Below the pieces are notes generated by a model. The model was given only the letters and a program-made list of their open reading frames with translations. It did no database searches and was not told where the DNA came from. This document shows positions 1-64,000 of a stretch of 64,000 nucleotides of DNA, one piece after another. The DNA lies in the NCBI GenBank assembly GCA_937951485.1, contig CALEDJ010000058.1:1-64000 (forward strand), read 5' to 3'. Source of the stretch: an uncultured bacterium (lineage in GTDB: Bacteria > Hydrogenedentota > Hydrogenedentia > Hydrogenedentales > CAILVY01). The position numbers were made by a program, and so were the translations under genes. How positions within the stretch are numbered: position 1 is the first letter of the stretch; each line of letters begins with the position of its first letter.

Positions 1-216
1 ATAACAGCATACCTCAGGTTTCGCGGCAAACGCCTGCTCCCGCTGGGAGGGGGAATAACAGCATACCTCAGGTTTCGCGGCAAACGCCCTCTCCCTCTGG
101 GAGAGGGAATAACAGCATACCTCAGGTTTCGCGGCAAACGCCTGCTCCCGCTGGGAGGGGGAATAACAGCATACCTCAGGTTTCGCGGTAAACGCCCTCT
201 CCCTCTGGGAGAGGGG
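1..216. repeat. Tandem array, 4 copies of a 54-bp unit in alternating A-B-A-B variants; array may extend left of the window
   Basis: 'ataacagcatacctcaggtttcgcgg' recurs at 1, 55, 109 and 163; units 1 and 3 end in 'cctgctcccgctgggaggggga', units 2 and 4 in 'ccctctccctctgggagaggg'. Confidence 0.97.
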
Positions 217-397
217 TGGGGTGAGGGGGAACAAAACAGGACACCTTGGCACACGTGTCAATGATGCCTCAAGAATGCCATAGAGAGGTTTTCGTATGGA
301 ATAAGCCCGCCACATCATCTTGATTATTCAACAGGATTTTCCAAGGGTTTCGGGCATGGTCTTTCATCTTCTCAATAATCTGTTTTGGACAACACTG
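1..397 (-). mobile_element. MITE-like element family A, copy 1 (truncated by window start); contains the 54-bp array
   Basis: Right end 'aatctgttttggacaacactg' is the exact reverse complement of the left TIR of the copy at 48030-48353; interior of ~180 bp is recognisably homologous in inverted orientation. Confidence 0.8.
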
Positions 398-600
398 AAA
401 TCACCTGCAGGATAAGCAATAACCAAGCGGATGTCGTTCTGTCAGTCTATTGGATGGCTGTGAAAAAGCACTGTATGCTGATGTACGCCCAGACCGGCAG
501 TTATCTGGAGACGACGCGACGCCTTGGTATTGACCCGAGAACAGTGAAAGATCACATGGACACAACGTTTCTGGCAGAGATACGGGGACAAGCGCCATAA
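398..600 (+). pseudogene. C-terminal HTH (Fis-like) remnant of a sigma-54-type regulator, 5' part missing at the element boundary
   Basis: Frame reads ...MLMYAQTGSYLETTRRLGIDPRTVKDHMDTTFLAEIRGQAP*, resembling the terminal HTH of sigma-54-interacting regulators; no upstream domain in frame. Confidence 0.5.
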
Positions 601-797
601 ACCTGAGCGCCCCTGCCGACGTTTCGGCAATCAGCGGCGCCGCCGCGCAACCACCGTCCTCGGGCGCATTGACGGTATGCGGCTTCGGTTTCTGGCATTT
701 TCCATTGGCCAGAACAAACGCGCTTGAGGGTGAAAGCGGCGAAGGCGCGCTTGCAGCCGGTGGGGGTTTTTTGCTTACGCAACTTCGGGGGGCATGT

Positions 798-910
798 TCA
801 TCTTCGGGCAGTCTTCATGAAAAACGTGTCGAGTGATACGTTTTTCAGTGCTTCTCGTCGCACCTGAATGACCGGGTGAACATTGGGATCAGTCAATGTT
901 TTCAATGATT
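798..910 (-). pseudogene. Possible HEAT-repeat-like C-terminal gene fragment
   Basis: Minus-strand frame KSLKTLTDPNVHPVIQVRREALKNVSLDTFFMKTARR*; no start, abuts tRNA 3' end. Confidence 0.25.
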
Positions 911-916
911 TTATAA

Positions 917-993
<77 letters not shown>

Positions 994-1098
994 GCGCGAT
1001 GAGATGCGTTCCATGAACGCGATAAACACTATATCATTGCGACATGGATCGTTTCAAGTGGAGGTCGCCCGCACGAGACGACGCCGGCCCTTCATGCA

Positions 1099-1968
1099 TT
1101 ATCCTTTGCCGCCGGTGGTGGCGATGCCTTGGATGAAGGTGCGCTGCGCGAGGAAAAAGAGCGCAATCACGGGCAGGGTAAAAATGCAGGCGCCGGCCAT
1201 AAGTTGCGCCCATTCGCCGCCATAACTGGACATGAACTGCTGGAGGCCATAGGCGAGGGTGTATCGGTTGGGATCGTTGATGTAGAGCAGGGGGCCGAAG
1301 AAATCGTTCCAGGTGCCGAGGAACTGAAAGAGGGCGCAGGTGGCGAGAGCGGGCCTGGCCAAAGGCAGCGACACCTGCCAGAAAATGCGCCACTCGCCGG
1401 CACCGTCAATGCGGGCGGCTTCGGCCAGATCTTCGGGAAGGGTCCGAAAGAACTGGCGCAGCAGGAAGATGTAGAACGCATTGCCGAAGAAGGCCGGCAC
1501 GATGAGGGGAAGATAGGTGCCGTACCAACCGAGCGCGCGGAATAGGGCGAAGACGGGGATCATGGTCACCTGTCCCGGCAGGGCCATGGTCGCAATCAGG
1601 ATAAGAAACAGGGGTTCACGTCCCCGGAATCGGATGCGGGCAAATCCGTAGGCCACGACGGCACTGGACCCGACCGCCCCGATGACGTTGGCGGCGCACA
1701 GGAAGAGCGTGTTTTTCAGGTACAGGGCGAGCGGCACGGTCTGCGCGGCGCGCGCATAGTTGCTCCACTGTACAGGCCGGGGGATGAGGCTTGTAAGAGT
1801 AATAGCGGTCTGGCGGCCTTCCGTGGCAAAAATCTGATCATCGGTTTTGAGTGATGTTGACAGCATCCACAACAGCGGCATGATGAACGGCACGCACAGG
1901 CATACAAGCACCCCATGCACCAGCAGGCGCTGGGCGCGGCTCAGGCGCAGTGGGGCGCTAGTCTTCAT
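1099..1968 (-). CDS. Carbohydrate ABC transporter permease (MalG-like)
   Basis: Multi-TM protein with the EAA-loop region EAARIDGAGEWRIFWQVSLPLARPALAT. Confidence 0.92.
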   Translation of the reverse strand: MKTSAPLRLSRAQRLLVHGVLVCLCVPFIMPLLWMLSTSLKTDDQIFATEGRQTAITLTSLIPRPVQWSNYARAAQTVPLALYLKNTLFLCAANVIGAVGSSAVVAYGFARIRFRGREPLFLILIATMALPGQVTMIPVFALFRALGWYGTYLPLIVPAFFGNAFYIFLLRQFFRTLPEDLAEAARIDGAGEWRIFWQVSLPLARPALATCALFQFLGTWNDFFGPLLYINDPNRYTLAYGLQQFMSSYGGEWAQLMAGACIFTLPVIALFFLAQRTFIQGIATTGGKG

Positions 1969-3328
1969 AGCCGAACTCCCGTCGTGACGCGATTTCCCGA
2001 TTGATTTCCCGTTGCAGGCGGGCGAGCGCCGCCTGCGGCGTCAAGGTGCCGCGCATGGCCGAGTCATCCGCACTGAGAATGCGGTCGAAGAGATACACCT
2101 GGTAGGGCACAGGCGGCGTCGGATGCATGTTTTCGCTGGGCAACATGTCCAGAAAAGTCTGGAATTGAGGATGTTCCTCCACATATTTTCGATAGACAGG
2201 CGCCTCGGCGATGGCCGGGGAGAGCGGCAGCCATCCGCCCCAGGTATAGAATTCCGCGGCGCGTTCGGGTTCGGCGATGCCGGACCAGAACTTGATGAAT
2301 TCCCACGCGCCGTCAGGACAACGCGCGCCCACGGGGATGATCATGAAATTGCCGTTTGTCCAGCCGAACAGGGGTTTTCCCCCGGCGGGCGGCGGGATGG
2401 GCGCGGTGTCGTACTCAAGGTACGACGCGTACTGGGCGATCTGCTCGACACGCCATTGCCCATCCACATGAATGGCATAGGAACCGGTGATGAAGGGCCA
2501 GTCAATGTTCCCGATGCCCAGCGCCAGTCCGGATTGAAAACGCACGACCTCATCGAAACCCAATCGCCTTCGGGCTTCGGTCAGGAAGTTCAATGCGGCC
2601 AGGTTTTCCGGAGTGTCAATGAGCACCTCGCCCGTATCCCAATCGTAGAATCCCCCATTGAAGCCCGGCGCAAAAAAATGCAGGCCCATGGGCAGGAATC
2701 CGATACGGGTCAACGCGCCGGAAGCGTCAAATCGGTTCAGTTTGTCTCCCCATGCCATCAGTTCCTCGAGGGTTTCGGGAAAATCGCGCATATCCAGTCC
2801 CGCTTCGCGCAGGTGGTCCAGCCGAATGAAACAGGCCCACGCATTCAGCCCGGTGGTGACGCCATACAAGTCGCCCTTGTAGATGCCGATTTTCTGCACG
2901 GCCGGATAGGCTTCCCGCCGGAAACGATCCCATTCTTCAGGGGTCATGAGGTCGTTCAATTTCATCAGCAGGCCGCTTTCGGCCCATCTGGGGATGACCG
3001 GGTTCCACTGCGCCATGACGTCCGGCGGGTCCCCACCCGCCACGGCAAGCAGGAACTTCGAGTCCGCCGCCGCGCCGGGCACGGAAAGCGGAATTACTTC
3101 GTAGATTTCCTGGCTTTGATTGAAGCGTTCGGCGATGCGCTCCACGATCACTTTCCACTCGGCGGTCCACATATGCCAGAAGCGGACCGGAATCCGTTCG
3201 GGATAACGCCTGGGCTCAGGACCGGGCAGCGCGAAGATCGCGGCCACGCCGGCGAATGCCAGGGCGAATATCAATCCCGTCGCCCATCGCGCGCGTGGAA
3301 CAGACGTATCGCGGGCCTCAGTTTCCAT
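1958..3328 (-). CDS. Extracellular solute-binding protein, family 1 (sugar)
   Basis: ORF between two MalF/MalG-type permeases with overlapping ends; typical SBP sequence (RFWHMWTAEWKVIVERIAERFN...). Confidence 0.9.
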   Translation of the reverse strand: METEARDTSVPRARWATGLIFALAFAGVAAIFALPGPEPRRYPERIPVRFWHMWTAEWKVIVERIAERFNQSQEIYEVIPLSVPGAAADSKFLLAVAGGDPPDVMAQWNPVIPRWAESGLLMKLNDLMTPEEWDRFRREAYPAVQKIGIYKGDLYGVTTGLNAWACFIRLDHLREAGLDMRDFPETLEELMAWGDKLNRFDASGALTRIGFLPMGLHFFAPGFNGGFYDWDTGEVLIDTPENLAALNFLTEARRRLGFDEVVRFQSGLALGIGNIDWPFITGSYAIHVDGQWRVEQIAQYASYLEYDTAPIPPPAGGKPLFGWTNGNFMIIPVGARCPDGAWEFIKFWSGIAEPERAAEFYTWGGWLPLSPAIAEAPVYRKYVEEHPQFQTFLDMLPSENMHPTPPVPYQVYLFDRILSADDSAMRGTLTPQAALARLQREINREIASRREFGYED

Positions 3329-4184
3329 AATGCACCCATCGCTTGTGCGTGCGGAATATCAGGATGGTGAAAAACATCACGACGACGAAGAGAATCCATG
3401 CCATGGCGCTGGCATAGCCCATGTCGAGGTAACGCCAGGCCCGGTTGAACAGATACAGTGCGTAGAAATGGGTGCTGTCCTCCGGCCCGCCCATCGTCAT
3501 GATGTACGCCTGCGTAAAATACTGGAACGACCCGATCACGCCCATGATCAGATTGAAAAAAATGACCGGCGTAATCATCGGCAATGTCACGTGCCAGGTC
3601 CGCTGCAACGGTCCCGCCCCGTCAATGATGGCCGCCTCGTAGAGCGTCATCGGCACGTCTTTCAGCCCGGCAAGATAGATAATCATGCCGCCGCCCACCG
3701 CCCACAGCGACATGAAGACCAGCGACCAGAACGCCCACGTCGTATCCTGAAGCCATGCCGGACCAACAATGCCGAAGACGCGGAGGAGTCCATTGACCAG
3801 GCCGATTTGCGGATTGAGTATCCAGACGAAAACCACGGAAGTCGCCACTACGGGCACAATGGAGGGGATGTAGAAGATGGTGCGATAGACGCTGATCCCC
3901 CGAATCTCCAGATTGAGCAAAAGGGCCAGCCCCAATCCCGCGGCAATCCCGACCGGCACCGCCACCAGCGCATACTTGAACGTAATCCCCAATGATTTCC
4001 AGAACAACGGGTCGTCGAAGAACAGTTTCCGGTAGTTTGCCAACCCGACCCAAACCGGCGGCGATACGACATCATATCGGGTGAAAGAAAAATAAATGCT
4101 CAGCAGAAAAGGGCCTGCGACGAATACAGTAAACCCAATCAGCCATGGGCTGATAAAGGCATAACCCACCCACTTCTTGCGCAT
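3318..4184 (-). CDS. Carbohydrate ABC transporter permease (MalF/UgpA-like)
   Basis: MRKKWVGYAFISPWLIGFTVFVAGPFLLSIYFSFTRYD...; internal Met start preferred over ORF start 4262. Confidence 0.92.
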   Translation of the reverse strand: MRKKWVGYAFISPWLIGFTVFVAGPFLLSIYFSFTRYDVVSPPVWVGLANYRKLFFDDPLFWKSLGITFKYALVAVPVGIAAGLGLALLLNLEIRGISVYRTIFYIPSIVPVVATSVVFVWILNPQIGLVNGLLRVFGIVGPAWLQDTTWAFWSLVFMSLWAVGGGMIIYLAGLKDVPMTLYEAAIIDGAGPLQRTWHVTLPMITPVIFFNLIMGVIGSFQYFTQAYIMTMGGPEDSTHFYALYLFNRAWRYLDMGYASAMAWILFVVVMFFTILIFRTHKRWVHYGN

Positions 4185-4286
4185 ACGGGGTCCCTTTGGC
4201 GCATCGCCGTGCGCGCTTGTGGCGAAGACATTCCCATCTCGCCGACACCATATTCGCCGCACGGACGCAAAAGATCAAGTCACCGG

Positions 4287-4384
4287 AGGCATTTGCGAAA
4301 TGGACATTGTTGATGCCGGCGCCATCGAGAATCCTGGGCGTTCTGTATTTACATGCGAGGCAACAGGTCATTTTGCAGACGCAT
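4287..4384. mobile_element. Degenerate MITE-like element family B, copy 2 (98 bp)
   Basis: Gapless alignment to 6976-7073: first 17 nt identical (aggcatttgcgaaatgg), 'gccggc-ccatcga-aatcc' shared; right arm decayed. Confidence 0.7.
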
Positions 4385-4442
4385 GAGCGGAATTGTCTTG
4401 GATTTGGCGGGTGTGGCACAATGGGTGCGCTCTTGGGGCGGG

Positions 4443-5081
4443 ATGGAAAACGCTTTTCGCGCGGCGCACGCCGCCGCGGGAGAGGGAGGGAAAGTGTCTG
4501 TGTTTACGCTGACATTTATGAAAGAAGTGCTGCGCGCCAATCGGACGACGGGCGCCATTGCGCCAAGCGGGCGCAGATTGGCCGAATGCGTGACGGAAAT
4601 GGCGCAGATCGCCGGCGAAAAGGTGATCGTCGAATATGGTCCCGGCACAGGGGTATTCACTGAGGTGATCCTTCAGAAGAAGGACCCCGACGCCTTTTTC
4701 ATCGCCTTGGAAGTGAATCCGGAGTTCGTGAGAGCAACGCGTGCGCGATGCCCTGGGGTCACTGTCTATGAGGATTCCGCAGAAAACACTATCAAGTACC
4801 TGCGCGAGGCGGGACATGATCATTGCGATGTGATTGTTTCCGGTCTTCCCTGGACGCGCTTTGACGATTCCCTCCAGGATTCCATTCTGAACGCCACCCA
4901 TGAAGTCCTGCGGCCCGGCGGGCGGTTTGTCACCTTCTCCTATGCGTTCAGTCCCTGGGTGCCGTCCGGGCGCAAGTTTTTCAAGGGAAAACTTCCGGCA
5001 AAGTTTCCCAAAACCACGGTTTCCCGCCCGATTTGGAAAAACTTTCCGCCCTGTTTGGTGTTCACAGCGGAAAAAGAATGA
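4443..5081 (+). CDS. SAM-dependent methyltransferase, PmtA/phospholipid N-methyltransferase-like
   Basis: MKEVLRANRTTGAIAPSGRRLAECVTEMAQIAGEKVIVEYGPGTGVFTEVIL...; start uncertain. Confidence 0.75.
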   Translation: MENAFRAAHAAAGEGGKVSVFTLTFMKEVLRANRTTGAIAPSGRRLAECVTEMAQIAGEKVIVEYGPGTGVFTEVILQKKDPDAFFIALEVNPEFVRATRARCPGVTVYEDSAENTIKYLREAGHDHCDVIVSGLPWTRFDDSLQDSILNATHEVLRPGGRFVTFSYAFSPWVPSGRKFFKGKLPAKFPKTTVSRPIWKNFPPCLVFTAEKE

Positions 5082-5168
5082 ATACGGCGATGGGGGAACA
5101 ATCTTGTCCCGGGGCATGACGGGAATATCATCGAGTGTATTCCTTGGATTCTGGAGGCTTTGACAAAC

Positions 5169-5813
5169 ATGAAATCGGCATTGTTGGTGTGGGGCGGATG
5201 GGACGGCCACGAACCCAGAGAATCCGTGGCGCGATTTGTTCCTTTTCTTGAAAAGGAAGGCTATGCCGTTGAAGTGGCGGATTCTTTGTCGGTCTTCGAG
5301 GACGCGGCGAAGATGAATGCGCTGAATCTTGTAGTGCCCTGCTGGACCATGGGTGCGCTGACGGGGGAACAGGAACGAGGGCTTCTGAACGCGGTGCTGT
5401 CCGGCGTCGGTATTGCCGGCTGGCACGGCGGCATGGGTGATGCTTTCCGCAATAACACCGGTTATCAGTTTATGGTCGGCGGGCAGTTCGTTGAGCATCC
5501 GGGGGGAATTCACGAGTATCTTGTGCACATCACCCGGCCCGATGACCCCATCATGACCGGATTGAAAGACTTCTCCGTTTGCTCAGAGAAGTACTACATG
5601 CACGTGGACCCGTCCAATGAGGTGCTGGCGACAACGACCTTTGACGGCACACACTGCCCCTGGATTGACGGCTGCGTGATGCCGGTCGTATGGAAGCGTC
5701 GTTATGGCGCGGGGCGGGTGTTTTACTCCGCACTCGGTCATGTTGCGTCGGATTTCGACGTGCCGGAATGTTTTACGATCATGGCGCGCGGCATGCTCTG
5801 GGCAAGCCGCTGA
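5169..5813 (+). CDS. ThuA domain-containing protein
   Basis: [20 protein letters not shown]...[14 protein letters not shown]...ThuA-like. Confidence 0.85.
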
Positions 5814-5854
5814 ATTTCGCTTGACAGAAAGCGATTTATCACAGGAGAACCCAT

Positions 5855-6958
5855 ATGAAACCCATCAAAGTCGGCGTCATCGGCTGCGGCAACATCAGCA
5901 ACATCTATTTTCAGAACATGAAGCGGTTTCCGATACTGGAACTTGCGGCGTGCGCGGACTTGATCAAGGAGCGCGCCGCTGCAAAAGCGAAGGAGCATGG
6001 TATCCGCAAGGCATGCAGCGTTAAGGAACTCATCGCCGACAAGTCCATCGATCTGGTGGTGAATCTCACCGTGCCCAAGGCGCACACCGACGTGGATGAA
6101 GCGGCGCTGAAAGCGGGCAAGCATGTGTACAGCGAGAAGCCGCTGGCGCTGGATCGCGACGACGGATGCCGGATTCTGGAACTGGCCAGGAAAAAAGGAC
6201 TCCTGGTCGGATGCGCCCCCGACACAATGCTGGGCGCGGGCATTCAAACGGCGCGGAAACTGATTGACGACGGCTGGATTGGTGAACCCGTATCTGCGAC
6301 GGCCTTCATGCAATGCCACGGCCACGAAAACTGGCACCCCGACCCCGAATTCTATTACGAGAAGGGTGGGGGGCCGATGTTCGACATGGGGCCATATTAC
6401 CTCACAGCCCTCATCACGCTGATGGGACCGGTGCGAAGGGTCTGCGCCGCCACGCGCATCACCTTCCCCGAACGCACCATCACCAGCAAGCCCAAACATG
6501 GAAAAGTGGTCAAAGTGGAAGTGCCGACTCACGTCGCCGGCGTCATGGATTTTCAGAACGGCGCCATCGGGACCATTGTCACCAGTTTCGACGTGTGGGC
6601 GGCCACCCTGCCCTGCATTGAGATTCATGGAACGAAGGGATCCATGGGCGTGCCCGATCCCAACGGTTTCGGCGGCGCGGTGATGCTGCGTCGTGCCGGC
6701 GCCCCGGAATGGAAGGAAATCCCGCATTCCCACGGCTACGCCGACCAGTCGCGCGGCGTCGGCGTGGCCGACATGGCCTGCGCCATTCGCGGAACACGCG
6801 CCCATCGCGCCAGCGGACGCCTCGCCTTCCATGTGCTGGACATCATGCAGGCGTTTCATGAATCCTCAGACCAGGGAGCGCATGTCGTGTTGACCACTTC
6901 CTGCGAGCGCCCCGCGCCCATGCCGACCGATCTGCCGGATGGCATCCTGGACCCCTGA
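5855..6958 (+). CDS. Gfo/Idh/MocA family oxidoreductase
   Basis: KVGVIGCGNISNIYFQNMKRF...AGKHVYSEKPLAL. Confidence 0.95.
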   Translation: MKPIKVGVIGCGNISNIYFQNMKRFPILELAACADLIKERAAAKAKEHGIRKACSVKELIADKSIDLVVNLTVPKAHTDVDEAALKAGKHVYSEKPLALDRDDGCRILELARKKGLLVGCAPDTMLGAGIQTARKLIDDGWIGEPVSATAFMQCHGHENWHPDPEFYYEKGGGPMFDMGPYYLTALITLMGPVRRVCAATRITFPERTITSKPKHGKVVKVEVPTHVAGVMDFQNGAIGTIVTSFDVWAATLPCIEIHGTKGSMGVPDPNGFGGAVMLRRAGAPEWKEIPHSHGYADQSRGVGVADMACAIRGTRAHRASGRLAFHVLDIMQAFHESSDQGAHVVLTTSCERPAPMPTDLPDGILDP

Positions 6959-6975
6959 TATGATGCGGTGAAAAG

Positions 6976-7073
6976 AGGCATTTGCGAAATGGGCATTCAT
7001 GACGCCGGCCCCATCGAAAATCCCCGGCATTTCCCCTTCGTATGCGAAAAAACAACCCATTTCGCAAATGCCT
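6976..7073. mobile_element. MITE-like element family B, copy 1 (98 bp, perfect 18-bp TIR, 8-bp direct flanking repeat)
   Basis: aggcatttgcgaaatggg (6976-6993) / cccatttcgcaaatgcct (7056-7073); gtgaaaag at 6968-6975 and 7074-7081. Confidence 0.9.
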
Positions 7074-7281
7074 GTGAAAAGACATTGCGGCGGTTTGCAT
7101 CCTGATCAGCATTCCTTTATGCTGGACACATGGAAGTGGTGGGTTTCCCCGCCAGGTGTGTGAGATGACGGGGAAAATGAGTTCCATGTAGTGTCGGAGA
7201 AACCGGCCTGCGGGAGCGCGGTTCACAACGCGCCCGACGTTGTGACCGCATGGCCGCTGCGTCTTACAGGGAGGCAGGCGT

Positions 7282-7926
7282 ATGGCGTACCAGGAACATG
7301 TCAAGATGTTGGCGGGGGGCGTAGAAGCGTGGAACGCCTGCCGCCGTTCAGACCCCGCCCTGACCCCCGATTTGAGTGGAATCAACCTTTCCGGACAAAA
7401 TCTTCAGGGGATTGACTTCAACCGGGCGGCACTGGGGAACGCCAATCTTTATGGGGCGAACCTCACCGGAGCAAATTTCACGGGCGCCTATCTCATCGGC
7501 GCAAATCTGTTCAACGCCAACCTCGAAAACGCCAATTTCACGGGGGCCGATCTTACAGGGGTGAAACTCGGGGAAGCCCTCATCCGGGGCGCCTGTTTCC
7601 GCAACGCGATTTTGAACGAAGCCGACCTGCACGGCCGCGATCTGCGCAACATGAACTTCGCCGGCGCGAACCTGTTTCGCGCCAATTTGCGGGAGGTCAA
7701 CTTCGCCGGCGCGAATCTGCGCGACGCTTATCTCGGCGAAGCCTGTCTGTGCATGGCCAATCTGCTGGGCGCCGATGTGGCGGGAGCCACCATGCTTAAC
7801 GCCGACTTGCGGGAGGCGTATCTGCGCGACCTGGATCTCAAAAGCGTCAATCTCGCCGGCGCGAAACTCGACGGCGCATACCTCTCCTTCAAGCAGCGCC
7901 TCGGGCTGTTGATGAGCAGAAGATAA
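7282..7926 (+). CDS. Pentapeptide repeat protein
   Basis: Repeated A(N/D)Lxx(A)(N/D)(L/F) pentapeptides throughout. Confidence 0.95.
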   Translation: MAYQEHVKMLAGGVEAWNACRRSDPALTPDLSGINLSGQNLQGIDFNRAALGNANLYGANLTGANFTGAYLIGANLFNANLENANFTGADLTGVKLGEALIRGACFRNAILNEADLHGRDLRNMNFAGANLFRANLREVNFAGANLRDAYLGEACLCMANLLGADVAGATMLNADLREAYLRDLDLKSVNLAGAKLDGAYLSFKQRLGLLMSRR

Positions 7927-7985
7927 GCGCATGTCTCTGCGTGATTGAAGGACTTTTCACGCCCACGTTCGACTGGGCAAAAACG

Positions 7986-9197
7986 CTATGATTGCCGCAG
8001 GGGCGTGGTGCGGGTGACCAGCACATAGGTGGCGATGCGTATCGCGCAGAGAAGGAAAAGGGTGATACGCAGGCCGATTTCGCCGAGGCTTCCCGACAGA
8101 AGGATCAGCGCCGTCATCATGAGGATGCGCCCCAATGCCAGCGGAATCTCCCAGGCACACAGGTACTCGATCCGCTGGGAAGGATCCTCCGCACAACGGT
8201 CAATGACATCGAAGCGCACACTGCTGTGGGGTATGGTGAACAGGGGCATGGAAACGGATCGCAGGAAGCCGAAGAGGATCAGGGTGAACACGCTCAGACG
8301 CATGGAGATAAGCAGTCCCGCAGTCAGCAGCAGGATCACGGACGCCAGCATGGACATGCGTCGTGTGTCGGGCGTGATGAACTGTCCGACAAGGTAAGCG
8401 ACCACAATTCCCGCCAGCGCCTGAAACGCCGCAAAGCCGCCCACGGAGATTTCGCTCCCCGTGCGTACAAACATGAGCAGCGCCAGAAGAAAATGGAAAA
8501 TATTGAAAGTGCCGGCGAGCGTGGCCGAAGCGAGCATCAGGTACTGCCAGTCGCGCTGGTCTCTGCGCGGGAAAAGCGCGCGCCATATCCGGTAGGGCCG
8601 GCGGGTGCGATCCGGAGGAACGCGGACACTCAGCGCGATGGACGCGAGATACAAAAGCACCGCAAGAGCGAAGACCAGCAGATAGCCGCGCTGGCCATTG
8701 GGAGCGAAACGGATAACCACCGCGCTGATCAACGGACCAACAAGATGCGCAATGCCGCTGACCGCGTGCAGCCAGCCGAAAAAGTAATCCCGCTCGCCCG
8801 GTTCGGTCACGTCATAGTTGAACGTGTTCGCCCCGGCGTAGAAAAAGCCCCACGTCACGCCGAGCAGCGCGCCCAGCGGCACCGCATATTCCGCCGACCG
8901 CTCGCGCAACACCAGCAGCGTGCCATAATACAGCGCGTGCAGCGCCAGGCCGATGCGAAACACATGCACCCGGTCCCGCGCCTGTGCATACCACCCCGCC
9001 AGTAAAAACACCACCGGCGTGACGGCGTACACCGCGAGATAATGCCCGCAGACCACATGCAGGTCAAGGCTGTTTATCCACAGATACACCCCCACGAAGA
9101 CCGAGCACAGGGAATCCGCCACGCTGAACATCGCGTTCAATACCAGCACCACCCGCGCCTTGGATTGAAGGGTTTTGCCGCGCATAAACATTAACAT
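7986..9197 (-). CDS. MFS transporter
   Basis: 12-TM-like protein MLMFMRGKTLQSKARVVLVLNAMFSVADSLCSVFVGVYLW...; start trimmed from ORF start 9827. Confidence 0.8.
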   Translation of the reverse strand: MLMFMRGKTLQSKARVVLVLNAMFSVADSLCSVFVGVYLWINSLDLHVVCGHYLAVYAVTPVVFLLAGWYAQARDRVHVFRIGLALHALYYGTLLVLRERSAEYAVPLGALLGVTWGFFYAGANTFNYDVTEPGERDYFFGWLHAVSGIAHLVGPLISAVVIRFAPNGQRGYLLVFALAVLLYLASIALSVRVPPDRTRRPYRIWRALFPRRDQRDWQYLMLASATLAGTFNIFHFLLALLMFVRTGSEISVGGFAAFQALAGIVVAYLVGQFITPDTRRMSMLASVILLLTAGLLISMRLSVFTLILFGFLRSVSMPLFTIPHSSVRFDVIDRCAEDPSQRIEYLCAWEIPLALGRILMMTALILLSGSLGEIGLRITLFLLCAIRIATYVLVTRTTPLRQS

Positions 9198-9270
9198 TAG
9201 CGTTTCTCCGGGCGATGAAGCAAAATTAGAAATATAGAAATATTGAATCATAGGACAGAAGACTTGACGC

Positions 9271-9366
9271 AATGGACGTGATGGACGGAATGTACAGGAG
9301 AACAACGGGGGCGGTGCACTGAGGCTTTCTTTCCGTCCATCTTGTCCATCTTGTCCATATCGTCCA
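9271..9366. repeat. Short 9-mer tandem/inverted repeat (ATGGACGTG/ATGGACGGA ... TCCGTCCAT/CTTGTCCAT/CTTGTCCAT)
   Basis: aatggacgtgatggacggaa at 9271-9290 is an imperfect inverted copy of ttccgtccatcttgtccat at 9331-9349. Confidence 0.75.
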
Positions 9367-9419
9367 CAGCGGGCGTTCGTGTTTTGGCCCCCTGCCTTGC
9401 CTTTTGGTATCCTGTGGGC

Positions 9420-10142
9420 ATGGCGCACATGCATCGGTTTTACATACCGCCGGGGATTCCGGCGGGGGAGACGCTGGCGCTTCCGGAGGAGGAAGCGCAT
9501 CACGCGTTGCGCGTGGTGCGGGTGCGGGACGGCGACGAGGTCGCCCTGTTTGACGGACAGGGCCGGGAAATCCTGGGGCGGGCGCGCCGTGTCGGCAAGC
9601 GGGAAGTGGAGGTGGCGGTGGCGTCGGAGCGCACGATTCCGAGGTCGGCGCCATCGCTGGGGGTGGCGATGGCATGGGTGTCGCGGGACAAGGCGGCGGA
9701 GTTCCTGATCGTCCATGGCACGGAGATCGGCGTTGACCGATTCATCTTTTTCGAGGCGGAACGTTCCGAAAGATCGCCGAAGGTGGCGCAGAAATGGACC
9801 CGGCTTGCCGTGGAGACCTGCAAGCAATGCGGCCGCCTCTGGCTGCCGGAGTGCCGCGTCGCCCGCGACATCGCCGAGGCGCTGCAGATGGCCATCGGCA
9901 CGCGCTATTTCGGGGCTTTGCGGCCGGATGCCCCGCCGCTGGGCGCGGCATTCGCAGGCGGCGACGCGACGATCTACGTCGGTCCGGAAGGCGATCTTAC
10001 GGACGCGGAGATAACGACCGCACTGGAATTCGGCGCGGTCCCGTTTTCACTGGGCGATACGGTTTTCCGCTCGGAAATCGCGGCATTCGTCGCCGCGACG
10101 ATTTGCCGGCACCTGCAGGGCTTTCTCGGCGGCGCGCGTTGA
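9420..10142 (+). CDS. rsmE: 16S rRNA (uracil(1498)-N(3))-methyltransferase RsmE
   Basis: MHRFYIPPG...EEAHHALRVVRVRDGDEVALFDGQG...YVGPEGDLTDAEI...SLGDTVFRSEIAAFVA. Confidence 0.93.
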   Translation: MAHMHRFYIPPGIPAGETLALPEEEAHHALRVVRVRDGDEVALFDGQGREILGRARRVGKREVEVAVASERTIPRSAPSLGVAMAWVSRDKAAEFLIVHGTEIGVDRFIFFEAERSERSPKVAQKWTRLAVETCKQCGRLWLPECRVARDIAEALQMAIGTRYFGALRPDAPPLGAAFAGGDATIYVGPEGDLTDAEITTALEFGAVPFSLGDTVFRSEIAAFVAATICRHLQGFLGGAR

Positions 10143-10247
10143 ACGCCAAAGGGGTGGGGCCAACCATCCGCATGGTGCATCATCAGCCCTGTTTTTGATA
10201 GAGTAGTAACAACTCACCCACTCCGTAACATCCGGGAGATTTTATCC

Positions 10248-12884
10248 GTGAAAAGCGATGCCATACGCGCCAGTTATCTGGAGTTTTTCAAGCAGCGCGG
10301 CCATGTAATTGAGCGCAGCGACACCCTGGTGCCGCGCAATGATCCGACCCTGCTCTTCACCAGCGCGGGCATGGTGCAGTTCAAGCCCTATTACACGGGC
10401 GAAGTGCCGGTTCCCTATCGCCGGGCGGCGACGTCGCAGAAATGCCTGCGCGCGGGCGGCAAAGCCAACGATCTGGACGAGGTGGGCAAAACCTCGCGCC
10501 ATCTCACCTTCTTCGAGATGCTCGGCAATTTCTCTTTCGGCGATTATTTCAAGCGCGAGGCCATCCAATGGGCCTGGGAGTATTCCACCGAGGTGATCAA
10601 GTTTCCCCCGGAAGTAATATGGGTGTCGGTCTTCGAGGAGGACGACGAGGCCTACGCCATCTGGGAGAAGGAAATCGGCATCCCGCCATCGCGCATCGTG
10701 CGGCTCGGCGTCAAGGACAACTTCTGGGGTCCTGCCGGTGATACCGGGGCCTGCGGCCCGTGTTCTGAATTGCTCTATGACCGCGGCAGCCACATTGATC
10801 CATCGGCGACACCAGCGCATGATCCGCATGAGCGTTTTCTGGAGTTCTGGAATCTTGTCTTCCCGCAGTTCGACCAGCAGCCCGACGGTTCGCGGCCGCC
10901 GCTCAAAAATCGCGGCATTGACACCGGCATGGGTTTGGAACGGCTCGCCGCGTTGCTGCAAAACAAAGAAACGGTCTTCGACACTGACGGCATCTTCCCG
11001 ATTATCGAAGCGGCGCAGGCGCTCACCCACGTCAAATATGCGAACAATCCCGTGCCGTACCGCGTTATCGCGGACCACATTCGCGCGCTGTCGTTCATGA
11101 TCGCCGACGGCATCCTGCCGTCGAACGAGGGCCGCGGCTATGTGGAACGACGACTTCTGCGACGTGCGGCGCGTTTTGGCCGGGAACTGGGTTTGGAGAA
11201 GCCGTTCCTGTTCACCCTCTGTCACACGGTGATTGATATGATGGGACACCAGTATCCCGAACTGGTCGAGGGCCGCGTCCACATCGAGAAAATCATCCAC
11301 ACGGAGGAGGAACGCTTCGCGGGCACGCTGGCGCGCGGTATGGACCTGCTCGACGAGTTGTTTGCGAAAATGGACCGCACGGGGGACAGGACGGTCCCGG
11401 GGGAAGAATTGTTCCGGCTCTATGACACCTACGGGTTTCCCTTCGACCTGGCGACGGATATCGCCGATGACCGCGGATTCACCGTGGACCGACAGGGTTT
11501 CGAGGCCGCGATGGCGCGGCAGCGGGAACTGGCGCGCAGCGCGTGGATGGGCAGCGGCCAACAGGCGATCCCACCGGTCTATCGCGCGCTTCATGAAGAA
11601 CTGGGCGATACGGAATTCGTCGGGTATGAATGCACGGAATATGCTGCGACGATCCTCGCGCTGGTGCGCGACGGTCACCGTGTGGAAACGCTGCGCGAAG
11701 GGGAAGAAGGCGAAATCATCCTCGATAAAACGCCGTTCTACGCGGAGTCCGGCGGCCAGGTGGCGGATACGGGGGTGATGGACGCCGTGGAGGGCAACGC
11801 GCATGTCACGGACGTGCAGCGGTATGTGGAAGGATTGGTTGCCCACCGGTGTCGGGTCAATCACGGCGCGCTGCGCGCGGGCGACAAGGTGGAAGCGCGG
11901 GTGGATGCGGAAAAGCGGCGGCGCACGGAATGCCACCACACCGCGACCCACCTTCTGCAGGCGGCGCTGCAGAACGTGCTTGGCGCGCATGTGCACCAGG
12001 CGGGGTCGCTCGTGTGCCCGGACTATTTCCGCTTCGACTTCACCCATTTCGAGGGGATTGGCGCAGAGCGCCTGCAGGACATCGAGCGTCTGGTGAACAG
12101 TTATATCCGGCGCGATGCGCCGGTGCAGGCGCAATACATGCCGCTGGAAGAAGCGCGCGCCGCCGGCGCCATGGCGCTTTTCGGCGAAAAATACGCCGAC
12201 ATCGTCCGCGTGATTCGCATCGAGGACATCAGCATGGAACTGTGCGGCGGCACGCATGTGGGGCGGACAGGCAGTATCGGGTGTTTCAAAATCCTCAATG
12301 AAGCGTCCATCTCCTCCGGCGTGCGGCGCATCGAGGCAGTCTGCGGCGAACCGTGCATCGAAACCATTCAGGTGCGCGACCGGACATTGCTCGGCATCGC
12401 CCATATGCTCAGCGCCAAACCTGATACCTTGGAGGAACGCATCCGCGCCCTGCTGGACGAAAACCGGCGGCTGGCGCGCGATGTCGAGAAATGGAAACAG
12501 GCTGCCGCCACCGGCGCGTCCGTGGATTACATGAGCCAAGTGCGGGAAGTGGATGGCGTGCGGCTGCTGGCAACGCTTGTTGACGGACAGGACGCGGCGG
12601 GGCTGCGCGCGCTGATGGACCACCTCCGCGACAAGTTGGGTTCCGGCGTCGTCGTGCTCGGCGCCGCCGAGGAAGACAAGGCGGCGATTTGCGTCGGGGT
12701 CACCAAAGACCTGACAGGGCGCATCCGCGCCGGCGACATCGTGAAACAAATCGCGCCGATAGTCGGCGGCGGCGGTGGGGGACGCCCCGACATGGCGCAG
12801 GCCGGCGGCAAAGACATCTCAAAACTGCCCGAAGCCATCGCCCAGGTCGGCGATGTGGTGCGCGAACTCCTGAAAAAGAAGTGA
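10248..12884 (+). CDS. alaS: Alanyl-tRNA synthetase
   Basis: SDTLVPRNDPTLLFTSAGMVQFKPYYTG...TGACGPCSEL...ECHHTATHLLQAAL...ELCGGTHVGRTGSIG. Confidence 0.99.
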   Translation: MKSDAIRASYLEFFKQRGHVIERSDTLVPRNDPTLLFTSAGMVQFKPYYTGEVPVPYRRAATSQKCLRAGGKANDLDEVGKTSRHLTFFEMLGNFSFGDYFKREAIQWAWEYSTEVIKFPPEVIWVSVFEEDDEAYAIWEKEIGIPPSRIVRLGVKDNFWGPAGDTGACGPCSELLYDRGSHIDPSATPAHDPHERFLEFWNLVFPQFDQQPDGSRPPLKNRGIDTGMGLERLAALLQNKETVFDTDGIFPIIEAAQALTHVKYANNPVPYRVIADHIRALSFMIADGILPSNEGRGYVERRLLRRAARFGRELGLEKPFLFTLCHTVIDMMGHQYPELVEGRVHIEKIIHTEEERFAGTLARGMDLLDELFAKMDRTGDRTVPGEELFRLYDTYGFPFDLATDIADDRGFTVDRQGFEAAMARQRELARSAWMGSGQQAIPPVYRALHEELGDTEFVGYECTEYAATILALVRDGHRVETLREGEEGEIILDKTPFYAESGGQVADTGVMDAVEGNAHVTDVQRYVEGLVAHRCRVNHGALRAGDKVEARVDAEKRRRTECHHTATHLLQAALQNVLGAHVHQAGSLVCPDYFRFDFTHFEGIGAERLQDIERLVNSYIRRDAPVQAQYMPLEEARAAGAMALFGEKYADIVRVIRIEDISMELCGGTHVGRTGSIGCFKILNEASISSGVRRIEAVCGEPCIETIQVRDRTLLGIAHMLSAKPDTLEERIRALLDENRRLARDVEKWKQAAATGASVDYMSQVREVDGVRLLATLVDGQDAAGLRALMDHLRDKLGSGVVVLGAAEEDKAAICVGVTKDLTGRIRAGDIVKQIAPIVGGGGGGRPDMAQAGGKDISKLPEAIAQVGDVVRELLKKK

Positions 12885-12982
12885 GCCAAAGGAAAGTTTG
12901 ATTTGAACGCGCCCGTGAGAGGCCGGAATGTTTTCCCATTGCTTGTCTGGTTGATGGGATCGCATGGTTTGAAATTGTTTTT

Positions 12983-13069
12983 TTGCTGGATTCCCGCTTT
13001 CGCAAGAACGACGATTAAGGGTGACCCGTATTTTTATCCGTTATTCCCGCGAAAGCGGGAATCCAGCAA
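12983..13069. repeat. Extragenic palindromic element, perfect 21-bp inverted repeats
   Basis: ttgctggattcccgctttcgc (12983-13003) / gcgaaagcgggaatccagcaa (13049-13069). Confidence 0.9.
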
Positions 13070-13227
13070 TAGCAAGTGTGCTGTAAAGTTAGAGGTGGTG
13101 TGAAACATATGGGAATATAGAATACCTTTGGAGGGATGGTTAGAATGAATTAGGCAATCCCGTCCATCATGGCGAGCGTAGCGAAGCAATCTGTCGCTTC
13201 CATCCGGTCCGGGGAAAGGAAGGCCTT

Positions 13228-14079
13228 ATGCAAAAGAAGTATTGTATAATCATTCTCGGCCTCTTATGTATTACGCCCTCTGCAAATGCCGAAGCCCCCG
13301 CACGTTCCAGGACTGCGGCCTGCGCGCACCGGGGAGACTGCAAGGTCGCCCCGGAAAACACCCTGCCCGCCATTCTTTCCGCGGTGAAGAAAGGCGCGCC
13401 CATGATCGAGTTCGATGTCCAGAAAACAAAAGACGGGCATCTGGTCATCATGCATGATGGCACGGTGGACCGCACGACCAATGGCCGGGGCAAGGTATCC
13501 GATCTGAGTTTTGCGGAAATCCGGGCGCTGGACGCCGGAAGTTGGTTTGCTCCGGAATTTGCCGGCACGCAGGTCCCCACGCTGGAAGAAGTGCTCGATG
13601 CGATTCCGCCGGGCATCCTCTGCAATGTGCACCTCAAGAGCGGGCCGGGCCTCGCGGCGGAAGCCGCGCGTTTGATCCGCGACAAGGGGCGCCTCGCGGA
13701 TTGTTTCCTTGCGTGCACGGAAGAGCAGATTCTGGAGGCGCGTGCGGTGGTGCCGGAGATCATGACCTGCAACATGACCCGGCAAATGGGCAACCGTGCC
13801 TTGTATGTTGAGAACACCATCAGGATTGGCGCGCAATTCATCCAGTTCATCCGGGATCAGTCGCTGGATGGCATCGAAAATGATGTGGCCCGCTGCCATG
13901 CGCACGGCATCCGGGTCAATTTTTACAGCGCGCAGGATGTGCCCACCATCCGCACACTGGCCGAGGCCGGCGTGGATTACATCCTGACCGATGACTTGGA
14001 CCTGTGCATGAAAACGCTTGTGGAATTCCACCGTGAGAAAGAGGAAAAACAAGCGGCGCAACAAACCGCAACGGAGTGA
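13228..14079 (+). CDS. Glycerophosphodiester phosphodiesterase
   Basis: AHRGDCKVAPENTLPAI...FDVQKTKDGHLVIMHDGTVDRTTNGRG. Confidence 0.93.
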   Translation: MQKKYCIIILGLLCITPSANAEAPARSRTAACAHRGDCKVAPENTLPAILSAVKKGAPMIEFDVQKTKDGHLVIMHDGTVDRTTNGRGKVSDLSFAEIRALDAGSWFAPEFAGTQVPTLEEVLDAIPPGILCNVHLKSGPGLAAEAARLIRDKGRLADCFLACTEEQILEARAVVPEIMTCNMTRQMGNRALYVENTIRIGAQFIQFIRDQSLDGIENDVARCHAHGIRVNFYSAQDVPTIRTLAEAGVDYILTDDLDLCMKTLVEFHREKEEKQAAQQTATE

Positions 14080-14086
14080 ATGCCTC

Positions 14087-15229
14087 ATGCCGTATCCGCA
14101 ATTTGACCGCCACGCGCTGCGCATCAAGCCGCTCGCGGAAAGGAAGGACAAGGTGGATATCGTCCGGGACCATGTGCCGCCCACGGCGACGCCCCGCCCG
14201 TTTTCCCCGGAACGGGAGCGCGTCATCGCGGAGACGGCGCAGCGCATCGCATCAGCGCGGGATGCGGGCAAATCACGGATGCTCGCCTTCGGCGCGCACG
14301 CGATCAAGAACGGTCTCGCGCCGGTATTCATCAAACTTATCGAAGACGGCTGGATCACGCATCTCGCCACCAACGGCGCGGGGATCATCCACGACTGGGA
14401 ATTCGCGTTCCAGGGGCACAGCAGCGAGGATGTGCGGCAAAACGTCGCGCGCGGCGAGTTCGGGGTGTGGGAGGAAACCGGGTTTTACCTGAACCTCGCG
14501 ATCATCGTGGGCGCATACCGGGGGATGGGGTACGGCGAAGCGGTCGGCGCATTTGTGCAACACGAAGGGTTGGAGATTCCCTCGGAGCAAGCGCTGGTCG
14601 CAGAAGTCAGGGAATTGGCCGACGCCAACCCCGCCCAGGCCGCCGCCGCCGCCGACCTGCTCGAACGCGCGCGCCGTTTCCAACTGCCAGCGGGATGGAT
14701 GCCCGTCCCGCATCCGTTCAAACAATACGGATTACAGGCCGCCGCATACCGGCTCAATATTCCCTTCACCAGCCATCCCATGTTCGGCCACGACATCATT
14801 TACATCCACCCGATGAACCTGGGGGCTGCCATCGGCCGCGCCGCCGAACGCGATTTCCTCGCCTTTGCGCATGGCGTGAACAACCTCGACGGCGGCGTGT
14901 ACCTGAGCATCGGGTCCGCCGTCATGTCGCCCATGATCTTCGAAAAATCCCTCTCCATGGCCCAGAACCTGCACATCCAGCGCAATGACCACATTCACAA
15001 CCACTACATGTGCATCGTGGACCTCCAGCAATCCCACTGGGACTGGTCCAAAGGCGAGCCGCCCATGGACAACCCCGACTATTACCTCCGCTACAACAAG
15101 TCCTTCAACCGCATGGGCGGCACGATGCGTTATGTGCAGGCCGACAACCGCGATTTTCTACTGGCGCTGGTGCGTGCGTTGGAGAAAATGCCCGCCTCGC
15201 CCGCACCGCCCCCGCCAACAACGCCTTGA
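14087..15229 (+). CDS. Conserved protein, deoxyhypusine-synthase-like family (tentative)
   Basis: GAHAIKNGLAPVFIKLIEDGWITHLATNGAGIIHDWEFAFQGHSSEDV...; family call from recalled motif style only. Confidence 0.5.
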   Translation: MPYPQFDRHALRIKPLAERKDKVDIVRDHVPPTATPRPFSPERERVIAETAQRIASARDAGKSRMLAFGAHAIKNGLAPVFIKLIEDGWITHLATNGAGIIHDWEFAFQGHSSEDVRQNVARGEFGVWEETGFYLNLAIIVGAYRGMGYGEAVGAFVQHEGLEIPSEQALVAEVRELADANPAQAAAAADLLERARRFQLPAGWMPVPHPFKQYGLQAAAYRLNIPFTSHPMFGHDIIYIHPMNLGAAIGRAAERDFLAFAHGVNNLDGGVYLSIGSAVMSPMIFEKSLSMAQNLHIQRNDHIHNHYMCIVDLQQSHWDWSKGEPPMDNPDYYLRYNKSFNRMGGTMRYVQADNRDFLLALVRALEKMPASPAPPPPTTP

Positions 15230-15533
15230 AAACGGGTAATATCGGGGATTTGATGGCGGACTTGCATGCCGAAGATTAGCCGGCTGGTCTGGATACCCGG
15301 TTCCAAACGGACATTTCATCCACATGGGCGGCGAGATGCGTTGCGTGACGCCTGATAATGGGGATTTCTTGGGCTTCCCGCTGGGACAGGCAAGGGGTTT
15401 TAGAATCTAAGTTATTATATTGCAACCACTTGGACAGTTCTGTGCATCCCGGATATAATCTTTCCTCATGAGTACTTTTGGTCCATTTCGCAAGGCTTGA
15501 CATAATGCCGTATTTTATGATATGGTTACCCAT

Positions 15534-15779
15534 ATGAAAACGACTATAGATATATCAACAGCGCTTTACGAGGAAGTCCGCCGTCTCGCCCAAGAAGAGA
15601 ATACCACGGTCAAGGCCTTGGTCGAGGAGGGATTGCGCCATACATTGACCGAACATAGACGACGTGTTCCGTTTACGTTGCGCAAGGCCACGTTCAAGGG
15701 CAATGGACTCCAGCCCGAGTTCGCAGGAGCGTCCTGGGACCAGATTCGGCGCTCGGCCTACGAAGGGCGCGGCGGATGA
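15534..15779 (+). CDS. VapB-like antitoxin
   Basis: MKTTIDISTALYEEVRRLAQEENTTVKALVEEGLR; start codon of downstream PIN gene overlaps its stop. Confidence 0.8.
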   Translation: MKTTIDISTALYEEVRRLAQEENTTVKALVEEGLRHTLTEHRRRVPFTLRKATFKGNGLQPEFAGASWDQIRRSAYEGRGG

Positions 15780-16207
15780 TTGCCATAGATACGAACCTGC
15801 TCGTCTATGCCCACCGCGAGGATACCGCGTGGCATGACGCCGCCTGCGTATGCCTCAAACAACGGGCGGAAGGCAAAACTCCTTGGGCCATTCCGTGGCC
15901 GTGCATTCACGAGTTTCTCGCGATTGTCACACATCCGCGGATTTACGCGCCGCCCTCCCCGATTGACGTGGCACTCGACCAGGTTGACGCCTGGCTGGAC
16001 TCGCCGAGTTTGGTGCTGATTGGCGAGGCGGACGGACACTGGCCCCACCTTCGCGAAATGCTTCTGAAAGGACGTGTTGCAGGCCCACTGGTGCACGATG
16101 CCCGCGTGGCGGCCCTGTGTATTCAGCACGGGGTGCGGGAGATCTGGACAGCAGACCGGGATTTCGGCCGTTTCCCCGGATTACGTGCGCGCAACCCGTT
16201 GGTATGA
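15776..16207 (+). CDS. PIN-domain toxin, VapC-like
   Basis: MIAIDTNLLVYAHREDTAWHDAA...DARVAALCIQHGVREIWTADRDFGRFPGL. Confidence 0.92.
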   Translation: MIAIDTNLLVYAHREDTAWHDAACVCLKQRAEGKTPWAIPWPCIHEFLAIVTHPRIYAPPSPIDVALDQVDAWLDSPSLVLIGEADGHWPHLREMLLKGRVAGPLVHDARVAALCIQHGVREIWTADRDFGRFPGLRARNPLV

Positions 16208-16256
16208 GACAGGGCCCCCCCTGCCGGACAGTTGGCGACGGTGCCGGTCGCAATCA

Positions 16257-16799
16257 TCAAAACTTTTCGTGGTGAACAAAATCGTTCAGTTCACGGCGGG
16301 GCGGCGCGGGAGGCGTTTTTGCGGGGCGGCCGATGGGGAGGATGGCGACAACTTCGCAATCTTCCGGGGCGTTGAGAATCTGTCGGGCTTTGTCATGGTC
16401 GAAGAGGCCAAGCACCACAGTTCCCAGGCCGATGGCATGGGCGGCCAGGGCGATGTTCTGCGTCATGATGCCGAGGTCAAACAGGAACCAGTCGCCGAAT
16501 TTCGTGCAGACGTTGCCTTTATAATAACCCGAGTCCTTAAGCCTTCCGCAGACCACCAGCAACATCGGCGCGGCCATCACGGAAGTGCGGCCGGGATTGC
16601 CTTCCGGCAGAGTGTCCTGCAGGGCGCGCTTGACGGATTCATCCCGCACAACAACGATTTCCCAGCATTGCGTGTTCGCCCAGGACGGCGCCCATCGTGC
16701 GGCTTCGAGGAGGGTATCCAGTTCTGAAGGGCTTATCGCAGTTGCCTCGAATTTGCGGATGCTGCGACGGGTCTTGATGATGTCCATAAAGTCAGACAT
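16257..16799 (-). CDS. Nitroreductase family protein
   Basis: MDIIKTRRSIRKFEATAISPSELDTLLEAARWAPSWANTQCWEIVVV. Confidence 0.93.
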   Translation of the reverse strand: MSDFMDIIKTRRSIRKFEATAISPSELDTLLEAARWAPSWANTQCWEIVVVRDESVKRALQDTLPEGNPGRTSVMAAPMLLVVCGRLKDSGYYKGNVCTKFGDWFLFDLGIMTQNIALAAHAIGLGTVVLGLFDHDKARQILNAPEDCEVVAILPIGRPAKTPPAPPRRELNDFVHHEKF

Positions 16800-16811
16800 G
16801 TTCCAATCTCC

Positions 16812-17612
16812 TTACTCTTTGTTTTGTGGGTAGCGTGGCGGTTCCCCGAAAATATGCCGGGTATTTTCCCCGAAAACCTTCCGTTTCGCTTCGTCCGGTG
16901 CGTCCAGCGCCAGCATTTTCAGAAAACTTGCCGATGGCGTCTTGAACGGCAGTCCGGTGCCGAAGAGGACACGGTCCTCGCCCAGATGTTGGATGAGAAA
17001 TCCGATGCTGTTTTCCATGACGGCGGTCATGCGCGACATTTCGAGATAGAGGTTTACACGGCGCATGCGCGCCCAAATCGCGGCGTCCGGCTGCAACGGC
17101 GGCACGGATTCCGTGAGGATAAACGTTGCGATGCGATGCCTTTCGGCGGCGGCGAGCACTTCTTCGATACTGACCGTCGCCTCGATGTCGAGCCAGTGCC
17201 GTTGGCGCGGGTCTTCCACCCGCACCGGGATGGACACGGGCAGGCCCGCCTCGGCGGCGGCCTCGATGAGCCGCGCGGTTTCCGGGTCTTGAAGCGAATA
17301 CCCGTGATGCTTTGGATAGAGCCGCAACCCCTTGAACCCCCAAGCCAGACATTGCCGCAGGTCATGCCGCCATTCGGCGTAGGCCGGGTTGATGGTGGCG
17401 TAGCACCAGAAGCGTTCGGAATGCGGCAGCGTTTCCTCGCGCAGCAGCACATTTCCCATGTGGCTGTCGCGGTATAAGATGGCATCCGCCGACGCGACGC
17501 AGGCGCGCACGATGCCGAAATGGTCCATGATCGCCAGCAGTTCTGAAGCGCGGTTGTGGCGCAGGCGTCGAAACGCATAATGACCGAGAAAGGCGTTGAC
17601 ATCAATAATCAT
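16812..17612 (-). CDS. Amidohydrolase family protein (TIM-barrel)
   Basis: MIIDVNAFLGHYAFRRL...VLFGTGLPF; paired with next gene. Confidence 0.75.
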   Translation of the reverse strand: MIIDVNAFLGHYAFRRLRHNRASELLAIMDHFGIVRACVASADAILYRDSHMGNVLLREETLPHSERFWCYATINPAYAEWRHDLRQCLAWGFKGLRLYPKHHGYSLQDPETARLIEAAAEAGLPVSIPVRVEDPRQRHWLDIEATVSIEEVLAAAERHRIATFILTESVPPLQPDAAIWARMRRVNLYLEMSRMTAVMENSIGFLIQHLGEDRVLFGTGLPFKTPSASFLKMLALDAPDEAKRKVFGENTRHIFGEPPRYPQNKE

Positions 17613-18430
17613 ATCGCCCTCCGGGCCAGAATCCTCTGGAAATTTCGCCCCATCAACCCGGAGAATTCCTCATTGGAGAGTTCGGCGTCCAACGCCTTCG
17701 CCATGCTTCCTTCGTAGGTCATGTCCGTGGCGAACAGCAGTCGCTCCGCGCCAATCGCCGCGACCGTGCGGTCCATCATGTCCTCATCCACCACACTCCC
17801 GGCGATGTCCACATAGACCGACGGCGCGTCGCGCAGATATTTCAGCGCCCACTCCCAGTCGCCGCCGCCGCCGAGATGCGCCTCGATGATCATGGTGCCG
17901 GGATGCTTCCTTGCCGCCGCGGCAAAGTGCGACGCATCGCTGATTTTGGGCTGCCGGGCGCGCGTTTCTGCATCGTTCGGGCGCCCCGCATGCGACAGGA
18001 CCGGCACGCCCCACACTGCGCATCTGTCAAGAATCGGGTCCAGCATCGGATCGTCAAGCCGGTGCTGGTTGTAGAGTTTCACGCCGATGAAGTTCTCGTC
18101 TCGCACCCGTTGCTCGATTTCCTCCATCGCGCGCGGGTCGCCGGGATTCACAAAGCACCATGCGCGCATGTGATTGGGATGCCGGGCCGCCGCCGCCGCT
18201 GCGCGATCATTCGCCCGATGAAACATTTCGTAAGGCTGCGGTCCCGTCACGTTCAGGTCAATGACACAAGAGAGTGTGATGCCCAGTTTGGCATTCGCTT
18301 CAATGATTTGGTCGCAATGCCGGATATCCAGTCCGCCCGCAGGGTCGCCGCGCTCGGATCGCACATGCATGTGGCAGTCAATCACCGGATGCCCCAAGCG
18401 TTTCACGTCTTCAATGGTTCGATACCGCAT
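17609..18430 (-). CDS. Amidohydrolase family protein (TIM-barrel)
   Basis: VIDCHMHVRSERGD...RLLFATDMTYEG; 4-nt overlap with downstream amidohydrolase. Confidence 0.85.
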   Translation of the reverse strand: MRYRTIEDVKRLGHPVIDCHMHVRSERGDPAGGLDIRHCDQIIEANAKLGITLSCVIDLNVTGPQPYEMFHRANDRAAAAAARHPNHMRAWCFVNPGDPRAMEEIEQRVRDENFIGVKLYNQHRLDDPMLDPILDRCAVWGVPVLSHAGRPNDAETRARQPKISDASHFAAAARKHPGTMIIEAHLGGGGDWEWALKYLRDAPSVYVDIAGSVVDEDMMDRTVAAIGAERLLFATDMTYEGSMAKALDAELSNEEFSGLMGRNFQRILARRAI

Positions 18431-18674
18431 ACGGCGTTCACCCGTTCCGCAATGAATCAGCGACAAGGCCTATGATAGGCGATTCATCGCAATGTTTGCA
18501 CCACTTTCTTTGCTGTTGGCTGGTGCCGAAGCAGTTTGAGGCTTTGACAGGATTTATGCGTAGGAGTATTATGCCCGACACCCGGGGGTTAATATGGAAA
18601 AATGTGGGAAAGTATGGGGGCGATATCCGGGGCCGATGTACGCGCCGGTTCGCCGCAAAAAGGGGGGAATCCTC

Positions 18675-21600
18675 ATGAGAACCTGCATGCAATCAAAGCG
18701 CCACGTTGCAAACGCATGGATATTTGTGTGCGTCATGACGTTTTGTTCCCTTGTCGCTCCCTGCGCTTCTGGACAGATTTTGATTGACAGCATCGAAGCA
18801 TTGCAGAAGATTGGCAGCGTTCCGGCGTATCCGTTGCACGGCGACTACCTGCTGACGCAGGACATTGACGCCACGGACACGGCGGCATGGAATGATGGAG
18901 CGGGTTTTGAACCCATCGGAGACGATACCACCCCGTTTACCGGTTTTTTTGACGGCCAGGGCCATGTCATCTCCGGGCTGGTCATCAATCGTCCCGACGA
19001 AGACATGGTGGGGTTGTTCGGTTGTGTGGGTGGCGGCGGCGAGATCAAGGAGGTTGCCTTGGAAGGTGGCATGATTTCCGGAAAAGATGGCGTGGGTGCG
19101 CTGGTCGGAGTGATTATTGCAGGCGGCGTGGCAGGAAATTGCTACGCGGGTACAGCGGTGTTGGGGCGGTTTGCCGTTGGCGGATTGGTCGGGGGCAACC
19201 TTGGCGCTATGACGGAGTGCACAACGGAAAGCATTGTCGAAGGTGAAGATTATATCGGCGGACTGCTTGGACTGAACAATGGTACGCTATCAGGGTGCTC
19301 GGCTGGTGGCGAAGTCACAGGCGATGCAATCGTAGGGGGGCTACTCGGCGCCAACGACGGGGGACTGGTAAGTTCATGCGATGCGGCAACCGAGGTGCGG
19401 GGAAACAGGGCGGTCGGCGGATTGGTGGGCGCGAATACCCCGGGCAGCATGATAACCGAAAGTTATGCGACAGGGTCGGTTGCCGGACACATCGGCGTCG
19501 GGGGTTTGCTGGGATATAACCAGGGTTCGGTGACTGTTTGTTATGCTTCGGGCGCAGCCGTGGGGGATACAGATATCGGTGGATTCGTGGGGTATAACGA
19601 AGACCTGGTGGCGGGATGCTACGCGACCGGCCCAGTGTCGGGCTATTGGGGGGTCGGCGGATTGGTCGGGCGCAACGACGGGCCGGTATCCGTATGTTAT
19701 GCGGCTGGACTGGTCGAAGGCGTTGCCAAAGTGGGCGGATTGATAGGCTACCGGCCAACAGGCGGGGCAGTGTCGGCTTCGTTTTGGGATGTAAAAACCA
19801 GCGGCCAGTACGATTCCGATGGGGGAACCGGTTTTCCTACGGAAGACCTGAGGCATCAGGCGACCTTTACTGCGGCGGGATGGGATTTCATTATTACGTG
19901 GGCAATCCTTGAAGACGTCACCTATCCCTGGTTGCGGGCGCTGCCGCCTGCTTCCGCTACGTTCACGGTGACGCTTCGGTCGGAACACGGCGCCGTTTTG
20001 AGAGAACCGGATGTGAGCGACTATCCCGCCTGGTCAGTGGTGTGGCTGACCGCGACGCCGGACCCTGGCTACGCATTTGCGGGTTGGGCAGGCACCGGCC
20101 TTCCGGGGGAGTCATTGATATTCCACGCCAACCCAATGCCATTTGCCGTTCATCATGATCTTGTGCTGGAGGCCGTATTTCTGCCCATCGGTCCGAAAAC
20201 AGTGGATAGCGTGGCAGATTTGCAGCGAATCGGCAACGATTCCCAGTGGCCTGTCCATTGGTCCTATGTGCTCCAAGACGATATTGACGCCTCCGAAACG
20301 GCGGGATGGAACGAAGGGCGCGGCTTTAGCCCCATAGGGGCATCGGGAATAGCGTTTGCCGGGAAATTTGACGGGCAGGGCCACACCATTTCCGGCCTGG
20401 TCGTTCACCGCCCAGAGGAAGACTACGTCGGACTTTTCGGCGCTGTTGGGAGCGGCGCGGAAATCTTCAATCTTGACCTGGGCGACGGGACGGTTGCAGG
20501 AAAGAACAATGTCGGCGGCTTGGCCGGCCGGAACAGGGGCGCGATGTCCGGATGCCACACCGCATTGGCCGTCGCGGGGAACTATGATGTCGGCGGGCTG
20601 GTCGGCAGGAACGAGGATCCAGGCATGATAACGGATTGCTACGCTTTGGGCACGGTTGCGGGCGGCCGCTTTGCGGGTGGCCTGGTTGGCGCAAATGGCG
20701 GCATGGTCTCCCAAAGTCATGCGGCGGGCGCGGTTTCGGGAACCGATTATGTTGGCGGTCTGATCGGTATCAACGGATTGGAATCCGACGAATGGGGCAC
20801 AATTCTTCCCGGCACGGTGACCAATTGCCATGCAATCGGCGCGGTCTCAGGTAATATCAATATCGGAGGGCTGGTCGGAAAAAACGAATCAGCGTCTGAG
20901 ATAAGCCAGTGCTACGCCACGGGCAGGGTTGAAGGGAATCGCACTCTTGGCGGATTGGCGGGTGCAAACGCAGGGCGGATTACAGACTGCCACGCCGCCG
21001 GCGCGGTCGTTGGCGTGGGAAATAGTGTCGGCGGCTTGGTTGGCGCAAATGATATGGACGGTACGGTGGCGTCATGCCATGCCACGGGAGACGTAGAAAG
21101 CATGGGGGAATATGTTGGTGGTTTGGTGGGGTACAACTGGTACAGCGCACTGACGGGATGTTACGCGACCGGTGCCGTCCGAGGGACAAAAAGCGTCGGC
21201 GGGCTGATCGGGCTGAACCGGGGGGGGGCGGTGGCGCTATGCTATGCGGCGGGCGCGGTTTCGGGATACCTGGAATTGGGGGGCCTGATCGGCTGGCACC
21301 GCGAAGGCACCGTCTTGAAGTCTTTTGCGTCCGGCGCGGTTTGGGGATACAAGCACCTCGGCGGGCTGATCGGCCGTAACGATATGAGCGTGGTGAACGA
21401 TTGCTATGCGCGGGGGGCCGTTTCCGGTTTTGAGGGAATCGGGGGACTGGCGGGATGGAACGCGAGCAGCGAGGTGAAGTATTGCTACGCCGTTGGTGTG
21501 GTTTCCGGCTACGCGGACGTCGGCGGGTTGGTCGGCGAAGATGCCGCCGGCACCGTGACGTCTTCGTTTTGGGACGTGGAAACGAGCGGCCAGGCAAGTT

Positions 21601-22064
21601 CCGCCGGCGGCGGGACCGGGCTGCCCACCGAAGAGATGATGCTGCAAAGCACCTTCGAGACGAGGGGATGGGATTTCACCGAAATCTGGGGGATTCTTGA
21701 AAGCATTTCATATCCTTTCCTCCTTTGGATGCCGGAGGAGCAAGAGCGCTACCACAGCGCGGATCAGGATGCCGACAACATCATCAGTCTTTCCGAGTTA
21801 TTGCGCGTGATCCAGTTCTACAACAGCGGCGGCCTCCACTGCGCCGAACCGCCGGAGAGCACCGAGGACGGCTATGCGCCAGGGGAAGAGCCGGCGCAAG
21901 AGGGTTGCACTCCGCATAGTTCCGACTATAATCCGCAGGATTGGGCGATCAGCCTTTCCGAATTGCTCCGCATCATCCAATTCTTCAATGCCGGCGGCTA
22001 CCACGACTGCCCGGATGCGGCCCCGCCCACGGAGGACGGCTACTGCGTCGGCCTGCCGCTGTAA
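18675..22064 (+). CDS. Secreted GLUG-repeat protein with two GLUG blocks, an InlB-B-like repeat linker and a tandem dockerin-like tail
   Basis: ~20 units of VGGLVGxNxGxVxxCYAxGxVxG; two repeats of IxLSELLRxIQFxNxGGxHxC at C-terminus; N-terminal signal peptide. Confidence 0.9.
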   Translation: MRTCMQSKRHVANAWIFVCVMTFCSLVAPCASGQILIDSIEALQKIGSVPAYPLHGDYLLTQDIDATDTAAWNDGAGFEPIGDDTTPFTGFFDGQGHVISGLVINRPDEDMVGLFGCVGGGGEIKEVALEGGMISGKDGVGALVGVIIAGGVAGNCYAGTAVLGRFAVGGLVGGNLGAMTECTTESIVEGEDYIGGLLGLNNGTLSGCSAGGEVTGDAIVGGLLGANDGGLVSSCDAATEVRGNRAVGGLVGANTPGSMITESYATGSVAGHIGVGGLLGYNQGSVTVCYASGAAVGDTDIGGFVGYNEDLVAGCYATGPVSGYWGVGGLVGRNDGPVSVCYAAGLVEGVAKVGGLIGYRPTGGAVSASFWDVKTSGQYDSDGGTGFPTEDLRHQATFTAAGWDFIITWAILEDVTYPWLRALPPASATFTVTLRSEHGAVLREPDVSDYPAWSVVWLTATPDPGYAFAGWAGTGLPGESLIFHANPMPFAVHHDLVLEAVFLPIGPKTVDSVADLQRIGNDSQWPVHWSYVLQDDIDASETAGWNEGRGFSPIGASGIAFAGKFDGQGHTISGLVVHRPEEDYVGLFGAVGSGAEIFNLDLGDGTVAGKNNVGGLAGRNRGAMSGCHTALAVAGNYDVGGLVGRNEDPGMITDCYALGTVAGGRFAGGLVGANGGMVSQSHAAGAVSGTDYVGGLIGINGLESDEWGTILPGTVTNCHAIGAVSGNINIGGLVGKNESASEISQCYATGRVEGNRTLGGLAGANAGRITDCHAAGAVVGVGNSVGGLVGANDMDGTVASCHATGDVESMGEYVGGLVGYNWYSALTGCYATGAVRGTKSVGGLIGLNRGGAVALCYAAGAVSGYLELGGLIGWHREGTVLKSFASGAVWGYKHLGGLIGRNDMSVVNDCYARGAVSGFEGIGGLAGWNASSEVKYCYAVGVVSGYADVGGLVGEDAAGTVTSSFWDVETSGQASSAGGGTGLPTEEMMLQSTFETRGWDFTEIWGILESISYPFLLWMPEEQERYHSADQDADNIISLSELLRVIQFYNSGGLHCAEPPESTEDGYAPGEEPAQEGCTPHSSDYNPQDWAISLSELLRIIQFFNAGGYHDCPDAAPPTEDGYCVGLPL

Positions 22065-22225
22065 GGGGGGTAGTGGCGATCAGCGTAATGGAACCCACCG
22101 TTGCGCTTGGGAAGTCTCACAGACCTGTATCCGTCAGAAATCCCGCAATTTGCGGAAACGCCGCCCCAACGGTAGAATGACGCACCAGTTACCAGGGGTT
22201 TGCAACGATAAGGAACACCAAGATT

Positions 22226-23650
22226 ATGGCACGGAAGAGCACTGCAAAACAGACGATGGCGCTGCTGGTGGGCAACCGGGGCTTTTTCCCCGATGCGTTG
22301 GCCCGGGAAGGCTATGAATTCATGACGAAACTGCTGGCCCAAAAGGGGTACAAGGTGGTTTCGCCTTCCCCGGCGGATACCAAATTCGGCGCGGTGGAAA
22401 CGTGGGAAGACGCGAAAAAGTGCGCGGAGATTTTTCGACTGCACCGCGAAGCCATTGACGGGGTGATCGTCACCCTCCCCAATTTCGGCGACGAGCGCGG
22501 CGTGGCGGACACGCTGAAACTGGCGGGGCTGGATGTGCCGGTGCTGATTCACGCCTGGGGCGACACGGCGGAAAAGATGACCATCAAGCACCGCCGGGAT
22601 TCCTTCTGCGGCAAGATGAGCGTCTGCAATAACCTCGTGCAGTATCGCATCCCCTTCACCTTGACTTTGCAACACACGATGGACCCCGCGACAGAGGCGT
22701 TCGCTCAGGACCTGGAATTCTTTGCAGCGGTCTGCCGTGTGGTGAAGGGCATGCGCAGATGCCGGGTTGGAGCGCTCGGCGCGCGTCCGGCCGCGTTCAA
22801 CACCGTCCGTTACAGCGAGAAACTCCTGCAGGAAAGCGGCATCACGGTCGAGACGCTGGATTTGTCCGAGGCCTTTGGCCGGGCGGAAAAACTCAAGGAT
22901 ACGGACCCGGCGGTGAAGGCGCGCGTACAGGCGATCAGTGAGTATGCGCCGTCCAGGCATGTGCCCAAGGCCGCCATTCTAAAGATGGCGAAGTTCGCGA
23001 TTGTCATGGACGAGTGGATGCAGGCGGCGAGCCTGGACGTGACGGCCGTGCAATGCTGGACCTCCATGGAGGAGTTCTTCGGCGTGGTGCCCTGCACCTG
23101 CATGAGCATGCTGAGCGAGGCGCTGAAATCCTCGGCCTGCGAAGTGGACGTCTGCGGCGCGGTCGCCATGCACGCGCTGGCGCTCGCATCAAGAACCCCC
23201 AGCGCCCTCCTCGACTGGAACAACAACTACGGCGATGACCCCGACAAGTGCGTCGCGTTCCATTGTTCCAACCTGCCCAAGTCCTTTTTCGAATCCGCGG
23301 GCATGGACTACCAGGAAATCATCGCGGGCACCGTCGGCAAGCAGAACACCTACGGCACCATCGTGGGCCGCATCGCGCCGGGGCCGTTCACCTTCGCGCG
23401 CGTCAGCACCTTCGACAACGAAGGCGTCATCGGCGCGTATGTGGGCGAGGGCCGTTTCACGGACGACAAGATGCAGACTTTCGGCGGCTACGGCGTGGTC
23501 GAAATCCCCGATTTGCAGGAACTCCTCCGGCATATTTGTGAAAACGGCTTTGAACACCACGTTGCGATGAACAAGAGCCGCGTCGCGCGGTCGGTCTATG
23601 AAGCCTTCGACACCTATCTTGGATGGGATGTTTACTGGCACGGAGGCTGA
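22226..23650 (+). CDS. L-fucose/L-arabinose isomerase family protein
   Basis: VGNRGFFPDALAREGYEFMTKLLAQKGYKVVSPSPADTKFGAVETWEDAKKCAEIFR... Confidence 0.88.
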   Translation: MARKSTAKQTMALLVGNRGFFPDALAREGYEFMTKLLAQKGYKVVSPSPADTKFGAVETWEDAKKCAEIFRLHREAIDGVIVTLPNFGDERGVADTLKLAGLDVPVLIHAWGDTAEKMTIKHRRDSFCGKMSVCNNLVQYRIPFTLTLQHTMDPATEAFAQDLEFFAAVCRVVKGMRRCRVGALGARPAAFNTVRYSEKLLQESGITVETLDLSEAFGRAEKLKDTDPAVKARVQAISEYAPSRHVPKAAILKMAKFAIVMDEWMQAASLDVTAVQCWTSMEEFFGVVPCTCMSMLSEALKSSACEVDVCGAVAMHALALASRTPSALLDWNNNYGDDPDKCVAFHCSNLPKSFFESAGMDYQEIIAGTVGKQNTYGTIVGRIAPGPFTFARVSTFDNEGVIGAYVGEGRFTDDKMQTFGGYGVVEIPDLQELLRHICENGFEHHVAMNKSRVARSVYEAFDTYLGWDVYWHGG

Positions 23651-23710
23651 AGAGCCGCTGCCTGACGCCGAGGCGCTGACTATTCCGATCCAGAGGAGAC
23701 GTATCAGATC

Positions 23711-24955
23711 ATGCATTCCATTCGGTTTTGTTTGTTCATGCTGCTCTTGCCCGCAGGCGGCGTGATGAGCCAAGAGATCATCAGGACATCGGCGATTGCG
23801 CCGGATGATCCCCTGTTGCCCGACGGATTTCGTATCGCGGCGCATCTCGATTGCGGCAATCAGACGCAGATCGCGCAAGAAACAGGACCGCGCATCGCGG
23901 TGGTCTCCGGCGAGGCTTATCACTTTCCGGGAATCGAGGGACCGCTGGCTGCGGCAGCCTGTTCCAAAGATCAGGTGGTGATCGCCGTGAGCGGAATGGC
24001 TCCGGATACGGAATACGTGCTTGGGTTCACCTGGTGGGATGCGAACGAGCAAGGACGCGTTCAGTCCGTGCGTTTTCAGGCGGGCGAGGGGGACGGATGG
24101 CAGACGGTGCTGCCGCCGGTGCGCGCCTGCGCATATCTAATGGACAAATCCACCTGGGCGCGGGTGTTGCTGCCCATTACGGAGGAATATCGCGAAGATG
24201 GCCAGGCGCAGGTTGCGTTTGTGCGCGAAGCGGGACCCGATGCGGTCGTCAACGAGATCTGGCTGTTGGAAAGGGCCGAATCTTCCACGCGCAAGCGCGT
24301 GCTGATTGTTACCGGCGACGACTATGTGGGGCACCGTTGGCGTGAAACCGCCCCGTATCTGGCCAATCTGATCCGCGAAGATGAACGCCTGGAGGTTTCC
24401 ATCACGGAATGCCCCGCCATTTATGGTTCGCCGTTGCTCGATTACTACGACGCCACCGTGATTCATTTTAAGGACTATGCCGAGCGCCTGCCGTTGGGAT
24501 CGGAAACACGAACGGGCCTGGAACGCCATATCGCCGGCGGACGCGGCCTGGTCATCACGCATTTCGGGTGCGGCGCGTTTCAGGAGTGGGATGGTTTCGT
24601 GAAGATTGCCGGGCGCGTCTGGAATCCCGCAATGCGCGCCCATGACCCCCACGGCCTTTTTGAAGTGCGCATCGCCGACGCAACGCATCCCATCACCCGT
24701 GACATGGAGGCCTTCACGGTGGAGGATGAACTGTACACCTGCCTCGACGGCGAGACGCCCATCCGCGTATTGTTCGAGGCGACCTCTGTCGTGGACCAGC
24801 AGGTTTATCCGATTGGTTTCGTGGTGGAAGGAACGCCGGGGCGCGTTTTTCACGGCACCCTCGGTCACGATGTCCGCGCGTTCAGCGCGCCCGGCGCGCG
24901 CGCCATGTACTGTCGCGCCGCGGCGTGGACGGCGGGCCTTGACCCCGCACCGTGA
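23711..24955 (+). CDS. Secreted ThuA domain-containing protein
   Basis: Signal peptide; RVLIVTGDDYVGHRWRETAPYLANLIRED...RGLVITHFGCGAF. Confidence 0.88.
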   Translation: MHSIRFCLFMLLLPAGGVMSQEIIRTSAIAPDDPLLPDGFRIAAHLDCGNQTQIAQETGPRIAVVSGEAYHFPGIEGPLAAAACSKDQVVIAVSGMAPDTEYVLGFTWWDANEQGRVQSVRFQAGEGDGWQTVLPPVRACAYLMDKSTWARVLLPITEEYREDGQAQVAFVREAGPDAVVNEIWLLERAESSTRKRVLIVTGDDYVGHRWRETAPYLANLIREDERLEVSITECPAIYGSPLLDYYDATVIHFKDYAERLPLGSETRTGLERHIAGGRGLVITHFGCGAFQEWDGFVKIAGRVWNPAMRAHDPHGLFEVRIADATHPITRDMEAFTVEDELYTCLDGETPIRVLFEATSVVDQQVYPIGFVVEGTPGRVFHGTLGHDVRAFSAPGARAMYCRAAAWTAGLDPAP

Positions 24956-24973
24956 CCAAATGAAAGAGAATGT

Positions 24974-25912
24974 ATGAAACGATTCATCGCAAAGCATTCC
25001 CCGCTGTTCATTCTGGCTGCGTTGTGCCTGCTGCTTGCCGTCATGTCACCGCAATTCCGCAGTTGGGCCAATCTGCAGGATGTCAGCGGCCGCACCGCCG
25101 TCATCGGCATTATCGCGGTGGGGGAATTGCTGGTCATCCTCACGGCCAACATTGACCTGTCCGTCGGCAGCGTCGCGGCCGTCAGCAGCGTGGTGGGCTG
25201 CATGGCGATGAAAGAATGGGACTTCCCGGTGCCGTTGGGCGTGGCGGCGGGCATGCTCACCGGCCTGCTCTGCGGGTGCATCAACGGCTTCTTCGTCACC
25301 AAGGGCCGCATCCCCGCATTCATTGTCACTCTGGGCATGATGATGGCCGCGCGCGGCGCAACGTTGATTCTCTCCGGCGGCAAGCCCGTATTCGGCCTGC
25401 CGGCCTCTTTCGGCTGGTTGGGCGGTTCGGTGGTCTGGTGGATGCCGGTTTGCATCACGCTGGCCGTCGTCATCCTCTTTGCGGTCGTGTTGAACATGAC
25501 GCGCTTCGGGCGCGCCCTCTACGCAACCGGCGGCAGCCTGCAGGCCGCCCGCCTCTCCGGCATCAACGTGGACCGCGTGCGCGCCGGCGCGTTTGCGCTG
25601 TGCGGACTTCTGGCGGGCGCGGCGGGCATGATACTCGCCTCGCGCACCAGCGTCGCCTCGCCCAATGCCGCAGAAATGTATGAATTGGACGCCATCGCCG
25701 CCTGTGTCATCGGCGGCGCAAGCCTGATGGGCGGCGAAGGGGGCGCATTCGCCGCGCTTGCGGGCGCGCTGATCATGATGGTGCTCCGCAATTTCTGCAC
25801 CCTCGAAGACATCAACTTCTATTGGCAGCAGGTCTTGGTGGGCAGCCTTGTCATCGCCCTCGTTTTCTACGACAACCGCCGCAAACGCAAAGCGGGACTT
25901 CTGAGGGATTGA
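24974..25912 (+). CDS. ABC transporter permease, RbsC-type
   Basis: MSPQFRSWANLQDVSGRTAVIGIIAVGELLVILTANIDLSVGSVAAVSSV. Confidence 0.93.
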   Translation: MKRFIAKHSPLFILAALCLLLAVMSPQFRSWANLQDVSGRTAVIGIIAVGELLVILTANIDLSVGSVAAVSSVVGCMAMKEWDFPVPLGVAAGMLTGLLCGCINGFFVTKGRIPAFIVTLGMMMAARGATLILSGGKPVFGLPASFGWLGGSVVWWMPVCITLAVVILFAVVLNMTRFGRALYATGGSLQAARLSGINVDRVRAGAFALCGLLAGAAGMILASRTSVASPNAAEMYELDAIAACVIGGASLMGGEGGAFAALAGALIMMVLRNFCTLEDINFYWQQVLVGSLVIALVFYDNRRKRKAGLLRD

Positions 25913-25942
25913 TTGACCTGAACCGGCAGGCGGGGAGGAGGA

Positions 25943-26365
25943 ATGAACATGGTGTTTCAGGAATCGTTGACCTTTGACACAAAAAACTCCGGCGACATGC
26001 GCGACATTACCCGGCAGGTGCAGGCCATACTCGACCGGTCAGGCATCCGCACAGGAATTGCCCATGTCTTCAATGTCGGCAGTACGGCCGCTGTCGGCAC
26101 GATTGAATTTGAACCAGGGTTGGAAAAGGACCTGCCCCGCGAATTGGGCCGGCTTTTCCCCCCCGGGCGGCATTACGGCCATGAAGCCGCCTGGCATGAC
26201 GGCAACGGCCATTCCCACTTGCAGGCGACATTGCTGGGACCCGATTGCACCGTGCCCGTTCAGGACGGCCGCCTCAAACTCGGCGTCTGGCAACAACTCT
26301 TCCATTTGGAGTGCGATATCAAGCCTCGCCGCCGCGAAGTCATGGTGACGATTGTCGGCGAATAG
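25943..26365 (+). CDS. YjbQ family protein (secondary thiamine-phosphate synthase-like)
   Basis: DITRQVQAILDRSGIRTGIAHVFNVGSTAAVGTIEFEPGLEKDL...HGNGHSHLQATLLG. Confidence 0.9.
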   Translation: MNMVFQESLTFDTKNSGDMRDITRQVQAILDRSGIRTGIAHVFNVGSTAAVGTIEFEPGLEKDLPRELGRLFPPGRHYGHEAAWHDGNGHSHLQATLLGPDCTVPVQDGRLKLGVWQQLFHLECDIKPRRREVMVTIVGE

Positions 26366-26397
26366 TCGGCGCCACCAATCTGGCGTCCTAAGAATTG

Positions 26398-27219
26398 TTA
26401 TTTTTCCGGGTCATCCCCCAGCAGCAGGCGCAGCACGGCGTTGGCCTGGTGGTGCGCGGCCACGCCGACACGCGGCGCCATCAGACCAGTACCGGGCGCG
26501 GCCGCCGTATTCAGGTCGCCCACCACCACCATCGCTTTTCCCATGCGCCGCGTTATCACCGTGTTCGCGGGAAGATGTCCCGCCAGCCCCGACGCGAGTA
26601 CGATGGGCCGGTCCGGAAAGGCGCGCCCATAACTCTCCGCTATCATTGCCTTCACCTCCGCAGTGTCGAAAGCCTCGACCACTACATCCACATCGCCGAA
26701 AATCTGCGGCACGTTTTCGGCGGTCAGCCGTACGCAGTGGGTTTCGATGCGGACATAGGGGTTGATTCGGCGCAGATTGACGGCGCAGGCTTCCGTTTTA
26801 AGCATTCCGATCTGATCAACAAAGTATTGCTGCCGGTTCAAATTGCTCGGCTCTACCACGTCAAAATCCGCCAGGACCAATCGTCCCACCCCGATGCGCG
26901 CCAGCGCCACCGCGACGGCGGAACCCAAGCCGCCCAATCCAGCGATGCCCACCGCGGCTTTTTTCAACACGGCGTGTATGCCGGGCGTATGCCGCGCCGC
27001 CATCAACGCCTCCAACTCCGCTTCGCCGGGCATCTCCCCCCGCCGGATCAGCACCACGGCATCGCCGGGTGACAAGGCACGGTCTTCGTTGATGGGATAT
27101 CCGTTCACGACCATGACATCCGCGTCGGGTTTGTACTGTTGACGCAACGCATACAATGTGCAATGCGCCGGCACGCGGACGGCCTGTTCGCAAAGCATTA
27201 TCTCCATTTCATCCGACAT
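26398..27219 (-). CDS. thiF: ThiF-type adenylyltransferase with N-terminal ThiS-like domain
   Basis: N-term VMVVNGYPINEDRALSPGDAVVLIRRGEMP (ThiS-like) followed by VGIAGLGGLGSAVAVALARIGVGRLVLADFDVVEPSNLNRQQY. Confidence 0.88.
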   Translation of the reverse strand: MSDEMEIMLCEQAVRVPAHCTLYALRQQYKPDADVMVVNGYPINEDRALSPGDAVVLIRRGEMPGEAELEALMAARHTPGIHAVLKKAAVGIAGLGGLGSAVAVALARIGVGRLVLADFDVVEPSNLNRQQYFVDQIGMLKTEACAVNLRRINPYVRIETHCVRLTAENVPQIFGDVDVVVEAFDTAEVKAMIAESYGRAFPDRPIVLASGLAGHLPANTVITRRMGKAMVVVGDLNTAAAPGTGLMAPRVGVAAHHQANAVLRLLLGDDPEK

Positions 27220-27498
27220 CCGCGAACTCCTTCAAGATCAAGGGACGCAGCCTTTCGTCCCAGAGAGAGAGACAACAGCATACAGGATTCTACGCCGGGC
27301 TGGACAAATTGTGTTGTTCGAGGGACTGTGCTTGTTGTCCTTTTCGTCTTTTCCCTGTGAATTTGTCCCTGCCCTGCATGTATGGTAAAGTTTCCCCAAA
27401 AAATGCGTCGGGGGCATTTATCAAAACATACGATTACCGGCGCGCAGATGCCGGTTCGGGTTATTCTCAACCGAAAACGGACACAGGAGGAAACACAT

Positions 27499-28509
27499 AT
27501 GGTTCGCATTGCGGGTATTGTGGCGTTGTCTTTGGCGTTGCTGGCGGGATACGCCGTCGCCGATGACGATGATTTTATCATGGGCAATTATCACGGCCGG
27601 TTCGATACAGACGCCCGGCAGGCGCGCACCGTGCGCGCCGAGGTTGCCGCGACCGCAAAATTGCGCTATCGCGCCGTGTTCCATATCGGAGGCGAGGGGC
27701 TGGACACCCGGCGGGTGGAAATCACCGGCAAGCGTGACCGGGAGGAAGACAAACACGCCGCGTTCTCCGGGGAAGTGGACCTCGGCGAAGCGTTGGGCGG
27801 TTTGTATGCCATAGAGGGACGCATTGAAAATGAAACCTTCGCTGGAACCCTCAAGGGCAAGGGTCGCCGTGCCGAAACGGCGGCATTCACCCTGAAGCGC
27901 GTCTTTCTGGAACCGCCCACGCGGGGCATGGCGCCCCCGGAAGGGGCCGTTGTCCTCATGGACGGCCAGAGCATGGACGCCTGGCATACGCTGCCGCATT
28001 GGCAACTGCTGGGCGACGGCAGCGCCCAAGTCGTGCCGACCAATCTGGTCAGTAAACAGGAATTCGGCGACGCATTGATTCATGTCGAATTCCTTATCCC
28101 CTTCATGCCCAACGCAACCGGCCAAGCGCGCGGAAACAGCGGCGTTTATGTGCAGGGTCGCTATGAGGTTCAGGTGCTCGACAGTTTCGCGGACCTGCCT
28201 GCAGACAATCTCTGCGGCGGCATCTACAAGAAGGCTGTGCCTTTGGTCTGCGCCTCGCTGCCGCCATTGCAATGGCAGACCTACGACATCACCTTCCGCG
28301 CGCCGCGCTTCGACGCCAACGGCAACAAGATTCAGCACGCGGAAATCACCGTCGTGCACAACGGCATCACCATCCATGACAATGTGGTTCTTGACGGAGT
28401 GACTGCCGGCGGTGTCAGTGCGGAGGAAGCCCCCGCGGGTCCGCTGATGTTGCAGGATCACGGTGATCCTGTCCGTTTCCGCAATATCTGGGTGAAGCCG
28501 CTGGACTAA
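27499..28509 (+). CDS. Secreted DUF1080 (3-keto-disaccharide hydrolase-like) protein
   Basis: VLMDGQSMDAWHTLPHWQLLGDGSAQVV...NSGVYVQGRYEVQVLDSF...GPLMLQDHGDPVRFRNIWVKPL. Confidence 0.92.
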   Translation: MVRIAGIVALSLALLAGYAVADDDDFIMGNYHGRFDTDARQARTVRAEVAATAKLRYRAVFHIGGEGLDTRRVEITGKRDREEDKHAAFSGEVDLGEALGGLYAIEGRIENETFAGTLKGKGRRAETAAFTLKRVFLEPPTRGMAPPEGAVVLMDGQSMDAWHTLPHWQLLGDGSAQVVPTNLVSKQEFGDALIHVEFLIPFMPNATGQARGNSGVYVQGRYEVQVLDSFADLPADNLCGGIYKKAVPLVCASLPPLQWQTYDITFRAPRFDANGNKIQHAEITVVHNGITIHDNVVLDGVTAGGVSAEEAPAGPLMLQDHGDPVRFRNIWVKPLD

Positions 28510-28593
28510 TCAAAGGTGCCAGTCGCGCCCGGCGGGTATGCGGCGCATGCCGCATGCTTCGCCCAAGCCCGGAGACAGGAAAAAGGGTTGCCC

Positions 28594-29322
28594 GTGCATT
28601 TGTCTTTAATCATTCCCGCGTACAACGAAGAAGACAGGGTCGGTTACACGCTTCAGGTGGTAACGGCCTATCTGGACGCGCAGCCCTATGACGCGGAGGT
28701 CATCGTCGTGGACGACGGGAGCACGGACGCAACCGGCGCGGTGGTGCGCCCGTTCATCGAACGCCAGGGGAAGACGCCGGTACGTTATGTCCGCTACGAG
28801 AAGAACAGGGGCAAGGGCTACGCCGTGCGTTTGGCGATGCTGGAGCATGCCGGGGGGCAATACCGGGTATACTACGACGCCGACGCTTCCACCCCCATCA
28901 CGGAATTGGAGCAAATGTGGCCATATTTTGAAAACGGGGTGGACATTGTCATCGGTTCCCGGGCGTTGCCAGGGTCCGAAATCGCTGTGCGTCAGGCGCG
29001 ATACCGCGAACTGATGGGGCGCACGTACAACCTTATCCTGAGATTGCTCCGGCTTACCCGGTTCAGGGATACGCAATGCGGTTTCAAAGGCTTCACCGCC
29101 GAAGCCTGCGCGGTCGTTTTTCCCCGGCAAACGATCAATCGGTTCAGTTTTGATGCCGAACTGTTGTTCATTGCCTGGAAACACGGACTGCGTATCGTGG
29201 AAATTCCCGTGAAATGGATCAACAGCCCTCGGTCCCGCGTGCGGGTCATCCAGGATTCCGCGAAGATGTTTCTGGACCTCATCACCATCCGTATCAAGGA
29301 CTGGCGGGGCCGTTACGCATAG
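28594..29322 (+). CDS. Glycosyltransferase family 2 (dolichyl-phosphate glucosyl/mannosyltransferase-like)
   Basis: LSLIIPAYNEEDRVGYTLQVV...VIVVDDGSTD...DTQCGFKGF; GTG start inferred. Confidence 0.93.
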   Translation: MHLSLIIPAYNEEDRVGYTLQVVTAYLDAQPYDAEVIVVDDGSTDATGAVVRPFIERQGKTPVRYVRYEKNRGKGYAVRLAMLEHAGGQYRVYYDADASTPITELEQMWPYFENGVDIVIGSRALPGSEIAVRQARYRELMGRTYNLILRLLRLTRFRDTQCGFKGFTAEACAVVFPRQTINRFSFDAELLFIAWKHGLRIVEIPVKWINSPRSRVRVIQDSAKMFLDLITIRIKDWRGRYA

Positions 29323-30937
29323 TCCCCCTCCTGGATGCCATGAATGCCTCCCATAAATCCTGCCGGATGTATGCGAGCAGCAGCACACTGGGGCGCAGCG
29401 CATGGTATTCGACCATGTATTCCGATTTCAGCGCGGTGTCCAGCCGTTCCTGCAGCGCCGGATCGGCGATGATAAACGGCGCATCCGGCGGCTCCGGAAA
29501 GCGTGTCCAATATCCCACCCGGCGATAGCCCCGGAGATACCAGGGCAACGGCCAATAGTCGCCATCGGGACGGATGATATTGATGTGCATCGCGCGCCCG
29601 TCGGGATGAATCGCGGCTATCTCGTCCACCCGCCGCACCAGCCGCATCAGCGCGGTACTCGTGTGCGCATAGACATAGGGGTTGCGCGGGTCCGCCGCAT
29701 AGTGCGTGATTCCGAGCATCGTCTGCTGTGCCAACTGCGCCGCACCCGCCAGCATCAGGACCGCAATCACGACCTTCACGGAAAAGGTTCTGCCCAGCCC
29801 CACCAATGCCGCCGCGCCCACCCCGGCCACAATGGTCATCGCATGCAGAAAGACCAGCAAATTCCACGGGGTCTTGTAAGGAATTGCGGAAAATAAAAAT
29901 ACAAGAAAAAGCATATATACAGATAAAAAACGAATAAAATGAATGCTTCCTGCCAACCGAGATATCCCTCCCGCTTCACCCGAATCAAGGGGGCAATCTT
30001 GGAAATTCGCCCGTTTCAGGAGCGACGCGATCACCCCGATTGCCGCCAATCCGACAATGATTCCCTCACTCCATCGGGGGCCGGCGCTGCGATAGGTGAA
30101 GAGCAGCAGATGCAGGTAGTAGTGCCAGGGTTTGTCGTGAATGCCGGAACTGCCCGTGCCGTCCGCGCGGGCGAGGTAGGTGCTGAACGCAAGGATGGAG
30201 TCAATCGGACCGCGGGCATGGGTGAAAAAGGACGAGAACAGCGTGACGGAGACGGCGGCACCCACGGCCAGGCCAACCGCCATGTGCGCCGGGCGAATGC
30301 CTCGGAGGCTTTCGCGCAGGGAAGCCCCTTCCAAAAAGCATGCCAACAGCCATGTGACGACCAGCGCGCCGCCCATCGCTGCGTAAAGAATGACACAGGT
30401 TTCCTTGGTGGCGTGCATCAGCCCGAGGGCCGCACCGCAGGCGGCCGCCCAGCCGAAGCCGGGCCGCTGTACATATCGCCAGCCTGTGACCACTGCCGCG
30501 GTGCCAAAAAAGACCAGCATCGGCTCTTGGATATAGTATCGGCTGTAGAAAACCAGTCCATGCGAAACCGCTGCGAAAAGCGCCGCCCAAAGCGTTGCGG
30601 CGATACCCAGTTCCCGGCGCATCAGCCAGATCAACAGCACCATGCCGAATCCGAAAACCACGGGTATAGTCCGAAAATCGGTTTCGGTGCTTTCCGCCAA
30701 CGTTCGCGCACCGCTCAAGCGGAGGATCGGCAGGGCGCAGTAATATAGCGTCGGCCCGTGATGCTCATGGGGATCGTATTGGTAAATCCCTTTCTCAAGC
30801 AGGATGCCCGTGCGCACGGCCTGGTTGGCTTCGTCGCCGTGCATGGGCCGCGCACCCAACTGTGTCACCCGCAACCACAGTCCCATGGCAGCGATGACTG
30901 CAAAAGTCAGCAAAAAAATAAGGTTGCGCAAATTCAC
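29294..30937 (-). CDS. TIGR03663-like membrane glycosyltransferase (GT39/PMT-like)
   Basis: LRVTQLGARPMHGDEANQAVRTGILLEKGIYQYDPHEHHGPTLYY... Confidence 0.88.
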   Translation of the reverse strand: MNLRNLIFLLTFAVIAAMGLWLRVTQLGARPMHGDEANQAVRTGILLEKGIYQYDPHEHHGPTLYYCALPILRLSGARTLAESTETDFRTIPVVFGFGMVLLIWLMRRELGIAATLWAALFAAVSHGLVFYSRYYIQEPMLVFFGTAAVVTGWRYVQRPGFGWAAACGAALGLMHATKETCVILYAAMGGALVVTWLLACFLEGASLRESLRGIRPAHMAVGLAVGAAVSVTLFSSFFTHARGPIDSILAFSTYLARADGTGSSGIHDKPWHYYLHLLLFTYRSAGPRWSEGIIVGLAAIGVIASLLKRANFQDCPLDSGEAGGISRLAGSIHFIRFLSVYMLFLVFLFSAIPYKTPWNLLVFLHAMTIVAGVGAAALVGLGRTFSVKVVIAVLMLAGAAQLAQQTMLGITHYAADPRNPYVYAHTSTALMRLVRRVDEIAAIHPDGRAMHINIIRPDGDYWPLPWYLRGYRRVGYWTRFPEPPDAPFIIADPALQERLDTALKSEYMVEYHALRPSVLLLAYIRQDLWEAFMASRRGTMRNGPASP

Positions 30938-30949
30938 GAACGGGCATCC

Positions 30950-31885
30950 CTATATTTCCGTCAACACATCATTGGCTTTCAGGGTTTGCCCGATGTCCCG
31001 GCTCCAGACGCAAATCGCACCCTTTTGGTGCTGTGCGGCGTGGCGCATGGCATGCTCCAGGCGCGATAGGAGCACGTCCATCTCTGCGCCGTCCTTGGGC
31101 GCGGACACCATGCCGCAACTGAATGTAAGCGACATTCCCGCCACGGCATCGGCCACCAGCGTAATCTTTTTCTGAATGCGTTTTATGAAAGATTCTGCGC
31201 CGTTTTCATCGGTTTCCGGAAGGAAAACCAGGAAACAATCGCCACGGTATCGCCCTGCAATGTCCATGGACCTCATCCCGTTGAGGATGATACCGGCCAG
31301 GCAGGTCAGCAGCAAGTCACCCATGGGTGCGCCGTTCTCGGTATTGGCCCGCACAAAGTCGTTCAGATGTATCAATATCATGGTTGCCGGACGCCGATAC
31401 CGCGTCACCCTGTCCAGTTCCTGTTTCAGGTCTCTCATGAGGGCGCTGCGGTTGAGCAGATGCGTCATGGGATCCAGGCGCACCAGTTGCTCCAACGCGC
31501 CGCGCCGCGCAAGCACGGCCTGCACCCGGGTTGTCAGCACGACGGGATCAAAAGGTTTGCTGATGCAGTCGTCCACGCCGCCGCGCAAGGCCTCCACCAG
31601 GACATCCGTTTTGTTTTCCGGGGTGAGATAAAAGAACGGGATGTCGCGCGTTGTCGGATTCATCAGCAGTTTTTCCCGCAGGCTGGCGCCGTCCGTCTCG
31701 GCAATATCCAGATCGGCAATGATGGCATCCACCGGCCCTTCCTTGATGCGTTTCAGGGCCTCCCAGCCGTTGCCCGCCGAATGCACGGAAAAGCCCGCCC
31801 GGTTCAGGTAATCCCGAATAATATTCAGCGTGTTGGCGTCATCTTCCACCACAAGAATAGATACAGTCTCTTCATTCCGGTGCAT
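30950..31885 (-). CDS. Response regulator with (degenerate) GGDEF domain
   Basis: Receiver SILVVEDDANTLNIIRDYLNRAGF...IIADLDI; GGDEF signature replaced by RGDCF in GRYRGDCFLVFLPETD. Confidence 0.9.
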   Translation of the reverse strand: MHRNEETVSILVVEDDANTLNIIRDYLNRAGFSVHSAGNGWEALKRIKEGPVDAIIADLDIAETDGASLREKLLMNPTTRDIPFFYLTPENKTDVLVEALRGGVDDCISKPFDPVVLTTRVQAVLARRGALEQLVRLDPMTHLLNRSALMRDLKQELDRVTRYRRPATMILIHLNDFVRANTENGAPMGDLLLTCLAGIILNGMRSMDIAGRYRGDCFLVFLPETDENGAESFIKRIQKKITLVADAVAGMSLTFSCGMVSAPKDGAEMDVLLSRLEHAMRHAAQHQKGAICVWSRDIGQTLKANDVLTEI

Positions 31886-32113
31886 GGCGCTTCCCCAAGG
31901 GTTACTGGCGACGGTTCTGATGTGCGCAAAGCCTGAGCGCATTCACTCTAATGGACCTCTGCGCCGGGATGCAAGATCACGGCACAAACACTGTAATCCG
32001 GGCCGGAAAGCGCGCCCCTTTCACCGTGAATGGTGTTGATTACCGCTGGAAACGCGGTTAAGATGATCGCAATCGTCAACAGCCTGTCATCGCATAACAG
32101 AGGGAATCATCGA

Positions 32114-33796
32114 ATGGGAATGGGTGTCCAATGCGCAGCCATGTTGATCGCTGCGGGGACTTGCCTCCATGCATACGGGGAAACCGGTCTGCAGGGGTTC
32201 TGGAAACTGGTGGAGAACGCCCGGGATTTTACCGGCCATGCCCGGCATGCGGAGAACCACGGAGTCGTTTTTGACGCAAGCGCGCCGGATGGTCGCCCGG
32301 CAGCCCGTTTTGACGGGCGTTCTGCGTACATGGAAGTGCCGCCGCCGCTGGCGCCGCGACTCGGAACAGGTGATTTTACGCTTTCGCTGTGGATTTGCAC
32401 GGAACCGGCGCTGGATGACGCCCTCGGCGATTTGCTGAGCCAATATGATCCCGACACCCGCCGGGGCTTCAATCTCGGCGTGACCCATTGTTCCGGCGTG
32501 GCGAATTCCCAGCCCAATTATCGAAACCTGCACTTCGGCATTGACAATGCCCGCCAGGACGCCGAGTGGACCGATTGCGGTCGTCCCGGCAACGCCATCC
32601 TCGTCTTCGGATTTGCCGTGCATGAAGGCAATCTCTACGCGGCCACATGCGAGCCGGGTGAAAATGAGTCCGGCCGTGTGTACCGCTACGAGAGCAATGG
32701 CGTCTGGGCGGATTGCGGCAGTCCCGATGCAAGCAACGCAGTCGCGGCGCTTGCCGTTCATGACGGACAACTTTACGCCGGCACATCGTTTTACGACACC
32801 ACCGGATCGGCGTTGCCGCCTTCGCCCAACACCACGCCCGGCGGGAAGGTCTATCGGTATGCCGGGGACAGGGAATGGGTTTTCTGTGGCGGGCTGGAGA
32901 ATCCGGAAACCGGCGCGGCGGCGACGATGGGCGGTCTTGCGGTGTTCCGCGGAAACCTCTACGCGACCACGCTCAAGCAGGATGGATTCGGGCTGTACCG
33001 TTACGAAGGGGGCACAAAATGGACCTATTGCGGGCATCCGGGGCGGCGCGTGCTGAATCCCTGCGCGTTTAACGGCCATCTCTACATGGTTTCCTACGAC
33101 ATGCCCGGCGGGCCATTCCGTTACGATGGAACCGAATGGGCTTATGTGGGCGGCACGATTGACCCGCCCATCCACCAGGACTATTCCTTTGCGGTCTACG
33201 GCGGGCGGCTGCATGTCTCGACCTGGCCGCAGGCCTATGTGTATCGCATGGAGCCGGACGGCCGTTGGACGGCGTGCGGCAAACCCGAAGACGAGTTGGA
33301 AACGATGGGCATGATGGCCTACAACGGCAAACTCTATGTCGGAGCGCTGCCCTCGTCCCACGTCTATCGTTACGACGGCGGCGAGGTCTGGACGCGTTTC
33401 GGGCAGCAACTGGACACCGCCGAAGGAAAATACCGCCGGGCATGGTCCATGGCCATTTACCGGGGTAACCTGTTCTGCGGCACACTGCCTTCGGGGCGGG
33501 TTTTCAGCATCGAGGCGGGCCGGAATGTTACGCATGATCATGCATTGCAGCCCGGCTGGCGGCATGTGGCCGCCGTCCGTGATGCTGCTTACCTGCGGCT
33601 TTATGTGGATGGCAACCTCGTGGGCGAAAGCGCCGCGTTTGACCCCGCGGATTTTGACCTCACCAACGATCAGCCCCTGCGGATCGGATTCGGCGCAGGC
33701 GACTACTTCAACGGCTGGATGCGGAATCTGCGTATCTACGACCGAGCGCTCTCCAAAGATGAGATCTGCCGCCAGTGCGCTGAAGAACTGCGTTGA
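32114..33796 (+). CDS. Secreted LamG-like protein with a 7-repeat propeller-like insertion
   Basis: Split LamG halves (FDGRSAYMEV...TLSLWICTEP and GWRHVAAVRDAAYLRLYVDGNLVGE...GWMRNLRIYDRALSKDEI) flank seven LYxGT...VYRY..xxWxxCG repeats. Confidence 0.85.
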   Translation: MGMGVQCAAMLIAAGTCLHAYGETGLQGFWKLVENARDFTGHARHAENHGVVFDASAPDGRPAARFDGRSAYMEVPPPLAPRLGTGDFTLSLWICTEPALDDALGDLLSQYDPDTRRGFNLGVTHCSGVANSQPNYRNLHFGIDNARQDAEWTDCGRPGNAILVFGFAVHEGNLYAATCEPGENESGRVYRYESNGVWADCGSPDASNAVAALAVHDGQLYAGTSFYDTTGSALPPSPNTTPGGKVYRYAGDREWVFCGGLENPETGAAATMGGLAVFRGNLYATTLKQDGFGLYRYEGGTKWTYCGHPGRRVLNPCAFNGHLYMVSYDMPGGPFRYDGTEWAYVGGTIDPPIHQDYSFAVYGGRLHVSTWPQAYVYRMEPDGRWTACGKPEDELETMGMMAYNGKLYVGALPSSHVYRYDGGEVWTRFGQQLDTAEGKYRRAWSMAIYRGNLFCGTLPSGRVFSIEAGRNVTHDHALQPGWRHVAAVRDAAYLRLYVDGNLVGESAAFDPADFDLTNDQPLRIGFGAGDYFNGWMRNLRIYDRALSKDEICRQCAEELR

Positions 33797-33876
33797 CAAC
33801 ATGATGTGCCCGTGTCGTGCAGATGCGTCATTCCCGCGCAACCCTTTGATCGGCAAATAGCCCGGCAACTATCCAT

Positions 33877-36066
33877 TCACAAGCCCAGAAGAGTAAAGCC
33901 CTGATAGGTGATCAACGCCCCCAGGTATGCCAGGGTTGTCATATAACTGAAGGTCAAAATAGACCAGCGCCATTGCGCGGTTTCGCGCCGGATGACGAAA
34001 AGCGTGGCGGCGCACTGACAGCATAACGCGAAGAACACAATGATGGAGAGTCCGACCGGGATATTGAACAGTTTCTCGCCATCGCTGCGTTCCACAGCCT
34101 TCAGGCGTTGTGACAAGACCTGATAGGCGCTGTCGTCTTCATATTCCAGGTTGAGGATGGTGGCGAGGGTCGCGATGAAGACTTCGCGCGCGGGGAAACT
34201 GGCGATGACGGCGGTGGCGATACGCCAATCCCAACCCATCGGGCGGAAAACCGGCTCCACCATGCGTCCGAGGCGCCCCAGAAAACTGTTGCGGAGGTGC
34301 GCCCCCGCTTCCTTGTGATCAATTTCCTGGAGCGCCTTGTCGCGCTCGGGGCCTTCCGGCATATGCGCCATGGTTTCGGCGCGCTGCACCTCGAATTCTT
34401 CCTCGATTGTTGCGGAATGCGGGAAATACGCCAGCGCCCAGACGATGACCGCCACCGAGAAAATCAGCGTGCCGGCGCGCACAAGGAATTCACGACCCTC
34501 CCGGTACAGTTTTCGTATCACGGAACGGGGCTGCGGCATTTTGTAACTGGGCATTTCCATAATGAACGGAGATTTCTGGCCCCTGAAAATGGTGCGCTTG
34601 AATATCCAGGCCGCCGGTCCCGTCACGGCAATGCCCAGAATGTACGCGCAAAACAGCGTCAACCCCTGAAGCCCGATGATGCCGCCCAGAAAGCGGCGTT
34701 CCGGAATCAGGGCGGCGATCATGACGGTATAGACCAAAAGACGCGCGGAACAACTCATCAGCGGCGCAACGAGAATGGTGGCGAAACGATCGCGCTGGTT
34801 GTGAATCACGCGGGTGGCGGTGATGCCGGGCACGGCGCAGGCAAAACAGGAGAGCATGGGGATGAAAGACTGCCCGCTGAGTCCGCACCAACTCATGATC
34901 TTGTCCATGAGAAAGGCGGCGCGCGCCATGTAGCCGCAGTCTTCAAGGATGGCGATAAAAAGGCTCAGCAGCAGAATCTGCGGCAAAAACACCACCACGC
35001 TGCCCACCCCCCCGATGATGCCGTCCACCACGAGGCTTCTAAGCATGCCGGAGGGCAATGTACCGCCGACGGCAGTGCCCACCCAGCCGACCATGGCCTC
35101 CACGGCGTGCATTGCAGGCAGCGCGCCCGAATATATGGACTGGAAGACCAGCATCATGATCCCCAGAAAACATAAGGTGCCAAGGACGCGATGCGTCAGG
35201 ACGTCATCAAGGCGGTCAGACCCTGTGACGGGGCGTTCGGAAGGGAGACGGAGCGTCCGGCGCGTGACCTCCTCCGCCCAACGGTAGCGCTCCCGCGCTT
35301 CTGTGGCGGCAAGCGTGATTTCTCCGGATTGCGCCTCCCGCCGCCGTGCGCGGATTAGATTTGCGCATTGCTCCCCCAGCGTCCGCACCAGCCGTTCTTC
35401 GGCATACCCTTCCTCATCCACCAGCACGCGGAAGGCTTCCGCCCTGGGCACTGTGCGGCCGAGCGTTGTCTTGAATTGTTCCAAGTCCGCCGTCAGCGAA
35501 TCCACCGCTTTGGAGAGGCATTCGGGAAAACGGCACACCGGCTGCGCCGGGGGAATGTGGCCTTCCACCATGCGGCGAATCTCACGAAGAAGCGCATCCA
35601 CCCCTTTTCCTATGTGGGCGCACAACGGAACCACGGGTGCGCCGATTTCCCTGGAAAGCGCCTCCAGATCAATGATCACCCCCAGGCGCGCCGCCACATC
35701 CATCATGTTCAGGGCGATAATAATTGGTTTGCCGAGTTCCAGCAACTGGGATACAAAATACAGATTGCGCTCAAGATTGGAAGCGTCCACCACCACCACC
35801 AGCCCGATGACCGGATGTTCGTGCGGCACCTGGTTCAGCAGGATATCCGCGACAATCATCTCGTCAGGCGAACGGGCGGCGAGGCTGTAGGCCCCCGGCA
35901 TGTCAACGATTTCAGCGTCAATGCCGTGCTCGCGCAATTCACCGTGTTTGCGTTCCACAGTGACGCCGGGATAATTCCCCGTGCTGTGTGAGAGGCCGGT
36001 CAGGTCGTTGAATACCGCCGTTTTTCCCACATTGGGATTGCCCACAAGGGCCAGCGCTTTTATCAT
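33877..36066 (-). CDS. feoB: Ferrous iron transporter B
   Basis: ALVGNPNVGKTAVFNDLTGLSHSTGNYPGVTVERKHG...; FeoB core and NFeoB. Confidence 0.98.
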   Translation of the reverse strand: MIKALALVGNPNVGKTAVFNDLTGLSHSTGNYPGVTVERKHGELREHGIDAEIVDMPGAYSLAARSPDEMIVADILLNQVPHEHPVIGLVVVVDASNLERNLYFVSQLLELGKPIIIALNMMDVAARLGVIIDLEALSREIGAPVVPLCAHIGKGVDALLREIRRMVEGHIPPAQPVCRFPECLSKAVDSLTADLEQFKTTLGRTVPRAEAFRVLVDEEGYAEERLVRTLGEQCANLIRARRREAQSGEITLAATEARERYRWAEEVTRRTLRLPSERPVTGSDRLDDVLTHRVLGTLCFLGIMMLVFQSIYSGALPAMHAVEAMVGWVGTAVGGTLPSGMLRSLVVDGIIGGVGSVVVFLPQILLLSLFIAILEDCGYMARAAFLMDKIMSWCGLSGQSFIPMLSCFACAVPGITATRVIHNQRDRFATILVAPLMSCSARLLVYTVMIAALIPERRFLGGIIGLQGLTLFCAYILGIAVTGPAAWIFKRTIFRGQKSPFIMEMPSYKMPQPRSVIRKLYREGREFLVRAGTLIFSVAVIVWALAYFPHSATIEEEFEVQRAETMAHMPEGPERDKALQEIDHKEAGAHLRNSFLGRLGRMVEPVFRPMGWDWRIATAVIASFPAREVFIATLATILNLEYEDDSAYQVLSQRLKAVERSDGEKLFNIPVGLSIIVFFALCCQCAATLFVIRRETAQWRWSILTFSYMTTLAYLGALITYQGFTLLGL

Positions 36067-36332
36067 GCGCCAGGCTCCAGTTCAACCAGCGCCGCCTCCG
36101 ATTTGCGCATGGTCAGATACGACCCCCGCACCTGGACCACCATTGGATCACCCAGCGGCGCAAAGCGAACGACCGAGACCTCCGCGCCCCGGCACACGCC
36201 CATCTCCAAAAGGCGTTGCTGAATGGCGCCTGCGCCGGTCACCCGCGCCACTACCCCCCGTTGCCCCCGAAGCAACTGATCCAGGCTTCTGCGTGATCCT
36301 GCTTTAGCGGTGTCTGATGGGGAACCTTGCAT
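36063..36332 (-). CDS. feoA: FeoA domain protein
   Basis: GQRGVVARVTGAGAIQQRLLEMGVCRGAEVSVVRFAPLGDPMVVQVRGSYLTMRKSEA. Confidence 0.93.
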   Translation of the reverse strand: MQGSPSDTAKAGSRRSLDQLLRGQRGVVARVTGAGAIQQRLLEMGVCRGAEVSVVRFAPLGDPMVVQVRGSYLTMRKSEAALVELEPGA

Positions 36333-36355
36333 TCCTGCTCCTGCTTCATGGCGGC

Positions 36356-36856
36356 TCACAAAGAAGCGCCTTGGTGATTCCGCATCTGTTCCCGAACCTT
36401 TTCCGCCAAAGCCGTGTCGCTTAACAGGCAACGCATCAACGCCATCAGGCGGCGCCCGGTGTCCATGCTCATCAGATGCTCCATTTTGCAGGCATCCGCC
36501 ATCGCCATATCGCGGTCCACACCCAACACCTGCTCGAAGAAGCGCGCCAGAATGGAAAAATTCTCCTCCACCAGCGTGGCAATCCGTTTGCCCTCCTCCG
36601 TCAACAACAGGAACCGATGCGGGTCCTCGCCAACCCATCCACGCTTCTTCAACTGGCTCAGGGCCATTGATGCGGCCCCCCGCGATATCTCCAGCATCTC
36701 CGCCACATCCGTCGAACGCGCGTACCCCAACTCACTGCGCAGATGGTCAATCGCCATCAGGTAATGCGCCATGGAATGCGACGGCTTGTTGCGGTCAAAT
36801 TCCCGCCAATAACTGCCGTCGTTCTTCGGTTTGGGAGCAGCGGATTTCGTTGGCAT
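36356..36856 (-). CDS. DtxR/MntR family metal-dependent transcriptional regulator
   Basis: ARSTDVAEMLEISRGAASMALSQLKKRGWV...ADACKMEHLMS metal-site motif; upstream of feoAB. Confidence 0.93.
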   Translation of the reverse strand: MPTKSAAPKPKNDGSYWREFDRNKPSHSMAHYLMAIDHLRSELGYARSTDVAEMLEISRGAASMALSQLKKRGWVGEDPHRFLLLTEEGKRIATLVEENFSILARFFEQVLGVDRDMAMADACKMEHLMSMDTGRRLMALMRCLLSDTALAEKVREQMRNHQGASL

Positions 36857-36897
36857 GGGGGCTTCCGTTAATGCGGCTGAACAACACTTCTACTTGT

Positions 36898-36926
36898 ATT
36901 ATAACAGGTTCTGGCTGTTGATCCAA
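36898..36926 (-). promoter_or_regulatory. Candidate sigma-70 promoter for dtxR-feoAB: TTGGAT-17 bp-TATAAT
   Basis: Minus strand TTGGATCAACAGCCAGAACCTGTTATAAT. Confidence 0.7.
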
Positions 36927-37013
36927 AAAGCGGCGGGGGATTGCGGAACAGCATGTGAAAATGACTCGGCAAGCCATGATTTGACTATGGCCTTCCGGAG
37001 ACCCTAGGCTGGC

Positions 37014-37808
37014 GTGGTCCCGTGGATGCGCAACGAGAGGGAACGAATGAACGACAGGGATCATGCCTCCGGCGGACAGAAAGCGGCGATGTCCCGCGAA
37101 TCAGCGCCCGCATTTACGCACGATGAAGTCTTTCGCCTCATATCCTTGGCATCGCCGGGGGCGCGAATTCTGGATATTCCCGCCGGGTCCGGGGCCTTCA
37201 CCAACCGTCTGCAGGCTGCGGGATATGACGTGATCGCTTCGGATATTGTTGCGCACCCTGCGGTGCCGCCATCGCGCTTCCGGCAGGCCGACATGAATCT
37301 GCCGCTGCCGTTTGACGATGCCTCCTTCGATGCCGTGGCATCCATCGAAGGACTGGAGCACATTCAACGGCCATTCGATTTTATCCGGGAATGCCGCCGC
37401 ATTCTGCGTTCCGACGGGTTTCTGGTGCTTTCCACACCGAATGTCTCATCCCTGCGATCGCGGTGGCGCTGGTTCCTGACGGGATTCCACAACAAGTGTA
37501 AATATCCCCTGGATGAAACTTTTCCGCAGCCGCGCCATCACATCAACATGCGGTCCTATCCGGAACTGCGCTATATGTTCCACACCAGCGGTTTTCGCAT
37601 CGAATGCGTGCGCACCAACCGGATAAAGCCGGTGAATTGGCTTTATTTGCCTTGGGTACCGCCGGCTTATGCGATCACCCGCCTCGCCATGCGACGGGCG
37701 GCGCGCACGTCGGAACACCGCCGCGTGGTGGGGGAGACCATCGGCCAGATGTTTTCCCGGGCGGTGTTGTTCGGAGAGACGCTGATCGTGGTGGCGCGAC
37801 CGAAATGA
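37014..37808 (+). CDS. Class I SAM-dependent methyltransferase
   Basis: GARILDIPAGSGAFTNRLQAAGYDVIASDI...FDAVASIEGLEHIQRPFDFIRECRRILRSDG. Confidence 0.93.
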   Translation: MVPWMRNERERMNDRDHASGGQKAAMSRESAPAFTHDEVFRLISLASPGARILDIPAGSGAFTNRLQAAGYDVIASDIVAHPAVPPSRFRQADMNLPLPFDDASFDAVASIEGLEHIQRPFDFIRECRRILRSDGFLVLSTPNVSSLRSRWRWFLTGFHNKCKYPLDETFPQPRHHINMRSYPELRYMFHTSGFRIECVRTNRIKPVNWLYLPWVPPAYAITRLAMRRAARTSEHRRVVGETIGQMFSRAVLFGETLIVVARPK

Positions 37809-37879
37809 ACACGGCCCAACACAGACCGACACGGACCATTATGGACAGATGCGAAACGATATGGAGAGGAGCGCTTGAG

Positions 37880-39067
37880 ATGAGAGCGGCTATGGGGTGT
37901 TTTTTCTGGCTTCTCCTGGGCCCGGCGGCGTGGGGCGAAACAGCGGTCGCCCCGCCGGGCGTAGTGATTCATCACAGTCCGCAAGCCACCGGCTTGTACA
38001 TCGGATCGCCGAGCATTACGGTGTTGCCCAACGGCGATTACCTCGCTTCTCACGATTACTTCGGCCCGGAGAGCAATGAGCACGAATGCGCCACGGCGCG
38101 GGTGTACAGGTCCGACGACCGCGGCGAAACCTGGCGGCATATTGCGGAACTGCAATGTCTGTTCTGGCCCAAACTCTTCACGCACCGCGGTGCGGTCTAT
38201 ATTCTGGGCGTGGAAAAGCATCACGGGCGCATCGTCATCCGGCGTTCCACAGACGACGGCATGACATGGACCGCGCCCGCCGATGCCGACAGCGGACTTC
38301 TTACGCCCGAAGGGGAATTCCACACCGCGCCGATGCCCGTCATCGAACATGACGGCAGGTTGTGGCGCGCATTTGAGGACGCCATGGGCGGCACGCGGTG
38401 GGGCGAACGTTACCGCGCTTTCATGATGTCCATCCCCGTTGATGCCGACCTGCTCCGCGCGGACAACTGGACCTTCAGCAACGTCGTTGCGCGCCACCCG
38501 GAATGGCTGGGCGGTGATTTCCGGGGCTGGCTGGAAGGCAATGCCGTCGTCACGCGCGACGGCCGGATGGTCAATATCCTGCGCGTGGATACGCCCGCCT
38601 GCCCGGAAAAAGCCGCCATCGTCACCATCAGCGACGATGGCAAAACGGCATCCTTCGACCCTGACACGGGATTCGTTGATTTCCCCGGCGGCGCGAAGAA
38701 ATTCACCATCCGCTACGACAAGGAAAGCGGCCTCTACTGGTCCATCGCCACCATCGTCCCCCAAAAACATCAGGACGCCGGGCGGCCGGGCGGCATCCGC
38801 AACACCCTCGCCCTGACCGCCTCCGCCGACTTGCGCATCTGGGTTGTCCGGTGCATTCTGCTGTACCATCCCGATGTCGCCGCCCACGGTTTTCAATATG
38901 TGGACTGGCAATTCGACGGCGATGATCTCATCGCCGTGTGTCGCACCGCGCACGACGACGGCATCGGCGGCGCACGCAATAACCATGATGCCAACTTTCT
39001 TACCTTCCACCGCATCAAGGATTTTCGCATCCTGACCGGCAAGGATTCCGTGGCGGACTGGCGCTGA
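37880..39067 (+). CDS. Secreted sialidase/BNR-repeat-like protein
   Basis: Signal peptide; VYRSDDRGETWRHIAEL and IRRSTDDGMTWTAPADAD Asp-box motifs. Confidence 0.88.
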   Translation: MRAAMGCFFWLLLGPAAWGETAVAPPGVVIHHSPQATGLYIGSPSITVLPNGDYLASHDYFGPESNEHECATARVYRSDDRGETWRHIAELQCLFWPKLFTHRGAVYILGVEKHHGRIVIRRSTDDGMTWTAPADADSGLLTPEGEFHTAPMPVIEHDGRLWRAFEDAMGGTRWGERYRAFMMSIPVDADLLRADNWTFSNVVARHPEWLGGDFRGWLEGNAVVTRDGRMVNILRVDTPACPEKAAIVTISDDGKTASFDPDTGFVDFPGGAKKFTIRYDKESGLYWSIATIVPQKHQDAGRPGGIRNTLALTASADLRIWVVRCILLYHPDVAAHGFQYVDWQFDGDDLIAVCRTAHDDGIGGARNNHDANFLTFHRIKDFRILTGKDSVADWR

Positions 39068-39338
39068 CCTGGAGTGCGCTGTCTGCTCAGCGCTTTTTGC
39101 CGGGCTTTCCAAGTCTCGTTCAATTCAGCCAAAGCGCCGAACAATCGGCGCGCCCCAGATGGTTTTTGAAAACGGTTTTTGTGATGCAGGGGAAAACAAT
39201 CATGCTGATCGAACCGTGTACCGAGGCGTGGGAGAAGAGGGGCGCTTCAAGACGATTGCGGGGCGGGAATAGTGTTGCCTATAATCGCGTTCCCATGGGG
39301 ATAAAACCGAAACACAGCATCAATAGGGAGTTGCAGGA

Positions 39339-40286
39339 ATGGAAAATGTGTTGATTATTGGTTCCGGGCCGGCGGGCTATACGGCGGCTTTGTACACGGC
39401 GCGGGCGAATCTGTCGCCGTTATGCCTGGAAGGTGAACCCAGCCAGGACATGCTGCCCGGCGGGCAGTTGATGACGACAACGGAGGTCGAGAATTATCCA
39501 GGCTATCCAGAGGGCGTAAGCGGTCCGAAAATGATGGAGGACTTCAAAAAGCAGGCGGAACGTTTCGGTGCGCGCTTCGAATACAAGACTGCCACCAAAG
39601 TGGACTTTTCCACGCGACCGTTCAAGGTATGGGCAGGGGAAGAGTTATTTGAGGCGAAGACCGTGATCATCGCCACCGGCGCGTCCGCGAAATATCTGGG
39701 GCTGGAATCCGAGCAGCATTTCCTGAATCGCGGGGTCTCCGCATGCGCCACATGCGACGGCGCGCTGCCGCGTTTCCGGAACAAGCCGCTCGTTGTGGTG
39801 GGCGGCGGCGACACGGCGATGGAAGAAGCGCTGTTCCTGGCGAATTTCGCCTCCAAAGTGCATGTGGTGCATCGGCGCGATCAATTCCGCGCAAGCAAGA
39901 TCATGGGCGACCGTGTGCTGAAGCACCCCAAGATTACTGTGGAATGGAACAGCGTGGTGGAGGAAATCCTGGGAAACGATCAGGACGGCGTGACGGGGGT
40001 GCGGCTGAAGGATGTCCAGACGGGGGAGACGCGGGAGATCGCCTGCGCGGGCTATTTCGCGGCCATCGGCCACAAACCCAACACGGATATTTTCAAAGGC
40101 ATATTGGAAATGCGCGAGAACGGCTATCTCATCACAAAGCCCGACAGCACCTGCACCAATATCGAAGGCGTCTTCGCCTGCGGCGATGTGCGAGACCCCG
40201 TATATCGGCAAGCCGTCACCGCCGCGGGCAACGGCTGCATGGCGGCCATTGACGCCACCCGCTGGCTGGAAGCCCAGGAAGGCTGA
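39339..40286 (+). CDS. trxB: Thioredoxin-disulfide reductase
   Basis: [27 protein letters not shown]...[33 protein letters not shown]. Confidence 0.98.
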
Positions 40287-40301
40287 TTCGCTCCGACCTC
40301 G

Positions 40302-40460
40302 TCAGCAGCACTCGAAATGCGTCTGGAAAAACTGAATGATCTGATTGATCAGGCTGAAGATCGCTGAAATCGTGGCGACCACCTGTTGTATGGCGTACAA
40401 CAGGAATTCGTAATCGGCTGCGAGAGCCGGCGTGCCGGTGAAACGTGGGGCGTGTTGCAT
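40302..40460 (-). CDS. 52-aa hydrophobic small protein of unknown function
   Basis: MQHAPRFTGTPALAADYEFLLYAIQQVVATISAIFSLINQIIQFFQTHFECC with AAGGAG 9 nt upstream of ATG. Confidence 0.6.
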   Translation of the reverse strand: MQHAPRFTGTPALAADYEFLLYAIQQVVATISAIFSLINQIIQFFQTHFECC

Positions 40461-40507
40461 CGTTTTCTTCTCCTTCATGACGGTGTCACTCCGTTTTCTC
40501 TTGCTTT

Positions 40508-40549
40508 GCCCGGCAGCAATGCCGGGCCAGAACCGTCTCAAGTATAGCA
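40508..40549 (-). promoter_or_regulatory. Candidate extended -10 (TGCTATACT, 40541-40549) and leader hairpin (40508-40527) upstream of the small ORF
   Basis: gcccggca-gcaa-tgccgggc perfect 8-bp stem; TGnTATACT on minus strand. Confidence 0.5.
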
Positions 40550-40670
40550 AATGGGGGTGGCTCAATGTGTCCAAATGGTCCGGGCGGACTGACAGAAAAT
40601 CCTCCAATCGGCCCGACCGGGCCAGTCTGGGGGGGGCCTCCATTGGAATCACCGTCAAGGTATATAACCA

Positions 40671-40699
40671 GGCGGGCGCCACGCGCTGCGGCGCCCGCC
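40671..40699 (-). terminator. Strong hairpin downstream of aceA (terminator-like)
   Basis: ggcgggcgc (40671-40679) / gcgcccgcc (40691-40699); no long T tract. Confidence 0.45.
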
Positions 40700-40720
40700 C
40701 ATTTTCAAGTCTGAAAGGTT

Positions 40721-42082
40721 TTATTTGACGGCGAATTGGGCCTCTTCGGTGGAGCCTTCCATAGCGGTAACGGAAGTGGTGCCGCCGGTGATGACGTTCA
40801 GCACGCGGTCGAAGTAGCCGGTGCCCACGAATTTCTGGTGGCTGATCGCACGGTAGCCTTTGTCGGTTTCGTGGGCGAATTCCTCCTCCTGGAAGGAGGA
40901 ATACGCAGCCATGCCTTCCGTCCGGTAGCGATAGGCCAGGTTGAACATGCCCATGTTGAGGGTGTGGAATCCGGCAAGGGTGACGAACTGGAACTTGTAC
41001 CCCATGGCGGCGAGTTCGCGCTGGAATTTCGCGATCACGTCGTCGGGCAGGTTGCGTTTCCAGTTGAAGGACGGGGAGCAGTTGTAACTCAGCAACTTGT
41101 TGGGATAGACCCGCTTGATGCCCTCGGCGAAACGTTTGGCCTCTTCCAGGCTGGGATAGGAGGTTTCGCACCAGATCATGTCGGCATACGGCGCATAGGA
41201 GAGGCCGCGCGCGATGGCGGACTCAACGCCGGGCCGGACCCGATAGAATCCCTCTGGGGTGCGCTCATTGGAAATGATGAAGGGGTGGTCCCGCTCGTCA
41301 ATGTCGCTGGTGATGAAGGTGGCGGCGTCGGCGTCGGTGCGCGCGATAAGCACGGTGGGCACGGCGCAGACGTCGGCCGCGAACCGGGCCGCAATCAGTT
41401 TGGTGATAAACTCCTGTGTGGGAACCAGCACCTTGCCGCCGAGATGTCCGCATTTCTTGGCGGAGGCCAACTGGTCTTCGAAATGCACGCCCGCCGCGCC
41501 CGCGTCAATCATCTGCTTCATGAGTTCATAGGCGTTGAGCGGACCGCCGAAGCCCGCTTCGGCGTCGGCGACTATCGGGGCGAACCAGTAGGGGCCTTCC
41601 TTGCGGCCATCAAGCACCTGCACCTGGTCGGCGCGGCGCAGGGCGTTGTTGATCTTGCGCACCACGGCAGGAACGCTGTTGCTGGGATACAGGCTCTGAT
41701 CGGGGTACATCTCATCGGCGAGGTTGGCGTCGGCGGCGACCTGCCACCCGCTGACGTAAATCGCCTTCAGTCCCGCCTCCACCTGCTGAATCGCCTGATT
41801 GCCGGTCAGTGCGCCGAGCGCGGCGATGAAAGGCTCGGTCTGGAGAAGGTACCAGAGGCGGTCCGCGCCGACCTGGGCGAAGGTGTATTCAATCTTCAGC
41901 GTGCCGCGCGCGCGGAGTACGTCTTCGGGGGTGTAGGGCCGGGTGATGCCGTCCCAACGGGGGTCGTTTGCCCACAGGTCCCGGAGCACGTCCAGGCGAT
42001 CCGGGTCAATGTCGTGGCTCAGGATGATTCTGGCCAGCGCTTTCGCGCGCTCATCCACGGTGCGTCGTTCAATGTATGGCAT
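40721..42082 (-). CDS. aceA: Isocitrate lyase
   Basis: [45 protein letters not shown]...[17 protein letters not shown]. Confidence 0.98.
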
Positions 42083-42124
42083 GTTTCTTTTCCCTCCATC
42101 CAAGGTGTTTCAGTTCACACAGAT

Positions 42125-43747
42125 TCAGTCCAGATATTCATAGGCGTACAGCGTAAGAAATTCCGCGAGTTCCTCGGATTCCACAAGACAGGTGAAAATT
42201 GCTGCGGCATCCGGGAAACGCCCTCCACTAAAGCGCTCCCGGCCGATTTCTCCCGCGATGCGTTCCAGTTCCTCTTCGATCAGTCCGCGCACCATCGCTG
42301 TGGTCACCTTTTCGCCGGTGTTCAGCACGCCGCGCGGGTGGTGAATCCACTGCCAGACCTGGGTGCGCGAGATTTCCGCCGTGGCGGCGTCTTCCATGAG
42401 GTTGTAGAGCGGCACGCAGCCAAGCCCGCGAATCCACGCCTCGATGTACTGAATGGCGACGCGGATGTTGGTGCGCAGCCCGTCTTCGGTGATTTGCCCG
42501 GTAGGCGGGGTGAGCAGGTCCTGCGCGGTGACCTGGACATCGTCGCGCTGGCGGTCAATTTGATTGGGGGTGGGCATGGCCCGGTCGAACTCTTCGCGGG
42601 CGATGGCCACGAGTCCCGGATGCGCGACCCAGGTGCCGTCGTGGCCGTCGGTCGCCTCCCGGCGCTTGTCGGCGCGGACCTTTTCCATCGCGGCGGCATT
42701 CGCCTCCGGGTCGTTCTTGATGGGGATTTGCGCGGCCATGCCGCCCATGGCGGGCGCGCCGCGCCGGTGACAGGTTTTGATGGTCAGCAGCGAGTAACTG
42801 CGCATGCAGTGCGTGGTCATGGTGACCTGGGCGCGGTCGGGCAGGATGAATTCCGGGTGGCGGCGCATCCGCTTGATCATGCTGAAGATGTAGTCCCAGC
42901 GCCCGCAGTTCAGTCCCGCGGAGTGGTCGCGCAGTTCGTAGAGGATTTCGTCCATCTCGAAGGCGGCGGGCAGGGTTTCAATCAGAACGGTCGCCTTGAT
43001 CGTGCCGCGCGGGATGCCCAGCGCTTCCTGCGCCGCGACAAAAACGTCGTTCCACAGCCGCGCCTCGAGATGACTCTCCATTTTGGGGAGGTAAAAATAG
43101 GGTCCCGAACCCTTTTCAATCAACGCCTTGGCGTTGTGGAAAAAGTACAGGCCGAAATCGAAAAGGCTGCCGGAAATGGGCGCGCCGTCCACAAGCACGT
43201 GCTTTTCAGGCAGATGCCAGCCACGCGGGCGCACGATCAACACGGCCGTTTTCTCGTTCAGCCGGTATTGTTTGCCTTCAGGCGTGGTCAATTCGATTGT
43301 GCCCCGTACCGCATCGCGCAGGTTGATCTGGCCTTCGATCGTGCCCTCCCAAGTCGGGGAATGAGCATCCTCGAAATCGGCCATGAAACAGGAGGTTCCT
43401 GCATTGAGCGCATTAATCACCATTTTCCGGTCCACGGGGCCGGTGATCTCGGTGCGCCTGTCCTGCAAGTCATTGGGCAGCGGCGCGATGCGCCAGTCCG
43501 ATTCCCGGATTTCGCGGGTTTCGGGCAGAAAATCGAGCCGTTCCCCGGCATCCAGGGCGCGCTGTCGCTCCTCGCGGCGCGCAAGCAGTTCCTGGCGGCG
43601 GCCTTCAAACCGCTGTGCCAGATTTGCCACAAACCCCAATGCCTGCGGCGTGAGAATTTCCATAAAGGCCGGGGGGGTCGCGCCTGTAACGTGAACTTGC
43701 CCCGATGCGCCCGAGTCTTTCGCAATAAATGTCGGTGCTATGGCCAT
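42125..43747 (-). CDS. aceB: Malate synthase (A type)
   Basis: [42 protein letters not shown]...[12 protein letters not shown]. Confidence 0.98.
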
Positions 43748-43834
43748 GACTTCCTTTCCTCTCTGTGCCCTTGTTTCCGATGGAGGTTCGTTACTCCCAC
43801 TCCCTTGAACACAGATAAGGTGCAGCATATTCAT

Positions 43835-43857
43835 ATTGAAACCGGGAATATTTCAAT
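43835..43857. promoter_or_regulatory. Candidate LysR operator: ATTGAAA-N9-TTTCAAT between aceB and the divergent LysR gene
   Basis: attgaaa ccgggaata tttcaat, perfect 7-bp dyad. Confidence 0.6.
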
Positions 43858-43894
43858 GGACATTATTGATTTCATTAATAACAGGAGGATCACG

Positions 43895-44827
43895 ATGCCC
43901 ACAGGAAAACTTCCATACAGCCACAATCAATTGCAGCAGTTGCGGGGCTTTTGCCAGACGGCCCGCTGCGGCAGTGTGTCCAAGGCGGCGGCGCAGTTGT
44001 ATTTGAGCCAGCCGAGCGTGTCGCAACAGATCAAGGCGCTGGAGCGGGACTTCGGGGTGAAGTTGTTCGAGCGGCGGAGCACACAGATGGTGTTGACGCG
44101 GGAGGGGGAATTGCTGTTTGATATGGTGGCGCCCATTCTGGACCGTCTGGAAGTCATCAAGGAGGAGTTCAAGAGTCAGCGCGATTCGGCGGATTGGGGG
44201 CGGGTGGACATCGCCGCCGGCGGTTCCACCTTATTGTATGTGCTGCCGGAATACGTCAAACAATTTGTGGCGCAGCATCCCAGGGTGGAATTGAAATTGC
44301 ACAACGTGACGGGCAAGGCCGGATTGGAGCGATTGCGCGCGGGCGAGGCGGATTTTGCCGTGGGACCGTTGCTCGATACGCCGGAAGACCTCAATTTCTT
44401 CCCCATCGTGGCCTACGAGCCGATGTTGATCACCTGTCTCGGGCATCCCCTGGCGAAAAAGAAGCGTATCACCCTCGAAGATATCAGCCGCTATCCCTTG
44501 ATTCTGCCTCCGAGGCACTTGAGCACCTGGCGGGTGGTGGAGTCGGTCTTTGCGGAACACCGACTATCCTATGATGTGTGCCTGGAAGTGGGGGGGTGGC
44601 CGGTGATCAAGAAATACGTCGGGCTGGGTCTCGGCATCTCCATCGTGATGAGCATCTGCCTCCGTGAGAAGGGCGACGAATACCTTGAGGCGCGTCCCGT
44701 CGGCAAATGGTTTCCCAAGCGCACCTACGGCGTCGTGGCCCGCCGCAACAAGAAACTCTCGCGTCATGCCATCCACTTCATCCACATGATGGATCCCAAT
44801 ATCCGGGGTCTGGAGGCGGAGGATTAG
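43895..44827 (+). CDS. LysR family transcriptional regulator (CysB-like)
   Basis: LQQLRGFCQTARCGSVSKAAAQLYLSQPSVSQQIKALERDFGVKLFERRS; AGGAGGA upstream of ATG 43895. Confidence 0.95.
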   Translation: MPTGKLPYSHNQLQQLRGFCQTARCGSVSKAAAQLYLSQPSVSQQIKALERDFGVKLFERRSTQMVLTREGELLFDMVAPILDRLEVIKEEFKSQRDSADWGRVDIAAGGSTLLYVLPEYVKQFVAQHPRVELKLHNVTGKAGLERLRAGEADFAVGPLLDTPEDLNFFPIVAYEPMLITCLGHPLAKKKRITLEDISRYPLILPPRHLSTWRVVESVFAEHRLSYDVCLEVGGWPVIKKYVGLGLGISIVMSICLREKGDEYLEARPVGKWFPKRTYGVVARRNKKLSRHAIHFIHMMDPNIRGLEAED

Positions 44828-45031
44828 TTCCCGGCGGCATGACCGCCGGCACGGAATTGGTATTTTCGGCAAGACTACATCTATCCATCCTGGATTTCGC
44901 AAAGACCTTCTTCATCGTTTGGTGTTCGATATTCTGGACTCCTTCGGCAGGAATGCGCTATTCTTCCTTTCCCCGGGAAATGAAATCGGGGGGTATTGTT
45001 TCTCCAGTAAAACACCCAAGGTTGATTAGAG

Positions 45032-46090
45032 ATGGGCGAAAAGAAAGAAGTCATATTGTCGGGCATCCGGCCGACAGGCCGTCTGCATTACGGGAATTAT
45101 TTCGGCGCGATCCGCCATTTTCTGCGTCTGCAGGAAACCGATGCGCGGTGTTTTTATTTTATTGCGGACTACCATGCGCTCACGACCATTTCCGAGCCTG
45201 AGAATGTCTTTGAAGAGACCATCAACATGCTGCGCACCTATGTGGCATGTGGACTGGACCCCAACCGTGCCATCATCTACCGACAGAGCGATCTGCCCTG
45301 CACCGCCGAGTTGGCGCTGCTGCTGGGCATGATCACCAATATCGGCCATCTCGAACGCGGCACCACCTACAAAGACAAATTGTCGAAACTGCAGGAGGAC
45401 CCCAAAGCGGAAGGCAATCCGCTGTCCTACGGCCTGCTGGGGTATCCGGTGTTGATGGCTGCGGACATCCTGATTGTCCGTGCCGACCAGGTGCCGGTGG
45501 GCGATGATCAGCGGCAGCATGTGGAAATGGCCATAGACATTGCCCAGAAATTCAATCACCGCTTCGGGGAGACCCTCCACATTCCCCGCGCCGTCGGGCG
45601 CGATGCGTTGCGCCTGCCGGGGTTGGATGGCGCGGAGAAGATGGGAAAAAGCGAACACAATACGCTTGACCTGCTGGACGACAGGGAAACGGTGCTGAAG
45701 AAAATACGCGCCGTGGAAACTTCAACGGATCCGCTGCCGCTGCATAGCGACAGCGACGACCCGGACGTGGTTATTCCCCAGATGCCCGCGGGCGTGGGGG
45801 TGCTCTACCGACTTCTGCATCTGCTCGCTCCGGAAGAGGTTTATCGGGATTTCCTGGGAAAATACCGCCGGCGCGAAAAATTCTACGGGATGCTGAAAAA
45901 CACCCTCGCGGAACATGTCTCGCAGTTTAATGCGCCCATTATTGAGCGCTACAATGATCCTGCCAACAGCCGTGAATTCGTGTTGGCTTTTCTGCGTGAA
46001 AACGCCCGGCGCGTCACACCCATTGCCTTGGAAACTGTCGAAGCGTGCCGGGAGGCCATGGGCATCGGGCACAGCCTTTACCGGGCTTGA
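45032..46090 (+). CDS. trpS: Tryptophanyl-tRNA synthetase
   Basis: ILSGIRPTGRLHYGNYFGAIRHFLRLQ...KMGKSEHNTLDLLDD (KMSKS-like). Confidence 0.98.
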   Translation: MGEKKEVILSGIRPTGRLHYGNYFGAIRHFLRLQETDARCFYFIADYHALTTISEPENVFEETINMLRTYVACGLDPNRAIIYRQSDLPCTAELALLLGMITNIGHLERGTTYKDKLSKLQEDPKAEGNPLSYGLLGYPVLMAADILIVRADQVPVGDDQRQHVEMAIDIAQKFNHRFGETLHIPRAVGRDALRLPGLDGAEKMGKSEHNTLDLLDDRETVLKKIRAVETSTDPLPLHSDSDDPDVVIPQMPAGVGVLYRLLHLLAPEEVYRDFLGKYRRREKFYGMLKNTLAEHVSQFNAPIIERYNDPANSREFVLAFLRENARRVTPIALETVEACREAMGIGHSLYRA

Positions 46091-46235
46091 TGGGTAAAGT
46101 CCGTCACCGGGGTCGCCACAGCGGACAAAAGCGTTCGCGGGGAGATCAGGGAATAACGCCGGCCTTCCCGTCTCGCATCGAGCGGCGGTCGGCAATCAAC
46201 GCATAAAACCGTGAACAAAAAAGGATTATGCAGCC

Positions 46236-48011
46236 ATGTTCACATCATTCGTGACCCATCTTTTGCTGATCGCCGCTTCTGCCGCTCCCATGGGGGATTA
46301 TTTCGTTTCCCCATCCGGTGATGATGCGAATCCCGGCAGTGAAGAAGCGCCTTTTGCCACGTTGGAGCGCGCCCGCGACGCTGTTCGTGAGCGCATTCGC
46401 CTGGGCCTGCAAAAAGACCTGACCGTGGTGCTTCGGGGCGGCGAGTATGTTCTGGAGGCACCGCTGGTTTTCGGCCCCGAGGATTCCCCGCCGGCGCCAT
46501 TCTTCGTCACCTATGCGGCGTATCCGGGGGAAGAGGCAGTAATGAGCGGGGGGCGCGCCATTACGGGATGGCAGTCCGCGGGAGAGAACCGGTGGACGGT
46601 AACGTTGCCGGACGTGGCGGCGGGTTCCTGGTATTTTCGGCAACTTTTCGCGGATGGGGAACGCCTCCCGAGGGCGCGCTATCCCGACAACGACCAATTG
46701 CTGCGGGTCACTGCCGTGAACGATGCTGTAACGGAGATTGTCTTGAGCGAAGCATTGCCCGTGGAAAATCTGGCTGGCCAGGACGCCGAACTGGTGGTCT
46801 ATCAGAACTGGTCCATTTCGCGGGTCAAAATACAGTCTTCCCAGGGCGCCACGCTCCACATGCAAAACCCCGTGGGATGGATCGGCCACGGCGATGCGAC
46901 GACGGCGAGTCCCGACAAGCCCGCCTATGTCGAAAACGCGTTGGCGTTTCTGAACGTGCCCGGCGAATGGTATCTTGACCGCCACACGGGCGTGCTGACC
47001 TACCAGGGGAAACCCGGCGAAGACCCATCCGCCCGGCGATTCATCGCCCCGAAGTTGGAGCAACTCCTGGTGGCAGCAGGAACACCGGACGCGCCGGTCG
47101 CCAATCTGCGCTTTCGGGGCATTCAGTTTCTGCATACGGAATGGGCGCTGCCGCCTTTCGGGTATCTGGGCATACAGGCGGGGCACCATGGCACCCGCAT
47201 GGACGAAGCCGCCCATGTGCTCCCCGCGGCCCTGCTGTTCACCTATGCCGGAAATTGTTCCCTGGAACGGTGTCGTTTGGCCCACCTCGGGGCGTGCGGC
47301 GTGGCGTTCGGCGCAGGATGCCGGGACAACGCCGTTCTCGGAAGTCTCTTTGAAGACATCGGCGGCAACGGTATCATGAATGGCTGGCGCGGCGACCATC
47401 GTAGTTACCGGATTAATCTGTCCGGAGACGCCTCGCTTTCCGCCGATTGGAAAAATCCCGACGATGTCCCCCGCAACCAGCGCATCGAAGACAACACCCT
47501 GAGACGGTGCGGCGCGGTCAACCATGGATGCGTCGCCATCTTTGATGCCTTTGCGGCGGGCACGAAAATCCGCCACAACCACGTGTACAATATGCCCTAT
47601 ACCGGCATTTCCATTGGCTTCCGGTGGGATACGTCGCCGACCAGTCAGCGGGAGTGTCTGGTGGAATACAATCACATCCACGATGTCATGAAAATGCTTG
47701 CCGACGGCGGGGGGATTTATACCCTGGGATTGCAGCCCGGCACCGTGCTTCGCGGCAACCACATTCATGATGTGCACCGCAGTGCCTATGCCCACGGCGG
47801 CGCCCCCAACAACGGCATCTTTTTCGACGAGGGCAGCAAGGGATTCCTGGTGGAAGGCAACATCATTTACAGAACCAGCGGCGAGGCCATTCGTTTCAAT
47901 CAAACCGACGAGAGGAATATGACGTGGCAAGACAACCATTTTGGTGTTTCTCCGGAAGCCCCGGATTTTCCACATGACGCCGCGCGGCGGGCCGGGCGCC
48001 TGACGCCATAG
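46236..48011 (+). CDS. Secreted right-handed parallel beta-helix protein
   Basis: YFVSPSGDDANPGSEEAPFATLERARDAVRE...; beta-helix repeats (VEYNHIHDVMKMLADGGGIYTLG). Confidence 0.92.
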   Translation: MFTSFVTHLLLIAASAAPMGDYFVSPSGDDANPGSEEAPFATLERARDAVRERIRLGLQKDLTVVLRGGEYVLEAPLVFGPEDSPPAPFFVTYAAYPGEEAVMSGGRAITGWQSAGENRWTVTLPDVAAGSWYFRQLFADGERLPRARYPDNDQLLRVTAVNDAVTEIVLSEALPVENLAGQDAELVVYQNWSISRVKIQSSQGATLHMQNPVGWIGHGDATTASPDKPAYVENALAFLNVPGEWYLDRHTGVLTYQGKPGEDPSARRFIAPKLEQLLVAAGTPDAPVANLRFRGIQFLHTEWALPPFGYLGIQAGHHGTRMDEAAHVLPAALLFTYAGNCSLERCRLAHLGACGVAFGAGCRDNAVLGSLFEDIGGNGIMNGWRGDHRSYRINLSGDASLSADWKNPDDVPRNQRIEDNTLRRCGAVNHGCVAIFDAFAAGTKIRHNHVYNMPYTGISIGFRWDTSPTSQRECLVEYNHIHDVMKMLADGGGIYTLGLQPGTVLRGNHIHDVHRSAYAHGGAPNNGIFFDEGSKGFLVEGNIIYRTSGEAIRFNQTDERNMTWQDNHFGVSPEAPDFPHDAARRAGRLTP

Positions 48012-48029
48012 CCTGCCGCATCTGACGAT

Positions 48030-48353
48030 CAGTGTTGTCCAAAACAGATTGTCAAGGGAATGAAGGGCTATGCCCGGAACCCTTGAGAATCCTGTGGAAT
48101 CAGGATGATGTGGCGGGCTTATCCTATGCGTAAACCGCTCGGTGGGTATTCCTGAGATATCATTGACCCCGTTACCAAGGTGTCCCGTGTTATCTCCCCT
48201 CACCCCACCCCTCTCCCCGTGGGAGAGGGGGTATATGGCGAAACCTGCGGCATGTTTGTGCTCCCTCTCCCTCCGGGAGAGGGGTGGGGTGAGGGGAAAG
48301 GTTACCATAATAGAAGGCTTTTCCCGGCAATCAGAATATTTTGGACAGCACTG
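48030..48353 (-). mobile_element. MITE-like element family A, copy 2 (complete, 324 bp)
   Basis: TIRs cagtgttgtccaaaaca (48030-48046) / tattttggacagcactg (48337-48353); 9-bp direct flanks tctgacgat at 48021-48029 and 48354-48362. Confidence 0.9.
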
Positions 48354-48464
48354 TCTGACGATGTTTCCTGCCGGGTTCAGAGTCGGCAACACGATGACAG
48401 GGGGACAAATCCCGGTCAAAGGGCATGACCGGCAATGGTTGCGGTGATTGTCGGAGACGCCGCG

Positions 48465-50477
48465 CTATTCCTGCACCCAGCGGATGACCCGCACGTCATG
48501 GGGGGGAATGGACAGGCTGAGATGAACCTCGGATTGTGACCGTTCAAACGGCACCGCTGTCCCCTGCCGAAGGTCGAAACATCCGGTGAGTGTTTCCGCG
48601 ACGTTCCGGACGGTTACACGCCCTTCCCATGTGCCGGTGTCGTTGTTGGATATGACCACGGTGCGCTGCGTGTCGCCTGCCGTGCTCAACCATGCGGCGG
48701 GGGGGCCTTCGACGCGCACGGGTTGCACGGCGCCGACGACCTCGTCGAACAGGCGCAGGGCCACACCGCACAGCGGAGCATGTCCTGCTTCATACCAGGG
48801 CGCAAGGCAGGTATAGACCACACCCTTGTCCAAAGCATGACGCAGAACCAGCGGGTCCCCTGCGGATGTTGTTGCGAGGACCGCCACGTTCGGATTGTCT
48901 GCGGCATGCACCGGAACGAAACGGAACGCCTCATGCGTCATGGGCGCGTTGCGCCACCGCCAGGCGCGTCCGACACGGAGTTCCGGTTGGATGACTGCGC
49001 CGCAGATCCCCGTATCTTCGGGGGTCGCCGTCCCCGCCGCCATGACCAAAGCGCCCCCGTTGCGCACATACGCCATCAGCCGTTCGCGCAAATCCGCGTC
49101 GAGTTGCACCGGCCCCGCGAGTATCAGCACGGGATAGGGAGACAACGCATCAAGACCGGCTGTTGTGGTCAGCACGTCCACAATATCCCCCCAGCGGGAA
49201 TCGCCCATGGCGCGGTAGGGGGACGGGTCCATGCCGGTTTCGTGCATGGCGGCGCGGGCGGTTTGGCGGTCGGTGAAGCGCCCAAAAGGAATGGGGGGAG
49301 GTGCGTAGTATCTGTCCCTGGGTGTGGGAGCGAACTCCGGGGTGATGCATGCCAGCGAAAAGGGGCTGGCGGGCGGGTCGTTTTCCGCGCAGGCGCCGAA
49401 TGGAAAGGGGTCCATCGCAAAAACGCTCCCTGGAAACGCCGCGCCGAACAGCCCGTCCAGACCCCGATCGCCCGGGCGGCAGGGCACCCGCGCGTAGTTC
49501 CAGGCCTCGCCGGTGGTTCGCCAATAGGGCGGCGTCATCCAGCCGTGGTCGTCCGGAAGCAGGAACGCCACAGGCCGGTCGGTTTCGCCGGAAACAATGT
49601 GTTTGACGGTATTCGCAAAAGCATCCACGGCCTGCGCAACAAGCGAGGGCCCTTTGTCGGCGTCCACGAGCAGGTCGCCGCCTTCAATGCGGAAAACCTG
49701 CGCGCCGCTGAAGAAGGACATAAAAAGATGGCGGGTGTACAACGAGGCGGGCAGGTGTTGGACACAACCATGGATAACGCCCCACCAAAGGGAAAGGTCA
49801 ATGCCCCACATGCCCCCGTATTGGCGCGCTGCGCCGCGCGCGAAGGCTATGGCGGTCTGCAAATCCTCGACATCATCGTTGCAACGCTCCACGATGACGC
49901 ATTCCACGCCGTGGGCGGCGTAGTGATGGGCGCTGCCGGCGTATCCGACCATCCCCCAGCGACCCACGCCAGGATAAAGCCGTGACAGGGCCAACGCTTC
50001 GTTCAGATATGCGTCAAAGAGCGCTTTGGCTTCCGCATGGGTGCGCGGTTTGCGGCGAAGCAATTCCTGGGGGAAAGCCACTCCCGCCGAATCATCTTCA
50101 ATCAGATAAAATGCAATGGCATGACCGTCCGTTGCTTCCAACAACCGGCACAGGCTCTGGTCCGGGTCGGGAATCCCCCCGTGGCGGCGCTCCCAATGCC
50201 GGCGGCGGGTTTCGGGATGGCCGGGAATGTCCATAATCGGAACCCATCCGCGACGGCGCAGCGCGCGCATGGTGTCTGCCGTCGCATAGGGCGACACCTC
50301 CACAGCCCAGCACCATCCGCGCGCCGCCAGCCAGTCCAGCACATGCATGTTGGCCGGGGCCGGGTCCATGTCCCAGACAATCCGGAGCGTTTTTTCCATG
50401 GAATCAGACACCCCGGGCGCAACAGTTTCTGAGGCGGTCAGCGTTGCTGTCGGCAGCAGCGTGGAAATGACTGTCAT
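48465..50477 (-). CDS. Large protein with glycoside-hydrolase/beta-galactosidase-like architecture, function unknown
   Basis: TIM-barrel-like N-part (WVPIMDIPGHPETRRRHWERR...), Rossmann/GATase-like middle (LILAGPVQLDADLRERLMAYVRNGGALVMAAG), beta C-part. Confidence 0.6.
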   Translation of the reverse strand: MTVISTLLPTATLTASETVAPGVSDSMEKTLRIVWDMDPAPANMHVLDWLAARGWCWAVEVSPYATADTMRALRRRGWVPIMDIPGHPETRRRHWERRHGGIPDPDQSLCRLLEATDGHAIAFYLIEDDSAGVAFPQELLRRKPRTHAEAKALFDAYLNEALALSRLYPGVGRWGMVGYAGSAHHYAAHGVECVIVERCNDDVEDLQTAIAFARGAARQYGGMWGIDLSLWWGVIHGCVQHLPASLYTRHLFMSFFSGAQVFRIEGGDLLVDADKGPSLVAQAVDAFANTVKHIVSGETDRPVAFLLPDDHGWMTPPYWRTTGEAWNYARVPCRPGDRGLDGLFGAAFPGSVFAMDPFPFGACAENDPPASPFSLACITPEFAPTPRDRYYAPPPIPFGRFTDRQTARAAMHETGMDPSPYRAMGDSRWGDIVDVLTTTAGLDALSPYPVLILAGPVQLDADLRERLMAYVRNGGALVMAAGTATPEDTGICGAVIQPELRVGRAWRWRNAPMTHEAFRFVPVHAADNPNVAVLATTSAGDPLVLRHALDKGVVYTCLAPWYEAGHAPLCGVALRLFDEVVGAVQPVRVEGPPAAWLSTAGDTQRTVVISNNDTGTWEGRVTVRNVAETLTGCFDLRQGTAVPFERSQSEVHLSLSIPPHDVRVIRWVQE

Positions 50478-50506
50478 TGGAAAAGCCCTTTGGCGTTCCG
50501 GCGTCT

Positions 50507-51559
50507 TCAGAACAATTCCGCGATCCGTTCATGGGTTTCGCGGAGGAGGGCTTCGGTGTTGTCCCAATCGAGGCACGGGTCGGTGATGCTGAGACCGTAC
50601 TCAAGTTTCGTCGGGTCATCAAGCAGTTTCTGATTACCCGCCTTGATGTTGCTTTCCAGCATGGCGCCGATGATGGACTGTGTGCCTTCCAGGCGCTGCG
50701 CGATGACATCGCGCAGCACATGCCCCTGGAGCATATGGCGTTTGCCGCAGTTGGCATGGCTGCAATCCACCATGATCAACGGCGTCATCCCGGCGCGCCG
50801 GAGACATTCCTCCGTTTCAAAGACACTCACTGGGTCATAGTTCGGGCGGCCGCGCCCGCCGCGCAGGATGATGTGCACGGCGGGGTTGCCGCGCGTTGCC
50901 ACGACGCCGGTGTGGCCATCCTCGTCAATGCCGAGGAAATGATGCGGCTGCTGCGCCGAGAGCATGGCGTCCACGGCCACTTGCAGATTGCCGTCCGTGC
51001 TGTTCTTGAATCCGATGGGCATGGACAGGCCGCTTGCCATTTCCCGGTGCTTCTGCGATTCCGAGGTGCGCGCGCCGATGGACGCCCACGTGATGAGGTC
51101 GGCAATGTACTGCGGCACGATGGGGTCAAGCAGTTCGGTGCCGGCGGGCAGACCGATTTCCGCAATGCGCAGCAGGATTTCCCGCGCCTTGCGCAACCCC
51201 GCGGACACATCGTGGCTGCCATCGAGGAATGGATCGCTGATCAATCCTTTCCAACCGACAGTGGTGCGCGGCTTTTCAAAATAGGTCCGCATGACGATAA
51301 AAATGCGGTCTTTCAATTCCTCGCTGAGCGCCTTGAGCCGTCCCGCGTAATCGAAGGCGACATCGGCATCATGGATGGAACACGGTCCCACCACCACCAA
51401 TAGTCGCGGGTCCTTCCGCCCCAGAATATCCAGGACAGCCTGACGCCCCCCGGCCACCGTGTCGGCGGCGGTCTGCGTCATAGGGATATCCGCCTTCAGC
51501 GTGCGCGGCGTGATAAGCGGGGTAATCGCCGTTACGTTAAGATTTTCAAGTCGTATCAT
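50507..51559 (-). CDS. 3-deoxy-7-phosphoheptulonate synthase (class I)
   Basis: LLVVVGPCSIHDADVAFDYAGRLKAL...MRTYFEKPRTTVGWKGLISDPFLDGS...VDCSHANCGK. Confidence 0.98.
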   Translation of the reverse strand: MIRLENLNVTAITPLITPRTLKADIPMTQTAADTVAGGRQAVLDILGRKDPRLLVVVGPCSIHDADVAFDYAGRLKALSEELKDRIFIVMRTYFEKPRTTVGWKGLISDPFLDGSHDVSAGLRKAREILLRIAEIGLPAGTELLDPIVPQYIADLITWASIGARTSESQKHREMASGLSMPIGFKNSTDGNLQVAVDAMLSAQQPHHFLGIDEDGHTGVVATRGNPAVHIILRGGRGRPNYDPVSVFETEECLRRAGMTPLIMVDCSHANCGKRHMLQGHVLRDVIAQRLEGTQSIIGAMLESNIKAGNQKLLDDPTKLEYGLSITDPCLDWDNTEALLRETHERIAELF

Positions 51560-51742
51560 GGTTTTATGAAACTTACTCCAAAGATGAAATGCCGCCGAGA
51601 TCACGTCCCCGCGACCCTTCCGGACCTCATTCTTGGAGGATGCGCGCCGCCCTCTCGCTCGATCAGGGCAATATATCCTACCCTGATGGGGCGCGCGGGG
51701 AATGATGAAGAAGTATATCACATCGGCCGCAGGGCGGTCGCA

Positions 51743-52243
51743 TCAGGCGCCGGTGAAATGCTGCCAATGGATCACATCTTCGAGCGGACGCTTGACGGGA
51801 TTCGGCGTCTCGGATGAATAGCCCAAAGCGATCAGACTGACCAGTTTGTACCCCGCGGGCACGCCCAACAGGGCGCACACCTTTTCCGCATAAGGCTTCT
51901 TGTCACCGGCAACCCAGCAACTCGCGAGACCCAGGGCACGCGCCGCCACCAGAATATTCTGTGTCGCGGCGCAGCCGTCTTCCAGATAGTAGTCCGAATC
52001 TTCGCAGAATACCCCAATGCACGCGGCCGCGTCCGCGATAAACTTGCCGTTGTCCGCAAGTTTCGCCAGACCGCGCAGACCGTCCTCCTCTGTCACCACG
52101 ATGAATTCCCAGGGCTGGGCATTGCGCGCGGTTGCGGCAAGACGGCCACAGTCCACCAAAGTCTCCAAGTCCTCCTTGCTCACCGGGCGTTCTTCATAGG
52201 TGCGCACCGACCGCCGTGTTCGCAGGGCCTCCAAAGCGTCCAT
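51743..52243 (-). CDS. Nitroreductase family protein
   Basis: MDALEALRTRRSVRTYEERPVSKEDLETLVDCGRLAATARNAQPWEFIVV. Confidence 0.95.
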   Translation of the reverse strand: MDALEALRTRRSVRTYEERPVSKEDLETLVDCGRLAATARNAQPWEFIVVTEEDGLRGLAKLADNGKFIADAAACIGVFCEDSDYYLEDGCAATQNILVAARALGLASCWVAGDKKPYAEKVCALLGVPAGYKLVSLIALGYSSETPNPVKRPLEDVIHWQHFTGA

Positions 52244-52374
52244 GAAACACTCTCCTTGTCCATTCGGGCGTGGCCCGTCTCCCCGGAAACAATCTCAAAG
52301 CAGTATAACATCTTGCGGGTGCACAAGGTGAAAATCGCGCGGCCATGGTGTTTTCGACGCCCGCCTTGTGTGTC

Positions 52375-53457
52375 TTATTGAGGCGCCGATATGGGCAGGC
52401 GCATTTCAAAGCGCGCACCGACGGGGTCCCGGTTGGCTGCCTTGACCGTGCCACCGTGGGCCGTAACGATACGATGCACGATGGAAAGCCCCAGCCCGGT
52501 GCCACCCTCCTTCCTGCTGAAAAAAGGCGCGAAAATATCCGCGCCGGGTTCAAGGTGAATCCCCGGTCCCTCGTCTTCCACCACAAAACAAATCCAATCA
52601 CGATCCTGGCGAATGATGATGTGGACCGTCGTGTTCGCGCTGGAGATTTCCACCGCATTGCGGATGAGATTCGCCAGCGCCTGCGCAAGCCTGCCGGGAT
52701 CGGCCTCTATGGTCGGCGGCGCTTCTTCGTACACGGATTTCACTTCAACCTGCTTTTCCACAGCGATACGCTCGCACAATTGGACGGCGCGCTCCACGAT
52801 TTCCTCCGGATCACAGCGGATGCGGTCAATAGCGAAGGGTCTGGCAAAGCCGAGAAACTGGCCGACCAGTTTCTCCAGATGCCCGGCTTCGTGAAAAATG
52901 GATTCCGCGCGCCGACGCAGGGCTTCCTGCTCCGTCAATTGGCGCATGAGCAGTTCCGCCATGCCGCTGATGACGCCGAGCGGATTGCGGAGTTCGTGCA
53001 CGATGCCCGCGGTGAGTTCGCCGATTTGCGCCAGTTGCCGGCTCAGTTCCGCGGCGCGTTCCAGCCGCCGCACCTCCGTGAGGTCCGCGAACAGCAGGAT
53101 GAGTCCTTCCAGCCCCGACGGCCCCGTGACCGGCGAGGCGGTCATGCCGATGACCCGCTTTTCCGCATCGCGCTCCAAAGTGAGTTCACGCCGCGACATG
53201 GGCTGTCCTGTACGCATCATTTCGGTGATTTCCTCAGCGAATTGCCGAAGCCCCGGCGCATCGCGGTAGGGAATGCCGGGCCGCAGCGCTTCAGTGTCCA
53301 CGCCCAGATGCCGGGCCGCGGCGGGATTGACGGCAACGATGCTGCCGTCTCGATCCAGCGCGACCACGCCGCTGGTGAGGTGCGCGATAATCTGTTCATA
53401 CCATCGAAGGACTTCGGCGGACATCGTGTCCTTGTGATTCCCGCGGGGTGAGGTCAT
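52375..53457 (-). CDS. PAS-domain sensor histidine kinase (NtrB-like)
   Basis: PAS + IGELTAGIVHELRNPLGVISGMAELLM H-box + GGTGLGLSIVHRIVTAHGG G-box. Confidence 0.95.
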   Translation of the reverse strand: MTSPRGNHKDTMSAEVLRWYEQIIAHLTSGVVALDRDGSIVAVNPAAARHLGVDTEALRPGIPYRDAPGLRQFAEEITEMMRTGQPMSRRELTLERDAEKRVIGMTASPVTGPSGLEGLILLFADLTEVRRLERAAELSRQLAQIGELTAGIVHELRNPLGVISGMAELLMRQLTEQEALRRRAESIFHEAGHLEKLVGQFLGFARPFAIDRIRCDPEEIVERAVQLCERIAVEKQVEVKSVYEEAPPTIEADPGRLAQALANLIRNAVEISSANTTVHIIIRQDRDWICFVVEDEGPGIHLEPGADIFAPFFSRKEGGTGLGLSIVHRIVTAHGGTVKAANRDPVGARFEMRLPISAPQ

Positions 53458-53495
53458 GGACAAATCCTCCGTGCGCTGCGCCGGGACGCGAACCT

Positions 53496-54386
53496 TTATT
53501 CTATACGGGACCGAATCTCTTTGGCGAGCCGTGCGAATTCCTGCAAAGTCACCGTCTGCGCGCGCCGTTCGGGATCCACACCCGCCGCCACCATTGCTTC
53601 CAGCACGGCATCTTGCGGTGCGCCGAAGTTTCCAGAGCGGGTCAGCGCGTTGCGCAGCGTTTTGCGGCGCTGCGCAAACGCCGCACGCACCACTTTCATC
53701 AAGAACGGCGTGGCCACATCGGGGAATGGCGGCGCTTCGTGGCGCCGGAACCGGACGATGCAACTGTCCACCTTGGGGCGCGGCACGAAACAGGACGCAG
53801 GCACCCGGTGCACGATATCCACTTCCGCATGACATTGCGCTGCCAGCGTCAATACCCCATAATCCGGCGAACCTGCAGGCGCGGTCAGGCGCTGCCCCAC
53901 TTCCTCCTGCAACATTACCACCAGCCGGGAAAAACGCACCGGCGCCTCCAGAAAATGGAAAAGAATGGGCGTGGTGATGTAATACGGCAGGTTGGAAACC
54001 ATCTTGAAGACGGTTCCGCCCGGCAGGTGCTCTTCCAGCAAATGCGCGAGGCTGTGATTGAGAATGTCCCCGCGAAAGAGGCGGACATGCGGCATGGCCC
54101 CGAACTGGTCCTCCAGACACGGCATGAACGACGCGTCTATCTCCACCGCCAGCACGCGCCCGGCCTTTGCCGCGAGACGGCGCGTCAACGCGCCCAGTCC
54201 CGCGCCCACCTCTACCACATCGTCCGAAGCAGACAGGGCCGCCGCATCCACCATGATCCGGTTGATGTTGTCGTCGAGCAACAGATTCTGCCCCAGGGCC
54301 TTCTTGAAGCGGATACCGTAGCGGGCGCACATCTCGCGCAACGGCATGGCCGCGTTGGGGCTTGATTTCGGCGCTTCAGCGGGCAT
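53496..54386 (-). CDS. rsmA: 16S rRNA (adenine(1518)-N6/adenine(1519)-N6)-dimethyltransferase RsmA
   Basis: KALGQNLLLDDNINRIM...VVEVGAGLGALTRRLAAKAGRVLAVEID...NLPYYITTPILFHFLE; start uncertain (54464 also possible). Confidence 0.95.
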   Translation of the reverse strand: MPAEAPKSSPNAAMPLREMCARYGIRFKKALGQNLLLDDNINRIMVDAAALSASDDVVEVGAGLGALTRRLAAKAGRVLAVEIDASFMPCLEDQFGAMPHVRLFRGDILNHSLAHLLEEHLPGGTVFKMVSNLPYYITTPILFHFLEAPVRFSRLVVMLQEEVGQRLTAPAGSPDYGVLTLAAQCHAEVDIVHRVPASCFVPRPKVDSCIVRFRRHEAPPFPDVATPFLMKVVRAAFAQRRKTLRNALTRSGNFGAPQDAVLEAMVAAGVDPERRAQTVTLQEFARLAKEIRSRIE

Positions 54387-54527
54387 TGGCGTCAACCCCG
54401 GCTTTCCGGCAGGCGGGCGTTCCCGTATACGCAGGATGCACTGAATTTTTTCGCATGCGTTCATGGTACGTCGAGATTCCCGGAATTTTCCAGTTACTGG
54501 TTGTCTTGTTCCCCTCGGCACTTCTCC

Positions 54528-54600
54528 TGTCCTTGCTGTCCTCGTGGTCCTTGCCGCCTTTGCCGTCCCTGCCGTCCCTGCCGTTCTGGCGGTTCTCTTT
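54528..54600. repeat. Low-complexity 9-mer-like repeat (TCCTTGCTG/TCCCTGCCG...)
   Basis: tgtccttgctgtcctcgtggtccttgccgcctttgccgtccctgccgtccctgccgttctgg in divergent intergenic region. Confidence 0.7.
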
Positions 54601-54650
54601 GAAATACCTGCCCGTTCGCGCTTTTCCCCCGTTTTCGCTATGATGCATCC

Positions 54651-55607
54651 ATGCGTTTCCTTATCATCGCACTGCTTGGCGCAGCCGGCGCTGCCGCGCC
54701 CGTATCTCCGAGCGAACTGCTGATTGTCGAACATCACCCCGACGACGCGGCGCTCGCGGCGCGGAGCCGCACGATTATGGAGGACGCGCTGCGGGAGTTT
54801 GCGCCGCGCCTGCCGCCGGGCGATGCGCCCATCCGGCTGATCATCGCGCACACGTTCCAGGACTTCATGCAACATGCGGGCCGATTTGCCCTGGGCAATG
54901 TGAACGGCATCGCGTATCCGGAGCGGGGGCTGATCGTCGTCAAATCGCCGCGCCTGCGCGCGCGCGGCGACTATGCGGGTACGCTGCGCCATGAACTCGT
55001 GCACATTCTGCTGCACCGCAACACCGACACCGATGCGCTGCCCCGGTGGCTGAACGAGGGCATCGCCATGAGCCTCGCCAATGAGTACTACTGGGCGAGC
55101 ATTATCACCGTGGCGCATATGTTCGTGCGCGGGCGCATCATCGAATACCGCAACCTGGACCTGGCGTTCCTGCGGCCCGGCGAGGAGATGGTCTTCGGCG
55201 ACGCCTACGCGCAGGCGCTGTCCATGACCCGCTACATGCGCAACTGGTTGGGGGAGGACGTGTTCTGGGCCGTGGTGCTCGGCACCCGCGAGATGTCATT
55301 CGGCGACGCGCTCCGCACGTTCGCGGGCAAGTCGCCGCGCGATTTGTGGGACGGCTACCGCCGCTCGCTCTGGCTGGTCGCCATCATCGGCATCATGGCC
55401 TCCGGTTCCTTCTTCACACCGGCGGCCTTCCTGCTGATTGCGGCGTATATCCGGCGGCGGCACAAAGACAAAAAGATCATGCGGCGCTGGGCCGCCGAAG
55501 AGGCCGAGGACGCCGCCGCAGGCATCCGGGTGTTTTCCTGGGATGAGGTGATCGAAGACCCGGATGCATGGAAACAGGGGAGGGGGGAGGAGGAAGACCG
55601 GCCATGA
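54651..55607 (+). CDS. Membrane-anchored gluzincin-like metallopeptidase (peptidase MA-like)
   Basis: Signal peptide; LRHELVHILLHRNTDTDALPRWLNEGIAMSLA (HExxH + downstream Glu); C-terminal TM. Confidence 0.85.
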   Translation: MRFLIIALLGAAGAAAPVSPSELLIVEHHPDDAALAARSRTIMEDALREFAPRLPPGDAPIRLIIAHTFQDFMQHAGRFALGNVNGIAYPERGLIVVKSPRLRARGDYAGTLRHELVHILLHRNTDTDALPRWLNEGIAMSLANEYYWASIITVAHMFVRGRIIEYRNLDLAFLRPGEEMVFGDAYAQALSMTRYMRNWLGEDVFWAVVLGTREMSFGDALRTFAGKSPRDLWDGYRRSLWLVAIIGIMASGSFFTPAAFLLIAAYIRRRHKDKKIMRRWAAEEAEDAAAGIRVFSWDEVIEDPDAWKQGRGEEEDRP

Positions 55608-56560
55608 CCCGCGTGCGTGTGGCGATCATCGGGGCGCGCGGCATCGGCCGCCACCACGGCAACTGGTGGACCCTGGAAGGCGCGGAAGTCTGCGCCTTTG
55701 CGGGCACAAGTGCCGAATCCGTCGCGGGCACCCGCGAAACCCTGCAAACACTCTTCGGATTCCGGGGCGCGGGTTACGTAGATGTGCGCGAGATGATGCG
55801 GCGGGAATCGCCGGACATCGTGGACGTGTGCTCGCCGCCGGCGTGTCACGCGGATCACGTCCGCGCGGCGCTGGAGGCGGGCTGCGATGTGCTCTGCGAG
55901 AAGCCGCTGGTGTACGACCCGCAGATGACGCCAAAGGCAATGCTGGAAACGGCGCGCGCATTGGCGCAATTGGCCCGCGATAAGGGGCGTCGCCTCGAAC
56001 TTTGCGCGCAATATGCCGTGGGTGCGCGCCATTTCCTGGAACTGTATGCGGCGCACCGAAAAAACGCGCCCATCACGCGCTACATGGGCCGCCTCGAAGC
56101 GCCCGCGCGCGGGCGCGGCCCGGACCCGGTCCGCGTCTGGGTGGACCTCGGCCCCCATCTCATCAGCGTGGCGCTGGCGGCCTTCCCCGGCGCGACGGTG
56201 GATTGGCAGTCCCTGCAGACGCGCTTTGCAGGGTACGAAGCCGAGGCCATGTTTGACCTGATCTTTCCCGACGCCCGGCGCGTGGCCTGCACCCTCTTCA
56301 CCCGCAACCGCACCGAAGACCCGCCCAATATCCGCCATTTCGCCTTCAACGATTTCAGCATTGACGTGGAGGGCCATGCCGATGCGCAGGGCGCATTCGC
56401 GGCCCGGCTGATCACGCCCGGGGAAACCCGCGAATCCCCCGACATGATGCGCCTGCTCATCCGCGATTACCTGCGCGGCGCTGCCGCCGTCTCCGCCAAT
56501 GACGCCGTCACAAATCTGGACATCATGCTCCGCATCCTCGCCGCTGCGCGGCGCGGCTGA
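55604..56560 (+). CDS. Gfo/Idh/MocA family oxidoreductase
   Basis: [28 protein letters not shown]...[13 protein letters not shown]; 4-nt overlap with upstream gene. Confidence 0.9.
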
Positions 56561-56742
56561 CAAGTGGAATCCGGGGGGAAGGTTGCTGTACTATTCTTGC
56601 TGCGTCGTTCGCCCGGATATGTTTGCGGGAGGGGGGCCATCATGTCTCGCGGGCGTGTCCCGGATTCGGGATGCATGGCGGCGCGTGGGTGTGGAGGGAA
56701 CGAAGTCTCAACGCGGCGGGAATGCCGCCCGGGAAAGGGACC

Positions 56743-58110
56743 ATGATGCGCAATTACAACATTTTGCTCGATGCCTCGAAAATGCCGGATGCCTGGTACA
56801 ACATCGCGCCCGACCTGCCGTCGCCCCCTCCGCCGCCGTTGCATCCGGGCACCCATCAACCCGTCTCTCCGGACGACTTGGCGGTGTTGTTTCCGCCGGG
56901 GCTGATCGAACAGGAAGCGTCGCAGGAACGGTGGATTTCGATTCCCGGCGAGATCATGGACGCCTACCGGCTCTATCGGCCCACGCCGCTGCGGCGCGCC
57001 TACCGTCTGGAGGAGGCGCTGAAAACCCCCGCAAAAATATTCTATAAAAACGAAAGCGTCAGTCCGTCCGGCAGCCACAAACTCAATACGTCTATTGCGC
57101 AGGCGTACTACAACAAGATTGCCGGAATCAAGGCGTTGACGACGGAAACGGGTGCGGGACAGTGGGGTACGGCGCTGTCCATCGCATGCAGCATGTTTGA
57201 CATGAAATGCACGGTGTACATGGTGCGCGTGAGTTTCGACCAGAAGCCGTACCGTCGCGGCCTGATGCAGACCTACGGCGCGACGGTGCTGCCCAGTCCC
57301 AGCGACACCACCGACTTCGGCAGAAAAATGCTCGCGGAACATCCGGATACCACGGGCAGCCTTGGCATCGCCATTTCGGAGGCGATCGAAGTGGCCGCGA
57401 AGAGCGGCGGGACCGTCAAGTACAGTCTGGGCAGCGTGCTCAATCATGTGCTGCTGCACCAGACAATCATCGGCGAAGAGGCCAAAATCCAGATGGAAAG
57501 CGTGGGCGAGTATCCGGACATCGTCATCGGCTGCGTGGGCGGCGGCTCGAACTACGCCGGCATTGCTTTCCCCTTCGCCCACGACATGCTGGTCAACGGC
57601 AAGAAAATTGATTTCATCGCCGTGGAGCCGACGGCCTGTCCCACGCTCACACGCGGCCCCTACGCCTACGATTTCGGTGACACCGCGGGCATGACGCCTC
57701 TGCTCAAGCAGTACACGCTCGGTCACAACTTCATGCCGCCCGGCATCCACGCGGGCGGGCTGCGTTATCACGGCGTCGCCGTGCTGGTGGCGCATCTGGT
57801 GAAATCGGGGCACATGCGCGCGGCAGCCGTCCGTCAGAATCCCGTGTTTGAGGCGAACACGCTTTTCGCCCGGTGCGAAGGCATTCTGCCCGCGCCCGAA
57901 TCCGGCCACGCCATCCGGGTCGCCATTGACGAGGCGATCAAGTGCCGAGAATCCGGCGAAGCCAAGACTATTCTGTTCAACATGAGCGGACACGGTCATT
58001 TCGACATGACCGCCTACGACGCCTATCTGCGCGGAGAACTCGTTGACTATGAACTTGAAGACGCCATCCTGCAGGAGGGCATCGCCAGCATCCCGAAGGT
58101 CAATGCCTGA
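56743..58110 (+). CDS. trpB: TrpB-like (TrpB2) tryptophan synthase beta chain
   Basis: [45 protein letters not shown]...[15 protein letters not shown]. Confidence 0.95.
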
Positions 58111-58135
58111 AACATATGCCGCTGACGCGGATTCC

Positions 58136-58170
58136 GGCCGGGCCTGTGCGCCCGGCCCTTTCTTTCGGCA
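58136..58170 (+). terminator. Intrinsic terminator after trpB2
   Basis: ggccgggc-ctgtgc-gcccggcc followed by ctttctttc. Confidence 0.8.
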
Positions 58171-58191
58171 ATCTCTCCAGACAGGGCTTTA

Positions 58192-59373
58192 TCATGGGAG
58201 TGGGTGGGATGCGTTGCTTTGCTCTTCCTGATGCCGGCGGTCGGAAAGATGCCCATCTGAGCCGTTATGATGGTCTTCAGGGGTGCTTGCTTTGTCAAGC
58301 GCTGCTTTGTCGGAGTTCGCCGACAGCCAGTCTTTGTAATAGGCGTCAATGGCGTTCTGGAGCATTGCCGCGTGGGAGGCGTCGTTGGGGTGGATGCCGT
58401 CGGGTGATATGCCGGACGGCATGGGCGCGGCCGGGTCGCCGCCGGGATAGGGGTCATATTCCGGGGGAAAGCCGGGATAGGGCACGGATTCCGGCGGATT
58501 GCCAAAGCGGTATTGGAGTGTGCCCCAGTTCTGTACATAACCCACGCGGTTCCGGTATGCTGATTGCCGACTTAGTGCTTGCGTGAGCGCCAGTTTGGCT
58601 GCGCCCAGTTCGGTAATCCATGTGTTGAGTTCGAGCGTGCTCGCACCCTGGAAGTCCATCCCCCAGAATGCGGTCGCCGCCGCGTAATCCAGATAATCAT
58701 AATCGGCGAGGACCACCCTGATTTCGGGGCGCACCGCGAGGCAGGCGGTGATAATGGTTTCGATGTTATTCACAATGGGCTGCCAGTAGTCGGCGAGTCG
58801 TTGTTCAGAGGTGCGGCCGCGGAGGTTTGCCAAGGGTTCCGTGCGCACCACGTTGAGAAAATCGTTGCCGCCGATGATGAGATGGACCGCATCAATGGTG
58901 GGATAGGCCGTCAATTCGCCGACAATAGTGGCCAGGTGCTCCGGTTTGGCCCAGTCGGATGCTTTCCGGCCGCCCCAGGCGGTCAACGCGCCCTGGGTGT
59001 CGTTGTGTCCCAATCCGTTGGCCGCCAGCACCGCATCGAAAACGTCATTGGAGGGGAAACCGTCACGGTTTTCCGCGGTAATGGACATGGCCCAACTGTC
59101 GCCCACGATGAGGATGCGCTTGACCTTTTCTGCGGTTCCATCGCTCTTGCTTTCGTCTTTTGCGTCGGTCTTGTTTTTCAGCGCCGGTGTTACGGTGTCG
59201 GCAACGCCCTCCTGATTGCTGGAAAGCGGATCAGTGGTGGCGGCGGGGGCTTGCCTCGGCTCCCGTGCGGGCCTTCCCGCGTCCGCGAATAATATCCCAC
59301 CAGCCAGTGCAATGAACAGAACAACGGACAATGCCCGGCGTCCGTTCGCTCTTCCAGGGAAGGTGCCTGTCAT
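58192..59373 (-). CDS. SGNH/GDSL hydrolase-like secreted protein
   Basis: RILIVGDSWAMSIT...VHLIIGGNDFLN...DGIHPNDASHAAM (GDS, GxND, DxxH blocks). Confidence 0.88.
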   Translation of the reverse strand: MTGTFPGRANGRRALSVVLFIALAGGILFADAGRPAREPRQAPAATTDPLSSNQEGVADTVTPALKNKTDAKDESKSDGTAEKVKRILIVGDSWAMSITAENRDGFPSNDVFDAVLAANGLGHNDTQGALTAWGGRKASDWAKPEHLATIVGELTAYPTIDAVHLIIGGNDFLNVVRTEPLANLRGRTSEQRLADYWQPIVNNIETIITACLAVRPEIRVVLADYDYLDYAAATAFWGMDFQGASTLELNTWITELGAAKLALTQALSRQSAYRNRVGYVQNWGTLQYRFGNPPESVPYPGFPPEYDPYPGGDPAAPMPSGISPDGIHPNDASHAAMLQNAIDAYYKDWLSANSDKAALDKASTPEDHHNGSDGHLSDRRHQEEQSNASHPLP

Positions 59374-59502
59374 TTGATGAACTCCAAAGCATGATTGTTC
59401 GAGACACTCGGAAAGATTGCTTTGATAAAGCAAGGGCGCGGCACCCGTCAGCGCCGCGCCCTCGACATGAATCAACTTTCACTACGCAACACCGATAACG
59501 TT

Positions 59503-60936
59503 TTATTTCCTGCGCCGGTAGGCCAGTGCGCCGGCCCCGGCAATCACGCCGACCAGCAGTCCAAGGCCGATGGCCCCTGCGGCGGGCATCTTCTCACCAC
59601 TGCCGCTCTGGAAAGGATTCAGCACCGCTTCAACGTATTGGGCTCGTGTGCGACCCGCGTTTATCGTGTTGTCGTATTCAACCAGATTTGTAAACGTGTC
59701 GCCATCGGGGTCGCCGGCGGCCGATAAAGGTTCACCTACTGTCGTCAGGGTGGTGTAGGCGCCTGTCAGACCGGCCCCCGCCAGGGCGGCGCGCAACGTG
59801 CTGCTGATGGTCGCAAAGCCTGCAAGCACATGTTCATAGGCTGCCATCCCGAATGGAACATATAATGGCTCGGCGCGGACAATTGCCAGATTGGCCTCAA
59901 AGGTGCACACCGCATCATGCGACAGCGGGTGGTTGCGGTTGCAGATGATCTCTGCAAGCACCGCCAGTTCCCAACTGTCCGGAATACCGGAACCGTCCAC
60001 ATCGTGGGTATCCCAATTCCACCCGAACAGCCCATAGAAGAACGCGCCTTCGGCATCAAAATTGGGGCAAGGCTGCAACAAATCACCACTGCAGGGTTCG
60101 CCTTCCCCTTCGCCTTCCCCTTCGCCCTCCCCTTCGCCCTCCCCTTCTCCTTCGCCTTCCCCTTCGCCTCCGCCCTGGTTCACATCGGGGACACCATCGC
60201 CGGTAATCACCACTGCGTAAATGACATCCCAAGGCCCGCGCACGCTCCACATTGGATAGTCATCTCCGGCATCTGCCGCAATAAGCGCCAAGGTTGCAGC
60301 AGACAATGGGTTGCCATAGGGTCCGGGATAATATGTCCACGCACCGCCATTGACACGATACTCAACAGCGACCGAGCCATCCCCGCCCTTTGTCGAACGC
60401 GTCTCGAACAAATCACCAGGGCTGAGTGCAATCGGAACGTTGCCACCAATAACACCGTTATTGTCGCTTGCCAGCACCCACGTACCCCCGCCGATATCCT
60501 CACGGTATTCGATCCCCGCAATCGCCAGTTGTCCTCCGCCTGAACCCGGCGTGGCATCCATGTCAATCCCGAGATAAAAGCGCTTGCGTTGGAGCGTGGG
60601 TGGGTCTCCGCCAAGGTAGTTGCCATCTGTCGGGACGATACAGCCGCCCTGCACCACATATCCATTTGGTTGCTGTGTGGCATCCGGAATGGCCATGTGT
60701 GTCACGCCACCGTCCAGGGTGAAGACGCCCTTGACGCGACCCGCATTCTGGATTTCGGTGCGCCAGGTTCCATCCCCATTCGGAACCCAGTTGAAATAGT
60801 CCGGCGGCGTCGGAACATTAACAACGCCTACCATGATCCCTGTTTCTCCGGGGAGGCCGGAGTAAACAGCCGTTCCGCCCCACGATGCGCCGGCGATGAC
60901 AAGCATGCCTGCCAGAATCGTCAGTGTCTGCCTCAT
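59503..60936 (-). CDS. Secreted protein with (GE)n linker and C-terminal hydrophobic anchor
   Basis: Signal peptide MRQTLTILAGMLVIAGASWG; GEGEGEGEGEGEGEGEGEGEGE; C-term MPAAGAIGLGLLVGVIAGAGALAYRRRK. Confidence 0.88.
   Translation of the reverse strand: MRQTLTILAGMLVIAGASWGGTAVYSGLPGETGIMVGVVNVPTPPDYFNWVPNGDGTWRTEIQNAGRVKGVFTLDGGVTHMAIPDATQQPNGYVVQGGCIVPTDGNYLGGDPPTLQRKRFYLGIDMDATPGSGGGQLAIAGIEYREDIGGGTWVLASDNNGVIGGNVPIALSPGDLFETRSTKGGDGSVAVEYRVNGGAWTYYPGPYGNPLSAATLALIAADAGDDYPMWSVRGPWDVIYAVVITGDGVPDVNQGGGEGEGEGEGEGEGEGEGEGEGEGEPCSGDLLQPCPNFDAEGAFFYGLFGWNWDTHDVDGSGIPDSWELAVLAEIICNRNHPLSHDAVCTFEANLAIVRAEPLYVPFGMAAYEHVLAGFATISSTLRAALAGAGLTGAYTTLTTVGEPLSAAGDPDGDTFTNLVEYDNTINAGRTRAQYVEAVLNPFQSGSGEKMPAAGAIGLGLLVGVIAGAGALAYRRRK
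60096..60172. repeat. Hexamer-like microsatellite encoding the (GE)n linker
   Basis: Repeating ttcgcc/ttcccc/ctcccc triplet pairs. Confidence 0.9.
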
Positions 60937-61410
60937 AATACCGTCTCCTTCGTTGGTGTTAAACGCCGGACAACAGGTTCTTGCCCCACTGTCCAATCAA
61001 ACAACCTGCATTTCAGAATCATGATCTTGCGAAACCCAAATCGCAAGGCATAACCCCTCAGCACAAATACCCTTTGCACCCAGAAACCGCAACCCATTGG
61101 GACTGCAGCTTCCCGATTGCGCCGACGTGACATCTGTTTCAATTGCACATATCTCTTCTTTATCACAAGCAATGATAATGCCAATCGTCGTGCCGCAACT
61201 ATCATTTTTTCCAGCAAAGACTTAGCATAGGCAAGGTGCGGTGGCGGCGTGTCGCAGCATCACAAGAGTGACTCAGAGGTGTCTCAAGAGTGTTGCAATC
61301 GCGACGGACTATGAAGTATAATTATCGCGAAAAAAGCACTTTGGGTCACACGGTAAGTGCAGCATTAAACGGGCAAACACGCGAGGCAGGCTGCTTTTTT
61401 TGAGGTCACA

Positions 61411-62460
<1,050 letters not shown>

Positions 62461-62525
62461 GCGGTCAGCGGCCCGTTGTGCAATCACGCGGCAGGATTTT
62501 CCTCCGGCCGCTATCGAAGGATGCC

Positions 62526-64000
62526 ATGGAAAAAATGCGCTTGGCGGAGGAAGATCAGGGGTGGCGTCGTCTGCTTGTCTATCTGCCGGTATCTGTTGTT
62601 CTCGTAGTGGGGCTGCTGTTCTCCGCGCTTCTCTATATCGATCTGCATCAAAGGCATGTCCAGCGCACACAATTGGGCTTCGAAGGCGACGTCAGCGCCT
62701 ATATTCTGGCATTCGAACTCAAAGTGCAGGCCACCTTGCGGGAACTTGTCCCGATTGCCTTTCAAATCAGTGATTCACCGCCGCAATCTGCGGAACGATT
62801 CGCCGCAATGATGCAACCGTATTTCGCGCGCAATGTCGGCATTCAAGCCCTGCTGTGGGCGCCCGCCACGAAGAATCCCATTGGGGAATCGCAGACACGG
62901 CCGTTGTCATCGGCAGAGGACCCTCCCGGAGGCGGAACCAGACCACCAGGGGATGGCGCCGCGATGACGGCGGCCAGGGAAGAATGGCGTTTTCCCATCC
63001 AATACATCACGCCCGAAGGGCTGGGAGGGATGGTTGCCGGTTTCGATCTGGCGTCTGATCCCGATATCCAACGGGCGATATGGAACGCTGCGCGTCGCCG
63101 GGAAATGTTTCCTATCTCTGGCGCGGCTGCGTTGCGGCATGCGGCAGGAACCGGCAACGTTATGGGTATTATGCCGGTTTATGACGACTTGACATCGGAT
63201 GCATTCTCCACCGAAGCGGTCGGCAATTTCCGCGGTGTCGTGGCAGGTATTTTTGATGTGGGGAAAATCCTGGACGCGGCGGTCAGACGAGTCAAACCCA
63301 GCGGGGTCAACATCCATATCTTCGATACATACGCGCCCTACGGTTTTCAGTTGCTTGCCGTTCGCCGCGACCCCACCAGCACCCTGCCGGCGGTTGATGT
63401 GCGCGAAGACGATATCATTGCATCCGGATACATCCATTTTCGGCACCTGATAGAATTTGGCACCCGACGCTGGACCGTCTTCTGCACGCCTACAGGCGAG
63501 TATCTGGCGGCAACTCAGTCCTGGTGGCCGTGGGTGGGGGTGGCGGTTGTGCTCTATTTCACCGGCCTGCTCGCTCTGTATCTGATAAAGAACATTGGAC
63601 GAACACGCGAAATCGAAGCCCTGGTGCGACGCCGCACTGCTGAATTGCGTTCGGCCAATGACCGGTTGCGCTGGGAAATCACTGAGCGCAAACGCTTCGA
63701 ACAGGAACGCGACGATCTCCTGCGTCTGCTCGAGGATTCCAACGCGTCGCTTGAACGGCTCAATCACCGGTTGGTCCGCAGCAATGAGGACTTGCAGGAT
63801 TTTGCTTTTGTGGTGTCGCATGACTTGAAAGAGCCGCTGCGAAAAATCCGTGTGTTTGCAGAACGCCTCAAGAGCCGGAGCGAAGAAATGCCGGATGACC
63901 GCCGCGCGGAGTATCTGGAACTTATTCTGGATTCCACGAAACGCATGCAGAGCTTGATTGCCGCCATCCTCGATATCTCGCGGGTCGTAACGCATGGCCA
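62526..64000 (+). CDS. CHASE-domain sensor histidine kinase, truncated by window end
   Basis: Manual translation open to base 64000: MEKMRLAEEDQGWRRLLVYLPVSVVLVVGLLFSALLYIDLHQRHVQRTQLGFEGDVSAYI...LQDFAFVVSHDLKEPLRKIRVFAERLKSRSEEM; absent from supplied ORF track. Confidence 0.92.
   Translation, partial: MEKMRLAEEDQGWRRLLVYLPVSVVLVVGLLFSALLYIDLHQRHVQRTQLGFEGDVSAYILAFELKVQATLRELVPIAFQISDSPPQSAERFAAMMQPYFARNVGIQALLWAPATKNPIGESQTRPLSSAEDPPGGGTRPPGDGAAMTAAREEWRFPIQYITPEGLGGMVAGFDLASDPDIQRAIWNAARRREMFPISGAAALRHAAGTGNVMGIMPVYDDLTSDAFSTEAVGNFRGVVAGIFDVGKILDAAVRRVKPSGVNIHIFDTYAPYGFQLLAVRRDPTSTLPAVDVREDDIIASGYIHFRHLIEFGTRRWTVFCTPTGEYLAATQSWWPWVGVAVVLYFTGLLALYLIKNIGRTREIEALVRRRTAELRSANDRLRWEITERKRFEQERDDLLRLLEDSNASLERLNHRLVRSNEDLQDFAFVVSHDLKEPLRKIRVFAERLKSRSEEMPDDRRAEYLELILDSTKRMQSLIAAILDISRVVTHG

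What the first reader, a model, noticed from the sequence alone, without database searches (positions are those of the whole stretch)
48021..48362. Complete MITE-like element with 9-bp target duplication (family A)
The 324-bp segment 48030-48353 starts CAGTGTTGTCCAAAACA and ends with the inverse of CAGTGCTGTCCAAAATA (15/17 match; after a 4-nt gap both ends continue with GATTG...GGGAA). It is flanked on both sides by the identical 9-mer TCTGACGAT (48021-48029, 48354-48362). No ORF of transposase size lies inside. Inside is a long perfect hairpin CCCCTCACCCCACCCCTCTCCC / GGGAGAGGGGTGGGGTGAGGGG. It inserted just after the stop of the beta-helix gene (48011). The structure fits a non-autonomous DDE-transposon derivative mobilised in trans.
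Basis: seen in the sequence. Interest (0 to 1): 0.75.

Follow-up and report, generated by a model that had tools for sequence, protein, structure and literature searches.

The report
IS4-type MITE carrying triplex repeats
A short non-coding transposon, present in roughly 60-80 copies in one uncultured bacterium and built from the ends of an IS4-type insertion sequence, carries inside it an expandable, flippable array of the widespread "BoxC" triplex-forming DNA repeat, which gives that repeat a clear vehicle for spreading in this genome.

Summary
It is not chance: 82 arm clusters of the family occur in the genome, 41 with both arms. Over 34 complete copies the 9-bp flanks match 6.5/9 on average, against 2.7/9 with shuffled partners. 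The family is a MITE of an IS4-family (DUF4372, IS4Sa-like) insertion sequence. ISs of that group in other genomes have CA(n)6TGTCC-type ends and exact 9-bp duplications, and one decayed IS shares the first 20 nt of the window element. No such transposase is intact in this assembly, so the family is orphaned or its partner was not binned. The unexpected part is the inside. The hairpin arms are the BoxC/"TM" intrastrand-triplex motif, until now not linked to mobile elements; in this genome 98 of 100 listed TM sites lie in the MITE. Between constant arms (about 168 and 58 nt) the core holds 1-9 palindromes and has flipped repeatedly (8 changes on a tree of 29 copies). Same-TIR MITEs with 9-bp duplications occur in other phyla. 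A new variant of a known kind, moderately interesting.

The parts
48021..48029 (.). left copy of the 9-bp target-site duplication TCTGACGAT
   Evidence: 9-bp statistics over 34 copies
48030..48046 (+). left terminal inverted repeat CAGTGTTGTCCAAAACA; corresponds to the transposase-5' end of the related ISs
   Evidence: first 20 nt identical to the left end of a decayed IS4-type IS in Gallionellaceae
48030..48195 (+). left arm, about 166 nt, near-constant length (162-171 nt) in copies without nested inserts; no coding capacity
48196..48230 (-). left BoxC/TM triplex motif (CCCCTCTCCC-ACG-GGGAGAGGGGTGGGGTGAGGGG on the minus strand)
   Evidence: motif definition from PMC4666352
48231..48262 (+). 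spacer between the two motifs; the unit that is inverted in copies L002/L003 and multiplied in others
48263..48296 (+). right BoxC/TM triplex motif (CCCTCTCCC-TCC-GGGAGAGGGGTGGGGTGAGGGG)
   Evidence: PMC4666352 Table 1
48297..48353 (+). right arm, about 57-58 nt, near-constant length in copies
48337..48353 (-). right terminal inverted repeat CAGTGCTGTCCAAAATA (read on the minus strand)
   Evidence: the same 17-mer lies next to an IS4-type transposase C-terminus in L253
48354..48362 (.). right copy of the 9-bp target-site duplication TCTGACGAT

Best explanation
The element is a MITE: a non-autonomous derivative of an IS4-family (DUF4372 + DDE_Tnp_1, IS4Sa-like) insertion sequence. Its TIRs were recognised in trans by such a transposase, which inserted it with a 9-bp staggered cut. 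An ancestral MITE acquired an inverted pair of BoxC/TM triplex motifs as its core and then amplified, which spread the motif through the genome. Later, within inserted copies, the repeated inverted motifs drove local rearrangement: unit duplication, spacer change and inversion of the whole core between constant arms. Shown here: TIRs, duplications, copy number, constant arms, variable and inverted core, and IS relatives with matching ends. Inferred: the trans-mobilisation itself, capture before amplification, and recombination or replication slippage on the palindromes as the cause of rearrangement.
For: The duplication is 9 bp and only 9 bp over 34 copies, six exact. 82 arm clusters, 41 with both arms. 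IS4-family ISs in the same phylum have TGTCC-type CA ends and exact 9-bp duplications (L122, L123, L124); L321 and L325 from other phyla likewise, and L321 combines the end CACTACTGTCCAAAATA, a 389-codon transposase frame and an exact 9-bp duplication. A decayed IS in Gallionellaceae has a left TIR identical to the window element over 20 nt and right TIR CGCTGCTGTCCAAAATA. Transposases score 243-280 bits against NF033592 IS4 (cut-off 115) and match DUF4372 and DDE_Tnp_1. Published IS4Sa features (CA-n6-T ends, 8-10 bp repeats, 1150-1750 bp, YREK) fit these ISs (alignment A1). Core: 1-9 palindromes between constant arms; 8 changes of core direction on the tree of 29 copies, at least 4 forced by starred branches.
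Against: No intact IS4-type transposase and no DDE_Tnp_1 domain was found in this assembly (two short remnants only), so the mobilising enzyme is not shown in the same genome. The IS copies with the nearest ends are decayed or show no duplication (L133, L259, L317). No empty site in a sister strain was available.
Confidence: 0.9

Rival explanations
1. REP/BIME-type element: the palindromes themselves are the mobile unit, moved by a RAYT/Y1 (TnpA-REP) enzyme, and the apparent TIRs are just flanking repeat.
For: The core is a palindromic GC-rich repeat in inverted pairs, and BoxC/TM motifs occur free of any such TIR in other genomes (G012, G057 loci).
Against: In this genome 98 of 100 listed motif sites lie beside the MITE arms, the arm/core junctions are constant, and insertions carry 9-bp duplications, which Y1 enzymes do not make (established knowledge).
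Confidence: 0.05
2. The motif core invaded many pre-existing empty MITE copies independently instead of being captured once before amplification.
For: The motif exists independently in related genomes, and an element with the same kind of ends but another interior exists in this phylum (L120).
Against: Arm lengths are constant (162-171 and 57-59 nt) in nearly all complete copies and none of the typed copies is empty.
Confidence: 0.07
3. Passive spread by homologous recombination or segmental duplication, with 9-mers matching by chance.
For: Copies diverge by 10-25% and many flanking 9-mers no longer match.
Against: The 9-bp match is far outside 2000 shuffles of partners and is absent at other lengths and offsets.
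Confidence: 0.01

Closest known systems
IS4 family, IS4Sa subgroup (De Palmenaer et al. 2008, PMC2266710)
   Same: Ends CA-n6-T, 9-bp duplication within the subgroup's 8-10 bp; TTGTCC on the left and CTGTCC on the right as in the nearest ISs
   Different: No transposase gene; 216-985 bp; interior replaced by a triplex-motif array
Bacterial MITEs
   Same: Short, non-coding, TIR- and TSD-bounded, many copies, mostly intergenic by a crude gene model (27 of 31)
   Different: The core is a variable-number, invertible array, so length varies from 216 to 985 bp; most bacterial MITE families are of nearly fixed length (general knowledge)
BoxC / PIT / TM (TMECO) intrastrand triplex motif (Holder et al. 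2015, PMC4666352)
   Same: Py-loop-Pu-loop-Pu motif CCCTCTCCC..GGGAGAGGG..GGGGTGAGGG; 11-nt stem by the same test in the window element and in E. coli; occurs as inverted pairs
   Different: There it is free and intergenic, and the authors found no link to transposons; here it is the core of a TIR/TSD-bounded MITE
REP/BIME with RAYT
   Same: Intergenic palindromes in pairs and clusters
   Different: TIRs and 9-bp duplications present; the motif is not free-standing in this genome

Membership tests
MITE (miniature inverted-repeat transposable element) | terminal inverted repeats | tested here: met
   15/17 match in the window copy; 128 TIR hits against 19 control
MITE (miniature inverted-repeat transposable element) | target-site duplication of fixed length | tested here: met
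   9 bp, 34 copies, shuffle test
MITE (miniature inverted-repeat transposable element) | multiple copies, no transposase gene | tested here: met
   82 arm clusters; no internal ORF of transposase size
MITE (miniature inverted-repeat transposable element) | ends shared with an autonomous element | tested here: met
   IS4-type ISs with the same or near-same ends in other genomes; none in the same assembly
MITE (miniature inverted-repeat transposable element) | mobilisation in trans by a related transposase | not testable with these tools
   needs an experiment
IS4 family, IS4Sa subgroup (the presumed autonomous partner) | ends CA-n6-T and 8-10 bp direct repeats | tested here: met
   CAGTGTTGT, CACTACTGT etc., 9 bp in L122, L123, L124, L321, L325 against Table 1 of PMC2266710
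IS4 family, IS4Sa subgroup (the presumed autonomous partner) | IS4-type DDE transposase with YREK motif | tested here: met
   NF033592 equivalog above cut-off; Y-x2-R-x3-E-x6-K conserved in alignment A1
IS4 family, IS4Sa subgroup (the presumed autonomous partner) | transposase clusters with IS4Sa and not with the IS4, ISH8 or IS231 subgroups in a tree of typed members | not tested
   no set of typed ISfinder transposases on hand
BoxC/TM intrastrand triplex motif | three consecutive blocks Py-loop-Pu-loop-Pu with the published G/C-rich sequence | tested here: met
   11-nt stem, 0 of 60 dinucleotide shuffles; sequence match to Table 1 of PMC4666352
BoxC/TM intrastrand triplex motif | forms a triplex in DNA | not testable with these tools
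   shown in vitro for the E. coli motif in PMC4666352, not for this one

The most novel reading that the evidence does not exclude
IS4Sa-type MITEs with TGTCCAAAA ends are a recurrent, cross-phylum vehicle for triplex- or hairpin-forming repeats, so that BoxC/TM motifs, whose way of spreading has been unknown, were seeded in many bacterial genomes by such MITEs and left behind after the ends decayed. Support so far: same-TIR elements with exact 9-bp duplications in Caldithrix, Ignavibacteria and Chitinivibrionales MAGs, one with a single mismatch in a Nitrospirae MAG, and triplex motifs in two further same-TIR elements (L196, L214) for which no duplication was found.
Probability: 0.2. Interest if true: 0.75.

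Novelty: new variant of a known kind. Interest (0 to 1): 0.5.

Why it matters
BoxC/TM triplex repeats occur in hundreds of bacterial genomes and are tied to genome instability, but no vehicle for their spread was known. In this genome the vehicle is plain: they ride in an IS4-type MITE. Because dozens of copies start from one architecture with constant arms, the family is a ready-made record of what triplex/palindrome arrays do over time (expansion, inversion, spacer change), which can be read from sequence and tested in a laboratory strain.

Tried and rejected
Transposase inside larger TIR pairs in the genome: the only pair near 1 kb (C23, 985 bp) is a MITE with nested MITEs, no gene. DDE_Tnp_1 in the own genome: none. 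Transposase remnants C58:75291 and C18:52649: the C58 one sits beside a different end (GTGCTGTCCCACAG); the C18 one was fetched but not examined further. A 24-mer of the MITE body in other GTDB genomes: no hit; relatives show only hairpin-level or short left-end matches. Rfam: only sub-threshold microRNA precursor models, i.e. long-hairpin artefacts. E. coli BoxC locus at 164.5 kb: no TGTCCAAAA end nearby. G012/G057 TM motifs: no such TIR. Insertion preference near gene ends: 8 convergent against 2 divergent sites, too few and the gene model too crude to claim a terminator role. Literature on MITE plus intrastrand triplex or BoxC: only PMC4666352.

Full report
What was checked. The 324-bp segment 48030-48353 is as described, with TIRs matching 15/17, an exact flanking 9-mer TCTGACGAT, and a 35-nt internal hairpin at 94% complementarity. 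It sits between two convergent genes, and the duplication starts 9 nt after the stop of a beta-helix gene. The strand folds far better than shuffles (z -9.85 as RNA, -9.56 as DNA).

Copy number. The window is contig C58 (positions 1-64000) of a 4.55-Mb, 77-contig draft genome. A BLAST search gave about 40 distinct full or partial copies. Profile searches with the two arms over fetched loci gave 82 clusters, 41 with both arms. Most single-arm clusters end at contig ends, and two of them may be halves of one copy, so the true number is roughly 60 to 82: the element breaks the assembly.

Target duplication. For 34 complete copies the last 9 nt of the left flank were compared with the first 9 of the right flank: mean 6.53 of 9; with partners shuffled 2.70, highest of 2000 shuffles 3.56; offset registers give about 2.4-2.5; other lengths from 6 to 13 give 24-31% identity against 72.5% at 9. 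Six copies have exact duplications. This is the signature of a transposase with a 9-bp stagger.

Which transposase. The TIR matches IS4-family ISs. A search for DDE_Tnp_1 in the phylum found none in the window genome but many in relatives. Among these, L122, L123 and L124 are ISs of 1323-1328 bp with ends CACTACTGTCCCAACGTT, CACTGCTGTCCCAACGTT and CAGTGCTGTCCGGTTAA and exact 9-bp duplications. Their proteins carry DUF4372 and DDE_Tnp_1 and score as NF033592 IS4 family. Nearer ends were found too: L133, from the same GTDB family as the window genome, CACTCTTGTCCAAGACAG/CAGTGCTGGCCAAGACAGG; a decayed IS in Gallionellaceae, CAGTGTTGTCCAAAACAGAT/CGCTGCTGTCCAAAATA, whose left end equals the first 20 nt of the window element; L317 in Caldithrix, CACTATTGTCCAAAAA/CACTACTGTCCAAAATA; L321 in Ignavibacteria, CACTACTGTCCAAAATA with exact duplication GGTTTAATT. 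Ends, duplication length, size and the YREK signature fit the IS4Sa subgroup in the published table (alignment A1). The window genome itself shows no DDE_Tnp_1 domain and only two short transposase remnants. Either the partner was lost, or its repeated copies were not binned.

The core. Nearly all typed copies have a left arm of about 168 nt and a right arm of about 58 nt around a core of 22 to 528 nt with 1 to 9 palindromes CCCTCTCCC-nnn-GGGAGAGGG separated by spacers mostly of 25-45 nt. Exceptions are copies with nested elements in the left arm (L024, L031, L032), one copy with two right arms (L037), and truncated ones (L040, L070). The usual spacer reads TATATGGCGAAACCTGAGGCATGC; it lies in one direction in most copies and inverted in others, and typed spacers are never mixed in direction within one copy. 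On a tree of 29 copies built from the arms only, the inverted state needs 8 changes for 8 rows (bootstrap 7-8), at least 4 forced by well-supported branches. The window copy and its near-twins L002 and L003 differ in this state. So the core flips repeatedly relative to the arms. Repeated units look more alike within a copy than between copies, which fits local expansion; this was read from the sequences and not measured.

What the core is. The right-hand motif CCCTCTCCC-TCC-GGGAGAGGGGTGGGGTGAGGGG, and its inverse on the left, match the BoxC/PIT/TM motif studied by Holder et al. 2015 (PMC4666352; for example CCCTCTCCCTGTGGGAGAGGGCCGGGGTGAGGGC in E. coli). A simple triplex test gives an 11-nt stem in the window element, none as long in 60 dinucleotide shuffles, and the same length in an E. 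coli BoxC locus. Those authors report many copies in over 260 genomes, higher local instability, and no association with mobile elements. In the window genome 156 places match the 22-mer within 2 mismatches, against 5 for the reversed control. Of the 100 places listed, 98 lie within 700 bp of a MITE arm, and the other two are one locus with a TIR-like end. The remaining 56 were not listed by the tool; of 141 motif sites in the loci held, 139 are beside an arm, but those loci were mostly fetched for the MITE. In relatives such as G012 the motif stands free, with no such ends nearby.

Beyond this genome. Of eight elements from other phyla that were folded, four have very strong internal hairpins (z -6.2 to -12.3). 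Two, without a demonstrated duplication, carry a triplex motif not reached in 60 shuffles (L214, L196). This is suggestive, not proof, of a general link between these MITEs and structure-forming repeats. The elements were picked by their ends, so the choice does not favour hairpins, but the sample is small.

Mechanism, with steps marked. Shown: insertion-type ends and duplications; constant arms; variable and invertible core; ISs with matching ends elsewhere. Inferred: mobilisation in trans by an IS4Sa-like transposase; capture of a BoxC/TM pair once, before amplification; rearrangement of the core by recombination or polymerase slippage at the palindromes, in line with the instability reported for this motif. 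Not shown: an empty site, activity, triplex formation in this sequence.

Verdict. The new part is what it carries, and that a widely scattered repeat with no known vehicle is almost wholly vehicle-borne in one genome.

Noticed in passing
window 145-397 (minus strand; contig C58 start): A second, truncated copy of the same MITE runs towards the contig start at the left edge of the window.
   Followed up: partly
L024 1241-1795, L031 722-1706, L032 682-1311: A second MITE-like element with ends GTTACATTTTAGCGGA is nested at nearly the same point of the left arm, with an 8-bp direct repeat (AGAAAATG, AGAAGATG). L032 has an exact outer 9-bp duplication, so the composite seems to have moved as a unit.
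   Followed up: no
L120 1501-2042 (relative G051) and L117 1501 on (own genome): TIR-like ends bordering interiors with other REP-type palindromes (GGCCTGAAAGGCC, CCCTGAAAGGGC), a different cargo; no duplication found for L120.
   Followed up: partly
L037 545-760: A 216-bp copy with two right arms in inverted order around the core, probably a product of recombination or template switching at the palindromes.
   Followed up: partly
L060 2044-2076: A 33-bp inverted pair of TIR ends with almost nothing between (CAGTGTTGTCCAAAATGGATTTGTACAACACCG on the minus strand), no duplication.
   Followed up: no
L287 (C58:73791-77015), remnant of a transposase at C58:75291-75515: Remnant of another IS4-type IS with a different end (GTGCTGTCCCACAG), beyond the window on the same contig.
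   Followed up: partly
L226 1135-1428 (Chitinivibrionales): Same-TIR MITE whose interior is a long inverted repeat of GGAACACGGATGCCACGGATGCGACGG, a different palindromic cargo.
   Followed up: partly
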